DNA of 56,500 nucleotides from Clostridia bacterium (GTDB lineage: Bacteria > Bacillota > Peptococcia > DRI-13 > UBA5745). Position 1 is the stretch's first letter, and each line of letters starts with the position of its first letter. Below are positions 1-56,500 of this stretch, piece after piece. The stretch is taken from contig JAHDMJ010000037.1 in the NCBI GenBank assembly GCA_018436095.1, positions 1-56,500 of the forward strand, in the 5' to 3' direction. The notes under the pieces were generated by a model. The model did not search any database. It was given only the letters and a program-made list of their open reading frames with translations, and had not been told where the DNA came from. The position numbers and the translations under genes were made by a program.

Positions 1-315
1 AAAAATTCTTCGTCACTGGCCTGGCCTTCATCCTGAGATTTGGGTTTCGGCACTATTCGATGTTTCCTGGAGGTTTGCCCCTTCTTGGGGGGGCGGATTC
101 TTATATTACCACCCTTCTTCTCCTTTTGCAACTACTTTTTTCGCTTTTTTTGAATTTTTTATTAAACCATTATGCGTTAAAGCAAATTTCACCCCTATTA
201 ACTTCAAAGGAGGACTTTGGTTTAGGAATTGAGGTTGATGAAGATATCTTGCCGCTAGCCAGTAGTCCCTGCTTCAACCGGCGCCCCCCTTGCCTTCGAT
301 TGGCAGTGGCCCTGC

Positions 316-464
316 TGTGCAAAAATCGAGGTAGTGCATGGTTTTCGCGAAAATATATGCAGGCTTTTGATTGACTATTCGTATATGAAGTATGGATATT
401 CCTAATCATGTATATCTTACCCTTCATTTAATGCCATCTAATGCACTACCTCGTTTTTTGCACA
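316..464. repeat. Intergenic inverted-repeat element (type C)
   Basis: Two 24-base arms (316-339 and 441-464) are inverted copies with one mismatch, separated by about 100 bases that include a small TTTTCGCGAAAA palindrome. The arm starts TGTGCAAAAATCGAGG, resembling arms of the other intergenic elements in this window. The rest of the first 700 bases shows no convincing gene: the open frames there lack ribosome sites and recognisable domains. Confidence 0.6.
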
Positions 465-630
465 CTCAACAACAGGCCCCCCACTCAGCAACCGGCCTCT
501 TCAGCAACCAGCGCCGGCCCCGGCGTTGACCTTGCGCCGCATCGCACCGAAAGATCGCGCAACTTTTAATAACTGCACAACTGACGGCTGCCCGGCTTGC
601 AGTGGATTTACACAGTGGCTTTACTTCAAT

Positions 631-664
631 AAAAAAGGCCGGAAGGTTTCACATCCTCCCGGCC
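631..664 (-). terminator. Terminator of the sigma/anti-sigma operon
   Basis: Read on the minus strand, a GC-rich stem (GGCCGGGAGG pairing with CCTTCCGGCC, one mismatch) is followed by six T. It lies about 45 bases past the stop of the anti-sigma-type gene, so it should end that transcript. Confidence 0.8.
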
Positions 665-707
665 TGCCGCTGCTTCTATTATGGTTATGTCTCGGTAATC
701 CTCATCC

Positions 708-1604
708 TTATTGATTGAGCTGCACCAAAGACTCCGCCATCTTAATCAAATCCTCTGTAGCTACTTTGCCCATGCCGCTGAACATATACATTACATCGCC
801 GATTTGAATATCCACGCTATTGCCGTGCACTACGGCTTCATAACCTTGGATATCTATTTTCTCCAATTCGGCTTCGCTGCTGAAACTGAAAGCTGTCTCT
901 TCATCCATATAACGAATCTGGGAGTAAAGCTCCTCGGTACCATTAGTGAAATATACACCCATATACTTGCTGCCTCCCGCCGCCACGGCCTCCTCATCTT
1001 TAGGATCTCCGTAAAACTCTGCCCGGTCAAAGACAAATCCGGCGGGCAAGTAAGAAGGCAGGGCAACATCCGTGATGAAATATCCGGCGGCCTCCTCAAA
1101 GTCATCGAACTGATACTGCTCTTTTTCTTGCCCCTGCCGGTATTGCTGATGTTCTTCCGTGGTAAGCATAGTCAGGACCCCATCAATCTCCTCAAATACT
1201 ACTTCTTCGCCTTGAGCATTATAGATAGCCTGCTGATTTTTTAAGTTATCAATGGCCTTTCCTTCCGCATCAAAGATCTTCCCTTTTAACTCCTCGGGTA
1301 CAGGAATCATCTGCCGCTCATCCTCCAGCATAGTATAGCTGGCATGAGCGCCAAGGGTTGCTTCCTTAATAATACGAAAAATCTCTTCGCCATAAAGAGC
1401 TAAGGAACCACTCAACATCAGACATAAGACGGCGGCCGCCGCCACAGGCTTTCTCCATGTTTTTTTCATTATCGTTTCTCTCTCCTTTTCGGGCTGACCC
1501 AATTTATTCTTGAGCCTCCTCCAATTTTTCTCCATACTTCCTTCGGAAAAATCTACATCCCGGCATCCCTGGAGAAAATCTTTTAAAGATTCACGGTTTT
1601 GCAT
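708..1604 (-). CDS. Membrane anti-sigma-type protein (DUF4367-like)
   Basis: 298 residues. A soluble N-terminal part of about 50 residues is followed by one hydrophobic segment (about 52-70, AAAAVLCLMLSGSLALYG) and a long extracytoplasmic domain. The end of that domain, with YLPAGFVFD and a final MAESLVQLNQ, resembles DUF4367 domains found in regulators paired with ECF sigma factors. The gene overlaps the 3' end of the upstream sigma gene by 22 bases, as in sigma/anti-sigma operons. The inferred role is to hold the sigma factor at the membrane until an envelope signal arrives. The N-terminal part lacks a clear HxxxCxxC zinc motif, so the binding mode is not assigned. Confidence 0.75.
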   Translation of the reverse strand: MQNRESLKDFLQGCRDVDFSEGSMEKNWRRLKNKLGQPEKERETIMKKTWRKPVAAAAVLCLMLSGSLALYGEEIFRIIKEATLGAHASYTMLEDERQMIPVPEELKGKIFDAEGKAIDNLKNQQAIYNAQGEEVVFEEIDGVLTMLTTEEHQQYRQGQEKEQYQFDDFEEAAGYFITDVALPSYLPAGFVFDRAEFYGDPKDEEAVAAGGSKYMGVYFTNGTEELYSQIRYMDEETAFSFSSEAELEKIDIQGYEAVVHGNSVDIQIGDVMYMFSGMGKVATEDLIKMAESLVQLNQ

Positions 1605-2113
1605 ACCAAGCCTACCTCGCTTTCCAGCATCTTCATCAGCTTTTTTAATCCCCGGTGGATAATCACTCCCACATTGGACTCGCTTATTCCCATGATTTTA
1701 GCAATCTCATTGTTTTTTAGCTCTGTGGCAAATCTCAGGGAGAGCACTTGCCTTTCCTTATCCTTTAGCTGGGCCATCGCTCTGATTAATTCCCGATGCT
1801 CCTCTTTTTGCAAAGTGATTTCCAGAGGCGAGCTGCCGGGAGAAGCCAAACTTAAAATATCGTCGAGAGGAAGAAAAAACTTGCGTTTCTTGCTTCGCAG
1901 ATAATCGTTGACTACATTTCTGGCAATGCCCACCAGCCAGGCCTCCAAGGGAGATTGTTCGGGCCGGTAAGTTGACCAGCCTTTCATGGCTTTTTCAAAA
2001 ACGGTATTAACCAGCTCCTCAGCATCAAAATGGTTGTTGATACGGAAGCAGATGTAGTTATATATTTTCTTGTAATGCTGCCGGTAGATTTTCTCCAGTA
2101 AGTCCATATCCAT
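1583..2113 (-). CDS. ECF RNA polymerase sigma factor
   Basis: 176 residues, normal for the ECF family. Region 2 is seen in YRQHYKKIYNYICFRI, DAEELVNTVFEKA and WLVGIARNVVNDYLR. Region 4 is seen in LKDKERQVLSLRFA and the helix-turn-helix NNEIAKIMGISESNVGVII. The ATG at 2113 follows AAGGAAGG at good distance. Upstream sits a sequence matching an ECF-type promoter (TGTAAG-N16-CGTATA), suggesting autoregulation. The co-transcribed downstream gene encodes a membrane anti-sigma-type protein. The regulon cannot be told from this window. Confidence 0.93.
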   Translation of the reverse strand: MDMDLLEKIYRQHYKKIYNYICFRINNHFDAEELVNTVFEKAMKGWSTYRPEQSPLEAWLVGIARNVVNDYLRSKKRKFFLPLDDILSLASPGSSPLEITLQKEEHRELIRAMAQLKDKERQVLSLRFATELKNNEIAKIMGISESNVGVIIHRGLKKLMKMLESEVGLVCKTVNL

Positions 2114-2173
2114 GTGTTCTGCCTTCCTTGGTTACCAGGGCCCTGGTTGCTCAAGTTTGTTTCTACACTATGT

Positions 2174-2201
2174 TATACGTAAATTTTTCGTTAATCTTAC
2201 A
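2174..2201 (-). promoter_or_regulatory. Candidate ECF-type autoregulatory promoter
   Basis: On the minus strand TGTAAG (2201-2196) and CGTATA (2179-2174) are separated by 16 bases, the layout used by ECF sigma factors of the SigW/SigM type. It lies about 60 bases upstream of the sigma gene. Confidence 0.45.
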
Positions 2202-2218
2202 AATTTCTAATCCGCTCA

Positions 2219-2247
2219 TTGAGTTTTTTTATCCTCTATTATATACT
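2219..2247 (+). promoter_or_regulatory. Sigma-A-type promoter of the PLP enzyme gene
   Basis: TTGAGT at 2219-2224 and TATACT at 2242-2247 are separated by 17 bases. The ribosome site GAGGAGAG and the ATG at 2295 follow. Confidence 0.6.
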
Positions 2248-2294
2248 TACTTTAATTGCCTTCGCCCAAAATTATCGTATGAGGAGAGATTGCC

Positions 2295-3764
2295 ATGATC
2301 GATTTGACCATTCATAAAGAGAACCTGGCTAAAAATATTAAACTGGCCAAGGATCATCAAGTCATCATCCCCACGCTCAGTCAAATGAAGCATCCGGAAA
2401 ATATTCCTTCCTATATAAAGGAACAATTAAAAGACGTTGGGCTTTGGGATATTAACCCCCTAAATTTATTCCGTATCACTTGGAAAAACGAGCCTAAAGA
2501 AAAGGGAGGCCTTTTTGGCGGCCCTAATTTTATTGAATTGCCTAAATCCCTCACCGGCGTAGACGCCCGCATTATTTGCCTGGTGGGCAAATGGTTCCCC
2601 ACGGGCTGCCACAAGGTAGGCGCTTCTTTTGGCTGCCTGGTTCCCCGGCTGGTTACCGGCCAGTTTGACGCCACTTATCATAAGGCTGTTTGGCCCTCCA
2701 CCGGCAACTACTGCCGGGGCGGCGCTTTTAATTCCAAGCTGTTGTCCGTTCCTTCCGTAGCTATTTTGCCGGAAGGCATGAGCAAAGAGCGTTTTGACTG
2801 GCTCAATTCTATTGCCGGCGAAGTCATTGCCACCCCCGGCTGTGAAAGCAACGTTAAAGAAATCTTTGACAAGACCTGGGAACTGCGGACCACCCGGCAG
2901 GACGTGATGATCTTCAACCAATTTGAAGAAATGGGCAACCACCTTTGGCATTACGAAGTCACCGGCAATGCCATCAAGGATGCCTTTGAATCCATCAAGG
3001 GCGAGAAAGGCCGGCTGGCGGCAGCTTGCTTTACCTCCGGTTCCGCCGGCACCATGGGCTGCGGCGATTTCCTGAAGGAGCAATATCCCGGCATGAAGCT
3101 GGCTGTGGGCGAGGCCCTGCAGTGTCCCACTTTATTGAACAACGGCTATGGCGATCACCGCATTGAGGGTATCGGCGATAAGCATATACCCTGGATTCAC
3201 AACGTCAAAAATACCGACATGGTTATCGCCATTGACGACGACGACAGCCAGCATTTGCTGAGAATGTTCAACGAAGAAGCCGGCAAAGAATATTTGATCA
3301 ACGAAGCCGGCGTGGATCCTGCTGTAGTAGAAAGCCTGAGCTTGCTGGGTATTTCCGGTATTGCCAATGTGCTTTGCGCAATTAAAACCGCCAAATACTA
3401 CGAGCTTACTGAGGACGATGTGGTCGCAACGGTTCTGACAGACTCCGCCGCCATGTACGGTTCCCGCATTCAGGAACTGGCTGAGGAAGAAGGCTCCTAC
3501 AGCCAATTGAAAGCCTGCATGGATTTCAACCGCCATATGCGGGGCATCCGTACAGACAGCATGGAAGAATTGACCTATCCTGCAAGAAAACGTCTGCATA
3601 ATTTGAAATACTACACCTGGGTAGAGCAGCAAGGCAGAAGTGCGGAAGAGTTGGACGAACTGTGGTACGGCTATGAAGAAACCTGGGGAGCCGTACATAA
3701 GCAGGCCGCTGCCATCGACGCTTTAATCGAGGAATTCAATCACCAGACAGGTTTGTTAAAATAA
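2295..3764 (+). CDS. PLP-dependent lyase/synthase-like enzyme, fold type II
   Basis: 489 residues related to the tryptophan synthase beta/cysteine synthase superfamily. The Schiff-base lysine is probably Lys107 in GCHKVGASFG. A substrate-binding STGNYCRGGA loop and a GSAGTMGCG phosphate-binding loop follow. Family members act on amino acids by beta-elimination or replacement. The substrate cannot be named: the sequence matches neither a plain CysK nor a TrpB pattern, and the protein is longer than CysK. It is monocistronic, with its own promoter and a following hairpin. The neighbouring opine dehydrogenase faces it convergently, so a metabolic link is possible but unproven. Confidence 0.8.
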   Translation: MIDLTIHKENLAKNIKLAKDHQVIIPTLSQMKHPENIPSYIKEQLKDVGLWDINPLNLFRITWKNEPKEKGGLFGGPNFIELPKSLTGVDARIICLVGKWFPTGCHKVGASFGCLVPRLVTGQFDATYHKAVWPSTGNYCRGGAFNSKLLSVPSVAILPEGMSKERFDWLNSIAGEVIATPGCESNVKEIFDKTWELRTTRQDVMIFNQFEEMGNHLWHYEVTGNAIKDAFESIKGEKGRLAAACFTSGSAGTMGCGDFLKEQYPGMKLAVGEALQCPTLLNNGYGDHRIEGIGDKHIPWIHNVKNTDMVIAIDDDDSQHLLRMFNEEAGKEYLINEAGVDPAVVESLSLLGISGIANVLCAIKTAKYYELTEDDVVATVLTDSAAMYGSRIQELAEEEGSYSQLKACMDFNRHMRGIRTDSMEELTYPARKRLHNLKYYTWVEQQGRSAEELDELWYGYEETWGAVHKQAAAIDALIEEFNHQTGLLK

Positions 3765-3781
3765 ACAAAGGGCTGTGCATA

Positions 3782-3871
3782 AGAAAAGAGCCTGCAATAC
3801 AGGCGCTTTTCTATGAAAAGAGGGTAGTAAATCCGGCAAGTCTAAAAAACTTGTTCGGATTTACTACCCTC
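3782..3871. terminator. Back-to-back hairpins between convergent genes
   Basis: A first hairpin (3782-3812, arms AGAAAAGAGCCTG and CAGGCGCTTTTCT, one mismatch) follows the PLP gene. A second very long hairpin (3820-3871) has arms starting GAGGGTAGTAAATCC. On the minus strand it is followed by TTTTC, so it probably ends the opine dehydrogenase transcript. Confidence 0.7.
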
Positions 3872-3898
3872 TATCATTCACCAGTTTCCTGTTATGTC

Positions 3899-5014
3899 TT
3901 ATAGTTCCCCTTCTAAAATATATCTTCTGATATTTTTCAAATCCATATTTTCAAGACCCATATGCTTTACTGACCGCCCGGCGCTCATATAGTCTGTTTG
4001 ATGAAGGAGAGACCCCAGCATAATAATCGAATCAATCGTCGGCGTAGGAACGTGGCTGAGCTTCCCGAGGGAGGCAATGGGAACAAGGCTCATTGGGATG
4101 TCTTCCGTGATATAGCGTGTAAACGTTGTCTTAGGAGCCTTGATATTATCATATCCTCTGTTATTGCGTATGGCTTCAAATAACGTTCTTCCATTGGCAT
4201 CGTAAGCGGTATAGAGCCATTCTCTCGCCGTCATTGCTCTAAACCCCAATGATTCAGCCACGTGCACTCTCTCTTTGTCCATGCTTTCAAGTATTATGGC
4301 AACTGACGAAGTAATTCCTTCCGTATAGAAATCAAAATTACCATTGGTGCTTTCTATTCTTGCGGCATTTAAGACAGTGACAGCAGGGTGAAAAATCGCG
4401 CCGATATTGTCCAGGCTTGTTTTCATCACATTGTCCCCAGGGACAAATTGCGGGAACACCGTGCGAAGTTTTCCCACAACTTCCGGGGTTCGGTGGGCAG
4501 GAATAGCGGCCACCGGTATGCTGTTTTTGGTTCGAAAAATTTGGGTTTGCGCAGGATTGATGGATCTGCTTGCATACAGGAGCGTCTGCGCTTCACATAT
4601 GACAACATTGGCTGTGCAATGATTACTCCTTAAAACATTTAAGACTTCCAAAGCGCCGCCTGTCCGTCCGGGATTCAGGATAATGATTTGGTTGTCGACA
4701 ACATGAGGGGCAAGCTGTTCTGCAATAAAGCGGTGTCCTGTAGCAGGAACCACAACCATGAGGATGTCCCTGCCAAGAATCGCTTTTTGAATATCGTTGG
4801 TAACGACATCGATTTGTGCAAATCCATTGGGGCCATCATTGCAAATAAGCTCTATGCCTCCGAGATTTTGAATCGCAGAGATCCGTTCCACTCCCCGATT
4901 GTACAAGCTTACATCGACCCCAAGCAGGCGAAGATGTGCGGCCATGGCTGTTCCACCGTGCCCTGCGCCGATAACTGCAAATTTTGGCAAGGACATATTA
5001 TTATTTTCTTTCAT
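3899..5014 (-). CDS. NAD(P)-dependent opine dehydrogenase family protein
   Basis: 371 residues. The N-terminal Rossmann domain has a GAGHGGTA dinucleotide loop at residues 16-23. The C-terminal half carries the octopine/nopaline dehydrogenase helical domain, with the catalytic His probably in IGAIFHPAV. These enzymes reductively join an alpha-keto acid to the amino group of an amino acid, or the reverse. The ATG at 5014 is chosen over the ORF start at 5050 because AGGGGTGATGTG precedes it. The gene follows the B12-binding protein gene by 54 bases on the same strand and is probably co-transcribed. Substrates are unknown. No nicotianamine-synthase-like gene is nearby, so a metallophore role is not supported. 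Confidence 0.85.
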   Translation of the reverse strand: MKENNNMSLPKFAVIGAGHGGTAMAAHLRLLGVDVSLYNRGVERISAIQNLGGIELICNDGPNGFAQIDVVTNDIQKAILGRDILMVVVPATGHRFIAEQLAPHVVDNQIIILNPGRTGGALEVLNVLRSNHCTANVVICEAQTLLYASRSINPAQTQIFRTKNSIPVAAIPAHRTPEVVGKLRTVFPQFVPGDNVMKTSLDNIGAIFHPAVTVLNAARIESTNGNFDFYTEGITSSVAIILESMDKERVHVAESLGFRAMTAREWLYTAYDANGRTLFEAIRNNRGYDNIKAPKTTFTRYITEDIPMSLVPIASLGKLSHVPTPTIDSIIMLGSLLHQTDYMSAGRSVKHMGLENMDLKNIRRYILEGEL

Positions 5015-5068
5015 CACATCACCCCTGCTTATTATTTTTTTCTCACGCAATAGAAGTGCCGGTTGATC

Positions 5069-6973
5069 TCAAAGACGGTTAACATTTTTTTGCGTTAATA
5101 CATATTCAATTTCCCTGAGGTTTTTCAACCCATAATCCACTACTTTATCGGATTTTATGGGCTTATTGTTGGCATCAACAACCTTTAAACCGCCCTTTAT
5201 AGGCCTTGTCTTCCATGCCTTGGCATATCTAAACTCATCAGTTTCCTTCCATAAATAAGGGACAGGCAAAAACCCTGCTGCAAAAATCTTATAAAAACCT
5301 TCTGCTGAATATGGATTGGCGATATTTTTTTCAATGCCGGCAATAATCGTTCCTGCAGAATCCATCAGTTCAAGCATAAGCTCTTGAACATCCATATTTC
5401 TGCTCATATCTTCTATTTTTTGATTCCTGCGCAGCCTTCTATATTCTTGCAAAGCATGCTGGGTGATTTTTATGCTTTCATTAATGACATCAGGCGTTGC
5501 TAAATGGGAAGCCTCCGAATAACTTACCACATGAATAATGGGCGGGCTTGTCTCATTATGCGGGTCAATATCATCCATTAGCGCCGTTACAGCTGCCAAC
5601 TGTATTTTGGCCTCTTCTATATCAGAGCTGAAATAGTCGATTCCAGCCCTTGGCTGAAGTAAAACCCTGAAGTTTGCATCTTCCAGACCTTTGATCAGCC
5701 CAATCATAGCCCTGGATTTTGCCAAATCTTGAATTCCCCAGGTAAGACGGGGAGTGTTTAGCATGTTTTGCAATATCAATGTCTTTATACCTATTTTTTT
5801 GGCAAGTTTAGCGCATAAATAGGCTGAAACAATATACGTTACATCGTCTGCGCCCCTAAAGGCAAAATGGTGGGGTACGTTTGGTTCAAAGGGTTTATTT
5901 GTCATTGCAATATATTTCAGGGTTTCAATATGCTGTTTTAAATTTGTTAATAGGTCGTAGGGACCTCTTTCGTCCAGTTTATTGAACCACCATAGGGATA
6001 AGGCATGCCAGCAAATATTAAGGGTATTTTCGTGCATCTCCGCCAACTGTGGTATGTCCTTTGTCCCGGCATAGGTTCTTAATAGCAAAGGTCTTGAAGC
6101 CTGCCATATCATCCGGTATTCTTCCGGTGAGTTGATGGGCACGCCGCCGCCATTGGGCCTATCTTCCCAGTCTTCGCCAAAATTAGATTGGGTTAATTGA
6201 GAACTTCCGATTGATAAAATATCCAGGTAGTTCGTATCTGCTAAATATTTTGCCCACGAGATGAATTCTTTGACGGAGTCCAGCCGATCAACAGAAGAAG
6301 AATAAGGCCCTACATGGGCGCGTATCAGCGGAAAGAAGGGCGTCTTCATATTAAAATCAATTCTCTTTTCGACTGTATCCTTAAAAGTGCCGAAGCCTTC
6401 ATATCTGGAACGGTCCACCGGCTTAAACTGGTTATAATGCCCGGCGTTAATGATGTCTTTACCGAAGGCCATGCGTTGGTCATCATACAAGCTGCTCTCG
6501 ATCATGTCCTTTGGTATTTTCTCTTCAGGGATGTCCATTTTTATTAATGTTTCGCGTATGTTTTCACCACTTTTAAACGTTCTGACGAAGCCCCTGTGTT
6601 CTCTTTCAATCACCAGACATGATCCTGGGAGCCCGCCAAAGAAAACGGACTTAATAGCCCCTCCCTGGTGATAAAACATATTACTTTTTTCAAGCTCATA
6701 CATAAAGCGGCCTACCATGTTGACGGCTTCATCCTGATCCAATCTATAGCTGAGGCCAATACGATTAATTCCATTACTGCGAATCCAATCTAATACCACC
6801 CGGCGATTGGCCTCGTATCTAAAATCATTCATTGCCTCTTCAATAGCTTCTTCAGCGACCATTACGGTATACCCGCAGGAACGCAGCAGTTCAGCAACCG
6901 TGTTAATGCCTAATGTATGCGCATCGAGGGATGGTTTGATAAGAGCGAATATATCCGTATCTAATGCAAACAT
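5069..6973 (-). CDS. Cobalamin-binding mutase-like protein
   Basis: 634 residues. The N-terminus carries the B12-binding Rossmann signature: D17-x-H19-x-x-G22 in SLDAHTLG, a Ser in GLSYRL (about 75) and a glycine pair in FFGGLPG (113-114). This implies base-off/His-on cobalamin binding. The remaining roughly 450 residues look like an alpha/beta barrel and vaguely recall the glutamate mutase large subunit (PNGGGVPINSPEEYRMI, HHFAFRGADD). That suggests a carbon-skeleton or amino mutase with cofactor and catalytic domains on one chain. The ATG follows AAGGAAGG. It is the first gene of an operon with the opine dehydrogenase. The reaction is not known, and the barrel assignment is inference. Confidence 0.65.
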   Translation of the reverse strand: MFALDTDIFALIKPSLDAHTLGINTVAELLRSCGYTVMVAEEAIEEAMNDFRYEANRRVVLDWIRSNGINRIGLSYRLDQDEAVNMVGRFMYELEKSNMFYHQGGAIKSVFFGGLPGSCLVIEREHRGFVRTFKSGENIRETLIKMDIPEEKIPKDMIESSLYDDQRMAFGKDIINAGHYNQFKPVDRSRYEGFGTFKDTVEKRIDFNMKTPFFPLIRAHVGPYSSSVDRLDSVKEFISWAKYLADTNYLDILSIGSSQLTQSNFGEDWEDRPNGGGVPINSPEEYRMIWQASRPLLLRTYAGTKDIPQLAEMHENTLNICWHALSLWWFNKLDERGPYDLLTNLKQHIETLKYIAMTNKPFEPNVPHHFAFRGADDVTYIVSAYLCAKLAKKIGIKTLILQNMLNTPRLTWGIQDLAKSRAMIGLIKGLEDANFRVLLQPRAGIDYFSSDIEEAKIQLAAVTALMDDIDPHNETSPPIIHVVSYSEASHLATPDVINESIKITQHALQEYRRLRRNQKIEDMSRNMDVQELMLELMDSAGTIIAGIEKNIANPYSAEGFYKIFAAGFLPVPYLWKETDEFRYAKAWKTRPIKGGLKVVDANNKPIKSDKVVDYGLKNLREIEYVLTQKNVNRL

Positions 6974-7150
6974 TATAGTCCTTCCTTAGTTTAATCATAA
7001 AATTTATTCGGAGCGGTCACGGCATGCTAATTTACCTTGATGAAACCCTGTTTGGCAGCCCAGGAAAATAATCATAAATAAATTTAATTGTACCCCAAAG
7101 TCGGAGTAAAATCAATGATAGAAGAAATTGGCAGCATCAGATAGGCATAG

Positions 7151-7339
7151 CTTTCTTTAGCGGAACGTCAACGCTTTTGGAGATATTTTATATGGATTTC
7201 TGAGGAAGAAACAAAAGAGAGTCAGTTAAATGATATGGAGTGGATTTATAGCAGAATTACGGTGGCCGTTATTGCGGGATTTATAACTTTATCCAAAAAA
7301 ATAGAGCTTCTCAAACAGAGCGGAAAAGAAGGCTGGTAA
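7151..7339 (+). pseudogene. Short unrecognised gene remnant
   Basis: An open frame of about 62 codons follows a TAG at 7148. Its only ATG (7235) leaves 34 residues (MEWIYSRITVAVIAGFITLS and a basic tail). No ribosome site precedes it. It resembles the end of a decayed gene. The remainder of the 6974-7463 gap shows nothing else except the tRNA promoter. Confidence 0.25.
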
Positions 7340-7420
7340 TTTTCATAATGACAGAAACTAATGCAGCAGCGAATCTGGTGGCGATTCAATTCCCGGTCCA
7401 GTAAAAAAACAATAAAAGCA

Positions 7421-7449
7421 TTGAGTTTTTATTATAAATCGTTTACAAT
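7421..7449 (+). promoter_or_regulatory. tRNA promoter
   Basis: TTGAGT (7421-7426) and TACAAT (7444-7449) have a 17-base spacer and lie 14 bases upstream of the mature tRNA. Confidence 0.65.
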
Positions 7450-7463
7450 AGCATTTGTGATAC

Positions 7464-7537
7464 GCGCCCGTAGCTCAGCCGGATAGAGCGGCCGCCTCCT
7501 AAGCGGCAGGTCGGACGTTCGAATCGTCTCGGGTGCG
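7464..7537 (+). tRNA. tRNA-Arg (anticodon CCT)
   Basis: A full cloverleaf can be folded. The acceptor arms are GCGCCCG and CGGGTGC, the D arm is in GCTCAGCCGGATAGAGC, and the anticodon stem GCCGC/GCGGC encloses CTCCTAA with anticodon CCT, which reads AGG. The T arm contains GTTCGAATC. The discriminator base is G and CCA is not encoded. A hairpin terminator follows within 12 bases. Confidence 0.95.
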
Positions 7538-7747
7538 CTATAAAAAAGGCCGGTTGCGAAAGCAGCCGGTCTTTATTTATCCCAGCCTAAGATTTGAACG
7601 TCCGACCTATCAAGGACGTTCGTCGAAGACTTGGTTTTGCGCCAGCAAAACCTTAGTCGCAGTCTCGAGCCAGCGGGCCGCGCTGTGCGAGAGTATCGTC
7701 TCGGGTGCGCTATAAATAAAGGCCGGTTGCGAAAGCAGCCGGTCTTT
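7523..7747 (+). repeat. Direct repeat of tRNA 3' end plus terminator (att-like)
   Basis: The block 7523-7574 (last 15 bases of the tRNA gene and its terminator) recurs almost unchanged at 7695-7747, 172 bases downstream. The stretch between has two small inverted repeats (GAACGTCC/GGACGTTC at 7596-7621, GGTTTTGC/GCAAAACC at 7633-7652) and an inverted copy of the tRNA T-arm region (7591-7607). Duplication of a tRNA 3' end is the usual footprint of integration or excision of an element. No integrase gene is present. Confidence 0.6.
7548..7575 (+). terminator. tRNA transcript terminator
   Basis: The stem GGCCGGTTGC/GCAGCCGGTC encloses a GAAA loop and is followed by TTTATTTAT. A second copy of the same hairpin lies at 7721-7744. 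Confidence 0.75.
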
Positions 7748-7806
7748 TCACATGCCCTTTCAAGTGTATTGCCCCCTTTCATAAAGAGAAGGATTTTCGC
7801 CAAAAA

Positions 7807-8265
7807 TCACTTAACGCACGGCAGACCCTTTACCTTTTCCCGCACGTCTCGAAACTCCTGGGGTACGGCCTCTTCATTCATGTCCGAATGGACTGAACAG
7901 GTGCCGGCTTTTTTTGCGGTTTCATAATACCAGTGTTTGTACTCCAGCATCTTTAGCGTTTGCTGCATTTGTTCAATTTGCTTTATGACAGCTCGACGCT
8001 GGTTGTCCACAAAATTCAGCCGCTGCTCAATGGTCGAATCCCCTTCAATACACCAATCGATAAACACTTTTATATCTTTAATCACCATTCCGGCTTGTTT
8101 GAGGCATTCAATGACAGCCAGGTACTCAAAGTCTGCATCCTTGAACATGCGAATGCCACCGCCGGAACGCTCCACAAAGGGGAGCAATCCCTCTTTGTCG
8201 TAGTATCTAAGTGTGGAGGGGGCCACATTCAGTTTTTTTGCCATTTCTCCCACAGTATATATCAT
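7807..8265 (-). CDS. MerR family transcriptional regulator
   Basis: 152 residues. The N-terminal winged helix is plain: YTVGEMAKKLNVAPSTLRYY and KEGLLPF, with IRMFKDADFEYL following. A coiled-coil dimerisation helix (about 75-120) and a short C-terminal effector segment come next. There is only one Cys in the effector region, so a metal-binding mercury type is unlikely. It diverges from the RibD-C/cupin/aldo-keto reductase operon, whose promoter has the 19-base spacer typical of MerR targets. It therefore probably controls that operon in response to a small organic or redox signal. Confidence 0.9.
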   Translation of the reverse strand: MIYTVGEMAKKLNVAPSTLRYYDKEGLLPFVERSGGGIRMFKDADFEYLAVIECLKQAGMVIKDIKVFIDWCIEGDSTIEQRLNFVDNQRRAVIKQIEQMQQTLKMLEYKHWYYETAKKAGTCSVHSDMNEEAVPQEFRDVREKVKGLPCVK

Positions 8266-8312
8266 CGTTTACTCCCTTACTCCCTCATTTCAAAAAATTC
8301 ATCTTACCGTTA

Positions 8313-8343
8313 TTGACTTAAAGTCAACTTCAAGTTGTATACT
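8313..8343 (+). promoter_or_regulatory. MerR-type promoter/operator (19-bp spacer)
   Basis: TTGACT (8313-8318) and TATACT (8338-8343) are 19 bases apart. The spacer holds the dyad-rich sequence AAGTCAACTTCAAGTT. The overlong spacer with near-consensus hexamers is the hallmark of MerR-activated promoters. Confidence 0.8.
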
Positions 8344-8410
8344 TTAATTTATATTACAGGCTTTATTATAGCGACGCAACGATTCATCGTCAATTAGAAG
8401 GAGGAACGAC

Positions 8411-9136
8411 ATGAACAGACCCTATATCTTTTGCCATATGCTCACTTCCATTGATGGAAAAATCATGGGGGCCTACATGGAAACACCTGAGGGAGATGCC
8501 GCTGGAGAGGTTTTCTACAACATCTCCTTTGGCAAAAACCCCCACTATAAGCACCAGGGTTGGCTCTCCGGCCGGGTGACCACCGACGACAACTTCACCT
8601 TCTACCGTAAGCCCAACCTTGACGAAAATGCACCGCCGGTGTCTGCGGGAGACTTTGTGGCCCACCCCGATGCGGGGATGTACTACGTGTCGGTGGACCC
8701 CTCCGGCAAGCTAGGCTGGGAGCACAGCACCCTCACCTACGGCGACACCACCGCCCATGTGCTGGAGATTCTCACCGCAAAAGCCGGCAACGCCTATAAG
8801 TCCTTTCTGCGGGGGCTGGGCATCTCCTACATCATTGCCGGGGAGGAGTCGCTGGACTACGCCCTGGCAATGGAGAAGCTCAAGACCCTGTTCGGCATTG
8901 AAACCCTGATGCTGGGGGGCGGCGGCGTCCTCAACTGGTCGTTTATCCAGGCCGGGATGTGTGATGAACTCAGTGTCGTCATTGCCTCAGCCGCCGACGG
9001 TTCCTCGCAGACCCCTGCTTTGTTCGAGACAAGGGGTGGTCTGGCCGCGGACTCCGCTGTGGGCTTTACACTGAAGAGCGCCGAAGTCAAGGACGGCGGC
9101 TGCGTATGGCTGCGCTACACCGTAAACAAGCAGTAA
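8411..9136 (+). CDS. RibD C-terminal/dihydrofolate reductase-like oxidoreductase
   Basis: 241 residues of the RibD-C fold. It starts MNRPYIFCHMLTSIDGKI, the typical first strand and substrate loop, and has the nucleotide-binding TLMLGGGGVLNWSFI near residue 165. Such free-standing proteins are NAD(P)H reductases of unknown substrate, often found in inducible stress operons rather than riboflavin synthesis. AAGGAGGAA precedes the ATG. It is the first gene of the MerR-controlled operon; the cupin gene follows after 13 bases. Confidence 0.85.
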   Translation: MNRPYIFCHMLTSIDGKIMGAYMETPEGDAAGEVFYNISFGKNPHYKHQGWLSGRVTTDDNFTFYRKPNLDENAPPVSAGDFVAHPDAGMYYVSVDPSGKLGWEHSTLTYGDTTAHVLEILTAKAGNAYKSFLRGLGISYIIAGEESLDYALAMEKLKTLFGIETLMLGGGGVLNWSFIQAGMCDELSVVIASAADGSSQTPALFETRGGLAADSAVGFTLKSAEVKDGGCVWLRYTVNKQ

Positions 9137-9149
9137 AAGGAGCGGCTTT

Positions 9150-9554
9150 ATGAATACACAAGAATTTGTAAGCATCTTCCCCACCGGGGAGAAGAACGAC
9201 GCCTATGCCCAGTATTTTGTTGGGTGGAGCTATTTGAACATGCTCTCCACCGAGGGCGTCGCCATCGGCAACGTGACCTTTGAGCCAGGCTGCCGCAACA
9301 ACTGGCACATCCACCACAAGGGCGGACAGATTTTGCTTATCACCGCAGGCCGGGGCTACTATCAGGAGTGGGGCAAGCCCGCCCGGGAGCTGAACCCCGG
9401 CGATGTGGTCAACATCCCGGCGGAGGTCAAGCACTGGCATGGGGCGGCACAGGATAGCTGGTTTGCCCATCTGTCGGTGGAGGTTCCCGCCGAGGGCCGG
9501 GCTAACGAGTGGCTGGAGCCTGTATCCGACGCGGATTACAAGAAATTAAAATAG
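9150..9554 (+). CDS. Small cupin-domain protein
   Basis: 134 residues with one cupin barrel. Metal-ligand His residues are visible in NNWHIHHKGGQ (motif 1) and in AEVKHWHGA (motif 2). Proteins of this size are often annotated as carboxymuconolactone-decarboxylase-associated cupins, and the true activity is usually unknown. It is the second gene of the MerR-controlled operon, with the ribosome site AAAAGGAG in the short gap after the reductase. Confidence 0.85.
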   Translation: MNTQEFVSIFPTGEKNDAYAQYFVGWSYLNMLSTEGVAIGNVTFEPGCRNNWHIHHKGGQILLITAGRGYYQEWGKPARELNPGDVVNIPAEVKHWHGAAQDSWFAHLSVEVPAEGRANEWLEPVSDADYKKLK

Positions 9555-9562
9555 AGGACGGT

Positions 9563-9631
9563 GAGGATGAGGTTGATGCCCGGCTGATTCAGGAGCAAAC
9601 CGGCGGAGACCTGGTGTTCGATGGCTTGTAA
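9563..9631 (+). pseudogene. Probable flavodoxin gene remnant
   Basis: In the gap between the cupin and aldo-keto reductase genes a 22-codon frame ends in TAA and reads EDEVDARLIQEQTGGDLVFD. The stretch IQEQTGGDL matches the segment just after the phosphate loop in small flavodoxins. The FMN loop itself is missing. This is probably the leftover of a flavodoxin gene once in this operon; the match is short. Confidence 0.35.
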
Positions 9632-9679
9632 GTAAAGAAACAGTCCGCATTGAACTTTCTAAATAAAGGAGGAAATCAC

Positions 9680-10537
9680 ATGATATTAAACGAAACTTAC
9701 ATTCTGCCGGGCGGCGTCAAGATTCCCAAGCTGGGGCTGGGCACCTGGTTCATTGAGGATGACAGGGCTGCACAGGCCTTCAGAGATGCAGTCAAAATCG
9801 GATACCGGCACATTGATACGGCGCAGGCTTATGCCAATGAACGTGGGGTTGGAGAGGGTGTTCGCACCTGCGGCATCCCCCGTGAGGAACTCTTTGTGAC
9901 GACAAAGCTCGCTGCTGAGCTGAAGTCTTATGAAGCGGCGGCAGAGGCCATTGATGGTTCCCTGAAGCTGATGGGACTGGACCACATCGATCTGATGCTC
10001 ATCCACAGCCCCCAGCCCTGGGATGATTTCAGAGGCGGTGACTATGCTGAGGGCAACCGGGAGGCTTGGCGTGCATTGGAGGATGCCTATAAGGCGGGCA
10101 AGCTCCGCAGCATCGGTGTCTCCAACTTTAAGCAGGAGGATATTGAAAACCTCCTCTCCGGTTGCACTGTGGCACCCATGGTTAACCAGCTCCTTGTCCA
10201 TGCGGGGAATACACCCTTTGAGCTGATTGCATATTGCCAGAGCAAGGACATTCTTGTGGAAGCGTACTCCCCCATCGCCCACGGTGAAATTTTGAAAAAT
10301 CCCGAAGTGGCAAGTATCGCCGGGAAATACCATGTATCGGTTCCCCAGCTCTGCATCCGCTACACCTTGCAGCTTGGAACCCTTCCATTGCCTAAAACGG
10401 CGAACCTGCAGCATATGCATGACAACGCACAGGTTGACTTCGTCATTTCGGATGCCGACATGGAAATACTAAAAAATATGGAGCAGATGCAGGATTACGG
10501 CGAGTATAGTGCGTTTCCTGTGTTTAGCGGAAAGTAG
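9680..10537 (+). CDS. Aldo/keto reductase
   Basis: 285 residues forming a complete AKR barrel. The catalytic tetrad is visible as Asp and Tyr in RHIDTAQAYANE, Lys in VTTKLAAEL and His in MLIHSPQPW. The nucleotide-binding SIGVSNF and the C-terminal LPLPKTAN also match. It should reduce aldehydes or ketones with NADPH. The ATG at 9680 is chosen because AAAGGAGGAAATCAC precedes it; the frame extends upstream without such a site. It is the last gene of the MerR-controlled operon, which as a whole looks like a detoxification set for reactive carbonyl or redox compounds. Confidence 0.92.
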   Translation: MILNETYILPGGVKIPKLGLGTWFIEDDRAAQAFRDAVKIGYRHIDTAQAYANERGVGEGVRTCGIPREELFVTTKLAAELKSYEAAAEAIDGSLKLMGLDHIDLMLIHSPQPWDDFRGGDYAEGNREAWRALEDAYKAGKLRSIGVSNFKQEDIENLLSGCTVAPMVNQLLVHAGNTPFELIAYCQSKDILVEAYSPIAHGEILKNPEVASIAGKYHVSVPQLCIRYTLQLGTLPLPKTANLQHMHDNAQVDFVISDADMEILKNMEQMQDYGEYSAFPVFSGK

Positions 10538-10636
10538 GGGAGTGATGTCATGGCAAAGGAAGTTTATTCTGATTGAAGAAACAGCAAATAAACACCCTTT
10601 AGACGAGAAATGCAGAAATCTTTTTTCCACTGATCA

Positions 10637-10680
10637 CAAAAGACATAGCCTTCCCATCAAGAAGAAGCTATGTCTTTTTC
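10637..10680 (+). terminator. Terminator of the reductase operon
   Basis: AAAAGACATAGC pairs with GCTATGTCTTTT across a 17-base loop and a run of T follows. It lies about 100 bases past the aldo-keto reductase stop. Confidence 0.8.
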
Positions 10681-10754
10681 TATATAAAACAATGCGATAT
10701 TATGGATAATGATATGGTATAATGATTTTAATAAAATACTGAGAAGGTGTTAAC

Positions 10755-11813
10755 TTGTACGATATTGCGATCATTGGGCTTGGTCCCGCCGGAGCTACAA
10801 TTGCGCGCCTGCTGGATAAGCGGTTCCGAATTATTGCAATCGATAAAAAAAGCGCTGATGACAATACCGCATTTCAGAAGCCCTGTGGCGGACTTTTGGC
10901 GGCGGATGCTCAAAAAGCGCTTTCAAAGTTTAATCTTACCTTGCCTAAAGCAGTGCTTGTTGACCCGCAGATTTTTGCCGTGAAGACCATTGATTCAAAG
11001 CAAATGCTTTTGCGGTATTATCAGCGATTTTACATAAATCTTGACCGGCACAAATTTGATATGTGGCTTATCTCCCTTATCCCCGAACATGTCCGCATTG
11101 AGAACCAGGCGGTCTGTACCTCTATAAGAAAAAAAGGCGAAATCTATGAAGTATCTTATCTAAAAGACCGTGGAGAGAAAACGATTACGGCAAGGCATAT
11201 CATAGGAGCCGATGGCTCCAATTCCATTGTCAGGCGCATATTATTCCCGAATCAGAGCATCTGCCGGTACCTTTCCATACAGCAATGGTTTCCAGAGCAG
11301 CACATAACGCCTTTCTATTCCTGCATTTTTGACTCTGATATAACCGATTCTTATTGCTGGAGCATCTCAAAAAGCGGATTTTTCATTTTAGGAGGCGCCT
11401 TCCCTCCCAAAACGGGAAAACAGAGCTTTGAATTGCTTAAACAAAAACTGAATAAGCAAGGATTTATTTTCGGTACTCCTCTTAAGACCGAGGCTTGTCT
11501 TGTCTCTATGCCCAAGGGGCTTAGCAGCTTCTATACGGGCAAAGATAGGGCGTTTTTGCTCGGCGAAGCAGCCGGTTTTATTAGCCCTTCTTCATTGGAG
11601 GGTATCAGCTATGCTTTCAACAGCGCACATGCCCTTGCAAGAATACTTAATTCGGGCTGTGCTGACCCGGCCCGGAAGTATAGAGTAAACTCTTTGCCTA
11701 TCCGAATCAAGCTCTTACTCAAGCATTTCAAATCTCCGTTTATGTATAAGCCGCTGCTTCGAAAGCTCGTCATGAAGTCCGGGCTTTGCAGTATCTCCAT
11801 ATTGGAACAATAA
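10755..11813 (+). CDS. FAD-dependent oxidoreductase, geranylgeranyl-reductase-like
   Basis: 352 residues. The N-terminal FAD Rossmann motif is IIGLGPAGATIARLL. A PCGGLLA segment follows, and ARHIIGADGSNSIVRR supplies the second FAD contact. The third contact is FLLGEAAGFISPSSLEGI. This pattern fits the geranylgeranyl reductase/monooxygenase-like flavoprotein group. The start is TTG at 10755, preceded by GAGAAGGTG; no in-frame ATG precedes the FAD motif. It stands alone between two terminator or empty regions. The substrate is unknown. Confidence 0.82.
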   Translation: MYDIAIIGLGPAGATIARLLDKRFRIIAIDKKSADDNTAFQKPCGGLLAADAQKALSKFNLTLPKAVLVDPQIFAVKTIDSKQMLLRYYQRFYINLDRHKFDMWLISLIPEHVRIENQAVCTSIRKKGEIYEVSYLKDRGEKTITARHIIGADGSNSIVRRILFPNQSICRYLSIQQWFPEQHITPFYSCIFDSDITDSYCWSISKSGFFILGGAFPPKTGKQSFELLKQKLNKQGFIFGTPLKTEACLVSMPKGLSSFYTGKDRAFLLGEAAGFISPSSLEGISYAFNSAHALARILNSGCADPARKYRVNSLPIRIKLLLKHFKSPFMYKPLLRKLVMKSGLCSISILEQ

Positions 11814-11914
11814 TGCCAATCAAACCGATATGCCTATTTTCCAATCATGCACGCTTCATCTTATCATTATATTCCTTGTTATGGCATCTTTGCAGACACC
11901 TGAAATGTTTTTGA

Positions 11915-13147
11915 TTATAAATAGCTTATTGGGATAACACGGTCTTCGCCCTTGAGGGTAAGTAAATTATCGTAAAGACAAATTACTCCGCCTATCCCCC
12001 GCTTCATGTTTGGAATCTTGTCAAGCTGAGAAAAGGCGTCTATATCCTTCTTCTGCGGGTCGGCGTGTTTCTTGATTTCGAGGGGGTGCAATGTTCCGCT
12101 ATCCTCAATCAACAGGTCAATCTCATTCATGTCCTTATCCCGATAGAAATAGAGCGGCGGCTCAAGAACGCCTTTGTTATAGTAGCTTTTAATGATTTCG
12201 GACACCACAAAGCTCTCAAAAAATGCACCTGCCATTGCGCCGTTTTTCAGAACATCGGGCGTGTTCCAGCGGGTAAGATAAGCGGCTAGTCCGGTATCAA
12301 GGAAGTACAGTTTGGGCGTTTTAATAGTTCGCTTAGTGACGTTGTTGAAGTACGGTTTGAGCAAATACACAAGATTTGATGCAACAAGAATCGAAAGCCA
12401 CCTTTCTGCCGTCGGCTGACTAATCCCCACATCCCGTGCAAGAGAAGCGAGGTTAAGCAGTTGCCCTGTTGCAGAAGCGGTCACGGTCATAAACCTTGTG
12501 AACTTAACCTCATCACCGATTTCCGAAAGTTCCCTGACGTCTCGCTCAATGTAGGTACGCACATAAGCGCCGTAGAACATCTGCCAATCAAAGTCGGGAT
12601 TTGCGAATAATTCCGGCATACTGCCCCTGTGAACCGTATTCCATACTTCATCATAAGATATTTCTGCAAGCTGCTTTTTCCGCTCCGAAAAATACTCATC
12701 TGTGGGGATGAATGGCTCGTCAAAGGGAATATTGTGCCGTTCCCGCATAGAAAAGCCCAGCAGGGTAACAAGCCCAAGCCTGCCTGCCAACGATTCACTG
12801 ACGCCCTTCATCATTCTAAACTGTTGAGAGCCGCACATGAAAAACTGCCCTTTTTGGCGACTTTTGTCGAGCAGCATTTTGATCTGTTCAAACAGCACAG
12901 GGGCTTTCTGGATTTCATCCACAAATACAGGCGGGGGGTTATCCTTGAAGAATGTTCCGCTTTCTTCGACGGCACTTGCCCTGACAATCGCATCATCCAG
13001 GGTGACATATCCGATGTCTTTTGTCAGCGTCTGCAGCATCGTTGTCTTTCCCACCTGCCGCGGGCCGGCAACAAGCACTGCACCAAACATTTTCGACAGC
13101 TTCTCTACCGTTTTTTCGGCGTGTCTTTGAATATATCTCTCCGCCAT
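11915..13147 (-). CDS. AAA family ATPase with DUF4143 domain
   Basis: 410 residues. Walker A is AGPRQVGKTT (about 27-36) and Walker B is PPVFVDEIQK. The sensor region is FFMCGSQQF. The C-terminal half, with GISQPTAERWLSIL, LYFLDTGLAAYL and PLEIKK, is the winged-helix plus nuclease-like DUF4143 region. Such single-gene ATPases are abundant in anaerobes, and their role is poorly defined. The gene is isolated and convergent with the FAD oxidoreductase. Confidence 0.9.
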   Translation of the reverse strand: MAERYIQRHAEKTVEKLSKMFGAVLVAGPRQVGKTTMLQTLTKDIGYVTLDDAIVRASAVEESGTFFKDNPPPVFVDEIQKAPVLFEQIKMLLDKSRQKGQFFMCGSQQFRMMKGVSESLAGRLGLVTLLGFSMRERHNIPFDEPFIPTDEYFSERKKQLAEISYDEVWNTVHRGSMPELFANPDFDWQMFYGAYVRTYIERDVRELSEIGDEVKFTRFMTVTASATGQLLNLASLARDVGISQPTAERWLSILVASNLVYLLKPYFNNVTKRTIKTPKLYFLDTGLAAYLTRWNTPDVLKNGAMAGAFFESFVVSEIIKSYYNKGVLEPPLYFYRDKDMNEIDLLIEDSGTLHPLEIKKHADPQKKDIDAFSQLDKIPNMKRGIGGVICLYDNLLTLKGEDRVIPISYL

Positions 13148-13291
13148 ATATATTCGCCTCCGCTTCGTCCAATTTAATATTTAATATTATTATGGCCAAA
13201 TTTCGAAAAATATCAAGAGATTCCCACGAAATAAAAAACTGTTTATGCACAAAAATCAAGTACCCTAAGTTATCGGAGGTTTACGAGTAAA

Positions 13292-13927
13292 ATGATTGAG
13301 ATTAGGAATGAAGAAAAAGCAGATTATAAGAAAGTAGAAGAGATCACACGGAAAGCTTTTTGGAATTTATATATTCCAGGCTGCATTGAACACTATTTAG
13401 TTCATGTTATGCGACTCCATGAAGATTTTCTGCCAGAGTTAGCTTTGGTGATTGAAGTTGATAATCAAATCATCGGGAATATCATGTATACCAAAACAAA
13501 AATAATCGATGAGTCCGGAGCAGAAAAAGACATCCTTACTTTCGGCCCGGTTTCCATTTTGCCGGAATACCAGAGAAAAGGGTATGGAAAAAAGCTAATG
13601 GAATATTCCTTTGAACAGGCGGTGGCACTTGGTTATGATGTGATCGTAATATTTGGAAGCCCCAATAATTATGTAAGCCGCGGTTTTAAAAGCTGCAAAA
13701 AATACAACGTCTGTCTTGAGAATGGGACATATCCAGCGGCAATGCTGGTAAAAGAACTCAAACCAGATGTCCTTGACGGAAGGAAATGGGTTTACCATCA
13801 AAGTCCTGTATTTGAGATAGATGAACAAAAAGCACAACGCTTTGACGCAGATTTGGAAAGCCTGGAGAAAAAATACCAGCCAAGTCAGGAAGAATTTTAT
13901 ATTCACAGCCATTCTATTATACAGTGA
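13292..13927 (+). CDS. GNAT family N-acetyltransferase
   Basis: 211 residues. The acetyl-CoA binding motif A is FGPVSILPEYQRKGYGKKLM (about 90-109), with the Q/RxxGxG signature inside it. The following helix and FGSPNNYVSRGFKSC complete the fold. The C-terminus is extended by about 60 residues relative to minimal GNATs. The ATG follows TCGGAGGTTTACGAG. The acceptor substrate is unknown. Confidence 0.88.
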   Translation: MIEIRNEEKADYKKVEEITRKAFWNLYIPGCIEHYLVHVMRLHEDFLPELALVIEVDNQIIGNIMYTKTKIIDESGAEKDILTFGPVSILPEYQRKGYGKKLMEYSFEQAVALGYDVIVIFGSPNNYVSRGFKSCKKYNVCLENGTYPAAMLVKELKPDVLDGRKWVYHQSPVFEIDEQKAQRFDADLESLEKKYQPSQEEFYIHSHSIIQ

Positions 13928-13992
13928 GTCTCCTTTGGTGATATAAAGATAAATTTATAGTTTCAGAAGATTTTCAGGAAATGGATTATTAT

Positions 13993-14682
13993 ATGAAACG
14001 GTTTGCATCTATTGTGCCGGCGGCGATTTTGACAGGAGCACTTTTAGCTTCCTGCGGTCAACCTGTACTTTCAAATAAAACAGCCACGCAGCTACAAACA
14101 ACCACGCTATCCCCCTCTACGCCGGAAGTGCTTGAATCGGCACCTCCTTCCCCCTCGCCTGCGCCTGTTACTTATCCCGATATCTCTGACTTGGAATTCT
14201 CGGATTTGACCGGCGTAGTATTTATTTTTTCCAGCGGCGTAGGTGCTTGGCATACAGAGGTGCAAATATTATCTGACGGAACCTTCAGCGGTTATTATTC
14301 CGACCAGGACATGGGTGATATCGGTTCCGGCTATCCGAATGGAACCCGTTATTTTTGCTCCTTCAACGGCAAATTCTCATCGCTAAAGAAAGTCGGCGAA
14401 TATGAGTATTCCATGAAATGTGAATCCATAACACAGGACGGCATAGCCGACGAACTGGAAATCGAAGAAGATGGTTGGAGATATATCACTTCTACACCAT
14501 ATGGATTTGATAGTGCAGATGAATTTATGTTGTATCTGCCCGGAAAAAGAATTGATGAATTGCCCGATGAGCTCATAAACTGGATAAGTATGTCTCGGGG
14601 CATCGATTTTAAAGGAATTGATATCCTTCATTTTTACGGACTATATAATATCGAGGGTGAGCAAGGCTTTAGCAGCCAATAA
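13993..14682 (+). CDS. Predicted lipoprotein of unknown function
   Basis: 229 residues. The signal peptide MKRFASIVPAAILTGALLAS ends in a lipobox (LLASC) with Cys21 as the lipidated residue. A Ser/Thr/Pro-rich linker follows (STPEVLESAPPSPSPAPV), and then a soluble domain of about 160 residues. I recognise no family. The ATG at 13993 gives a normal lipoprotein signal; the ATG at 13981 would place extra acidic residues before it. The gene is monocistronic, with a hairpin terminator at 14718. Confidence 0.7.
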   Translation: MKRFASIVPAAILTGALLASCGQPVLSNKTATQLQTTTLSPSTPEVLESAPPSPSPAPVTYPDISDLEFSDLTGVVFIFSSGVGAWHTEVQILSDGTFSGYYSDQDMGDIGSGYPNGTRYFCSFNGKFSSLKKVGEYEYSMKCESITQDGIADELEIEEDGWRYITSTPYGFDSADEFMLYLPGKRIDELPDELINWISMSRGIDFKGIDILHFYGLYNIEGEQGFSSQ

Positions 14683-14717
14683 AGAGGAAACACTTTGGGA
14701 AATAAATATTCAGTAAC

Positions 14718-14755
14718 AAAGAAACAGGGCAGGCATTTGCTTGCTCTGTTTCTTT
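14718..14755 (+). terminator. Terminator after the lipoprotein gene
   Basis: AAAGAAACAGGGCAGGCA pairs with TGCTTGCTCTGTTTCTTT across a 2-base loop with two wobble or mismatch positions. It lies 35 bases past the stop codon. Confidence 0.6.
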
Positions 14756-14817
14756 CCTGTTGCAAATCCGGCCTTCTAGCCTTTAGCAATTATTAAAACC
14801 ACCGCTTGATTGACTTT

Positions 14818-15042
14818 CTGTTCAATTTTTGCGGTTGTGGGCAGATTCCCGCTGTTGCCTGTGCAATTTTTTCGGTTGTGGGTGAATTGCAGCCGCTGCA
14901 AAGGTCAATTTTAGCTAATTTCGGGTCAAAACGGTGCAGTTTTTCCGTTTATGTGGCCATCTTGGCCTTGGATTTCACACACAACCGCAATTTTTGCTCA
15001 CTCCCCTCCCACAATTTACCCACAACCGCAATTTTTGAACAG
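14818..15042. repeat. Intergenic inverted-repeat element, type A copy 1
   Basis: About 225 bases. The outer arms are CTGTTCAATTTTTGCGGTTG and its near reverse complement at 15019-15042. A second inner pair (TTCGGTTGTG near 14871 and CACAACCGCAATTTTTGC near 14981) gives four copies of one motif, two in each orientation. A homologous copy lies at 24254-24478. No gene is visible between 14683 and 15179. Confidence 0.75.
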
Positions 15043-15121
15043 CACTGCCCCTGACTTCTCCCATGGGTTATGGACTAACATCTTTTGCTAAACTAAATGA
15101 CATTGCCGCAAAGGTTATCCC

Positions 15122-15165
15122 TTCTTTGCCAATCCCTTCTTTGCCAATCCCTCCTTTGCCAAACC
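15122..15165. repeat. 15-base tandem repeat, three units
   Basis: The unit TTCTTTGCCAATCCC occurs twice in tandem, followed by a degenerate third copy. It lies just downstream of the histidine kinase stop codon. Confidence 0.7.
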
Positions 15166-15179
15166 TCGCTTACGCCCCC

Positions 15180-16403
15180 TCACATCTTCAGCCGCACCGT
15201 ACAACTGCAGCCGCCGGCGGGCAGGTTTTGGAAGCAGATGCGTCCCCCATGAACCGCCACAATGCGTTTTACGATACGCAGTCCCAGCCCGCCGCCGCCT
15301 AAAGCTGTTTCCGGCGGTGTATCCCGGCGCAGCAGGGTCAACTGCTGGTCTGAAAAGCCTGCCCCATTATCTTGAACTGTCAGATGGAGCAGTTTTCTTT
15401 CCGCCCGCAACTCTATCCGGATGGAACAGCCCTGGGGGTTATGGCGTATGCTGTTGCCAATCAGGTTACCCAACATACGAACCAACAGCGCCCGGTGGCC
15501 GTATGTCTGCAAAGCTGCGGCGGCCGGATCGATTTCTACCTCAATCGGATATTTTTCGTCAAGATCCCCATTGAGAAAATTCGCCGCTGTTTCACGGACA
15601 AGGGCCGCCATGGATAAGCCCTCTTTTTTCAACGGTTCCATGGCATACTCCAGCCGGTTTACAAGATTCAGGTCGGCAACGAGGGACCGCATTTCTTCGC
15701 CCTTTTGGCGGATAACCCCTGCCTGCTGCCTTTGCTTTTCCGGTATTTCACCATCCTTTTCCAGGCTTGCGGCATAACCAAGGACCATGGATAGAGGTGT
15801 GCGGATATCGTGGGAAACCCCCGCTACCCATTCAATCCGTGCGGCGTCCCGCTCCTTGTAGCGCCGTCCGGTCATCCAAACGGATACGCCGAAAATAACA
15901 AGAAAATTGCACGCCAGCGCAATTACGGCCCAGACAGGCCAAAAATTGAGCTGATCCATGGACATTTCCACAGGATATTTCCATGCCGAGTCCTTGGGCC
16001 CGCCCAGCACAAACAATCCATCAGTCACAGTCCATACCTTGACGGGATAATCGGCCAAATACCAGCGAGAAAAAGCAGCGATATCAGAAAGGCTATACCG
16101 CTCCGGTACTTCCGGGGGTTTGCCGTATGACCACAGGAGCTCTCCGCTGGCATCGGAAATCAGCATGGCCCAATAATGATTTTCTGCCAGCATGTCCGCT
16201 GCTTCTGCGGCAAGCAGATAGCCGCTGTCTGTATGCTCCAGCATTTCAGCATACCTGGAAACCTGCGGTTCTCCGCTCTTTCCCGAAAGGGAAATCACCG
16301 CATAGGAAAACAGCCCCAGATTCACTACCATCCCCACTGCAAAAATGACTGCCAGCAAGGCAGACAGCCACAGTGCACTGCGTATCACACGTTTGGGTTT
16401 CAC
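15180..16403 (-). CDS. Membrane sensor histidine kinase
   Basis: 407 residues. Two membrane segments (about 10-38 and 160-180) flank an extracytoplasmic loop of about 120 residues. The dimerisation/phosphoacceptor motif GVSHDIRTPLSMVLGY comes next. The ATPase has an N box (LIGNSIRHNP), the G1 box DNGAGFS and the G2 box GGGGLGLRIV. No obvious HAMP domain lies between the second membrane segment and the His box. Its ATG overlaps the stop of the response regulator (ATGA), so the two are co-translated. The divergent ABC transporter points to sensing of an antimicrobial peptide or similar envelope stress. Confidence 0.93.
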   Translation of the reverse strand: MKPKRVIRSALWLSALLAVIFAVGMVVNLGLFSYAVISLSGKSGEPQVSRYAEMLEHTDSGYLLAAEAADMLAENHYWAMLISDASGELLWSYGKPPEVPERYSLSDIAAFSRWYLADYPVKVWTVTDGLFVLGGPKDSAWKYPVEMSMDQLNFWPVWAVIALACNFLVIFGVSVWMTGRRYKERDAARIEWVAGVSHDIRTPLSMVLGYAASLEKDGEIPEKQRQQAGVIRQKGEEMRSLVADLNLVNRLEYAMEPLKKEGLSMAALVRETAANFLNGDLDEKYPIEVEIDPAAAALQTYGHRALLVRMLGNLIGNSIRHNPQGCSIRIELRAERKLLHLTVQDNGAGFSDQQLTLLRRDTPPETALGGGGLGLRIVKRIVAVHGGRICFQNLPAGGCSCTVRLKM

Positions 16404-17113
16404 AGCTTCGCCTCCCTGAGCAGCCGATAGCCCAGCCCCCGCACTGTAATGAGCCAGCGGGGGTGGGAAGGATCTATCTCAATCTTTTCCCGCAGGCGGC
16501 GCATATGTACCATCAACGTGTTATCATAGCCTATATTCTGATCATTCCACGCCGCCATACACAGGCTGTCCACCGTCACGATGCGGCCCCGGTTTTCATT
16601 CAGCTTGGCAAGCAGCGCGTACTCCTTTGCGGTCAGCATCTTTTCAGCGCCGTTGCCCTTCACGGTGCCGCTGCCCATATCCACCGTCACCTCGCCAAGG
16701 GAGATTTTCTCCGTCACAGCAGGCTCCTCTGCAGAATAGGTGCGGCGTAAAACAGCCCGCAAGCGAAGTGTCAGCTCCTGGGGCAGGAAGGGTTTTGTGA
16801 TGTAATCATCGGCGCCGAGACCCAACCCCCGCAGACGGGCCTCATCCTCATCCCGGGCGGAAAGGAACAACACCGGAATGTCTGCCTGCCGCCGCAGTTG
16901 AGAGAACAATGTAAAGCCGTCGCCGTCGGGCAGCATCACGTCCAACAGCACTGCTTGAGGAGCAAAATCTCCTGCGGCAGTCAGGGCTTCCGCACCATTG
17001 GCTGCCGTCCTGATCTGCGTAAACCCTTCCTGACGCAGCAGAGTTTCCAGCATGGCCAGAAGCTCCGGCTCGTCATCCACCAGAAGCAACCGTGCATCCT
17101 GAATCCTTTGCAT
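16400..17113 (-). CDS. OmpR/PhoB-family response regulator
   Basis: 237 residues. The receiver has the acidic pocket LLVDDEPEL and phospho-Asp in VLLDVMLPDGDGF; Lys in YITKPFLPQE completes the site. The C-terminal winged helix ends in DPSHPRWLITVRGLGYRLL. It is the first gene of the operon with the kinase. Direct TGTAAGG repeats in the divergent promoter region are its likely binding sites. The target is probably the neighbouring ABC transporter. Confidence 0.95.
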   Translation of the reverse strand: MQRIQDARLLLVDDEPELLAMLETLLRQEGFTQIRTAANGAEALTAAGDFAPQAVLLDVMLPDGDGFTLFSQLRRQADIPVLFLSARDEDEARLRGLGLGADDYITKPFLPQELTLRLRAVLRRTYSAEEPAVTEKISLGEVTVDMGSGTVKGNGAEKMLTAKEYALLAKLNENRGRIVTVDSLCMAAWNDQNIGYDNTLMVHMRRLREKIEIDPSHPRWLITVRGLGYRLLREAKL

Positions 17114-17226
17114 CCCACCAGCTCCTTTTCCTTTTGGTTCTCCGTTTTGGTTCCCCTTTTTGGTTCTCCCTCTTTGTTCTCCTATTATAACCTTTTGCTG
17201 CCACGGGATCTCATAAAAATAAAAAA

Positions 17227-17266
17227 TGTAAGGTAAATGTAAGGCTGACGTCAGCGCCTTGTAAGG
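17227..17266 (+). promoter_or_regulatory. Direct-repeat response-regulator sites upstream of the ABC operon
   Basis: TGTAAGG occurs at 17227-17233, 17238-17244 and 17260-17266. The spacings are 11 and 22 bases, that is one and two helical turns, as for tandem OmpR/PhoB-type binding. The sites lie between the divergent regulator and ABC genes. Confidence 0.6.
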
Positions 17267-17308
17267 TCTTTAGGGTATCCTGTGGGGGAAACAGAAAGGA
17301 GACCCGCT

Positions 17309-18211
17309 ATGGACTATTGTATTACCACCGAGAACCTTACCAAGCGCTACGGGCAGGAAATTCCCGTAAACCATATCCATCTTGCCGTTCCGGCTGGGGC
17401 CGTATACGGTTTTCTTGGACCCAATGGCGCCGGAAAAACCACGACGATGAAGATGCTGCTGGGGCTTGTACATCCCACCGAAGGGAGTATCTCTGTATTG
17501 GGGCAGAACGTAAATGAGAAAAACCGTTTGTCCATCCTGCGGAAGGTTGGCTCCCTTATCGAATCGCCCAGCTATTACGGTCATCTTACAGCCCGGGAAA
17601 ACCTGGAGATTGTACGTTCACTGCGCAATCTGCCGAAGGGAGAGATCGATGAGGCACTGGACGCAGTACGATTGACCGGAACAGGCAATAAACAGGCGGC
17701 GAAGTTTTCTCTGGGTATGAAGCAGCGTCTTGGGATTGCCGCGGCATTGATGGGCCGGCCAAAGCTAATGATCCTGGATGAGCCCACCAACGGCCTTGAC
17801 CCCGCCGGGATACAGGAAATGAGAAAACTGATTAAATCCTTACCCGCCCAATACGGGATAACGGTGATGGTATCCAGCCATCTCCTGTCTGAGATTGACC
17901 AAATCGCTGATTATGTGGGTATTATCCGAAAAGGCGAACTGGTATTTCAAGATACACTTGCCGCCTTGCACGCCAAAAGCAATTGCCGCCTGGCGCTGCG
18001 CACCAGCAATAATGAGGGAGCCGCAGCACTTCTGCCAAAGGCAAAGCATGCGGAGGGCTGGCTTATACTGCCCCAGCTTACCGATGAAAAGGCCGCGGCG
18101 GCAAGCCTTTTGCTGGCACAAAAGGGCATCGGAATTGTGCGTATGGAAGTACGAGAAAAAAGCCTCGAAGACATCTTTCTGGAGATGACCGGAACGGAGG
18201 CTGCATTATGA
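17309..18211 (+). CDS. ABC transporter ATP-binding protein, BcrA/immunity type
   Basis: 300 residues. Walker A is GPNGAGKTT, the signature is FSLGMKQRLGIA and Walker B is LMILDEPTNGLDP, followed by the H-loop in VSSHLLSEID. The roughly 80-residue C-terminal extension ending in KSLEDIFLEMTG is typical of bacitracin and lantibiotic immunity exporters. The ATG at 17309 follows AGAAAGGAGACC. It overlaps the first permease by 4 bases. With two ABC-2-type permeases it forms an F-E-G-like exporter. No peptide synthesis genes are nearby, so self-immunity is not implied. Confidence 0.94.
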   Translation: MDYCITTENLTKRYGQEIPVNHIHLAVPAGAVYGFLGPNGAGKTTTMKMLLGLVHPTEGSISVLGQNVNEKNRLSILRKVGSLIESPSYYGHLTARENLEIVRSLRNLPKGEIDEALDAVRLTGTGNKQAAKFSLGMKQRLGIAAALMGRPKLMILDEPTNGLDPAGIQEMRKLIKSLPAQYGITVMVSSHLLSEIDQIADYVGIIRKGELVFQDTLAALHAKSNCRLALRTSNNEGAAALLPKAKHAEGWLILPQLTDEKAAAASLLLAQKGIGIVRMEVREKSLEDIFLEMTGTEAAL

Positions 18212-18966
18212 ACGCTATGAAGGCGCTGAAGCTTGAATTCTATAAGGCTCGCCGCAAGCGTTACTGGCTCATTGCAGCAGCTATTAGCGCAGTGCAAGCG
18301 CTGTGGCTGATCTGGGGTCTCAGAAACATGGATGCTTCCCAGCTTGCCCAAGGATATCTGCACAGCTTGTATCAGTTCGCCGTTTTGAATTCCATTGTGC
18401 TGCCCGTAATGACTGGGGTCCTTGTCTCCAGAATGTGTGACATCGAACACAAGGGCAGCGCTCTGAGAACATTGTTTACTATGCAGCCCTCCGGCAGTCT
18501 GTTTGACGCAAAATTTTTTTGTGCCGGCATCCACCTTGCGGCAGTGGTTGGGTTCCAGATTGCAACCATTTTGATGGTGGGGCAGATCAAAGGCTTTAGC
18601 ACCCCAAAACCGGCCGGGGCCCTGGTCTGGTATTTCGGCTCACAGCTATTATGCAGCCTGTTCCTGGCTCTATTTCTGCAAATACTGGCACTGCGGCATA
18701 TCAACCAGTTTATCCCGCTGTCTGCAGGACTCATCACAGGTTTTCTCGGTTTGATGGCGATGTTCTTCCCGGAAGGGGTCATGCGCCTGGTGCCCAGCGC
18801 TTATTACGGTCTGCTCTCCCCGGTGCATATGGACTGGAACCGGGCTGCCAGGACCGTGTCATACTACCAGGTCCCATTCCCGATTATGGACTGTATGCTG
18901 CTCACCGCCGCCCTGGTGATTTTATATTGGTTTGGCCGTAAACAGTTTATGAAAAGAGAGGTGTAA
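18208..18966 (+). CDS. ABC-2 type permease (first)
   Basis: 252 residues with about six membrane segments. A basic amphipathic start (ALKLEFYKARRKRYW) is followed by segments near 22-40, 60-78, 105-125, 145-165, 172-190 and 225-243. The pattern matches the EfiE/MutE/EpiE-like immunity permeases. The ATGA overlap with the ATPase gene indicates translational coupling. Confidence 0.88.
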   Translation: MNAMKALKLEFYKARRKRYWLIAAAISAVQALWLIWGLRNMDASQLAQGYLHSLYQFAVLNSIVLPVMTGVLVSRMCDIEHKGSALRTLFTMQPSGSLFDAKFFCAGIHLAAVVGFQIATILMVGQIKGFSTPKPAGALVWYFGSQLLCSLFLALFLQILALRHINQFIPLSAGLITGFLGLMAMFFPEGVMRLVPSAYYGLLSPVHMDWNRAARTVSYYQVPFPIMDCMLLTAALVILYWFGRKQFMKREV

Positions 18967-18969
18967 GCC

Positions 18970-19698
18970 ATGCTGTTCGCTGTCGTAAAAACGGAAATCC
19001 TTAAGCTGCGCCGGGCGCCGGTATGGATAGCCTTTTTCACCTTACCCCTGCTGGCCTCTGTTATGGGAACATTCAACTATCTTCAGAACATCAGTATTCT
19101 TACGAAAGAATGGCATAGCCTATGGACCCAGCACACCATTTTTTCCAGCTTCTTTTTTCTGCCCTCGCTGATTGGTGTGTTGAGCGCCTATCAATGGCGG
19201 CTGGAGCATCGGGAAAACAATTGGAACAGCCTGATGACCTTCCCGGTTTCAGTTCAGACAATCTTCACGGGGAAGCTCATCGTTTCATCAGGGCTGGTCA
19301 TTCTGACCCAGATGCTAACGGGCCTGCTCTTCATTGCCTGGGGAAAATATGCCGGATTACCGGGGACGGCGCCTGCCGAATTGCCCCACTGGCTTCTTCT
19401 TGGCGCCTTTGCGGGCATATCTATCGCATCGGTGCAATTGACCTTCTCCATGACCATTAAGAGCTTTGCCATCCCCGTGGGAATCGCACTGATGGGCGGC
19501 ATTATAGGACTTGCCATGGCAAGTTCGGGGCGGGGACTTTTCTTTCCCTATTCCTTGCTGGCCCTTGGAATGAACGCCAATGGCAGAGGATACCTAACCG
19601 CCCAAGATACCCTTCCATTTTTGGTTTCCTGCGCCGTTTTTACAGGATTGCCGGTATTATTCGCCGTGCATTGGCTGAAGAAGAAAGATGTCGCCTAA
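18970..19698 (+). CDS. ABC-2 type permease (second)
   Basis: 242 residues with about six membrane segments, related to the preceding permease in layout (KTEILKLRRAPVWIAF at the start). It begins three bases after the first permease stop, with AGAGAGGTG as ribosome site inside the end of that gene. It completes the exporter. Its stop directly abuts the stop of the convergent YolD-like gene with no terminator between them. Confidence 0.88.
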   Translation: MLFAVVKTEILKLRRAPVWIAFFTLPLLASVMGTFNYLQNISILTKEWHSLWTQHTIFSSFFFLPSLIGVLSAYQWRLEHRENNWNSLMTFPVSVQTIFTGKLIVSSGLVILTQMLTGLLFIAWGKYAGLPGTAPAELPHWLLLGAFAGISIASVQLTFSMTIKSFAIPVGIALMGGIIGLAMASSGRGLFFPYSLLALGMNANGRGYLTAQDTLPFLVSCAVFTGLPVLFAVHWLKKKDVA

Positions 19699-20115
19699 TC
19701 AAGTATCGAATATCTCTCCTTCTATGCTGATGATCTCATCTATAGGGATCATTTTGCCATCGCCCATAACGATAACCCGCTTATATTCGTCTACCCTTTT
19801 AACCACACCGGCGGCAGCAATATAGGCGCCGCCGGTCTTCTTCTCATCCGGCCGAAAATAGGTAACGGTGATTTCGGGGCGCTCGTCAAGGCGCTCCGCT
19901 ATCATTTGCAGCCTGTCTCTCAAAGCGTCCATCGTATACTCGTCCAGTTCCTTTCTCTCATCCGTCAATCTTGCCGTTTCTTTGATGGCAGCATCATGGC
20001 CGGTTAGTGCGGCAAAAGGAGCAAACTGAGCGGCCCGGTCACTCACTGCCATTTGCGGATGCTTTGCAGAGACATGGCGAGGCAAACGGATAATGTCGTC
20101 ATATGCATTGGTCAA
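19699..20115 (-). CDS. YolD-like family protein
   Basis: 138 residues with the family marks: DDIIRLPRHVSAKHPQM at the start, AAQFAPFAALTGHDAAI in the middle and a beta-rich end (ITVTYFRPDEKKTGGAY). YolD-like proteins are regularly encoded beside Y-family polymerases in Firmicutes and are thought to support them. The gene overlaps the polymerase gene by 4 bases. Confidence 0.9.
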   Translation of the reverse strand: MTNAYDDIIRLPRHVSAKHPQMAVSDRAAQFAPFAALTGHDAAIKETARLTDERKELDEYTMDALRDRLQMIAERLDERPEITVTYFRPDEKKTGGAYIAAAGVVKRVDEYKRVIVMGDGKMIPIDEIISIEGEIFDT

Positions 20116-21638
20116 GCCTTATGCCCTCCAATCTGTTTGTTGCGGTCCACGGCAGTGGCTCCCTCTTCAAGATTCATACCCTTTAGAATCGCATTTTTAC
20201 CGTATTTCCTCTTTATATCCAGCATAGCCTGCTGCATCTTTTTTTCCCGGGCCAGCTGGGCTTCCTCGGCTTCCTTTTTCGCCTGCAAGGCCTCATAATC
20301 CGTAAAAAGATCAAGCTGCCGGGCGGCCGCCGTCTTTGGCAGGGTTTTCTCATCCAGCACATGATTGGCTGAGAGATTGATCCGCCTGACCAGCAGGCTA
20401 TTGTCCACAATCCGTTCAAACAGCTCTGTGACGGCCTTTACAATCAGCTTAGTAGAGGAAGTATGCCTGTCCAGGTTTATTGTGCCATGAGCCGCCTTTG
20501 GTACGCTGCGCCCATAGGAGTCGGTTGTTATCTCACCCCGATAGGACTTTCGCATTTCCTGGTTGGTCAGATTTTCAATATCGTAGCCGACGGTCATCAC
20601 CATTTGATCTGTTACAAGCTCCTTTTCAACCAAATCGAGCACCAGCAATTCGGTCATTTCTCGAACAACCAGCCTGGCCTTTTCATAGGGATAGGGACTA
20701 TGCAGCACCTGACCGGAACCTACGCTTTTTGTGGCCGGCTTATAGGCCTTTATGTCTGCAATAGTACAGGGCTCCCATCCCCAGGCGTGGTCAATAAGCA
20801 GCTCCGCATTGACGCCGAACAGCTTATACAACAAATCCTCATTGTGATAATTGTGAGGCTTGCCGGTTGAGCAACGGGCGATATCGCCCATGGTGAAGAG
20901 TCCATGCTCCTCCAGCTTTTTGGCATAGCCTTTGCCAACACGCCAAAAATCCGTAAGGGGCCGGTGGGACCACAACAACCGGCGATAGCTCATCTCATCC
21001 AGCTGGGCAATTCTCATCCCATTCTTGTCGGGCTTTATGTGCTTTGCCCCAATATCCATGGCAATTTTGGCCAGATACAAATTCGTGCCAATCCCCGCCG
21101 TGGCTGTGATGCCTGTTGTTTCCAAAACGTCCAGAATCATTTTCATGGCAAGCTCACGGGCCGAGCATTTATATATGCTCAGATAATGAGTGGCGTCGAT
21201 AAACACTTCATCGATGGAGTAAACATGAATGTCTTCGGGAGCAATGTATTTTAGATAGACATTATAAATCCTCGTGCTGTACTCGATGTAATGGGCCATT
21301 CGCGGCGGAGCAATAATGTAGTCCAAGGCAAGCTGCGGCGAAGATTTCAATTCCCCGTCATTGGCAGAGGCCCCGGAGAATTTCCTCCCCGGCGCCTCCC
21401 GCAGCCGTGCTCCATTGACTTCTCTTACCCGCTGCACCACCTCAAAGAGCCTTGCTCTGCCCGGAATACCGTATGCTTTCAGGGAGGGGGAAACGGCCAG
21501 GCAAATCGTCTTTTCGGTACGGCCTGGGTCGGCGACAACAAGGTTAGTCGTCATCGGGTCAAGCTTTCGTTCGATGCATTCAACGGAAGCATAAAATGAC
21601 TTCAGGTCAATTGACATATAGACTTTGTTTGCACTCAT
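20112..21638 (-). CDS. Y-family DNA polymerase (UvrX/ImpB-type)
   Basis: 508 residues. Catalytic motifs are YMSIDLKSFYASVEC near the start and VYSIDEVFIDATHY near 150. The thumb and little-finger regions follow, with a charged C-terminal tail (AQLAREKKMQQAMLDIKRKY). It should act in translesion synthesis after DNA damage. The ATG at 21638 is chosen because AAGGAGGTGG precedes it at 7 bases; the longer frame to 21689 has no such site. No LexA box was recognised upstream. The 21639-22002 gap holds no gene, only the XRE terminator. Confidence 0.92.
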   Translation of the reverse strand: MSANKVYMSIDLKSFYASVECIERKLDPMTTNLVVADPGRTEKTICLAVSPSLKAYGIPGRARLFEVVQRVREVNGARLREAPGRKFSGASANDGELKSSPQLALDYIIAPPRMAHYIEYSTRIYNVYLKYIAPEDIHVYSIDEVFIDATHYLSIYKCSARELAMKMILDVLETTGITATAGIGTNLYLAKIAMDIGAKHIKPDKNGMRIAQLDEMSYRRLLWSHRPLTDFWRVGKGYAKKLEEHGLFTMGDIARCSTGKPHNYHNEDLLYKLFGVNAELLIDHAWGWEPCTIADIKAYKPATKSVGSGQVLHSPYPYEKARLVVREMTELLVLDLVEKELVTDQMVMTVGYDIENLTNQEMRKSYRGEITTDSYGRSVPKAAHGTINLDRHTSSTKLIVKAVTELFERIVDNSLLVRRINLSANHVLDEKTLPKTAAARQLDLFTDYEALQAKKEAEEAQLAREKKMQQAMLDIKRKYGKNAILKGMNLEEGATAVDRNKQIGGHKA

Positions 21639-21944
21639 TTCCCGCCACCTCCTTTTAGGCAATAGTTGTTTTACATAAAGCAAGAACATTATATCTTATA
21701 TTTCTTAATCGGGTCTATTGGCTATTGTATAGCGATGCGTAAAACCTCTTTTCTCTAACAAGATTTATGCATACCCGTTTCAATAATATCCCCTTAACCA
21801 CTAAAATCAAGTCGGCGTTTTTATGGCAAACATCTATGAGCAATCACAAAACTTGTTTCTCCTCTCTTTTTACGGGCCAAAGGCCCTCTGCCGTCTCACC
21901 ACCTGGAAAATTGAGCAGTTCGGGCAAGTTCAGGGCCGGACCCA

Positions 21945-21993
21945 TAAAAAGATACTGCCTCAAAGTTGAAAAACTAATTTGAGGCAGTATCTT
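21945..21993 (-). terminator. Terminator of the XRE regulator gene
   Basis: A perfect 16-base stem (AAGATACTGCCTCAAA and its complement at 21978-21993) is followed on the minus strand by five T. It lies 10 bases past the regulator stop. Confidence 0.85.
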
Positions 21994-22002
21994 CATTTGA
22001 TT

Positions 22003-22455
22003 CTACGCTTTCCTCTTTTTCCAAACAGACGCCAGAATGTCTTTCAGCACAAGCAACGCGTTCATTTCGTCAAAGTCGTATTTCTTCTTCAAATCATCCA
22101 ATAACACGGTCAACCCCTCGGCATAGAAGCCGGTATCCACTTTCTCCTGATAGGTAGTAAGTATCGGATATTTCTTCCCCCAGGCCTTCGTCCAATCCAC
22201 CTTGTTTTGGACTTCTTCACTTGTCTTATCAATCACCTCTTGAATCTCCTGCACATCCAGGTCAAAATCAATCAGTTCGTCTAAGGATAAGTGATATAAA
22301 AGAGCAAGCTTTTTGGATTGCCGTATGTCGGGGAGCGTTTCACCCAGCTCCCATTTCGAGATTGTCTGTCTGCTGACCCCTAATTTCTCCGCAACTTCCT
22401 CCTGGGACAGCCCGCTTTTCTTTCGGGCATTGAATAAACCGCTGCCTAATTCCAT
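22003..22455 (-). CDS. XRE family transcriptional regulator
   Basis: 150 residues. The N-terminal helix-turn-helix is LFNARKKSGLSQEEVAEKLG followed by VSRQTISKWELG. The C-terminal 80 residues are helical, acidic and of unknown function. The ATG at 22455 follows AAAGGAGGTGCCGC; the longer frame to 22515 lacks a ribosome site. It diverges from a second XRE gene with palindromic sequences between them, suggesting cross- or autoregulation. Confidence 0.88.
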   Translation of the reverse strand: MELGSGLFNARKKSGLSQEEVAEKLGVSRQTISKWELGETLPDIRQSKKLALLYHLSLDELIDFDLDVQEIQEVIDKTSEEVQNKVDWTKAWGKKYPILTTYQEKVDTGFYAEGLTVLLDDLKKKYDFDEMNALLVLKDILASVWKKRKA

Positions 22456-22572
22456 TTGCGGCACCTCCTTTGCGCTAATGAAAGTATAGCCTTTTGGCAG
22501 ATATAACGCCACCAATTAAAGCCGGCAATTATGTTAGCTTTATTGGCATTTATTTGTTTTGAAATGTTCCAT

Positions 22573-22636
22573 GCAACCGTTGGTTGCGCAAATTCCAAGC
22601 CCAATTGGTTGCCAACAGTTCAAAACATGGTATCAT
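22573..22636 (+). promoter_or_regulatory. Promoter and palindromic operator between divergent XRE genes
   Basis: TTGCCA (22609-22614) and TATCAT (22631-22636) form a 16-base-spaced promoter for the plus-strand gene. GCAACC-GTT-GGTTGC (22573-22587) and CCAATTGG (22601-22608) are palindromes just upstream, suitable for binding of either XRE protein. Confidence 0.45.
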
Positions 22637-22668
22637 ATTTCCATCAAATATAAATAGGAGAAAATCTT

Positions 22669-23526
22669 ATGAGCTTAGGAATGACGATTCGCGACCTGCG
22701 AAGCAAAAGGAATATGTCACAGGCTGATCTGGCGGAAGCACTGGCAGTATCTCGTCAGTCGGTCTCAAAGTGGGAGACCGACAGTGCCGTTCCCGATCTG
22801 GATAAGCTTGTGACAATGAGTGAACTGTTTGATGTGACCCTTGATGTGCTCGTCAAGGGAAATCTTTCCGATACACCTGAAGAAAAGTCACAAGCCTACC
22901 CGGAGAAGTTGCCGGAAAGCAGCGCCAACAATAGAGCGCCTTACTGGATCCCCGGTGTAATTCTGTTATGTTTTGGTTTGCTCATCACACTATTTTTTCT
23001 CTTTTTAGGCGGCGGTTTGAGCGGTTTGCTCTTTGCCTTACCCTTCTTGCTGTGCGGTATCATCTGCCTAAATGTACGCCGGCGGGCAGGTCTTTGGTGC
23101 GCATGGACGTTCTATCTCTGCGTAGATCTCTACTTGCGTTATGCCACCGGGATCACCTGGCAAATTATATTTTCCACAATTGGTTTTCAACCGGAATGGA
23201 ACTATGTCCGGCTTGCCATAGGCTGGGTCCAATTCCTAACCGGAGTGGTCCTCATTTTCTTCACGTTACGCGCTTTTAACAGGGTAGAGCTACCCCAAAA
23301 TTTGGGGTTCCCACCTATCGCTGGCGGCTGGATACTGCTTGCCGTCCTCTCCTTTTTCCAGGGTTGGCTCATTGGCTATTTGCACAGTATGCCTTATGAA
23401 CAGGTAAAAGATGTCTGGTATTTTCTTATCCGCAGCTGTGGCGACTATCTGCGTCTGGCACTGCTGGCTGTGCTTTTGGTCTTGAGTCTGGCCTTTTTGC
23501 GCCGGAAATCGGAAAGGGCTCAATAG
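22669..23526 (+). CDS. XRE regulator with C-terminal membrane domain
   Basis: 285 residues. An N-terminal helix-turn-helix (RDLRSKRNMSQADLAEALA, VSRQSVSKWETD) is followed by a linker and about six hydrophobic segments from residue 97 onward. HTH proteins with a polytopic membrane tail are common in Firmicutes and are presumed to sense membrane or transport state. A weak ribosome site (AGGAGAAA) precedes the ATG. Confidence 0.88.
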   Translation: MSLGMTIRDLRSKRNMSQADLAEALAVSRQSVSKWETDSAVPDLDKLVTMSELFDVTLDVLVKGNLSDTPEEKSQAYPEKLPESSANNRAPYWIPGVILLCFGLLITLFFLFLGGGLSGLLFALPFLLCGIICLNVRRRAGLWCAWTFYLCVDLYLRYATGITWQIIFSTIGFQPEWNYVRLAIGWVQFLTGVVLIFFTLRAFNRVELPQNLGFPPIAGGWILLAVLSFFQGWLIGYLHSMPYEQVKDVWYFLIRSCGDYLRLALLAVLLVLSLAFLRRKSERAQ

Positions 23527-23571
23527 CAAGAGAGTTATCGACCATCAAACAGGAATTTTAGGAGGTATAAA

Positions 23572-23622
23572 ATGGAATACGCTGTTAATATAAAAGCAGC
23601 GAGCTATTCTGATAAACGATGA
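23572..23622 (+). pseudogene. Sixteen-codon ORF with strong ribosome site
   Basis: TTAGGAGGTATAAA precedes an ATG, but the frame stops after MEYAVNIKAASYSDKR. The excellent ribosome site followed by an early stop looks like the start of a deleted gene. A short functional peptide cannot be excluded. Confidence 0.25.
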
Positions 23623-23845
23623 GTCTTGCGCAGAATGCATATACTGGTTTAACAGCTATATTTCATAACAAAGGACGGCAAAAGATATAAAAGCCACTAT
23701 CTCGTATAAAATCGATTAGTTTTATAAGATAATTAATATGCTGTCAAAAATGATCCATCAGATTTTTCTCCGCTGATGAAATATATAAATAAACCACTTG
23801 TTACAATGGCTGGGTGCTAGGTTCATTATGCTAGGAGGTTCTTCG

Positions 23846-24036
23846 ATGCCTAAAAATATAAAAAAGTGGTTGCTGGTTATTGTTATCCTTTATTTTGCTG
23901 TTTAATTGCCCTTAAACTAGTAGTTAAAACTCAATTGGATAAGACTCCACGTAACTTTAATGATGCTGTTTTTCAGCAATACCTTCCAATAGATGAGATC
24001 ACTTCCAGGTATTGCCGGGCTCAAGCCCATAAATAA
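23846..24036 (+). pseudogene. Frameshifted small membrane-anchored protein gene
   Basis: After GCTAGGAGG an ATG opens MPKNIKKWLLVIVILYFAV and stops. The next frame continues sensibly (CLIALKLVVKTQLDK, FNDAVFQQYLPIDEITSRYC) to a stop at 24036, directly before a terminator. A one-base shift near 23900 would join them into a protein of about 62 residues with one N-terminal membrane segment. I do not recognise the family. Confidence 0.45.
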
Positions 24037-24038
24037 AA

Positions 24039-24069
24039 AGCGCTCCACCGAGGCGGAGCGCTTCATTTT
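24039..24069 (+). terminator. Terminator hairpin
   Basis: AGCGCTCC pairs with GGAGCGCT around an 8-base loop and CTTCATTTTG follows. It marks the end of the decayed small gene just upstream. Confidence 0.75.
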
Positions 24070-24253
24070 GTTCATTGGAGGCACTATAATAAGTCAGTCA
24101 GGTTTTTCTCTGCGATGAAATATATAGCATGCCCAATTGGATAAAACGGATACAATTCGCTATTCGTAAATATTTAGCACGCGAATGCTCTGCTATCCTG
24201 AGTAATTAGGGGCACTGACGACCGGGGGGGAGCGGCAGGCACGGCACGGACCC

Positions 24254-24478
24254 CCGTGCAAAAATTGCGGTTGTGTGCAGGTGCCGGCCGTCGCCTGTGC
24301 AATTTTTTCGTTTGTGTATGAATTGCAACTGCTGCCGAGGTCAATTTTGGCCATTTCCAGGCCAAACCTGTGCAGTTTTTTCGGTTGTGTGCGGATTTCT
24401 CCCTTGCCTTTTACACATAAACGCAAATTTTGCTCACCCAGCCACCGCCAATTGAACACAACCGCAATTTTTGCACAG
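24254..24478. repeat. Intergenic inverted-repeat element, type A copy 2
   Basis: About 225 bases homologous along their length to 14818-15042. The outer arms are CGTGCAAAAATTGCGGTTG and its inverted copy ending at 24479, with a second inner inverted pair. The 23527-24742 gap otherwise contains two gene remnants and a short direct repeat (TTTTTCTC-GC-GATGAAATATATA near 23763 and 24102). Confidence 0.75.
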
Positions 24479-24680
24479 GCGGGAGTCACTGCCTCACCGC
24501 CCGCTGCCTCACTGCCCCGCTGCCGCCACTGCAGTCATTGCCGCAGCAACCTCGTCAACGCAGCAACCCGTCAGCACCGTTGCTGTCCGGCAGACGTTCC
24601 ATGTCCCAGCGGCTTTTGACAACCGAATCGTGACATTGCGTATAAAATCAGCCCTTTTTCCAAATAAGCTGATAAAACCC

Positions 24681-24711
24681 TTGACTGTAAACAGACTTCA
24701 TAGTTTATGAT
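24681..24711 (+). promoter_or_regulatory. MerR-type promoter of the MerR-RDD gene
   Basis: TTGACT (24681-24686) and TATGAT (24706-24711) are 19 bases apart, the layout of MerR-controlled promoters. The first ATG of the long frame (24707) lies inside the -10 hexamer, so translation must begin further downstream. Confidence 0.7.
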
Positions 24712-24742
24712 AGAGTTAGCAAAAGGGAAAGGGGCGAGGAAA

Positions 24743-26191
24743 ATAAAGATAAACGAAATGGAAACCCGATCCGGAATGGAGCGGGCAAACATACGGTTTT
24801 ATGAGCGTGAGGGGTTAATCACACCTAAACGCCTGGATAATGGATACAGAGATTATTCGGAAGAGGATCTGCAAATTATACTGCGCATTAAATTGCTGCG
24901 GAGCCTTCATGTTTCGCTGGAGGAAATTAAAGGACTTAAAGACAAAAGCAGGGATTTGGCAGATATTCTTTCGCAGCAGATTATAAAACTTGACCAGGAA
25001 AAGCAGGATGCCGCTTATGCCCAGGACGTCTGCCGGGCGATGCAGGAAGACAGGGTTTCTTTCGAAAATCTCGATGCCAAAAAATATCTCGACGGCATCA
25101 ACCAAACAATAAAAGAAACAGGCAGCTCCTATTTTTCGGTCAATAGCGACAAAGTTCCCCAGGTATTTCACCCCTGGCGCCGGTTTTTTGCCAGAATGCT
25201 TGACTTCTCTATATACGGTATCCTTTGGTCGGCCATTCTTGCCTTTGCCTTTCATATAAATTTGACGGGCAGAGGCAATTGGGGAAACCTTCTCGATTCT
25301 TTCATGGCGGCTACAATAATGTTGTTCTTAGAGCCCCTTTGGCTTCATTTTTTCGCTACTACGCCGGGAAAAGCAATTTTGGGGCTTAGGATAGAAACCC
25401 CCGATGGCCCGAAGCTTTCCTATGGCAAGGGTTTCGCCCGGACCTGGGGCGTTATAAGCGCCGGTATGGGCTGCAATATCCCCATCCTCAATCTGATCCG
25501 GCTTTGGCAGAGCCACAAACGCTGCAGTGAGTATGAAGTGCAGCCTTGGGATGAAGCAATAGCCTATACCTTCAAAAATAGAAAATGGCAAGGTCTGTTA
25601 TATATCGGCGGCTATGCGGCCATATTCGCCGTTTTGCTTACGATAATATCGGCCCAGCATCTGCCGCCTAACCGGGGCGACTTGACTGTGGCGGAATTTG
25701 TTGAGAACTACAATTACTATGCTAATTATTTTGGCATTGATTATGGTAATGAATACTTGGACGAAAAGGGCCAATGGGCAGAAAAGAATTTTGACGGAAC
25801 ACCCTATACAACCTATATTGGAATCGGCCGCAGGGAAAAGCCCCGGTTTCATTTTGAACTGGAAAATGAATATGTGACAGGCGTTTCCTTTGGAGTCGAA
25901 CTCAAGAATGATACCGGCTTACTTGGTTCCTATGACTCGTCAATGACTTTGGTATCCTTGGCTTTTGCCGGCGCCCAGAATGAAATGGGGTTATTTTCTA
26001 AAATTCTCAAACGTATAGCAGCCCAAATCAATGATAACAGCTTTCGAAATTTCCATTTTACAGAGGCCGGCATCACCTTTACTTGTGATACCGAGTACTC
26101 CGGTTATATTAATACCCGAACCGGCATTTTGTTTCCGGAAGAAAACGCCGGAGAACGCTATTTCCGTTTAAATTTTTCGATGAATAAGTAA
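24743..26191 (+). CDS. MerR regulator fused to an RDD membrane domain
   Basis: About 482 residues. The N-terminus is a MerR winged helix (KINEMETRSGMERANIRFY and EREGLITPKR), followed by a dimerisation helix. The RDD domain follows from about residue 140 (FFARMLDFSIYGILW, TTPGKAILGLRIETPDG) with at least four membrane segments. The roughly 170-residue C-terminal extracytoplasmic domain is unrecognised. No ATG fits the start: 24707 lies in the promoter, and 24758 would cut off the first strand. An ATA at 24743 lies 8 bases after AAAGGGG and gives a normal MerR start. A membrane-bound autoregulated sensor is the best reading. Confidence 0.75.
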   Translation: MKINEMETRSGMERANIRFYEREGLITPKRLDNGYRDYSEEDLQIILRIKLLRSLHVSLEEIKGLKDKSRDLADILSQQIIKLDQEKQDAAYAQDVCRAMQEDRVSFENLDAKKYLDGINQTIKETGSSYFSVNSDKVPQVFHPWRRFFARMLDFSIYGILWSAILAFAFHINLTGRGNWGNLLDSFMAATIMLFLEPLWLHFFATTPGKAILGLRIETPDGPKLSYGKGFARTWGVISAGMGCNIPILNLIRLWQSHKRCSEYEVQPWDEAIAYTFKNRKWQGLLYIGGYAAIFAVLLTIISAQHLPPNRGDLTVAEFVENYNYYANYFGIDYGNEYLDEKGQWAEKNFDGTPYTTYIGIGRREKPRFHFELENEYVTGVSFGVELKNDTGLLGSYDSSMTLVSLAFAGAQNEMGLFSKILKRIAAQINDNSFRNFHFTEAGITFTCDTEYSGYINTRTGILFPEENAGERYFRLNFSMNK

Positions 26192-26231
26192 AGCTGATTT
26201 TACTTTTCGGAGTCGTTAAAGGAGGGGCAAA

Positions 26232-26351
26232 TTGGACTACATTGTTGATGTATACCATGGGTGCTGCCTGAAAAACCCTGAAATTTATATCGAAGACCAA
26301 TACATTGGAATGAATGGCTATAGGAGGTGGCAAATTGAAACAGCAATTTAA
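26232..26351 (+). CDS. Small ORF overlapping the next gene
   Basis: TTG at 26232 is preceded by AAGGAGGGGCAAA and opens 39 residues (MDYIVDVYHGCCLKNPEIYI and on). It ends 17 bases inside the following gene, whose own ribosome site has nearly the same form (AGGAGGTGGCAAA-TTG). It could be a real small protein or a translational coupling leader. No family is recognised. Confidence 0.4.
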   Translation: MDYIVDVYHGCCLKNPEIYIEDQYIGMNGYRRWQIETAI

Positions 26352-26847
26352 AACGATTATTAAAGCAGCCCTGGTTTTGGCTATTGCCTTTTGGGTACTT
26401 TCAAAAATCCCCTTCAATCGAAAAATCAATCAGGAAATCCCCGCTAATATATACCTAGACGGCGTTGTAACCGGAGAAACAGCCATCATTATGGATGGAG
26501 AAAAAAGCAACTATCTGTTTACCGAAAAGGAAAGCTATTCCGGTAAATTTCAGATCCTTTCTTACGAAAAGACGGGCAGAGATAATATGAATGCACATAT
26601 CTCCTGGGGTGGCCTTGAAAAAACGAATATCCAGCAATTGATTTACACAACCGCAGGAATCTTTCCCGATATGGATTTGGTCAGCTTCATTATCATCAAT
26701 GAAGCAATGACGCAATTTGCCTTGATGTTTAAGGACGGCACTGTCATCGCAACCTCAGACAGCCTATATGAGCTTTATACGCAGAACATTACTTATTATC
26801 CCGATACAGGCGCCATATCTGTGCGAACAATCCCCAAAATAGAATGA
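26335..26847 (+). CDS. Membrane-anchored protein of unknown function
   Basis: 170 residues. One N-terminal membrane segment (AALVLAIAFWVLSKI) precedes an extracytoplasmic domain rich in beta strands. The TTG at 26335 is preferred over the in-frame ATG at 26314 because AGGAGGTGG ends 5 bases before it. The gene follows the MerR-RDD gene by about 140 bases on the same strand and may share its transcript, so a role in the same envelope response is possible. No family was recognised. Confidence 0.65.
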   Translation: MKQQFKTIIKAALVLAIAFWVLSKIPFNRKINQEIPANIYLDGVVTGETAIIMDGEKSNYLFTEKESYSGKFQILSYEKTGRDNMNAHISWGGLEKTNIQQLIYTTAGIFPDMDLVSFIIINEAMTQFALMFKDGTVIATSDSLYELYTQNITYYPDTGAISVRTIPKIE

Positions 26848-27104
26848 GATTGCAGCAACCCCTCAATTTGAGCAGCGTCTGATTTACGTTTGGTTAACCG
26901 ATTCGAATAAAAAGCCAAGACAGAATGGCCGCGGCATTTCGCCGGGGCCTTTTTCATAAGCCACTGGATTGGTTTATGCGACAAAAAAGTATAAAGCCTT
27001 ATTTTTTTGCTATACAGAGATGCTAAAATGGAACAAGTTCCGGTGAACCAATCTTTTCATGCCGGGAAAAGTGAAAACACGAGATTTTGAGGAGGAGCGA
27101 CAGC

Positions 27105-27698
27105 ATGAAACGTACATACGGATACGTAAGAGTATCCAGCAGAGATCAGAATGAGGATCGCCAACTGATTGCCATGAAAGAATTTGGCGTACCGGAACAG
27201 AATATCTTTTGCGACAAGCAATCCGGGAAAGATTTCAACCGGCCCGCTTACCAAAAGCTTTTAAAAAAAATAAAACCCGGCGATCTCTTTGTTATTAAAA
27301 GCATCGACAGGCTGGGCAGGGATTATGAAGAAATCATTGAGCATTGGCGGATCATTTCAAAAGAACGCGGAGCCGAAATCGTTGTCCTTGATATGCCGCT
27401 GCTGGATACGCGACAGAAAGACCGGGACCTGACGGGAACATTTATTGCCGACCTGGTGCTTCAAATCCTCAGCTATGTGGCACAGAAGGAGCGGGAGTTT
27501 AACCGGCAGCGCCAGGCCGAGGGCATTGCGGCAGCAAAAGCGAAGGGCGTCAAATTTGGCCGTCCTCCCAAGCATCATCCCGCCGCATTTTATGCCATGT
27601 TAAAGGAGTGGAGATGCGGCAAGATATCCGCCCGGCAGGCAGCAAAGCAACTGGAAATTGATCACAAAACATTTGCGCGGTGGGCTTCGGGGTATTAA
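27105..27698 (+). CDS. Small serine recombinase (resolvase/invertase family)
   Basis: 197 residues. The catalytic domain begins YGYVRVSSRDQNEDRQL, with the nucleophile Ser in RVSS. The active-site arginines are in KSIDRLGRDY, and a long E helix (RQRQAEGIAAAKAKGVKFGR) leads to a helix-turn-helix (ISARQAAKQLEIDHKTFARW). Size and layout match Hin/Gin-like invertases and Tn3 resolvases, not the large integrases. GAGGAGGAGCGACAGC precedes the ATG. A pair of inverted 19-base repeats with crossover-like centres lies directly downstream (27766-27923). A close relative is encoded at 46613. Confidence 0.93.
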   Translation: MKRTYGYVRVSSRDQNEDRQLIAMKEFGVPEQNIFCDKQSGKDFNRPAYQKLLKKIKPGDLFVIKSIDRLGRDYEEIIEHWRIISKERGAEIVVLDMPLLDTRQKDRDLTGTFIADLVLQILSYVAQKEREFNRQRQAEGIAAAKAKGVKFGRPPKHHPAAFYAMLKEWRCGKISARQAAKQLEIDHKTFARWASGY

Positions 27699-27762
27699 TG
27701 AAAACAAAGCAGCATGGGGAATACAAGGCCCGGTTTTTTGTCTCTATTCGACATAACCAGAG

Positions 27763-27923
27763 AAAAAAGCAGGCTTTTTTCCCCAAGTCGTAATATGCTT
27801 TTTGCTCTGGATTCTATGAAGATTACTCAACATATACCGGGGAAAAAATGCGCAATTACTTAAATTCTATTTTACTATCCCTAATCTGAAAAAGCAAGAA
27901 GCCTGGGGAAAAAAGCCTGCTTT
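27763..27923. repeat. Candidate invertible segment with 19-bp inverted repeats
   Basis: The arms 27766-27784 and 27905-27923 are perfect inverted copies separated by 120 bases. Each arm has a dyad AAAGC-NN-GCTTT around an asymmetric central dinucleotide (AG, or CT on the opposite strand), as in crossover sites of serine invertases. A TTGCTT-N17-TAAAAT promoter-like sequence (27897 to 27869, minus strand) lies inside and points toward the recombinase, away from the chemoreceptor. Inversion would turn it toward the chemoreceptor. Confidence 0.5.
27869..27897 (-). promoter_or_regulatory. Promoter-like sequence inside the inverted-repeat segment
   Basis: On the minus strand TTGCTT (27897-27892) and TAAAAT (27874-27869) are 17 bases apart. 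The -35 is weak (three of six consensus bases) and the -10 good (five of six). There is no minus-strand gene immediately downstream in the present orientation. Confidence 0.35.
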
Positions 27924-27945
27924 AGGGGACACTCTATGCAGAACA

Positions 27946-27999
27946 GAGGCGGCTGGGCGCTATTGAGCAAAACACAGGCGGGCTCAATCAAGGGGCCGC
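27946..27999 (+). ncRNA. Possible structured leader of the chemoreceptor mRNA
   Basis: An outer stem GCGGC/GCCGC (27949-27953, 27995-27999) encloses an inner stem TTGAGC/GCTCAA (27963-27968, 27982-27987). It lies about 70 bases upstream of the chemoreceptor ATG. It lacks the marks of the c-di-GMP riboswitch classes I know, so no function is assigned. Confidence 0.25.
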
Positions 28000-28069
28000 T
28001 ATTATGTTGCGGTATGAAGTCGGAAAATTCAAACTGGGCAATAATAATTATTAATAGGGGGCTACTATT

Positions 28070-29863
28070 ATGAAACGTTTCACAAACCTCAAGATTGCCA
28101 CGAAATTAATTATCGGCTTCTTAACCGTAGCGTGTATAGCAGGCGTGGTGGGGATCGTTGGTCTGATTAATATCAATGCTTTGGCTGAATCAGACAGGCT
28201 GCTGTATGAAGAGAATACCTTGGGAATTGTGTACTCGGGGGACGCCAACACCTACTACCAGAGACTTCGGTATAATATAGCCGAGATGCTTCTATTGAAG
28301 GATGAGGCCCAAAAAGACGATTACATCGGCAAATTCAACGACTTTTTAGCGGCTATTGAAACAAATCTGAATGACTATGAGGCCGGTATTATTACACAAA
28401 CCGACCGTGACCTGTTTGACCCGCTCAAGGGCGATTGGGTACAATTTAAATCCTACATGCAGCAGATCATCACGTTTACACAATCGGGGCAGTATCATCA
28501 GGTGGAACGCATTCTGCTTGGAGATGCGGACGCGGTAAGCGGATCTCTGATGGATTCCTTTTTAAAGCTGTATGAATATAACTCCACCGGGGCAGTAACC
28601 AGGGCCGCCGAAAATACCGGACTTGCAAAAACCGCAAATTTGATTATGATTATCGTGCTTCTTGCTGCAGTGGCCGCAGCCGTTATGCTCGGCGTTTTTC
28701 TTGCCCGCAGTATCAGTAAGCCTCTCAATAAAATGGTTGAGGCCGCCGATAAACTTGCGGAAGGAAACTTCAATATCGACATTACCGCCGCTTCCAAGGA
28801 TGAAACAGGTATGCTGGCCGGAAGCTTCCTTAATATGGCGTCTACCTTAAAAGCGATTATAGCTGATCTTTCACAGGCCCTGGAGGCTTTTGCCAACGGC
28901 AATTTTGCCATGGACAGCCAGGCTGAGGGCAGCTATGTGGGCGATTACCGTCCCATGCTGGATAATATCCGAACAATGCGGGACAGGCTCAGTGATACGC
29001 TGCGAAACATCAATGAGGCGGCTGGGCAGGTGTCCACAGGCTCCGAGCAGGTTTCCAGCGGCGCCCAGGCCCTGGCCAGCGGCTCCACCGAACAGGCGGC
29101 CACCGTGGAGGAGCTGAATGCCTCGGTTACACAGATCGCCGGACAGGCTGAGGCAAACCTGTCCACTATAGAAGTTGCCGCCGGATATATTGAGCAGGCC
29201 GCAGCAGGGGTGACCGCAAGCAACGGATATATGCGCCAGCTATCCGGCGCAATGGCTGAAATCAGTTCCTCTTCCAGCCAGATCGCAAGCATTACAAAAG
29301 TCATCGAAGACATTGCTTTCCAGACCAATATTCTGGCGCTGAACGCCGCCATTGAAGCCGCCCGGGCCGGCAACGCCGGAAAGGGCTTTGCGGTTGTGGC
29401 AGACGAGGTGCGTAATCTGGCCGCAAAATCCGCCGAGGCCGCCCGCCAAACCGCGGAGCTGATTGCAACCTCTGTGGCTACGGTGGAGCGGGGAACGCAA
29501 ATTACCGCACAAACAGCCCGGGAATTGCAGGATACGGGAGTAAACACCGAAAAAGTAACCGAGAGCTTTGCCAAAATTGAACAGGCGTCAACGGAGCAAA
29601 CGGTTGCCATTGAACAGATTCGGGACGGGATTTCCCAAATATCCTCCGTGGTACAGACCAATGCCGCCACAGCCGAGGAAAACTCCGCCACCAGCGAGGA
29701 AATGTCGGCTCAAGCTGCCACTCTGCGCCAGGAGGTAGGAAAGTTTAAGCTAAAAGATGGCGGCGGGCGTTCTGACACCGCTTCCGGTATTTCCGCTCCT
29801 TCTTATACGCAGGCCGAATCCGGGTTTTCCCTTTCTGCTGATATGGCTGTGGCAAAGTATTGA
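28070..29863 (+). CDS. Methyl-accepting chemotaxis protein (4HB type)
   Basis: 597 residues. Membrane segment 1 is at about 12-33. A helical ligand-binding region of about 150 residues of the four-helix-bundle type follows, and segment 2 is at about 190-212. HAMP follows ([19 protein letters not shown]). The signalling tip is [18 protein letters not shown] with [15 protein letters not shown]. The protein ends in MAVAKY without a CheR-binding pentapeptide. GGGGGGCTACTATT precedes the ATG. It is followed after 57 bases by a GGDEF/EAL gene on the same strand. Confidence 0.93.
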
Positions 29864-29920
29864 TCATTTGAAATACTTTGGGATCACGCAGCATGGAATC
29901 ATAGTGGAAGGAGACCAAAG

Positions 29921-32095
29921 GTGAAAAAACAAGGAATTTGGATGCAGAGACTGCTGAGTGTCCCGCTGATGATTCTTTTCATTCTTGTAGTGTATGGCCT
30001 TAAAGTTCCCAATCCCATGATTATCCTGATTATTCCGGTAGTCTATTTTACTTACTCCGACGGATGCTTCAGCGGCGTCCTCAGCGGTGCAACCTCCATT
30101 TTATACGCCCTTTACTTTTTCCTCATCAAAACCGGCGATCCCGCCGGCGGATACAAAGCGATCACCATTATTCTGGCCGTCACCTCTATTATCGTTCTTG
30201 TAGGAAAGCTCAAGGCCCGGGAGGAAAAGAATGTACGCGAACTCAAGCGGCGCGGCGACGCTCTGGTCCATATGGCCACAACCGACATTACCGGACGGGA
30301 GGAAGAGCGTTACGGGCTGGAGAATCTGCTGGAAGCCGAGCGGGTAATTCGGGATTGTATCAGCCTGCTCTATGAGGCCAAAATTTTGAACGAAGCAATG
30401 GACAATGTGCTTCAGCGGGCTGGCGAATATTCGGGTGCAGACAGGGCCTATTTCTATTTGCTTGCCGGGGACACCTTTGTCTTTGCCAACGAATGGCGGG
30501 GACCCCAGCTTCCGGCAGATAGCAGAGTAAAAAAAGTGAGGCTGTCCTATTTTTATCGTCTGTGGTCGCTGTTTGATCACAAGGAATGCGTTGTTATCGA
30601 GGATATAGAGCAGCTTCGCTCCCTGGATGCGGAGTTATATCAGGCTTTTGACGAACAGAAAATCAAAAACATTGTGCTGATACCGCTGGAGCAGGACGGA
30701 AAGCTGCTTGGACTTTGGGGAGTGGAGAACCCCTCTGCCGAGAAAGTCAGGAGCATTGCGCCGCTTCTGCTTTCCCTGCGCTACTTTCTGTTATCCACCA
30801 TACAAAGAATCGAATATGAAGGACTTTTGGTAAAGCTGAGCTTTGAGGACAGCCTGACAGGCCTTGGCAATCGCAACCGCTATTTGCAGGATATTGCCAG
30901 CCCGGAGGCTGTGCAAAATACAGGAATTGTTTACATTGCCATTAACGAGATGAAACGCCTCAATGACACCTATGGACATTCCTATGGCGATCAAATCCTA
31001 ACCGGATGTGCCGGTAAGATCAGAGAAACCTTTCCGGCGGGGCTCGCCTACCGCGTGGGCGGAGACGAGTTCGTTGTGATTTGCAGGGATATTTCCCGGG
31101 AGCGGTTTGAGCAGCATGTGCGAACTTTCAAGACCCATTGTGCCTCTCAGGACTGTCATGCGGCCATTGGTTACCACTGGTCAGAGCAGGCGGAAGATAT
31201 CCGAAGCCTGACCCATGAAGCGGAAGCGTGGATGTATGAGGACAAAAAAGGGCATTACCGCAAAAGCCTGTCCAGGGACCGCTACCGTCATTACAACGAT
31301 GATGTATTCCGCCTGACAGAGCCCGGCGCCCTGGAAAAGAGCCTTAAAGAAGGCCTTTTTTCTATCTACCTGCAACCGAAAATATCCTTTGCGGATCGCG
31401 GTGTAAGCGGCGCCGAGGCACTGATACGCTACCGGCAGGAGGACGGGATAATCATCCCGCCCGCACAGTTCCTGCCTGTATTAGAGGATGCAAAACTCAT
31501 CGGCAGGCTGGATTTTTTCGTGTTTGACCATATCTGCGCAAAGCTCGCTGAATGGCGGGACGAAGGCCGGGAGATCGTGCCCGTATCCGTTAATTTTTCG
31601 CGGTACACACTGGCAGAGGAGGACTTTCTCCCCCGATTGCAAGAGATATTTGGCAACTACTGCATTGAAAAGAGATGGATCATAATTGAGGTTACGGAAA
31701 GTGTCAAAGGCGTAGATGGTATGAACCTTCTTTCTTTGATCGACAACCTCCGGACTGCCAGTTTCTCCATTGCCATAGACGATTTTGGGGTGGATTTTGC
31801 TAATCTCTCGCTATTTTCGACCGCCAATTTTGATGAGCTCAAAGTAGATAAGACCCTTGTGGAAAGCGTTGTGACGAATCAAAAGACCCAATTAGTCATT
31901 GAATCTATTGTGAATATCTGCCGCAGAATGGGCATCCGCGTCGTTGCAGAAGGTGTGGAAACAGAAGAACAGTTCAGTATCCTAAGGCAAAAGGGCTGCC
32001 AGCAGGCGCAGGGATACTTGTTTAGCAGGCCGCTGCCCATCGGGGAATACGAAGAAAAGTTCCTGCCCTTTCCGGCAAAAGTTTCTTTTCCATAA
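29921..32095 (+). CDS. GAF-GGDEF-EAL c-di-GMP turnover protein
   Basis: 724 residues. Several N-terminal membrane segments (about 10-90) lead to a coiled stretch and a GAF-like sensor (about 150-290). The GGDEF domain is intact (YRVGGDEFVVI). The EAL domain keeps EALIRYR, VSVNFSRY, IIEVTES, AIDDFG, KVDKTLV and VVAEGVET, so both activities are possible. Loop 6 reads DDFGVDFANLS rather than DDFGTGYSSL. GTG start with GGAAGGAGACC before it. It is probably co-transcribed with the upstream chemoreceptor, linking chemosensory input to c-di-GMP. Confidence 0.9.
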   Translation: MKKQGIWMQRLLSVPLMILFILVVYGLKVPNPMIILIIPVVYFTYSDGCFSGVLSGATSILYALYFFLIKTGDPAGGYKAITIILAVTSIIVLVGKLKAREEKNVRELKRRGDALVHMATTDITGREEERYGLENLLEAERVIRDCISLLYEAKILNEAMDNVLQRAGEYSGADRAYFYLLAGDTFVFANEWRGPQLPADSRVKKVRLSYFYRLWSLFDHKECVVIEDIEQLRSLDAELYQAFDEQKIKNIVLIPLEQDGKLLGLWGVENPSAEKVRSIAPLLLSLRYFLLSTIQRIEYEGLLVKLSFEDSLTGLGNRNRYLQDIASPEAVQNTGIVYIAINEMKRLNDTYGHSYGDQILTGCAGKIRETFPAGLAYRVGGDEFVVICRDISRERFEQHVRTFKTHCASQDCHAAIGYHWSEQAEDIRSLTHEAEAWMYEDKKGHYRKSLSRDRYRHYNDDVFRLTEPGALEKSLKEGLFSIYLQPKISFADRGVSGAEALIRYRQEDGIIIPPAQFLPVLEDAKLIGRLDFFVFDHICAKLAEWRDEGREIVPVSVNFSRYTLAEEDFLPRLQEIFGNYCIEKRWIIIEVTESVKGVDGMNLLSLIDNLRTASFSIAIDDFGVDFANLSLFSTANFDELKVDKTLVESVVTNQKTQLVIESIVNICRRMGIRVVAEGVETEEQFSILRQKGCQQAQGYLFSRPLPIGEYEEKFLPFPAKVSFP

Positions 32096-32253
32096 TTCTT
32101 TTTGTATGGAAGGCCCTCTCTATGGGGCTTTGGAGGTTAGAAGATTATATACATTGGCGACTGTACAGCGTTGATCATAACTGTATTTTACAACAAAAGG
32201 CGGCAACTGGCGCAATGATGATGCCAGAAGCCGTCTTTTGTATTTCGTTGCTG

Positions 32254-32751
32254 TTAATGCGGCAGCCCTTTGGTTATCCTAACCTCACCACTTCCAGAGG
32301 TGTTTGTTGCGGCGCCGAAGGAAATCTGATCCCCTACCGCCATGGATGACTGTACGGCAAGGATATAGTCAGTATCGCAGCCCGGAGAGTAGGGATCGGG
32401 CGGGGTCAGATAGGTGATATTTGGGTCATACACCGAACCTGCACCAAGATATATTGCGGCGATTCTGCTTAGCGATACATATCCGTAATCCGCGCCGCTT
32501 TGTATGATCAGCAGTCCAGGTCCGCCGGCACTGGGAGCAGTATATACCCCAATAGCTACCCCTGACAATGTAGCTAGCTGGTCCACAAACAAGGTCATGG
32601 TAGTGGTGGGATATAGGGTCGCTATCTGTTCCAGTACATTAGCCAGTTGCCTGACAGCAGCTCTGCAGAGGTTATCCCCTTCAATATAGAAGGTACCCGC
32701 GGCAAGAAAGCATTCATAAATAATGAGCTGCCGGGAGGCACCGATTATTGG
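32254..32751 (-). pseudogene. 5'-truncated unrecognised gene
   Basis: A minus-strand frame of 165 codons runs from just after a TAG (32754-32752) to a stop at 32254. The first in-frame ATG (32598) lies deep inside and has no ribosome site, while the upstream part (RQLIIYECFLAAGTFYIEGD, RAAVRQLANVLEQIA) looks like coding sequence. No ATG, GTG or TTG opens the full frame. Probably the 3' end of a larger gene cut off at the gerA side. The product is Gly/Ser-rich at its end and unrecognised. Confidence 0.45.
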
Positions 32752-32873
32752 CTAATCATTGCGCTCTCAATTTTTATCCAATATATGCATTATCTGGAAT
32801 AAAATTATCGTTTTTGATGAATAATTATTATGGGCAAAAAGCCCATAGCGATGATAAAAAGGAGGATGGTACT

Positions 32874-34376
32874 GTGTTTGGATTTCTAAAAAAACATAGA
32901 AAGAACAGTCAGGGAAAACACAATAAAAAAAATGATAAGAACAATACCAATGAAAATGTTGCTCAAGACACCATTCCCTCTTCGATTTCCCAATGCGAAA
33001 AGCTGGTACAAAGCATATTTGGCAACAGCTCTGATATCATTATACAAACCTTTGATACGCAAAAAGAAAAGGCTCTGCTTGTTTATGTCGATGGCCTGGT
33101 TAGTAAAAATTTAATGGACAGGGATATTATATCACCGCTGAAAGCAAAAGGTTTTAACGGCGATATGAGTTTAGCAATCCAGACCCATTATCAAGAAGTT
33201 TTTAATGTATCAACCTTTGTCAGTGAAGTGCTTCATGGTCAGACCGCACTTTTTTATGAAGGCAGTAAAAAAATATACATGATTGATATCAAGCAATGTG
33301 ACAGGCGCTCGGTGGAAACGCCCGATACGGAAGCTGTAATACGAGGTCCCAGGGAGGGCTTCACGGAAAACTTTCGCACGAATACTTCCCTGCTGCGGAG
33401 AAAGCTCAGGACTCCTAAATTGGTTATTGAAAACGTAATCATCGGCAGGCAGAGCAATACGCCGGTCAGTATTGCCTACATTGAAGGAATTGTCAATCAG
33501 GACGTATTAAAAGAAGTAAAATCCCGCCTAGACAAAATTGATACGGATGCAATTCTTGAATCAGGCAATATCGAGCAGTACATCTGCAAACACAAATTCA
33601 GCCCGGTTTCGGGTATTGGTACTACGCAAAAACCGGATGTTGCAGCTGCCAGGATACTGGAGGGCCGGGTTGCGGTATTCTGCGATGGGACGCCCCATGT
33701 CCTGACAATTCCCGAGCTTTTTGTGGAGAATTTGCAGACCAGCGAGGACTATTACAATAGGATTCTGCTGGCTACAACCTTGAGGATACTGAGATTTCTC
33801 GGCTTATTTATAACCATCATGCTGCCCGGCCTATCGGTGGCAATCATTACCTTCAGCCAAGAGATGATGCCTACGGTATTTTTGAATAGTCTAATTGCTT
33901 CAACTCAAAAAACGCCCTTGCCGGCGGGCGCTGAAATATTTCTGCTGATTTTAATGTTTGAATTGCTAAAAGAAGCGGGGACCAGACTGCCGAAGACGGT
34001 GGGCTCCGCCATCACAATCGTCGGAGCGCTGATCATAGGAGACGCTGCGGTCAGCGCCGGTATTGTCAGTGCGCCGGCGGTCATCATTGTGGCTTTAACC
34101 GCCGTATCCAGCTTTATCGTACCAACCCTTCCCGAATTTATTATTTTATATAGGATGTTATTTTTATTCCTCGGCGGCTCACTGGGCCTCATCGGTATTG
34201 GCACGGGGGTAGTCATCATGCTGACGCAGCTTGTGTCCACCGAATCCTTCGGCATTCCCATCCTCTCATCTTTCTCAAAGAATGAGCTAAAAGACATTAT
34301 CCTTCGTTTCCCGCTGCGCTCTATGATATACAGGCCCGCAGCCATCGCCAAGGACAACATGCGGCGGAGAAAATGA
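32874..34376 (+). CDS. Spore germination protein, GerA/GerKA family
   Basis: 500 residues. A cytoplasmic N-terminal half is preceded by a basic, Asn/Lys-rich stretch. The two halves of the GerA domain are seen in DQDVLKEVKSRLDKIDTDAI-like sequence and in the membrane region from about 330 onward (LRFLGLFITIMLPGLSVAII, KTVGSAITIVGALIIGDAA). This is the A subunit of a germinant receptor in the spore inner membrane. The GTG at 32874 follows AAAGGAGGATGGTACT; the open frame further upstream has no ribosome site. It heads an A-C-B operon. Confidence 0.93.
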   Translation: MFGFLKKHRKNSQGKHNKKNDKNNTNENVAQDTIPSSISQCEKLVQSIFGNSSDIIIQTFDTQKEKALLVYVDGLVSKNLMDRDIISPLKAKGFNGDMSLAIQTHYQEVFNVSTFVSEVLHGQTALFYEGSKKIYMIDIKQCDRRSVETPDTEAVIRGPREGFTENFRTNTSLLRRKLRTPKLVIENVIIGRQSNTPVSIAYIEGIVNQDVLKEVKSRLDKIDTDAILESGNIEQYICKHKFSPVSGIGTTQKPDVAAARILEGRVAVFCDGTPHVLTIPELFVENLQTSEDYYNRILLATTLRILRFLGLFITIMLPGLSVAIITFSQEMMPTVFLNSLIASTQKTPLPAGAEIFLLILMFELLKEAGTRLPKTVGSAITIVGALIIGDAAVSAGIVSAPAVIIVALTAVSSFIVPTLPEFIILYRMLFLFLGGSLGLIGIGTGVVIMLTQLVSTESFGIPILSSFSKNELKDIILRFPLRSMIYRPAAIAKDNMRRRK

Positions 34377-34404
34377 TGATCTGCATTGAAGCAAGGAGCT
34401 TAAA

Positions 34405-35625
34405 ATGAAAAAAGGACTTTGTATTATTCTTATCGCAATGCTGTCTTTATCGCTGTCAGGCTGTTGGAGCAGGCAGGAACCGAAGACTTTAGCCTTGATC
34501 AACAGCGTTATTTATGATTATATCGACACCGGCGGTTACCAGGTAACAGTAGAGGTGATCAACCCCTCCTCCCAAGACGGCGGAAAAGAAAGCGGAAACA
34601 GCTCCAGCATAATTGCCATCAATAAGGGTCCCTCTCTCCCGGAAGCAATCCGCAACGTATCGGAAAGCCTTGATAGAACAATATTTGCAGGCCATAACAA
34701 GGTACGCTTTTTTACTGAAAAATTCGCTAAAAGAGATATTATTTCTATTATGGACTATCTATTGAGGGATCGCCTGACCGATGAAAATCCACTGATGGTT
34801 ATTATAAAGCATGATGATCCGGGGCAGATTTATTCCTCCATGCTGGGATTATCCGAAACGGTAGGAGATTATATTGATGGCTTATCCGAGACACAGCCCG
34901 CTACCACATCAAAAGCCGTTTTCGTAAAAACCCTTGATTTCCTAAAGGATTATTATGAAAAAGGCAAACAGCCCGTGGCCGGGGTGGTGGAATTGGTCGA
35001 ATCCGAACCCCAGCCTACTGATAATGGCGGAGCAGATGCCGGCAGTTCGGAGGGCGGTTCGGAAGGCGGTTCAGACAAAAAGTACAAAACCGTATACACG
35101 GGACTGGCGGCATTTAAGGATACTAAACTTGTGGGGTATATGGACGGTAACGAGACAAGAGCATACAACTTCATTACCAACAATATAGAGCGGGCCATTA
35201 TCTCCTTAGTCTCGGGAAACAGCGAAACGGTGGCTATCGTCCAAGATTCGAAAGCGGAAATAAAAACAGAAATTAAAAACGGTCAAATAACGATAAATGT
35301 GAACGTAAAAAACCATATGGCCATTATCCAGGCCAGCGGCGCCGTTGATATCAGCAAAACGGAGCCGTTAAAGACGGTAGAAGCTGATTTTAATCAGCAA
35401 ATAGCCAAGGAAATTAATGCAGCTATTCAAAAGGCGCAGCATGAATTTCAAAGCGATATATTTGGATTTGGTGTTTTCGTGCACAGGAATCATCCTAAAG
35501 AGTGGAAAGAAATCAAGGAAAACTGGGACGATTATTTTGCTAAAGCTGTGATAAACGTCTCGGTGGAGTCGATAGCCAACCGTTCTGGAGCTATTAAGCA
35601 ACCTTTTAGTTGGGAGTTGGAATAA
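34405..35625 (+). CDS. Germinant receptor lipoprotein, GerC family
   Basis: 406 residues. The signal peptide MKKGLCIILIAMLSLSLSG ends before the lipobox Cys of LSGC, and Trp follows as in most Ger(x)C proteins (CWSRQEPKTLALINS). The C-terminal domain with FGVFVHRNHPKEWKEIKENW is characteristic. A Gly/Ser-rich acidic insert (NGGADAGSSEGGSEGGSDKK, near 215) is unusual and probably a flexible loop. The protein is the peripheral C subunit of the receptor. The A gene ends 28 bases upstream, and the B gene starts within its stop codon. Confidence 0.93.
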   Translation: MKKGLCIILIAMLSLSLSGCWSRQEPKTLALINSVIYDYIDTGGYQVTVEVINPSSQDGGKESGNSSSIIAINKGPSLPEAIRNVSESLDRTIFAGHNKVRFFTEKFAKRDIISIMDYLLRDRLTDENPLMVIIKHDDPGQIYSSMLGLSETVGDYIDGLSETQPATTSKAVFVKTLDFLKDYYEKGKQPVAGVVELVESEPQPTDNGGADAGSSEGGSEGGSDKKYKTVYTGLAAFKDTKLVGYMDGNETRAYNFITNNIERAIISLVSGNSETVAIVQDSKAEIKTEIKNGQITINVNVKNHMAIIQASGAVDISKTEPLKTVEADFNQQIAKEINAAIQKAQHEFQSDIFGFGVFVHRNHPKEWKEIKENWDDYFAKAVINVSVESIANRSGAIKQPFSWELE

Positions 35626-36764
35626 TGACAAAAAAACCTGTAATAGGTCCCGTTCAATTAATGCTTATGTCCGTGGGCAGCGCCTTGGTGTTTCCCTACA
35701 CCTTTATGCCCATTTTAAGCGCACCTCCGGCTAATCAGGACGCATGGATCGTTCTGTTTATGGCTATAGCCTATATTTTTATAATCAGCGGCCCGCTGCT
35801 GTTTCTCATGAACAAGTTTAGGGGAATAAATACCAACGAAATGGCCGAGATAATTTTGGGGAAATTTTTCGGCAAAGGGGCGGTTATTATTTTCGCTTTA
35901 TTTTTCATCTATTGCTTTATGGCCTGTATGCTTATTACCGCAATATTTATCAACCTATATATTTTCCCTAGAACGCCTATGTGGGCTCTGTTATTGTATA
36001 TGATCGTTCCGGTAACCTACGCGGTCTATAAAGGAGCCGGCACAATAAGCAGGCTGGCTATGTTCATTGTCCCCTTTATCATACTGACAATCATCATCTT
36101 CTTTGTACTTGGCCTGGAGCTTATTGATTTAAACGCATTGAAGCCGGTCCTTGCCGATTCAACTTTTCTCGAACTAAATCAAGGGGCATTTTTAACAGGC
36201 GCCAGATATTCGGAAATATTGATTTTCTTGGTTTTTTCATTCTGGCTAAAGGAAACATCCAGCATCAACAAGACCTATGCGGCGGCCTTGGGCACATTCG
36301 CCCTTTCCTTTTTTCTGATTCTTCTTCCCACCTTGACCGTATTAGGCGTCGAATTCGGCAAGCATGCCTGGAACCCCTATTTTATGTACACAAGGCAGGT
36401 CAGGGGATACGACTTTATTGAAAGGGTGCAATCCCTTAATACTTTAGCCTGGTTTCCGGCGGCGTTGCTGAAGCTAATGATCTATAATTTTATGGGCTGC
36501 TATATTTTTTCAGGCGTGGCCAAAGCAAAATCCCATAAGGGTTTCGTTATTCCCGTATCCCTTATAGGATTCTTCCTATGTATGCTGCCGATTATGAATA
36601 AATCAAGTACAGTCGAGCTTCTCCGTTCAGATAAGGTTTTCCCCTTCTTTGTTCTGCCGGCCACGTTTGTAGTGCCTGTGATACTTGTAATTGTCTATTT
36701 TATCAGAAGGGAAAAAATAGGGAATATCCTCGAGCAAAAAAAGGCGAAAATGACATCGTCATAA
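35625..36764 (+). CDS. Germinant receptor permease-like subunit, GerB family
   Basis: 379 residues with ten predicted membrane segments, of the APC-like spore germination permease family. Its start GPVQLMLMSVGSALVFPYTF matches GerB proteins. The ATG shares one base with the stop of the C gene (TAATG), so the two are coupled. The B subunit is the likely germinant-binding channel part. The ligand cannot be inferred. Confidence 0.93.
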   Translation: MTKKPVIGPVQLMLMSVGSALVFPYTFMPILSAPPANQDAWIVLFMAIAYIFIISGPLLFLMNKFRGINTNEMAEIILGKFFGKGAVIIFALFFIYCFMACMLITAIFINLYIFPRTPMWALLLYMIVPVTYAVYKGAGTISRLAMFIVPFIILTIIIFFVLGLELIDLNALKPVLADSTFLELNQGAFLTGARYSEILIFLVFSFWLKETSSINKTYAAALGTFALSFFLILLPTLTVLGVEFGKHAWNPYFMYTRQVRGYDFIERVQSLNTLAWFPAALLKLMIYNFMGCYIFSGVAKAKSHKGFVIPVSLIGFFLCMLPIMNKSSTVELLRSDKVFPFFVLPATFVVPVILVIVYFIRREKIGNILEQKKAKMTSS

Positions 36765-36805
36765 ATTATGACGTCTAAAGAAATGCCCGCCACCTGCCGC
36801 TGCCG

Positions 36806-36836
36806 ATTACAAATATCGCCTTGTTATATTTGTAAT
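36806..36836 (+). terminator. Hairpin after the germination operon
   Basis: ATTACAAATAT and ATATTTGTAAT are perfect 11-base arms around a 9-base loop, 42 bases past the GerB stop. The stem is AT-rich and no long T run follows, so it is at most a weak terminator. Confidence 0.45.
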
Positions 36837-36910
36837 AATAATCAATACTATGATATACTCAGGACATCTGATATTTCGTTATAATTATTTAGCCTGCATA
36901 GGAGTTCCAC

Positions 36911-37993
36911 ATGATAAACCGGCTTAAACAATTAACGATACAAAATTACTTTGGTAAGCAATTCCCATTGGATTATCGAGTATATATGATTTTTTTCTTT
37001 GAAAGTTACTTTATTTCTATTCTTTCCGCCATTACAAACACGATGCTGAACAAAGGCTTATTTGGCCTTGTTTTACAATGGTCTTATATTATCTTTTGTA
37101 CGGTTATGATTTTTGTGCTCCCCCGTATCAGGCTAACACTACAAAAACCGCACCTGCTGTTTATCACCTTTATCTACATCCCTTTTCTTTATTTTCAAAC
37201 TGCCGGCTATGATGGCACTGCCTTGCTTTTTGCCCAATTAGGTATCTTTTTACTGGCCATCGTTTTCTCTGGCAAAGCCCGCATAATCATTATTGCATTA
37301 AATATTCTAAATTATTTAGCTTGCATTATTGTAAGCCAGCTCTACCCTCAACTAGTCACACCCCACAATGGTCCCGTTGCCTTGCTCATTGATCTGATCG
37401 TGGCCCTTATTCTGTCATTTACCGGCTTGGCTATCTTGACGATATACATCAGTAAGGTTTTTGCCGATAACAGTAACACCCTTGCCGAACTAAGCATCCG
37501 CGACGCATTGACAGGAGTTTATAACAGGCGCTTTATGACGGATTTTTTACAGCGTGAGCTGGATAGAGCCAGGCAAACGGGCAGTAGAGTTTATGTGTTG
37601 ATGCTGGATATTGACCATTTCAAACGAATAAATGACACTTACGGACACGGGTTTGGAGATCATGTGTTATTAGCTTGTGCCCAGGCCATACAAAACACAT
37701 TAAGAAAATCTGATGTAATTGTCCGCTACGGCGGCGAGGAATTCGCAATCATTATGCCTGCTCAAACACCGGTAAAGGTTGCCGATATTGCCGAGCGCAT
37801 ACGTCAAGCCATATCCTCACTGCGCTTCCGTTACAATGTGACCATCACCGTCAGTATAGGCATAGAGGAATCTCAGCCGGATGATACGATAGAGGACATA
37901 CTCATCCGGGCTGATCAATGTATGTATAAGGCCAAACAGAATGGACGCAATCGAGTAGTTGTTGGAAATACAACCATGAACCTGAGCTTTTGA
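36911..37993 (+). CDS. Membrane diguanylate cyclase (GGDEF)
   Basis: 360 residues. Five or six N-terminal membrane segments (about 25-190) form an uncharacterised sensor. The GGDEF domain has SIRDALTGVYNRRFM, DIDHFKRINDTYGH and the intact active site RYGGEEFAII. The inhibitory site RxxD is present as RKSD five residues before GGEEF, so product inhibition is expected. Third c-di-GMP enzyme in the window and the one most clearly a synthase. It is monocistronic. Confidence 0.93.
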   Translation: MINRLKQLTIQNYFGKQFPLDYRVYMIFFFESYFISILSAITNTMLNKGLFGLVLQWSYIIFCTVMIFVLPRIRLTLQKPHLLFITFIYIPFLYFQTAGYDGTALLFAQLGIFLLAIVFSGKARIIIIALNILNYLACIIVSQLYPQLVTPHNGPVALLIDLIVALILSFTGLAILTIYISKVFADNSNTLAELSIRDALTGVYNRRFMTDFLQRELDRARQTGSRVYVLMLDIDHFKRINDTYGHGFGDHVLLACAQAIQNTLRKSDVIVRYGGEEFAIIMPAQTPVKVADIAERIRQAISSLRFRYNVTITVSIGIEESQPDDTIEDILIRADQCMYKAKQNGRNRVVVGNTTMNLSF

Positions 37994-38199
37994 AAAGATG
38001 GCGGATTTCTACTGAGCGAGGAATATTGAGCTTAGTCCTGTCTCAAGCCAGCAATTTATCGGTGATTTATTCCGGGGAAAAAGAAAAACTGCAGCACTTT
38101 TTACAGTGACTGTATAGGCTATAGAAAAAAGGTTCCCGTAGTTTTGCCAATATTATTTAGGTTAGGAATAAAACGGAGAGGGCAGGTTTATTTCCATTT

Positions 38200-38345
38200 C
38201 CGTTTCAATTTTCATTTCCGTTTCCTAAGGCTAACTGCAAAATTGCAGGTTTGTCGCCATTTGCTGAGGCTAACTGTTCAATTTTGCACGACTAAAAAAG
38301 GCCACTGAAAAAGTCGGTCATACCCTAGCTATTTATCCAAAATTG
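38200..38345. repeat. Fragments of type B and E intergenic repeats
   Basis: CAAAATTGCAGGTTTGTCG (38240) with AGGCTAACTG on both sides matches the type B unit at 42.1 kb. CACTGAAAAAGTCG (38304) followed by CTATTTATCC matches the left end of the type E element. They are followed by a further AAAATTGCAGGTTT at 38340. These are scrambled partial copies. Confidence 0.55.
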
Positions 38346-38449
38346 CAGGTTTAAAGTGTGTCGCCCCTTCAGAATAGAGCTGATTATTTGTCTAGACACT
38401 AAATAAAGAGATAGGTCAGTTGAACACTGGGGGAAATCAGGGGTGGAGT

Positions 38450-38597
38450 GCTCAAAAAACGAAGTTGTGTGGCGGAGTATAGGGCAGTTTTTCGTGATTT
38501 GAGTAAAATATCGCTGCATAACTTCGTTTTTTGAACAGTTAGAGCCACAAAACAGGCTTGAAGCGGTCAAACTCACCACACAACTTCGATTTTTAGC
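38450..38597. repeat. Intergenic inverted-repeat element, type D copy 1
   Basis: The arms GCTCAAAAAACGAAGTTGTG (from 38450) and its near reverse complement (38576-38597) bound about 150 bases. A third inverted unit lies inside at 38517-38538. The right half (38542-38600) recurs at 56074-56128. No gene is visible in 37994-38737. Confidence 0.7.
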
Positions 38598-38737
38598 GGG
38601 CATAACCCAATCCAATCCAGTCCAGATTTACGTCCCCATGGGTTCACCACTTTTTTCTTAAACTAAGTGGCATTGGTATTTTTGCGGCAGACTTTCTTAT
38701 AGTTTAAAACAATCCAACAATAATCCCTTGATAGGAT

Positions 38738-40708
38738 TTATGCCAAGCGCATAATGAGACTACCATTGAAACCCATCGTCGGCGCTAAAGCTAATGATGG
38801 ACTTCCGGGCATTTTAAGTCCCATACAGATCATGACTTGCGTTCCCTCTGTCAGCGCGACACTTATGTCATTTGACACCCCACTTACAATTGTACTATTA
38901 ATTGGGTAGCTTTGCCCTCCCTGAAATGGCGCTGTATCAAAATAAGTTTCCGGAACAAAGGTAAAGCTTTTACTATCAGGCAATGCGGTAGCAAGAACAA
39001 TATAAGGGACAAGGTCACTATAAGCAGTGAGATCAAAAAATGCACCGTTTATTACGCTTGCTCTTATTTTAGTGATTACTACGTCGGCAACTAAAGTAAA
39101 CATATAAAAATCGTCTGCTATAATAGGTGTAAAACTGTTACCGTTAGGCGCTCCCAGCGCTATATTAAGTCCGCTTTCTCCAAACCCGGTAACCGCAATA
39201 CTCGTAGATTGACCAGAAGCGTTTATTACCGGAGTAGCAATAGCAGTATAGCCAGTAGAAAAAGGAACGATAAATGAGGCGTTTGCTCCCGTTGGGCCAG
39301 TGGCACCATCTGCTCCTGTCGCGCCAGTTGCTCCGGTCGGTCCTGTGGCACCATCCGCTCCCGTTGCGCCAGTTGCTCCAGTCGGTCCTGTGGCACCGTC
39401 TGCTCCCGTTGCGCCAGTTGCTCCGGTCGGTCCTGTGGCACCGTCTGCTCCTGTTGCGCCAGTTGCGCCTGTTGCCCCAGTTGCACCGGTTGGGCCGATT
39501 TCGCCATCTGCTCCTGTTGCGCCAGTGGGGCCAGTCGGTCCTGTGGCACCGTCTGCTCCCGTTGCACCGGTTGCTCCGGTCGGTCCTGTGGCACCATCCG
39601 CTCCCATTGCGCCTGTTGCGCCGGTCGGTCCTGTTGCACCATCCGCTCCCGTTGCGCCTGTTGCGCCGGTCGGTCCTGTTGCACCGTCTGCTCCTGTGGC
39701 ACCAGTTGCACCGGTTGGACCGATTTCGCCATCCACTCCCGTTGCGCCTGTTGCACCGGTCGGTCCTGTGGCGCCGTCTGCTCCCGTTGCACCAGTGGGG
39801 CCAGTCGGTCCTGTGGCACCATCCGCTCCCGTTGCGCCTGTTGCGCCGGTCGGTCCTGTGGCACCGTCCGCTCCCGTTGCGCCTGTTGCGCCGGTCGGTC
39901 CTGTGGCACCGTCTGCTCCTGTGGCACCAGTTGCACCGGTTGGACCGATTTCGCCATCCACTCCCGTTGCGCCTGTTGCGCCTGTTGCGCCGGTCGGTCC
40001 CGTGGCACCGTCTGCTCCCGTTGCACCAGTTGCACCGGTTGGACCGATTTCGCCATCCACTCCCGTTGCGCCTGTTGCGCCTGTTGCGCCTGTTGCGCCG
40101 GTCGGTCCCGTGGCACCGTCTGCTCCCGTTGCACCAGTGGGGCCAGTCGGTCCTGTGGCACCATCCGCTCCCGTTGCGCCTGTTGCGCCGGTCGGTCCCG
40201 TTGCACCGTCTGCTCCCGTTGCACCAGTGGGGCCAGTCGGTCCTGTGGCACCATCTGCTCCTGTTGCGCCAGTTGCACCGGTTGGGCCGGTTGCTCCGTC
40301 TGCTCCCGTTGCGCCAGTGGGGCCGGCCGGTCCGGTCGATCCCGTTGCGCCAGTTGCTCCCGTTGCGCCAGTAGTCCCCGTAACGCTGCCGGAAGCTTCA
40401 ATTCTAACGATAGCAGAACCCTGCTCTACAGTAATATCTAAGGTTTGAGATTCAAATATTAGCCTGTCCCCATACCCCATTGTAGCGGATCCTTCTGGTC
40501 CAATTACATCAAATAAAAAATCACCTGGTTCAAGTGTGCCAACGGGACCCGTGGCTCCTGTGGGACCGGTTGTGCCTGTTGGGCCTGTTGGGCCTGTTGG
40601 GCATGAAATTCCGCCGGGACTACAACAGTAATATCCGGCATTGCAGCAGCAACGCCCGAAACATGCATTACAGCGAGTGCAGCGGTAATTGTGACAACCG
40701 TTTGACAT
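38738..40708 (-). CDS. Collagen-like spore-surface protein (BclA/BclB type)
   Basis: 656 residues. The Cys-rich N-terminus ([22 protein letters not shown]) is followed by a short GPTG run. A roughly 60-residue non-collagen insert (about 58-110) comes next. About 370 residues of uninterrupted Gly-X-Thr/Asp triplets follow, built from units such as [12 protein letters not shown]. The C-terminal domain of about 170 residues resembles the trimerising domain of exosporium glycoproteins of the BclB group. AAGGAGAAATGTT precedes the ATG. A role in the outermost spore layer is inferred from this architecture and the sporulating host. The Thr residues are potential glycosylation sites. Confidence 0.88.
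39290..40375. repeat. Collagen-coding tandem repeat tract
   Basis: Roughly 1.1 kb of 9-base triplet-pair repeats with higher-order units of 36-54 bases. The near identity of units (for example CACCGTCTGCTCCCGTTG many times) suggests frequent slippage and length variation. The tract creates long open frames on both strands, which are artefacts. Confidence 0.85.
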
Positions 40709-40993
40709 AACATTTCTCCTTAAGTTTTTAAATATAGCAAAACACTTGCTATCTATCCATTATATGCACTCCTTGCTTTATTGTTCTCTTGTACAAAAAG
40801 AAGTAACCTCCGGCCTCTTAAGGATGTTGCCGGGAAAAATACAAGAAAATTCAAACATTAGATGTTATACTGGGGGTGAAAGCGAATATAAAAATCTCCT
40901 TCTACGTGTAGCATGGATTGCTGATTATCAAAAAATTATCCCTTGCAAGTAAGCAAATATTGACCTTCACTGGAAAATTGGAGGATAGCATTT

Positions 40994-41968
40994 ATGATTG
41001 AGATTCTATTCGGTACCAGTGCCTGTGCCAGCCTTAAATTGGCACAACACTATGGCCAGGGAGAATTTCTTGGCAGCAGTATTGGCTTCTTCGCCGCTAA
41101 TCATCCGGATGGAAGCAAGCCAACGAAAGAGGAAATAAAAGCAGCCCGGCAAGAAGCGGAGGAAAAAGCCCGTTTAGTCTGGGAAAAGGCCACTCCTATG
41201 GTCGGAGACCCGGCAGACGTTTATGGCTTCCCTTTACTTCTGAGTATAGGCGACATTTCGGAAAACCAGCCCGGCAGCAAACGGCAGCAAGCGTTGGAGC
41301 ATTTATTCAGCGTTTATCCGGCTGAGATATGCCGGGCGGCTCGGGAAATCGTGGAAAAGGCCCAAGAAGATCTGACCGCGGTCCGGCAGCGGACAGCATT
41401 GGGAGAATCCCTGCGAATCTGGTACAGCGATCAGCCTGATGAAATGTGCGGTTTTTACTGGTTTATGGAGCAACTGAACCAGTGGGCAGCCTCAGACCAG
41501 CAGATTTCTATTGTTAAGCTGCCGGAATGGGGGCTCACCGAAGAAGGCTCTGCTGTGCTGAGAGAAAGCTGGAACGGCCTTGCGCCTCAAGAATGGCGCC
41601 GCTATCTTGACCTTGGTCTGCAGAAGCCCATGCCCCCCTACCTTAAACAACACTATGCCGCTCTTTGGCGGGAGCTGCAGCGGGAGAATGGACCTTTGCG
41701 GGCCGTACTCAATGGTCAGTTAGTTAGTGCATCGGAAAAACTCTACGACGACTTTATCCTTCTTGAAATCGCAGCGGCGGGCCAGGAATTTCAAGAGGCA
41801 AGGGTTATCGGGCAAGTTCTCGGTAAATATCAAGGTATTAGTAACGCCTGGGCCGCCCGCCGCATAGAAGAAATGATCCGGGCCGGCAAGCTGGAAGTAA
41901 TAACTGAGGCCGCCGGCGATAGCCCGATTTATCACCGGGTGTTGAAAAAATGTCCTCAAGAATTATGA
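40994..41968 (+). CDS. DUF1835 domain protein
   Basis: 324 residues. The N-terminus IEILFGTSACASLKLAQ and the following IGDISENQPGS match DUF1835. The C-terminal end (RIEEMIRAGKLEVI) looks like the helical DUF3658-type tail. The function of this family is unknown. TTGGAGGATAGCATTT precedes the ATG. Its stop codon lies within a small hairpin (41953-41971) followed by six T, and a second strong terminator follows at 42006. The 40709-40993 gap upstream shows nothing recognisable. Confidence 0.75.
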   Translation: MIEILFGTSACASLKLAQHYGQGEFLGSSIGFFAANHPDGSKPTKEEIKAARQEAEEKARLVWEKATPMVGDPADVYGFPLLLSIGDISENQPGSKRQQALEHLFSVYPAEICRAAREIVEKAQEDLTAVRQRTALGESLRIWYSDQPDEMCGFYWFMEQLNQWAASDQQISIVKLPEWGLTEEGSAVLRESWNGLAPQEWRRYLDLGLQKPMPPYLKQHYAALWRELQRENGPLRAVLNGQLVSASEKLYDDFILLEIAAAGQEFQEARVIGQVLGKYQGISNAWAARRIEEMIRAGKLEVITEAAGDSPIYHRVLKKCPQEL

Positions 41969-41977
41969 GGATTTTTT
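41953..41977 (+). terminator. Terminator overlapping the DUF1835 stop codon
   Basis: TCCTCA pairs with TGAGGA and TTTTTT follows directly. The stop codon lies within the stem. Confidence 0.6.
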
Positions 41978-42005
41978 GCCGGCAAATTAGCAGAATACAA
42001 AGACT

Positions 42006-42042
42006 GGAGCTGCCGCAAATAATTTGCGTCAGCTCCTTTTTC
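42006..42042 (+). terminator. Strong second terminator
   Basis: GGAGCTG-CGCAAA pairs with TTTGCG-CAGCTCC with one internal mismatch, followed by TTTTT. It backs up the preceding small terminator. Confidence 0.8.
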
Positions 42043-42136
42043 CGGTGTACGTTATAACATCATTTAGTTAAGATAAGGAACAAGTAAAAAAATGAAGAGG
42101 CCGGGCAGTGAGCCTGCGGCAGCAGCAGTGACCCCT

Positions 42137-42396
42137 TGTGCAAAATTGCAGGTTTGTCGTCGTTTGCTTAGGCTAACTGAGCAAAATTGCAGGTTTGTTA
42201 TCGTTTGTTTAGGCTAACTGTGCAAAATTGCAGGTTTGTTATCGTTAAATCACTGCTTAGGAAACCAATTTAGCCTGAGAACCCTATTTTCAGCCCAAAT
42301 CATCTATTACAAACTTGCAATTTTGCTCAAAATGCTACGACCCTGGAAACAAACTTGCAATTTTGCACCTTTCCAAGTATATGCCTCCTACAAACC
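42137..42396. repeat. Type B repeat array: three direct and two inverted units
   Basis: GCAAAATTGCAGGTTTGT recurs at 42140, 42181 and 42222 with a 41-base period, each of the first two followed by AGGCTAACTG. Two inverted units (ACAAACTTGCAATTTTGC) lie at 42309 and 42349, and a third after the type E element at 42631. The whole forms a large imperfect palindrome. Confidence 0.7.
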
Positions 42397-42629
42397 GAGG
42401 GCACTGAAAAAGTCGCTTTCTATCCAGCCGTGTGTACAAAAAACGAGATATTATGTGAATTTGCCTCAGCTAACTGCCCGGAATTTCAAGTTTTACCGCA
42501 CCGAGCACCGTCTTTTTCCTACATTTAGTGTTTTGGGCAGATTAAAACGTCTATTTTAACAGAGCGAACCACATAATACTTCAAATTTTGTACACCCGGC
42601 TGAGACTGAGGCGACTTTTTCAGTGCCGG
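42397..42629. mobile_element. MITE-like element, type E copy 1
   Basis: About 230 non-coding bases with 17-base terminal inverted repeats: GGCACTGAAAAAGTCGC at 42400-42416 and its complement at 42611-42627, differing at the innermost or outermost base only. Subterminal inverted sequences (GTGTACAAAA near 42432 and TTTTGTACAC near 42585) extend the dyad. The 9-base sequence CTACAAACC stands directly on each side (42388-42396, 42630-42638) and may be a target duplication. A diverged copy lies at 56133-56366. Confidence 0.65.
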
Positions 42630-42712
42630 CTACAAACCTGCAATTTTGTGCAGCCAGCCAAAGCAAACAAGGTTGGTGATAGCTGTATGGCTTAATTCCG
42701 CAGGCAGTTAAC

Positions 42713-44926
42713 TTAATATTTCATCGTTATGCCGGCAGTCCTGTTTTTCCCGGACTGCAACGCAACCGCCGCCTGCTCCTGCGCTTGAACCGGCTGTTTA
42801 GCGCTAGGGGCGCTGGAGGTTGCTTTTGCCGTCTGGCTTCGTATCTTAAAGCGCTTGACAACCTCGTTAAGCATGTTGCCCTGGGCACTCATCTCTTCTG
42901 CTGCTGCGGCGCTCTCTTCTGCGGTAGCTGAGTTCTCCTGGACCACCTCGGAAATCTGATTCATTCCCAAATTAATCTCGCCAATCGAGGTAGTCTGCTG
43001 TTGAGACATAGCGCTTAATTCAGCCATTGCCTCAGCGTCCTGCCGGGCAAGCTGGCCCACCTTTTCCATGCCTGCCGCCGCCTCCTCTGCGATCAAAGTC
43101 CCCTTCCTCACATTATCCACACTGGTTTGGATCAATTCTTCAGTCTCTTTTGCGGCGGACGCACTCTTAGCGGCAAGATTGCGGACTTCATCGGCCACAA
43201 CGGCAAAGCCTTTGCCGTGCTGGCCCGCCCGGGCCGCTTCCACCGCCGCATTCAATGCCAGAATGTTGGTTTGGAAGGCAATGTCATTAATGACCTTTAT
43301 GATTTTAACAACCTTCTGGCTGCCGGTATCAATGATCTGCATTGCATTGTTCATATCATTCATTTTTTGCATGCTTCCATGAACAAGATTCTCGGTTGTA
43401 TCCATATCGGCTTTCGCTTGCTGGGCCAGCTTGGCGCTATTTTCGGCATGCTCCGTAATGGTTGAAATGGTGGCGCTGAATTGCTGCAGCGTAGCCGCCT
43501 GTTCCGTACTGCCGCTAGCCAGGGCCTGGGCGCCGGTGGCAACCTGGCTGGAACCCACGGCCACCTGATAAGAAGCCTGCTGTATCTCAAAGAGGGCGGC
43601 GTTGGTATTATCCAGCATGTGGTTAATGGCCTGATTCATTACATCCCGCTGCGATCTTACCGGCACCGGCTCTACCGAATAATCGCCATCGCCCATTTGG
43701 GACAAAATCTTCGCCTGTTCTTTAATGCCGTCGGCCATTTTCGTAAAAGCCCGTTCCAAAAGCACAACTTCATTTTTTGTTTCGCTATTCATATCTGCCT
43801 GCAAATCGCAGGCCGATACATCGCCAACGGCAAGAGCTTCGGCGGTGGCAGTTAAAACAGGCAGGTTGCGAAGACTCCGGCCAACAATTCTAAAAATGGT
43901 AAATCCCACAACTGCGATCAAGGCAACGCCAATAATCATGATCGTCACTAAGAGAAAAATGGATGAGGCATTAATTGCTTTTGTGGGCACAACGCCGCAA
44001 ACCGCCCAATAGCGGCCTGTATTGCCGATCATTACGCCGGTGCCTAAAAACCGCATATTAGTATTAGTCACGTCGGAATAGGCGTCTAAAGAAAAACTGC
44101 CGCCATTTTTCAGAACCGTTTCCACCTGATCTTTATGATTGCCCATCCAGGTGTTTTGATAGCTTGACAAGATCAAGCTATCCGTAGGGTGGGTGGAAAT
44201 AAGCCCCCCTGGCGACAAAGTATAGATATATCCTTCATCTAAAATTTGCCCTGCGTTCATGGCGGTATTAAGACTCTGCAAATTGATGTCCACGCCTACA
44301 GCCCCCAGGACCCTGCCGTTTTGCAGGATGGGTATAGTGATGGAGTAAGTTGCTATTTGTTCGTTGCCATACTGATAAATATAGGGGTCGGTGATATAGG
44401 GCTTACCGCTGCTTTTTGCGCCCTGATAAAACTCTCCGTCCACAGGATCGTTATAGCCCGTAAGGGCCATAGCCTCATAACTGCCGCTGGCCGTTTTATA
44501 TACATAGGGAATAAAGCGGCCGCTGGCATCATGATTGGCAGTGTTTGCGTATTCTCTGTCTTTACCGTCCAGGGCATTGGGTTCCCAGCAAGTCCAAATG
44601 GAAAACAGGGAATCGCTGTCCTTCAACACCCCCAGCAAAGCATCATAAATATCCTTACGAGGATTATCGGAGGTTTCAGCAATATTCTGTACGATGGGTG
44701 TGATAGCCATAACGGTACTATAGGAATCCTGTGAAATAGCCCAAAACTCATTAAGGTATTCGTTGACCCGGGCTTCTACCAACTGTCCTGTCAAATCATT
44801 TGCGGTGTTATAGGAAAGAACACCTACGATTGCCGCCATCACGGCAATCCCTGCGATAAGAACCGCCAGGGTTGGGATAAGGATTGCTTTCTTAATGCTT
44901 GCCTTCTTAATACTTGCTTTTTTCAT
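42713..44926 (-). CDS. Methyl-accepting chemotaxis protein (Cache type)
   Basis: 737 residues. Membrane segment 1 (about 12-38) is preceded by an unusual tandem KKASIKKASIKKA. A large extracytoplasmic PDC/Cache-type sensor follows (about 40-330; WTCWEPNALDGKDREY, YKTASGSYEAMALTGYNDP, GAVGVDINLQSL). Segment 2 is near 335-360 and a HAMP region follows. The signalling tip is [18 protein letters not shown] with [26 protein letters not shown] precedes the ATG. It is the second gene of an operon with the GGDEF/EAL gene 16 bases upstream. The Cache type suggests sensing of small organic ligands. Confidence 0.94.
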   Translation of the reverse strand: MKKASIKKASIKKAILIPTLAVLIAGIAVMAAIVGVLSYNTANDLTGQLVEARVNEYLNEFWAISQDSYSTVMAITPIVQNIAETSDNPRKDIYDALLGVLKDSDSLFSIWTCWEPNALDGKDREYANTANHDASGRFIPYVYKTASGSYEAMALTGYNDPVDGEFYQGAKSSGKPYITDPYIYQYGNEQIATYSITIPILQNGRVLGAVGVDINLQSLNTAMNAGQILDEGYIYTLSPGGLISTHPTDSLILSSYQNTWMGNHKDQVETVLKNGGSFSLDAYSDVTNTNMRFLGTGVMIGNTGRYWAVCGVVPTKAINASSIFLLVTIMIIGVALIAVVGFTIFRIVGRSLRNLPVLTATAEALAVGDVSACDLQADMNSETKNEVVLLERAFTKMADGIKEQAKILSQMGDGDYSVEPVPVRSQRDVMNQAINHMLDNTNAALFEIQQASYQVAVGSSQVATGAQALASGSTEQAATLQQFSATISTITEHAENSAKLAQQAKADMDTTENLVHGSMQKMNDMNNAMQIIDTGSQKVVKIIKVINDIAFQTNILALNAAVEAARAGQHGKGFAVVADEVRNLAAKSASAAKETEELIQTSVDNVRKGTLIAEEAAAGMEKVGQLARQDAEAMAELSAMSQQQTTSIGEINLGMNQISEVVQENSATAEESAAAAEEMSAQGNMLNEVVKRFKIRSQTAKATSSAPSAKQPVQAQEQAAVALQSGKNRTAGITMKY

Positions 44927-44941
44927 TTTCTCCGCTCCTCT

Positions 44942-46321
44942 TTATTGATAATTGCTATTGGTATCTTTTGTTTTATCCATCATTCTCAAAAATTCCTGTT
45001 CCGGAGCAGCTTTATGGTATAAGTAACCTTGCATGAAATCAATTCCTATCTCCTTGCAGCACAATAGCTGTTCTGTTTCTTCAATCCCCTCTGCACACAC
45101 CATAATACCCAGCATGTGACCCAATTCCGTAATTATTTTCATAAACATGTACGTATATTCGTCAAGAGTCACGTCGCTTACGAAGGACCGGTCGATCTTA
45201 ATAAGGTTCACCGGCATGGTGCGAATCATATTTAAGGAAGAATAGCCTGTCCCAAAATCATCTAAAGCAATCTGGATTCCTTTGCTTTGCAGCAATTGGC
45301 AAGCATGGCGGATGCGCTCCATATTAGGAGCCGCCACACTCTCCGTAATCTCTAACACCATATTTTCATGAGGTACATTTGCTTCATCAAGAATGGCAAG
45401 CACTGTTTCGGTAAAATCAGGTTTTTGCAGCTGACAAATCGACACATTCACATTGATGCAGAAATCCGCATATCCGGCATTAATTACTTTTTTACAAAAA
45501 TCTGCGGCAGTTTTTAAAATATATTTGCCAATGGGTATGATCAATCCGGTTTGCTCAGCCAGGGAGATAAAGGAACCGGGATAGATGAGGACTCCTTCTT
45601 TAGTTGTGTACCGCAGCAGGGCTTCCGCACCTATAATATCATTTGAAATATGATCATAAAGGGCCTGATAATAAAGCTGAAATCCTTTAAAATCTTTATT
45701 TACCGCATCCCGCAGCATTTTTTCAATCTCACGGTGCTTTATTACAATATTGGCTATATTCTCGATCTCTTCCCGGTATATTATAAAATTGTTTTTGCCG
45801 TTCTCCTTAGCCTTATACAATGCACTATCTAAATTCCGGCATATTTCCTCAACCGTTCTGCCATCGGCAGGATAATATACTGCCGAAAGGCTTACGGTGC
45901 AATACATAGCTCTGCCGCTAATAATCCAGGGAGATTGACAACGGTCCATAATTTCATTAATATCTTCATTTAATTGTTGAAACTGCACAGGGGGGGTGCA
46001 AAGCAGAAGAAAAGCATCGCTATTCATGCGGAATATCTCATGGGTTTCGGCGAATTTTGATTTTAAATATTGGGCAAAATTACGAATAAAAGCATCTCCC
46101 ACGTCATATCCGAAACCTTGATTAATCATTCTAAAATCATCAATATCGACTAAAATTACGTATCCTCCTTTTTCCCCGGCCTCTTCCTGCAGTATTCTTT
46201 TCATTTTCCTTTCGAAGGAATAACGGTTGGGAAATCTGGTCAGCCAGTCAATCTCTTGATATCGGTAAACATACATGCCATATTTTATCCGTTCTTTGTT
46301 TGCATTTCTCCACTTGCCCAT
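44942..46321 (-). CDS. Degenerate-GGDEF/EAL protein, likely c-di-GMP phosphodiesterase
   Basis: 459 residues, soluble. The GGDEF domain begins DWLTRFPNRYSFERKM but its active site reads RMNSDAFLLL instead of GGDEF, so cyclase activity is unlikely. The EAL domain is complete: EALLRYTT, NVNVSICQL, LEITESV, DDFGTGYSSL, KIDRSFV and CAEGIEETEQ. The ATG at 46321 follows AGAGGGGGGATAAGAAG; the frame upstream to 46531 has no ribosome site and includes a hairpin. It is the first gene of the operon with the Cache chemoreceptor. It should lower c-di-GMP. Confidence 0.88.
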   Translation of the reverse strand: MGKWRNANKERIKYGMYVYRYQEIDWLTRFPNRYSFERKMKRILQEEAGEKGGYVILVDIDDFRMINQGFGYDVGDAFIRNFAQYLKSKFAETHEIFRMNSDAFLLLCTPPVQFQQLNEDINEIMDRCQSPWIISGRAMYCTVSLSAVYYPADGRTVEEICRNLDSALYKAKENGKNNFIIYREEIENIANIVIKHREIEKMLRDAVNKDFKGFQLYYQALYDHISNDIIGAEALLRYTTKEGVLIYPGSFISLAEQTGLIIPIGKYILKTAADFCKKVINAGYADFCINVNVSICQLQKPDFTETVLAILDEANVPHENMVLEITESVAAPNMERIRHACQLLQSKGIQIALDDFGTGYSSLNMIRTMPVNLIKIDRSFVSDVTLDEYTYMFMKIITELGHMLGIMVCAEGIEETEQLLCCKEIGIDFMQGYLYHKAAPEQEFLRMMDKTKDTNSNYQ

Positions 46322-46493
46322 TCTTCTTATCCCCCCTCTTATTTTTGGCAAGGCAAGAGATATAGTCGCCTCTTTGTCAAAATTAAGAATAAGCCTATGC
46401 CTTTTTCTCATTTGTGCGAATAGGTGAAGTCTTATGCACAAGTAAATTTCTGCAATATGCACTCCTACAAATGCTCCAAAAGATTTTTCAAGA

Positions 46494-46537
46494 CCAAAAA
46501 ATCCTGTGCGGATGGGTTCACCTATCCGCACAGGATT
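46494..46537 (-). terminator. Hairpin with T run upstream of the GGDEF/EAL gene
   Basis: Perfect 14-base arms (46500-46513 and 46524-46537, AATCCTGTGCGGAT) are followed on the minus strand by TTTTTT. It points into the GGDEF/EAL operon about 170 bases before its start. It could attenuate that operon if its promoter lies near 46560, or block read-through from further right. The 46322-46612 gap contains nothing else I can support. Confidence 0.6.
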
Positions 46538-46612
46538 CTATTATTGCCATATCCTGGCTTGCTCTCGTTTATTACAATATATCTATATAAACCAAAACGG
46601 AGGGAATAAATC

Positions 46613-47266
46613 ATGCCAATAAACAACAAATACGGATACATCCGGGTATCCACACAGGAACAGCATGAAGATCGCCAGCATATAGCACTAACTCCCTATG
46701 AGATACCAAATAAAAACCTCTTTATCGACAAACAATCCGGCAAGGATTTTAACCGGCCGGCCTATAAACAGTTGGTACGCCGCCTGAAAAGGGGGGATAT
46801 TCTATATATAAAGTCCATTGACCGCCTGGGACGCAGTTATGGCGAAATCATCGAGCAATGGCGTTTTTTAATCCGGAATAAAGGCATTGATATCTATGTT
46901 ATCGACATGCCTTTATTGGACACCACCTATTGCAAGGACCTTTTAGGAACCTTCATCAGCGATCTGGTTTTACAGGTTCTCTCCTTTTCAGCTCAAATCG
47001 AAAGAGATAATCTGCTGCAAAGGCAGGCGGAAGGAATAGCCGCCGCCAAGGCCCGGGGAGTCATCTTTGGCAAACAACCATTACCGCTGCCGGAAAACTT
47101 CGAGGATATTTATAACCGCTGGCGCAGCGGTATGATAACAGCGGATCAGGCCGCAAAACAATGCGGCGTCTCCCGGCGAACTTTATATGAAAAAACAAGA
47201 GGACGCCGTCAATGCGAGGGCTGGTCACATGTGGGAATGCGCACCGATATCCGCCGCACCCGTTAA
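46613..47266 (+). CDS. Small serine recombinase, paralogue of the one at 27.1 kb
   Basis: 217 residues. The catalytic start is YGYIRVSTQEQHEDRQ; the arginine motif is KSIDRLGRSY, and the E helix LLQRQAEGIAAAKARGVIFG is nearly the same as in the first copy. A helix-turn-helix follows (ITADQAAKQCGVSRRTLYEK) and then a basic tail of about 25 residues absent from the first copy. ACGGAGGGAATAAATC precedes the ATG. It is divergent from the GGDEF/EAL-chemoreceptor operon. No clear pair of crossover-like inverted repeats was found next to it. Confidence 0.93.
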   Translation: MPINNKYGYIRVSTQEQHEDRQHIALTPYEIPNKNLFIDKQSGKDFNRPAYKQLVRRLKRGDILYIKSIDRLGRSYGEIIEQWRFLIRNKGIDIYVIDMPLLDTTYCKDLLGTFISDLVLQVLSFSAQIERDNLLQRQAEGIAAAKARGVIFGKQPLPLPENFEDIYNRWRSGMITADQAAKQCGVSRRTLYEKTRGRRQCEGWSHVGMRTDIRRTR

Positions 47267-47363
47267 ACTGCGCTTAATCGTCACATTTTTACAAAAAATG
47301 CACTACTTTTCCAATTATAGCACTGCTGCCGAAGAGAAGCAATAAGCGAAGATAACACTCTAT

Positions 47364-49373
47364 TCATCCTCCAATAATCACGCTGCCGTCCTGCTGCGGC
47401 AGAATGTGATCAAAGCCAATAGCGTCTTGAACAGCGTCATAGGTTTTACGCCATTCAAGGCTGCCCAGGCTGTCGTATTTACAGACAACGGTTTCCGTAT
47501 CATACCAAATGGAAGAAATATAAAGCGGCTGGGGAACGGTTTTTATATTGCGTATGGACAGGAGCATGAATCCGCCGTCTTCTGTAGGCGTTACCGGCCC
47601 ATAACAATCCCCCGTAATTTTTGCCAGTTCTTCCCCCCACCGGCTGTAACAGGTGATTGCGCCGCTTCTTCTGCCGCTTCTTTCGGCAAAGGATTGAACT
47701 ACGATAATTCTGCCGTCCCTAAGCTGAGCTATGCTGGTTATCCATTGGTCAAGAGGCTGGGTGTGCCACAGCTTGCGCCCCTGGCTATCCAGCTTCACAA
47801 CGGATAGTTTTAGAGCTCCGCTGCCCTTGTAAGGATCCCCTTCGTTGTGAACCACAAATACGGCGTCATCGGCCACATAATAAACGGAATCGGCAATTTG
47901 CACAGGATATACCCATTTAAGCTCCAAGGTTTCCCCATCGATACAGGCTACGAAAGGTGAGTTGCTTTCATTGGCAAAATCGCCGTCCCGGGATTGGCTG
48001 ACTCCCGCAATGACAATGCCCATCTTTGCATTATATTTGGCTTCGTATACCGTATCGAAATCGCTGCCGCCGTAGGTGCGCCTTTGTATTTCCTTGCCCA
48101 GTTCATCGTACTTGACAATGCAAATATCCTGGTACCCCTCCCCCTGCTCCCTTTGGCCCACAGTTATGTAATTGCCTTTTTCATCAAGGAACAGGCTGAT
48201 AAACTCCCCTGCGCCCGCAACTTTTTCGTAACCCTGGTTTTTTTCAAAAATTATGCCGTTACGCTCAACCTGGTTCTCGTCAAGCTGTTTTTCCGTTACC
48301 CGGTGAGGGGCAATATCCGCAAGAGGAACATAGCCGGTGTCAAAGCCTAAATCGGCTAAATCCCTCATAAATCCTAAGTTCATTGTGGGTTCCTGCCCCG
48401 GCTCCAGATTTTCCCGGTCAAATTTGGGTTCACCGGAACCAGCTATCATTGGCGGATTGGTCAGCAGCATTGCCCCGGTAATCAAAAAGAAAAGGACGGC
48501 AAGGCCGCAGCCCATCAAAGACAGCCGGCGGTAAGACAATACATTTAATATCCTTGCTTTTATCTTCGATTCCCCGAAGGCTGCCGCCGCCGGATTTGGC
48601 TTTCCGGCCTTTGCCGCCATGGCCAGCAATACCCCGGCATACTCTTTTTTCTGAGCCGGACTATAGGTTTTGATCACTGCCTCATCGCAGGAAAGCTCCA
48701 TATCTTTGATAAAACAGGAAAAGCCCACCCAGGCCAGGGGATTAAACCAGTGCAAGCACAGGGTGCACAGGCCAAGGAGACGCCATAGGTTGTCTCGCCT
48801 TTGCCTATGTACCCTTTCATGGGCAATGATGTGGGCAGCCTCTGCAGAGGCCATATCAAAACCTGCCGGCAAGATGATTTTGGTCCTGAAAACACCCCAC
48901 AAAAACGGCTGGGCCGTCTTTTCATTCACATATACACTGTCTTTAACCAGCGTTGAGTTTTTAAATTGATAAAACACCAGCCAGTATAGAGCAGAAATAA
49001 TGATTAAGGCTGCAAAAGCCCCGGCGCCCCAAATCATGGTGCTCCGGTGAAAAATCCCGCTGAAACTTTCTGTTTTGTAAACCATAGGCGCATAACTTGA
49101 TGCCGCATTAAAATAGTTGGCGGCTGTAATGTCGGCCAAGGGCAGCCTTCCCAGGGGTACAACTTTTTTTATCCAATTACTAAAAAAGCTAAAGATACTG
49201 ATGCTGCTGGAAAGGGCAAAGGGCAAGCTCAGCCTGATAAAGGCCAGAGACCAAAGGGGATAAATCACCCTCTTGGGAATAACCGGCACCTGCCTGAGCA
49301 GCAGCAGGATGATGATCACCAAAGAACCGCTGATGCTCATGTTGATGAGAAAATAAAAGACTGTAGCCGCCAT
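47364..49373 (-). CDS. BlaR1-like M56 membrane protease with propeller-like sensor
   Basis: 669 residues. Four membrane segments lie in the first 320 residues. The zinc protease motif HERVH sits in AHIIAHERVHRQRRDNLW, with a downstream KDMELSCDEAV glutamate ligand. This is the M56 domain of BlaR1/MecR1. From about residue 350 there is no penicillin-binding domain; instead repeated blades such as DICIVKYDELGKEIQRRTYG and LKLSVVKLDSQGRKLWH suggest a beta-propeller. The protein ends abruptly at SVIIGG, perhaps short of the last blade. It starts within the BlaI-like repressor stop codon (TAATG). Presumably it cleaves that repressor on a signal other than beta-lactam. Confidence 0.85.
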   Translation of the reverse strand: MAATVFYFLINMSISGSLVIIILLLLRQVPVIPKRVIYPLWSLAFIRLSLPFALSSSISIFSFFSNWIKKVVPLGRLPLADITAANYFNAASSYAPMVYKTESFSGIFHRSTMIWGAGAFAALIIISALYWLVFYQFKNSTLVKDSVYVNEKTAQPFLWGVFRTKIILPAGFDMASAEAAHIIAHERVHRQRRDNLWRLLGLCTLCLHWFNPLAWVGFSCFIKDMELSCDEAVIKTYSPAQKKEYAGVLLAMAAKAGKPNPAAAAFGESKIKARILNVLSYRRLSLMGCGLAVLFFLITGAMLLTNPPMIAGSGEPKFDRENLEPGQEPTMNLGFMRDLADLGFDTGYVPLADIAPHRVTEKQLDENQVERNGIIFEKNQGYEKVAGAGEFISLFLDEKGNYITVGQREQGEGYQDICIVKYDELGKEIQRRTYGGSDFDTVYEAKYNAKMGIVIAGVSQSRDGDFANESNSPFVACIDGETLELKWVYPVQIADSVYYVADDAVFVVHNEGDPYKGSGALKLSVVKLDSQGRKLWHTQPLDQWITSIAQLRDGRIIVVQSFAERSGRRSGAITCYSRWGEELAKITGDCYGPVTPTEDGGFMLLSIRNIKTVPQPLYISSIWYDTETVVCKYDSLGSLEWRKTYDAVQDAIGFDHILPQQDGSVIIGG

Positions 49374-49747
49374 TATTGCTCACCGCCTTCGTCATAGGCG
49401 TCAATCAGGCTGCGTATTTGCTCCAGCTCGGTTTTTGTTATCTTTTCGTTATGCAAAAAAGAGGAGAATAGCATTTTGACAGAACCGTTATAGAGCTTAT
49501 CAATAAGGTCTTTGGTTTCGTTGTATTGGATCTGCTCTTTTGTAACTATTGGCTTGCACATAAAGTTTGGCTCCTGCCGCAGAACCGCCTTTTTGTCCAC
49601 CAATTTTTTGAGCACAGTATAGGTGGTATTTTTGTTCCAGCCGATACTTTCCTTGGCTAAAGCCGCCAATTCCTTTGCCGTGATGCTTTCCTGCCGCCAA
49701 AGGAGCTCCATCAGCTTTAACTCGCTATCAAATAATTTGATCTCCAT
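49373..49747 (-). CDS. BlaI/MecI family repressor
   Basis: 124 residues with a winged helix (LKLMELLWRQESITAKELAA, NKNTTYTVLKKLVDKKAVLR) and a C-terminal dimerisation part, normal for BlaI. The protease site in such repressors lies near the middle; an FMCKPIVTKEQI stretch is present there. AGGTGATTTT precedes the ATG. A long perfect palindrome directly upstream is its likely operator. It is co-transcribed with the M56 protein. Confidence 0.93.
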   Translation of the reverse strand: MEIKLFDSELKLMELLWRQESITAKELAALAKESIGWNKNTTYTVLKKLVDKKAVLRQEPNFMCKPIVTKEQIQYNETKDLIDKLYNGSVKMLFSSFLHNEKITKTELEQIRSLIDAYDEGGEQ

Positions 49748-49752
49748 AAAAT

Positions 49753-49808
49753 CACCTCCAGACTATTCCAATAGTATACACTTATACTATCGCAATAGTC
49801 TGGAGGTG
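49753..49808. promoter_or_regulatory. BlaI-type operator, 56-base nested palindrome
   Basis: Outer arms CACCTCCAGACTATT (49753-49767) and their exact complement (49794-49808) enclose an inner perfect pair ATAGTATA/TATACTAT (49771-49778, 49783-49790). It lies 6 bases upstream of the repressor gene start and includes its ribosome site on the minus strand. The GACTAT/ATAGTC core fits dimer binding by BlaI proteins. Confidence 0.75.
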
Positions 49809-49814
49809 TCAAGA

Positions 49815-49951
49815 TCAGGAGGTCTCTCCTCTTTCCACCATACGGTAGCCTACGCCTACTTCGGTGATAATGTACTCCGGATCCGCTGCATTTTTTTCGA
49901 TCTTCCTGCGGATATTGGCCACATTTACCCGCAGCACCTGGCTTTCGCTGG
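49815..49951 (-). pseudogene. C-terminal fragment of a KdpE-like response regulator
   Basis: The minus strand encodes [20 protein letters not shown] and then [19 protein letters not shown] before a stop at 49815. This is the last third of an OmpR-type winged helix, closest in form to KdpE. The fragment ends at about 49951, where ATP synthase alpha sequence begins on the other strand. The receiver domain is absent, so this is a rearrangement scar. Confidence 0.8.
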
Positions 49952-50854
49952 CGGGAGCTGTTTATGGGCGACCGTCAGACAGGCAAAACAGCCTTAGGTA
50001 TAGATACGATCATCAATCAGAAAGACAAAGGCGTACGCTGCATTTATGTAGCCATCGGCCAGAAGGCTTCTACGGTGGCCCAAATTGTCCGCACCCTTAA
50101 GGAAAAAGGGGCTATGGATTATACCACCGTGGTGGTGGCCACAGCCAGCGACTCAGCGCCTTTACAATACATTGCCCCTTATGCCGGCTGCGCCATCGGC
50201 GAAGAATGGATGGAGTCAGGCAAGGATGTGCTGATTATCTACGATGATTTATCGAAGCATGCCGTAGCCTACCGGGCTTTAAGCCTGCTTTTGCGGCGGC
50301 CCCCGGGCCGGGAGGCTTATCCGGGAGATGTTTTCTATCTCCACTCCCGGCTGTTGGAGCGGGCAGCCTGCCTCAGCGAAGAATACGGCGGCGGCTCTTT
50401 GACGGCCCTGCCTGTTATCGAGACTCAGGAAGGCGATATTTCCGCCTACATCCCCACTAACGTTATTTCAATTACCGATGGGCAAATCTATCTGGAAACG
50501 GAGTTGTTTAACGACGGCGTCCGGCCGGCCATCAATCCCGGCTTTTCCGTTTCCCGGGTAGGCAGCTCCGCCCAAATCAAAGCCATGAAAAAACTGGCGG
50601 GGCCTTTGCGCATTGAATTGGCCCAATACCGGGAATTAGCGGCCTTTGCCCAATTCGGCTCCGACTTGAGCAAGGATACGCTGGAACGTTTAAAGCATGG
50701 TGAACGCATAGTGGAGATTCTGAAGCAGCCTCAATATCAGCCCATGCCTGTGGAGCAGCAGACCCTATTGCTCTATGTGCTTACCCGTAAGCGCAGCTAT
50801 AACAGCAATATAGCCGCTAAAGCCCTGGCTGCCATAACCGCCGCCAAAAAATGA
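49952..50854 (+). pseudogene. atpA: F1-ATPase alpha fragment joined to gamma sequence
   Basis: The frame opens at the alpha-subunit P-loop ([13 protein letters not shown]), so about 165 N-terminal residues are missing. Typical alpha sequence follows ([39 protein letters not shown]) up to [14 protein letters not shown]. Near 50790 the frame switches in phase to gamma-subunit sequence ([18 protein letters not shown]) and stops at 50854. The last 70-90 alpha residues and the first 70-80 gamma residues are therefore also lost. The ATG at 49964 is within the P-loop and has no ribosome site. Non-functional as an alpha subunit. Confidence 0.88.
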
Positions 50855-51374
50855 AAAAATTATTTCCGTAGGCCTGAAAGGCTGCGACTTTTTCAGCCGC
50901 CGCCAAAAACAGGTTCTCTGCCACTACCGGCAGATGTCGGAAACCGCACTCTATGAGGATGCGGAACTGATCGGCAAGCAGATTACTTCTTTATACCTCT
51001 CCGAAGAGGTTGATGAAGTTTATGTGGCCTATACCCAATTTCAATCCATGCTATCCCATATTCCCCGCGTAGAAAGGCTGCTGCCTTTAAGCAGCGGCCC
51101 CGCAAAATACGAAGCAAACCTCGTAAGGTACGGACCCGATAAAGATACCTTTTGGCAAAGGGCCATACCGAAGTATATTACCGCCTATATTTTCGGCGCC
51201 CTGCTGGAATCGGCAGCCTGCGAGCAGGCCGCCCGCATGGTCAATATGGACTCCGCCGCCAATAACGCCACCAAGATCATCAATAAGCTGAACCTCAGCT
51301 ACAACAGGATACGTCAGGCGGCTATTACCCAGGAAATAAGTGAAATTGTCAATGGGGCCAACGCCTTAAAATAA
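50844..51374 (+). pseudogene. atpG: F1-ATPase gamma subunit, truncated and frameshifted
   Basis: One frame over from the preceding fragment, gamma sequence continues ([19 protein letters not shown]) and runs to the normal gamma end (QEISEIVNGANALK). The shift falls in the A-rich stretch around 50845-50857. The gamma N-terminal helix that enters the alpha/beta ring is missing. The only ATG in this frame (50934) is internal and without a ribosome site. It is a remnant of the ancestral atpG between atpA and atpD. Confidence 0.85.
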
Positions 51375-51382
51375 GGCTCGTT

Positions 51383-53004
<1,622 letters not shown>

Positions 53005-53011
53005 CGGCGCC

Positions 53012-53302
53012 TCACTCGTAAAACCAGGCCCGCCGCTGGGTTTCGTCATGCAAGGCCAATTCCGTCGTCCCTTCCTCCAGATGGCCGTCAATGTAATTTA
53101 CGATGTCTCCTACGCATTTGAACTGATGAACGTCTTCATCGTGGATAATAATCTTGAATTTCTTTTCACAGGCTATAATCAGCTTAACCAAGTCAAGAGG
53201 CTCCACGCCCCTTTCTTTAGTGAGGGCTGTGGACGGCAGGATTTCTTCTTCCCGAATAGGCACAATCTGAGCCAACAGTTCTGCAACTTTCATAAAAGTC
53301 AA
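53012..53302 (-). CDS. Acyl-carrier-protein-like protein lacking the Ser attachment site
   Basis: 96 residues with the four-helix ACP pattern. The end DEDVHQFKCVGDIVNYID matches the helix III-IV region. At the usual GxDSL motif it reads RGVEPLDLVKL: the phosphopantetheine Ser is Pro and the preceding Asp is Glu. It therefore cannot be loaded in the standard way. The TTG at 53302 overlaps the TGA stop of the helicase gene, and an ATG at 53293 is the alternative start. Either way translation is coupled to the helicase. It may act as a protein-protein adaptor; this is inference. Confidence 0.75.
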   Translation of the reverse strand: MTFMKVAELLAQIVPIREEEILPSTALTKERGVEPLDLVKLIIACEKKFKIIIHDEDVHQFKCVGDIVNYIDGHLEEGTTELALHDETQRRAWFYE

Positions 53303-55896
53303 TGGGACAACCCCCTTCCGTCTTTCACTGCTTCCTCGCCGGCGTCACAAAACAGGGACAGGCGGTGCAGGGCCCTGGTACAGGCGATATAAAGCAGCTT
53401 CCTGTCCTCCTGATCCCGGTAATGCCGGTCATCGGCATCCAGAATCAGCACAGCGTCAAACTCCAGCCCTTTGGCCATATAAATAGGAATAAGGAAAATA
53501 CCCTCCGGTTCCTCCGCCCTGTCCTCCCCAATCAGTTTCAGCTCCCGGCGGATTATCTGCAGCTCCCGGCTGGCCGGCTTCGTCTCCTGCGCCTCTTGAG
53601 CCTCTTGAGCCTCTTGAGCCTCTTGAGCTTTCCGCACGTCCTGAGCTTCCCGCGCGTCCTGCAACTCCTGCCCAGCCGCCTCCGCCGCCGCGCTTGTGGC
53701 TGCCGCCACTCCCTGTTCCTGCAGGCAGGCGTACCAGCCGGCGGCTTCTTTCGCTGTTTTGCAGATCAGGCCAATGGAGCGGTAGCCCTTTTGCCGGCAA
53801 GCTGCTATTTCCTTCATTATACCGGCGGCCAGCGCCTGCCGGCCCGGCAGCCGGTGTGACAGCGGCTCCTCACCTTGACGGCTGAAGCTTTCGATTTGGC
53901 AGGCATCCTCCAGGAAGCGGCTGCTGTAGTTCAGAATCTCCCTGGTGCAGCGGAAGCTTTTATTCATCACGGCCAGAGAAGAGTTTTTCTTGCCCAGAAT
54001 CCGGCGGATTTCTTCATATAAGGATAGATCCGCTTCTTTGCCCACCGTCTGATTCACATCCCCCAGCACCGTATAATGGGCCTGGGGGAATAATCTTTTA
54101 AACAGCTCAAAATGCAGTGGATAATAATCCTGGGCCTCATCCACCACCACTTGCCTTACCAGGCCGCCGCCGTGATAGCCCTTGATGACCAAGGTCAAAT
54201 AGGCTAAGGCCAGGCCATCCTCATGGCGCAAAACTTCATCCTTGAGATTTTCTCTGGTTTGCTTTAATATCTCGCTGATATTTTCCGGCAAAGCCAACCC
54301 TTTTGCTAAACGGTAAAATAATTCTTCCTTTTCAAACAAGCGGCTATAAAGACTCCGGCAATCAACTTCCGTAAATCTCCTGATCTCTTTGATCAAAACA
54401 GTACTCTCCCGGATTGACAGCAGCCTGGCTCTTTCCGGAATTTCAAAAGGATTTACAGTCTTTTCTTTAATAAACCTGTTTAATTTGTTTAACCGGCTTT
54501 TGCGCAGGCTATGGACTTGCGCCAGCAGAACCGGCTCCAACTGCTTCAGCAAGGCGGCTAAAGGCAGCTTCTTTTTGCTGTTGACTACCCTGTTTTTTAA
54601 TGTTTGCCGGTCGGCAATTGTTTTGCCGGCATAGACCACATCCCCGAAATCAACGAAATACCGGGGAATAACCTGGACAAAGCGGTTCATTATCTCGATA
54701 AATTGACAGGAGGTCTTAAATTCCAGGCTGGTCTTTAGTAGCCTTCTTTCCCCTTCCTCTCCGCTTTCGTTGTTGCTGTCATTGCGATTGCTGCCATGGG
54801 CGCCGGCGCCTCCGCCGCTGCAACTGCCGAAAGCCTTGTTGTCACCGCCGCCCACCAAAGCCTCCAGCAGCTGGTTTTTTGATTGAACCTGCACAGGGAG
54901 CAACTGATGGAGGATTTTGTCTATGGTCAGAGAGGTAACATTCTTTTCTCCCAGCTCCGGCAGCACATTGGCAATATACTGCTCAAAAATCCTATTGGGA
55001 GACAGCACCACAATGTTTTCCGCCTGAAGAGGTTTTTTCTGGTCCTGATACATAAGGTAGGCTACCCGATGCAGGCCGATAGAGGTTTTGCCGCTGCCGG
55101 CCACCCCCTGAACCATCAAAAGCTCATTTTCACTATCCCGGATTACGGCGTCCTGATCCCTTTGTATGGTTTCTACAATGGTCTTCATTTTGGCGGAGCT
55201 GTTCTGGGAAAGAATCTGACGCAGAAACTCATCCACCACCTCCACATCGGCATCAAAAAAATATTCCAGCCGGCCCCCCTTAATCTCAAACTGACGTTTC
55301 AGAAGCAACCGGCCTTCGATCTTGCCGGCAGGAGCATCGTAATAAGCCGGCCCCGGGCTAAAACGGTAAAAAACGCTGGCCACAGGAGTACGCCAGTCAT
55401 AAACGGCTATTTGATTTGTTTCAGGGTCCTTCAATGAAGAGCGGCCGATATAAAGCTTCTCCGGCCTGCTTTCGCCGTCAAATAAAAAATCAATGCGGGC
55501 AAAGTAAGGAGAAGCCGTCATCCTCTCCAGCCTGGCTATTTTGGCGGCGTCCTCATCATGGAGGGCGATCTGGCTGTTTATCTGATGGACTTGCTGCCCT
55601 GCCTCCACCAGCTCCTGGAAGCCCCCATCACTATACAGTCCGCCTATGGCGTGGGCGGTGTATTCGCCCATTTCTTTTTTGGCAGCCATGATGGCTTGAC
55701 GGTTCTTGGCCGTCTTGGCCTTGATTTCCTCCAACACCCGCAAGGCCAGCCTGATGGTTTGATCTAAGTTCTTTTGTTCGGCAGTAAGCTCTAGATTTTT
55801 GTCCGTTTCCCGGCCCGGCGCTGCTTGGTCTGCCCCCGTTTGGTCCGGCATTACTTGGTCCGGTACTACTCGTTCTTGCATTACTCGGTCCCCCAT
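53299..55896 (-). CDS. UvrD/Rep-like helicase of the HelD type
   Basis: 865 residues. The N-terminal coiled region is followed by IAVYDWRTPVASVFYRF and a P-loop MVQGVAGSGKTSIGLHR, both typical of HelD, which removes RNA polymerase from stalled complexes. Helicase motif II is VVDEAQDYYPLHFEL; motif III is TVLGDVNQTV. Further motifs are NKSFRCTREI and YMAKGLEFDAVLI. Two low-complexity inserts are unusual: a Gly/Ser/Asn-rich one near residue 355 and a QEA-repeat one near residue 760. AAGGAAGGAGCG precedes the ATG. The ACP-like gene is coupled downstream. Confidence 0.92.
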   Translation of the reverse strand: MGDRVMQERVVPDQVMPDQTGADQAAPGRETDKNLELTAEQKNLDQTIRLALRVLEEIKAKTAKNRQAIMAAKKEMGEYTAHAIGGLYSDGGFQELVEAGQQVHQINSQIALHDEDAAKIARLERMTASPYFARIDFLFDGESRPEKLYIGRSSLKDPETNQIAVYDWRTPVASVFYRFSPGPAYYDAPAGKIEGRLLLKRQFEIKGGRLEYFFDADVEVVDEFLRQILSQNSSAKMKTIVETIQRDQDAVIRDSENELLMVQGVAGSGKTSIGLHRVAYLMYQDQKKPLQAENIVVLSPNRIFEQYIANVLPELGEKNVTSLTIDKILHQLLPVQVQSKNQLLEALVGGGDNKAFGSCSGGGAGAHGSNRNDSNNESGEEGERRLLKTSLEFKTSCQFIEIMNRFVQVIPRYFVDFGDVVYAGKTIADRQTLKNRVVNSKKKLPLAALLKQLEPVLLAQVHSLRKSRLNKLNRFIKEKTVNPFEIPERARLLSIRESTVLIKEIRRFTEVDCRSLYSRLFEKEELFYRLAKGLALPENISEILKQTRENLKDEVLRHEDGLALAYLTLVIKGYHGGGLVRQVVVDEAQDYYPLHFELFKRLFPQAHYTVLGDVNQTVGKEADLSLYEEIRRILGKKNSSLAVMNKSFRCTREILNYSSRFLEDACQIESFSRQGEEPLSHRLPGRQALAAGIMKEIAACRQKGYRSIGLICKTAKEAAGWYACLQEQGVAAATSAAAEAAGQELQDAREAQDVRKAQEAQEAQEAQEAQETKPASRELQIIRRELKLIGEDRAEEPEGIFLIPIYMAKGLEFDAVLILDADDRHYRDQEDRKLLYIACTRALHRLSLFCDAGEEAVKDGRGLSH
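53595..53635. repeat. 9-base tandem repeat inside the helicase gene
   Basis: The unit GCCTCTTGA repeats four to five times, encoding QEA units. Copy changes would keep the reading frame. It lies in a linker between helicase subdomains. Confidence 0.75.
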
Positions 55897-55987
55897 CAGA
55901 CGCTCCTTCCTTTCCCTGAATCTCTTCCTATAAGAATAGCAGTTTTCTATTTTCTTAAACAGACTGTTATTCTTTGCCCTATTCTGG

Positions 55988-56060
55988 TATAATATAAATG
56001 GAAAAACAACACTGCAGCCTCTGCTTTAGCAGCAAGGATTGCCGGTGTTGTTTTTATTTT
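55988..56060 (+). ncRNA. Candidate short RNA: promoter followed by terminator hairpin
   Basis: An extended -10 (TGGTATAAT, hexamer 55988-55993) is followed within about 10 bases by a hairpin with perfect 11-base arms AAAAACAACAC (56002-56012) and its complement (56045-56055), then TTTTATTTT. A transcript would be about 60 bases, nearly all hairpin. No reading frame is present. Confidence 0.35.
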
Positions 56061-56073
56061 GAGCCTGATTTCC

Positions 56074-56128
56074 CGCAAAACAGGCTTGAAGCGGTCAAAA
56101 TCACCGCACAGCTTCGTTTTTTGAGCAG
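56074..56128. repeat. Type D repeat, partial copy 2
   Basis: CAAAACAGGCTTGAAGCGGT and the following CAGCTTCGTTTTTTGAGCAG match 38548-38600 with a few changes. The left half of the element is absent. Confidence 0.65.
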
Positions 56129-56132
56129 CCGG

Positions 56133-56366
56133 GGCAAGCAAAAAGCCCCCTCTTATCCAGCCGGGCGTACAAAAAATGAGGTTTTACGTGTATTTGCCTC
56201 AGCTAACTGCTTAGAATTTCAAGTTTTACCGCACCGAGCACCGTCTTTTGCCTACATTTAGTGTCTTAGGCAGATTGAACGCCTATTTTAGCAGAGCGAA
56301 TCACACAATACTTCAAAATTTGTACACCCAGCTAAGACTAAGGCAACTTTTTCAGTAGTCTCGGTT
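56133..56366. mobile_element. MITE-like element, type E copy 2 (diverged)
   Basis: It aligns along its length with 42397-42629, including TTTGCCTCAGCTAACTGC, CCGCACCGAGCACCGTC and the subterminal TTTGTACACCCAGCTAAGAC. The terminal repeats have decayed, the right end reading CAACTTTTTCAGTAGTC. It is followed by TCGGTTTGTAG, the complement of the left flank of copy 1. Confidence 0.65.
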
Positions 56367-56369
56367 TGT

Positions 56370-56500
56370 AGCGTCGTTTGGCAGTGACTGTGCAAAATTG
56401 CAAGTTTGTTTACATAGTTATGGCCTTTTGTGCAAAATTGCAGCTTTGTAGTATGTGATTTGGCCTAAAAATAGGTTTTCACCCCATTTTCGGATCAAAT
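56370..56500. repeat. Type B repeat, second locus, cut by the window end
   Basis: TGTGCAAAATTGCAAGTTTG (56391) and TGTGCAAAATTGCAGCTTTG (56429) are type B units. The following TAGGTTTTCACCCCATTTTC resembles the spacer at 42274-42300. The element continues beyond the window. Confidence 0.6.

Follow-up and report, generated by a model that had tools for sequence, protein, structure and literature searches.

The window, by which we mean the whole stretch of 56,500 nucleotides analysed here, carries on its minus strand between positions 3899 and 6973 a mutase-like gene followed by an opine dehydrogenase (ODH) gene (Table 1). Both frames are intact, in agreement with the two-gene arrangement described in the initial annotation of this DNA. 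The ODH start was proposed by eye from the upstream motif AGGGGTG, with GTG 5017 and TTG 5050 as alternatives to ATG 5014, and the short gap that results would be compatible with a single transcript. The inverted repeat beyond the ODH separates its end from a convergent gene for a PLP enzyme, and probably acts as a two-way terminator between the two convergent transcripts. The sole Rfam match across the whole window was one tRNA.

Table 1. Positions of the features of the mutase and opine dehydrogenase locus in the window.
Feature	Position	Strand	Evidence
B12-dependent mutase-like protein, 634 aa, single chain	5069..6973	-	intact frame, alignment, model
N-terminal B12-binding domain, approximately residues 8-150, cobalt-ligand candidate His19	6524..6952	-	Pfam, alignment, profile
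Glutamate-mutase-E-like barrel, residues 193-614	5132..6397	-	VIA-align Z 26.1 to 1cb7_B; profile-profile E 4.2e-7
CENDH-type opine dehydrogenase (ODH), proposed 371 aa	3899..5014	-	PF02317, 1bg6 homology
Intergenic gap mutase/ODH, 54 bases if ODH starts at ATG 5014	5015..5068	-	sequence
Perfect inverted repeat, 17 bases, after ODH	3819..3872	.	sequence

Among 398 sampled genomes from the phylum to which the window belongs, 86 (about a fifth) carry a homologue of the mutase. The family falls into three branches: branch 1, that of the window; branch 2, the common short form of approximately 550 residues that accounts for most homologues in the phylum; and branch 3, a fusion with MutL known from three loci (L071-L073). 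The window's branch is approximately 25-34% identical to the wider branch, and a tree of 105 mutase sequences places the window protein inside branch 1 with a support of 1.0. Close to the window the gene is rare; it was present in five of 60 nearby genomes, the window's own (G000) included, and in none of four other genomes of the same genus nor in four others of the same family. This rarity among near relatives suggests that the mutase was gained horizontally.

The N-terminal domain of the window protein bears the complete cobalamin signature DxHxxG...S...GG that had initially been read from the sequence (D17-A-H19-T-L-G22, S75 and G113-G114), and D17, H19, G22, S75 and G114 are invariant in an alignment of 19 family members. 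The Pfam B12-binding match of the window protein is sub-threshold (E 0.0056, 16.9 bits, cut-off 32.1), each of the 19 members reaches E<=1 with that model, 0.00099 being the best value, and a family profile of 21 sequences finds solved B12 proteins that include ornithine aminomutase E (E 8.8e-6) and glutamate mutase S (E 2.9e-4). The B12 histidine is kept in all 103 sequences having a letter at that column; the aspartate of DxHxxG is kept in the window's branch, and the same column holds a cysteine in 74 of 103 sequences. The domain order had been called opposite to that of many mutases, and this is right relative to ornithine aminomutase E, in which the B12 domain occupies residues 604-739.

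The initial annotation also placed a mutase-like barrel behind this domain and proposed structure prediction as a check, a comparison that could have gone against the barrel and came out for it. An AlphaFold2 model built from the 19-member alignment, in which many barrel residues are invariant besides the B12 signature, had a mean pLDDT of 85.5 and a pTM of 0.89, with pLDDT below 50 at residues 1-4 and in the loop 257-276. Its best Foldseek match was glutamate mutase E (1cb7_B, E 2.7e-9), followed by lysine 5,6-aminomutase. VIA-align superposed the barrel of the model on 1cb7_B with a Z of 26.1 (rmsd 3.2, 369 aligned); the corresponding Z was 25.2 with lysine 5,6-aminomutase, 23.5 with ornithine aminomutase and 18.6 with methylmalonyl-CoA mutase, on a scale where unrelated barrels begin near 16.9. 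Profile-profile alignment of 21 sequences spanning the three branches with 12 sequences of glutamate mutase E was colinear over 378 columns (E 4.2e-7, probability 92.7), whereas the close-branch profile alone matched weakly (E 0.024, probability 2). A PDB search with the window protein alone yielded nothing at E<=1, and a PDB search with the close-branch profile yielded no mutase barrel, with the small subunit of 2-hydroxyisobutyryl-CoA mutase at E 2.1. The window protein had no match to Met_asp_mut_E (PF06368) at E<=1, and wider-branch members matched this model at E 1e-8 to 1e-4, two of them above the cut-off. The barrel is thus detectable solely through the wider profile and structure, and not from the window sequence or the close-branch profile; the model and the remote homology together support a B12 radical-mutase fold.

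Residues were mapped to glutamate mutase E by hhalign profile alignment rather than by superposed coordinates. By this mapping, Arg66, Arg100 and Arg149, which we take to be the substrate arginines of glutamate mutase E, correspond to His220, Gln262 and Tyr301 (window numbering), kept in 104, 105 and 105 of 105 family sequences, respectively. Asp334 and Glu487, aligned with Glu171 and Glu330 of glutamate mutase E, are present in 105 of 105, as are Arg218, Arg299, Arg336, Arg373 and Arg442. The substrate pocket as aligned differs from that of glutamate mutase, which makes glutamate held in the usual way an improbable substrate. In the alignment, ornithine aminomutase has a lysine 11 residues past its B12 histidine, presumably the PLP lysine; that position is A, L, M or V in all 104 family sequences with a letter there (Leu30 in the window), making a PLP-type aminomutase unlikely. 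With the arginines replaced and the PLP lysine absent, these marks place the protein outside both the standard glutamate mutases and the PLP aminomutases. Several genomes, the window's own included, also encode a true glutamate mutase E; in the window's genome it lies on another contig beside GlmL-like and methylaspartase-like genes.

The second protein was correctly named an opine dehydrogenase, with a strong match to the Octopine_DH helical domain (PF02317; E 3.6e-48, 163.8 bits, cut-off 30) and N-(1-D-carboxyethyl)-L-norvaline dehydrogenase as its nearest solved relative (1bg6, E 4e-74). His210, Arg301 and Asp306, which we assume to be residues of the catalytic type, and the first two Rossmann glycines are kept in all 94 ODHs of these loci, and the third glycine in 87 of 94.

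Conservation of the neighbourhood had been put forward as a further check on the pair, and it proved extensive. Neither of the two findings that the initial annotation said would count against its reading, a barrel without B12-facing residues or a pair conserved nowhere else, was made. Of 20 close loci in named genomes, 12 have the two genes side by side, with the ODH upstream on the same strand in 11 and convergent in one (L021); no ODH was found in the flank examined in six (L007, L008, L009, L012, L018 and L019, the last with little downstream sequence), and L010 and L026 could not be judged. The wider set comprised 87 loci in 86 genomes (85 of the 86 phylum matches, without G000, plus G011). 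In 80 of these loci the mutase has a same-strand ODH no more than 500 bases away (78 upstream, 2 downstream); in the remaining seven the ODH was further off or overlapping in three and missing in four, one of them at a contig end. Adjacency was counted on stop-to-stop frames with HMMs, as in some G+C-rich loci the greedy ORF picker took antisense frames. Chance falls far short of explaining the pairing. In a tree of 94 ODHs, those of the window and L021 fall within a 21-member clade otherwise made up of branch-2 ODHs (support 0.993). The window's mutase thus groups with branch 1 and its ODH with branch 2. One function has been joined to ODHs from two lineages, a pattern that favours a genuine functional link.

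Further partner genes were sought with HMMs built from the loci, and Pfam confirmed MutL, AsnB-like and Ddl-like members. MutL, the accessory family of glutamate and ornithine mutases, occurs in 13 of the 87 wider loci, nine times as a separate gene, three times fused and once truncated by the end of a contig; PF13941 gave E 4.4e-87 for one of the fused copies and 4.2e-168 for one of the separate ones. AsnB-like genes were found in 10 of 87, eight of them within approximately 100 bases downstream or overlapping; three (L068, L070 and L141) were seen in stop-to-stop frames and not recovered by the ORF picker. Ddl-like ATP-grasp genes scoring at least 376 bits were present in 13 of 87 wider loci and three of 20 branch-1 loci, with a model built from eight of those 16 sequences and three hits at 162-173 bits left uncounted. 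None of the three partners occurs in the window. In most wider loci the pair has no other partner or is joined by MutL, AsnB or ATP-grasp. The glutaminase cysteine is found at the N-terminus of most AsnB-like proteins and is missing from those of L170 and L171. Given these differences among the AsnB-like members, amidation, lactam closure as in beta-lactam synthetase, and ligation are each possible for the partner step.

A regulatory link emerged in the relatives. The c-di-AMP riboswitch RF00379 was located by Rfam upstream of the ODH in five of the 11 loci first scanned. In a scan of 80 genomes, namely 79 other mutase-bearing genomes and G000 with six left out, it matched somewhere in 62, and in 37, none of them from the window's branch, it lay upstream of the mutase on the same strand within 7 kb, at distances of 1.1-4.3 kb; examples are the elements at 4528-4652 of L057 and in L166. 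All of these upstream sites were over the cut-off except that of G404 (36 of 37), and a rough estimate from genome size puts the chance expectation at well under one. A further 75 sites were inspected, not counting three that scored below the cut-off and one that fell at a contig end, and nine of them precede pathway-type genes: an ODH in G310, G344, G385 and G394, an AsnB-like gene in G374 and G081, and a Ddl-like gene in G264, G190 and G157, these Ddl-like genes scoring just 211-218 bits. Of these, G310, G344 and G385 are precisely the three genomes in which the flank is complete and the mutase has no neighbouring ODH; in each, the unlinked ODH has its own RF00379. The genes behind the other 66 sites had no match to the six HMMs and include TrkH, glycine-betaine transporters and wall hydrolases, as identified by Pfam for L159, L195, L205, L160 and L162 and by eye for the others. 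No RF00379 was found in the window, in any of the 17 branch-1 loci scanned (8 + 9, with L008, L010 and L026 omitted) or anywhere in G000, and Rfam likewise gave no B12 riboswitch for the window or for the loci that were scanned. According to PMC7266159, c-di-AMP controls osmotic responses. Its switching of the pathway in relatives would most likely mean that the pathway serves osmotic and potassium balance. With branch 1 lacking RF00379, this role would be carried over from branch 2 to the window by homology.

We put at roughly one in two the probability that the pair are consecutive enzymes of one pathway to a rearranged, opine-type amino acid derivative, with an osmotic role in the relatives. 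In the order and the biosynthetic direction that we infer, the first enzyme would be a single-chain mutase akin to glutamate mutase that rearranges carbon skeletons with adenosylcobalamin, its N-terminal domain binding B12 through His19 and its barrel closing over the cofactor and generating the radical. The second, an NAD(P)-dependent ODH, would couple an amino group to a keto acid, and together the two would most likely yield an amino acid derivative that is rearranged (branched) and of opine type. In relatives, this product may be further amidated or ligated by the asparagine-synthetase-like or ATP-grasp enzymes under a c-di-AMP switch, and would most likely be an organic solute for osmotic and potassium balance. 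A fuller and distinctly tentative version is that the B12 mutase rearranges an opine, or an amino acid destined for one, before amidation, ligation or ring closure by the asparagine-synthetase-like or ATP-grasp enzymes, in a widespread c-di-AMP-switched pathway to a new class of organic osmolyte, the window representing a branch that retained the chemistry but has no riboswitch, through loss or original absence. A B12 enzyme acting on an opine in this way would represent new chemistry.

The same pair might instead act in catabolism, with the ODH working oxidatively and the mutase reshaping an amino acid for fermentation, much as ornithine aminomutase and diaminopentanoate dehydrogenase act together in amino acid fermentation. 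This would be consistent with the occurrence, among the named close relatives, of species such as Acidaminobacter hydrogenoformans (DSM 2784; branch 1, locus L015) and [Clostridium] ultunense, which we take to be amino-acid fermenters, with the C26 peptidases (two tested of three seen) and oligopeptide or DctM transporters beside the branch-3 pair, and with the true glutamate mutase E and its GlmL-like and methylaspartase-like neighbours in the window's genome. However, synthesis is a better fit than breakdown to the c-di-AMP control seen in 37 of 80 genomes and to the presence of partners that amidate or ligate, and we regard catabolism as unlikely, if worth serious attention. An ordinary glutamate mutase in another arrangement, making methylaspartate for fermentation or isoleucine synthesis, would share the fold and the remote homology, but the near-universal replacement of the three arginines and the co-occurrence of a true glutamate mutase E in several genomes render it highly improbable.

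Synthesis could also be directed to the cell surface, with an opine-type or branched residue placed on a polysaccharide or wall peptide. Enzymes resembling Ddl and AsnB take part in wall synthesis, and the wall hydrolases also present in c-di-AMP regulons mean that the role could be in the wall. A DegT aminotransferase and an ATP-grasp gene adjoin the pair in L025, from a Bacteroidaceae MAG, and in L111, with a glycosyltransferase also in L025, and the flanks of L012 and L014 contain a UDP-sugar dehydrogenase and a sugar transferase, respectively. Such contexts are limited to a few loci, whereas most wider loci have the composition given above and no surface genes were found among the neighbours of the pair in the window; a surface role is doubtful in our estimate, somewhat more so than fermentation. 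Sugar-transfer genes occur in the vicinity of some branch-1 loci, and the branch-3 loci adjoin genes for C26 peptidases and peptide transporters, contexts that speak against an osmotic reading and would suit other roles.

The pairing of the two genes has a precedent in print. Zhang, Rodionov, Gelfand and Gladyshev predicted in 2009 a novel B12-dependent family of unknown function in 11 bacteria, which always adjoins an octopine/nopaline dehydrogenase and has Ddl and asparagine synthase nearby in several organisms (PMC2667541, section on the family). Both that family and ours, the window included, have an N-terminal B12-binding domain and an adjacent dehydrogenase of this kind, and the genomic context of the wider branch (L057 and others), rather than a comparison of sequences, leads us to equate the two. 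The window pair, real and conserved, would be a divergent member of that family. In the section of the 2009 account devoted to it, neither a barrel of the glutamate mutase E type nor a link to MutL or to a riboswitch is reported. In the limited literature covered, no later functional work on the pair or report of the c-di-AMP link was found, and the original c-di-AMP riboswitch gene lists may contain the operon. The statement in the initial annotation that no characterised pathway pairs these activities therefore holds as to characterisation, the pairing itself having already been predicted; its overall reading stands for the B12 mutase fold, the opine dehydrogenase and their conserved link, and not for the novelty of the pairing. 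A product made with vitamin B12 and controlled by c-di-AMP would connect the vitamin with osmotic balance. It would also make the 2009 prediction directly testable, as the regulon indicates the condition under which to seek the metabolite.

Compared with glutamate mutase (GlmS + GlmE), the family shares the barrel fold, colinear homology, a B12 domain and, in relatives, the association with MutL, but the window protein is a single 634-residue chain with the B12 domain first instead of separate S and E subunits, its three substrate arginines are replaced, and the place of methylaspartase is often taken by an ODH. Ornithine 4,5-aminomutase and lysine 5,6-aminomutase likewise have a related barrel (Z 23-25) and a B12 domain, but differ in their domain order and in the lysine 11 residues after the B12 histidine. 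The 1bg6 dehydrogenase is homologous to the ODH over its whole length, with the histidine and aspartate kept, and differs in that the present ODH has a B12 mutase as its operonic partner. The present analysis adds the glutamate-mutase-like barrel with an altered pocket, the link and fusion to MutL, the c-di-AMP riboswitch, and the unlinked ODHs with riboswitches of their own.

Convergent with the mutase-opine dehydrogenase pair lies a gene for a 489-residue PLP enzyme with the cysteine synthase/tryptophan synthase beta fold, for which all scores against known families fell far under the curated cut-offs. A true glutamate mutase E is also encoded in the window's own genome, on another contig (C30, locus L151), where its neighbours are GlmL-like and methylaspartase-like genes.

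In one pair-bearing genome (G387), c-di-AMP riboswitches precede two short Rossmann-type dehydrogenases (loci L188 and L202), which are possibly further genes of the pathway. Directly downstream of the pair, three genomes carrying the common short form of the mutase (branch 2; loci L059, L061 and L063) encode a Crp-like, cyclic-nucleotide-type regulator, an assignment backed by a Pfam match for L059 only among the three.

Other features of the window were picked out by eye: two mutually similar resolvase-like genes separated by 19 kb and two frames resembling ATP synthase subunits, the alpha-like one starting at the nucleotide-binding motif. A collagen-like protein with a cysteine-rich start and GPTGPT repeats, likewise judged by eye, resembles exosporium-type proteins.

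Additional genes of the window
Feature	Position	Strand	Basis
PLP enzyme, cysteine synthase/tryptophan synthase beta fold	2295-3764	+	top family match cysK, E 2.7e-24, 86 bits (curated cut-off 351)
Resolvase-like gene	27087-27698	+	by eye
Collagen-like GPTGPT repeat protein	38738-40708	-	by eye
Resolvase-like gene	46613-47266	+	by eye
ATP synthase alpha-like, shortened	49964-50854	+	by eye
ATP synthase beta-like	51445-53004	+	by eye
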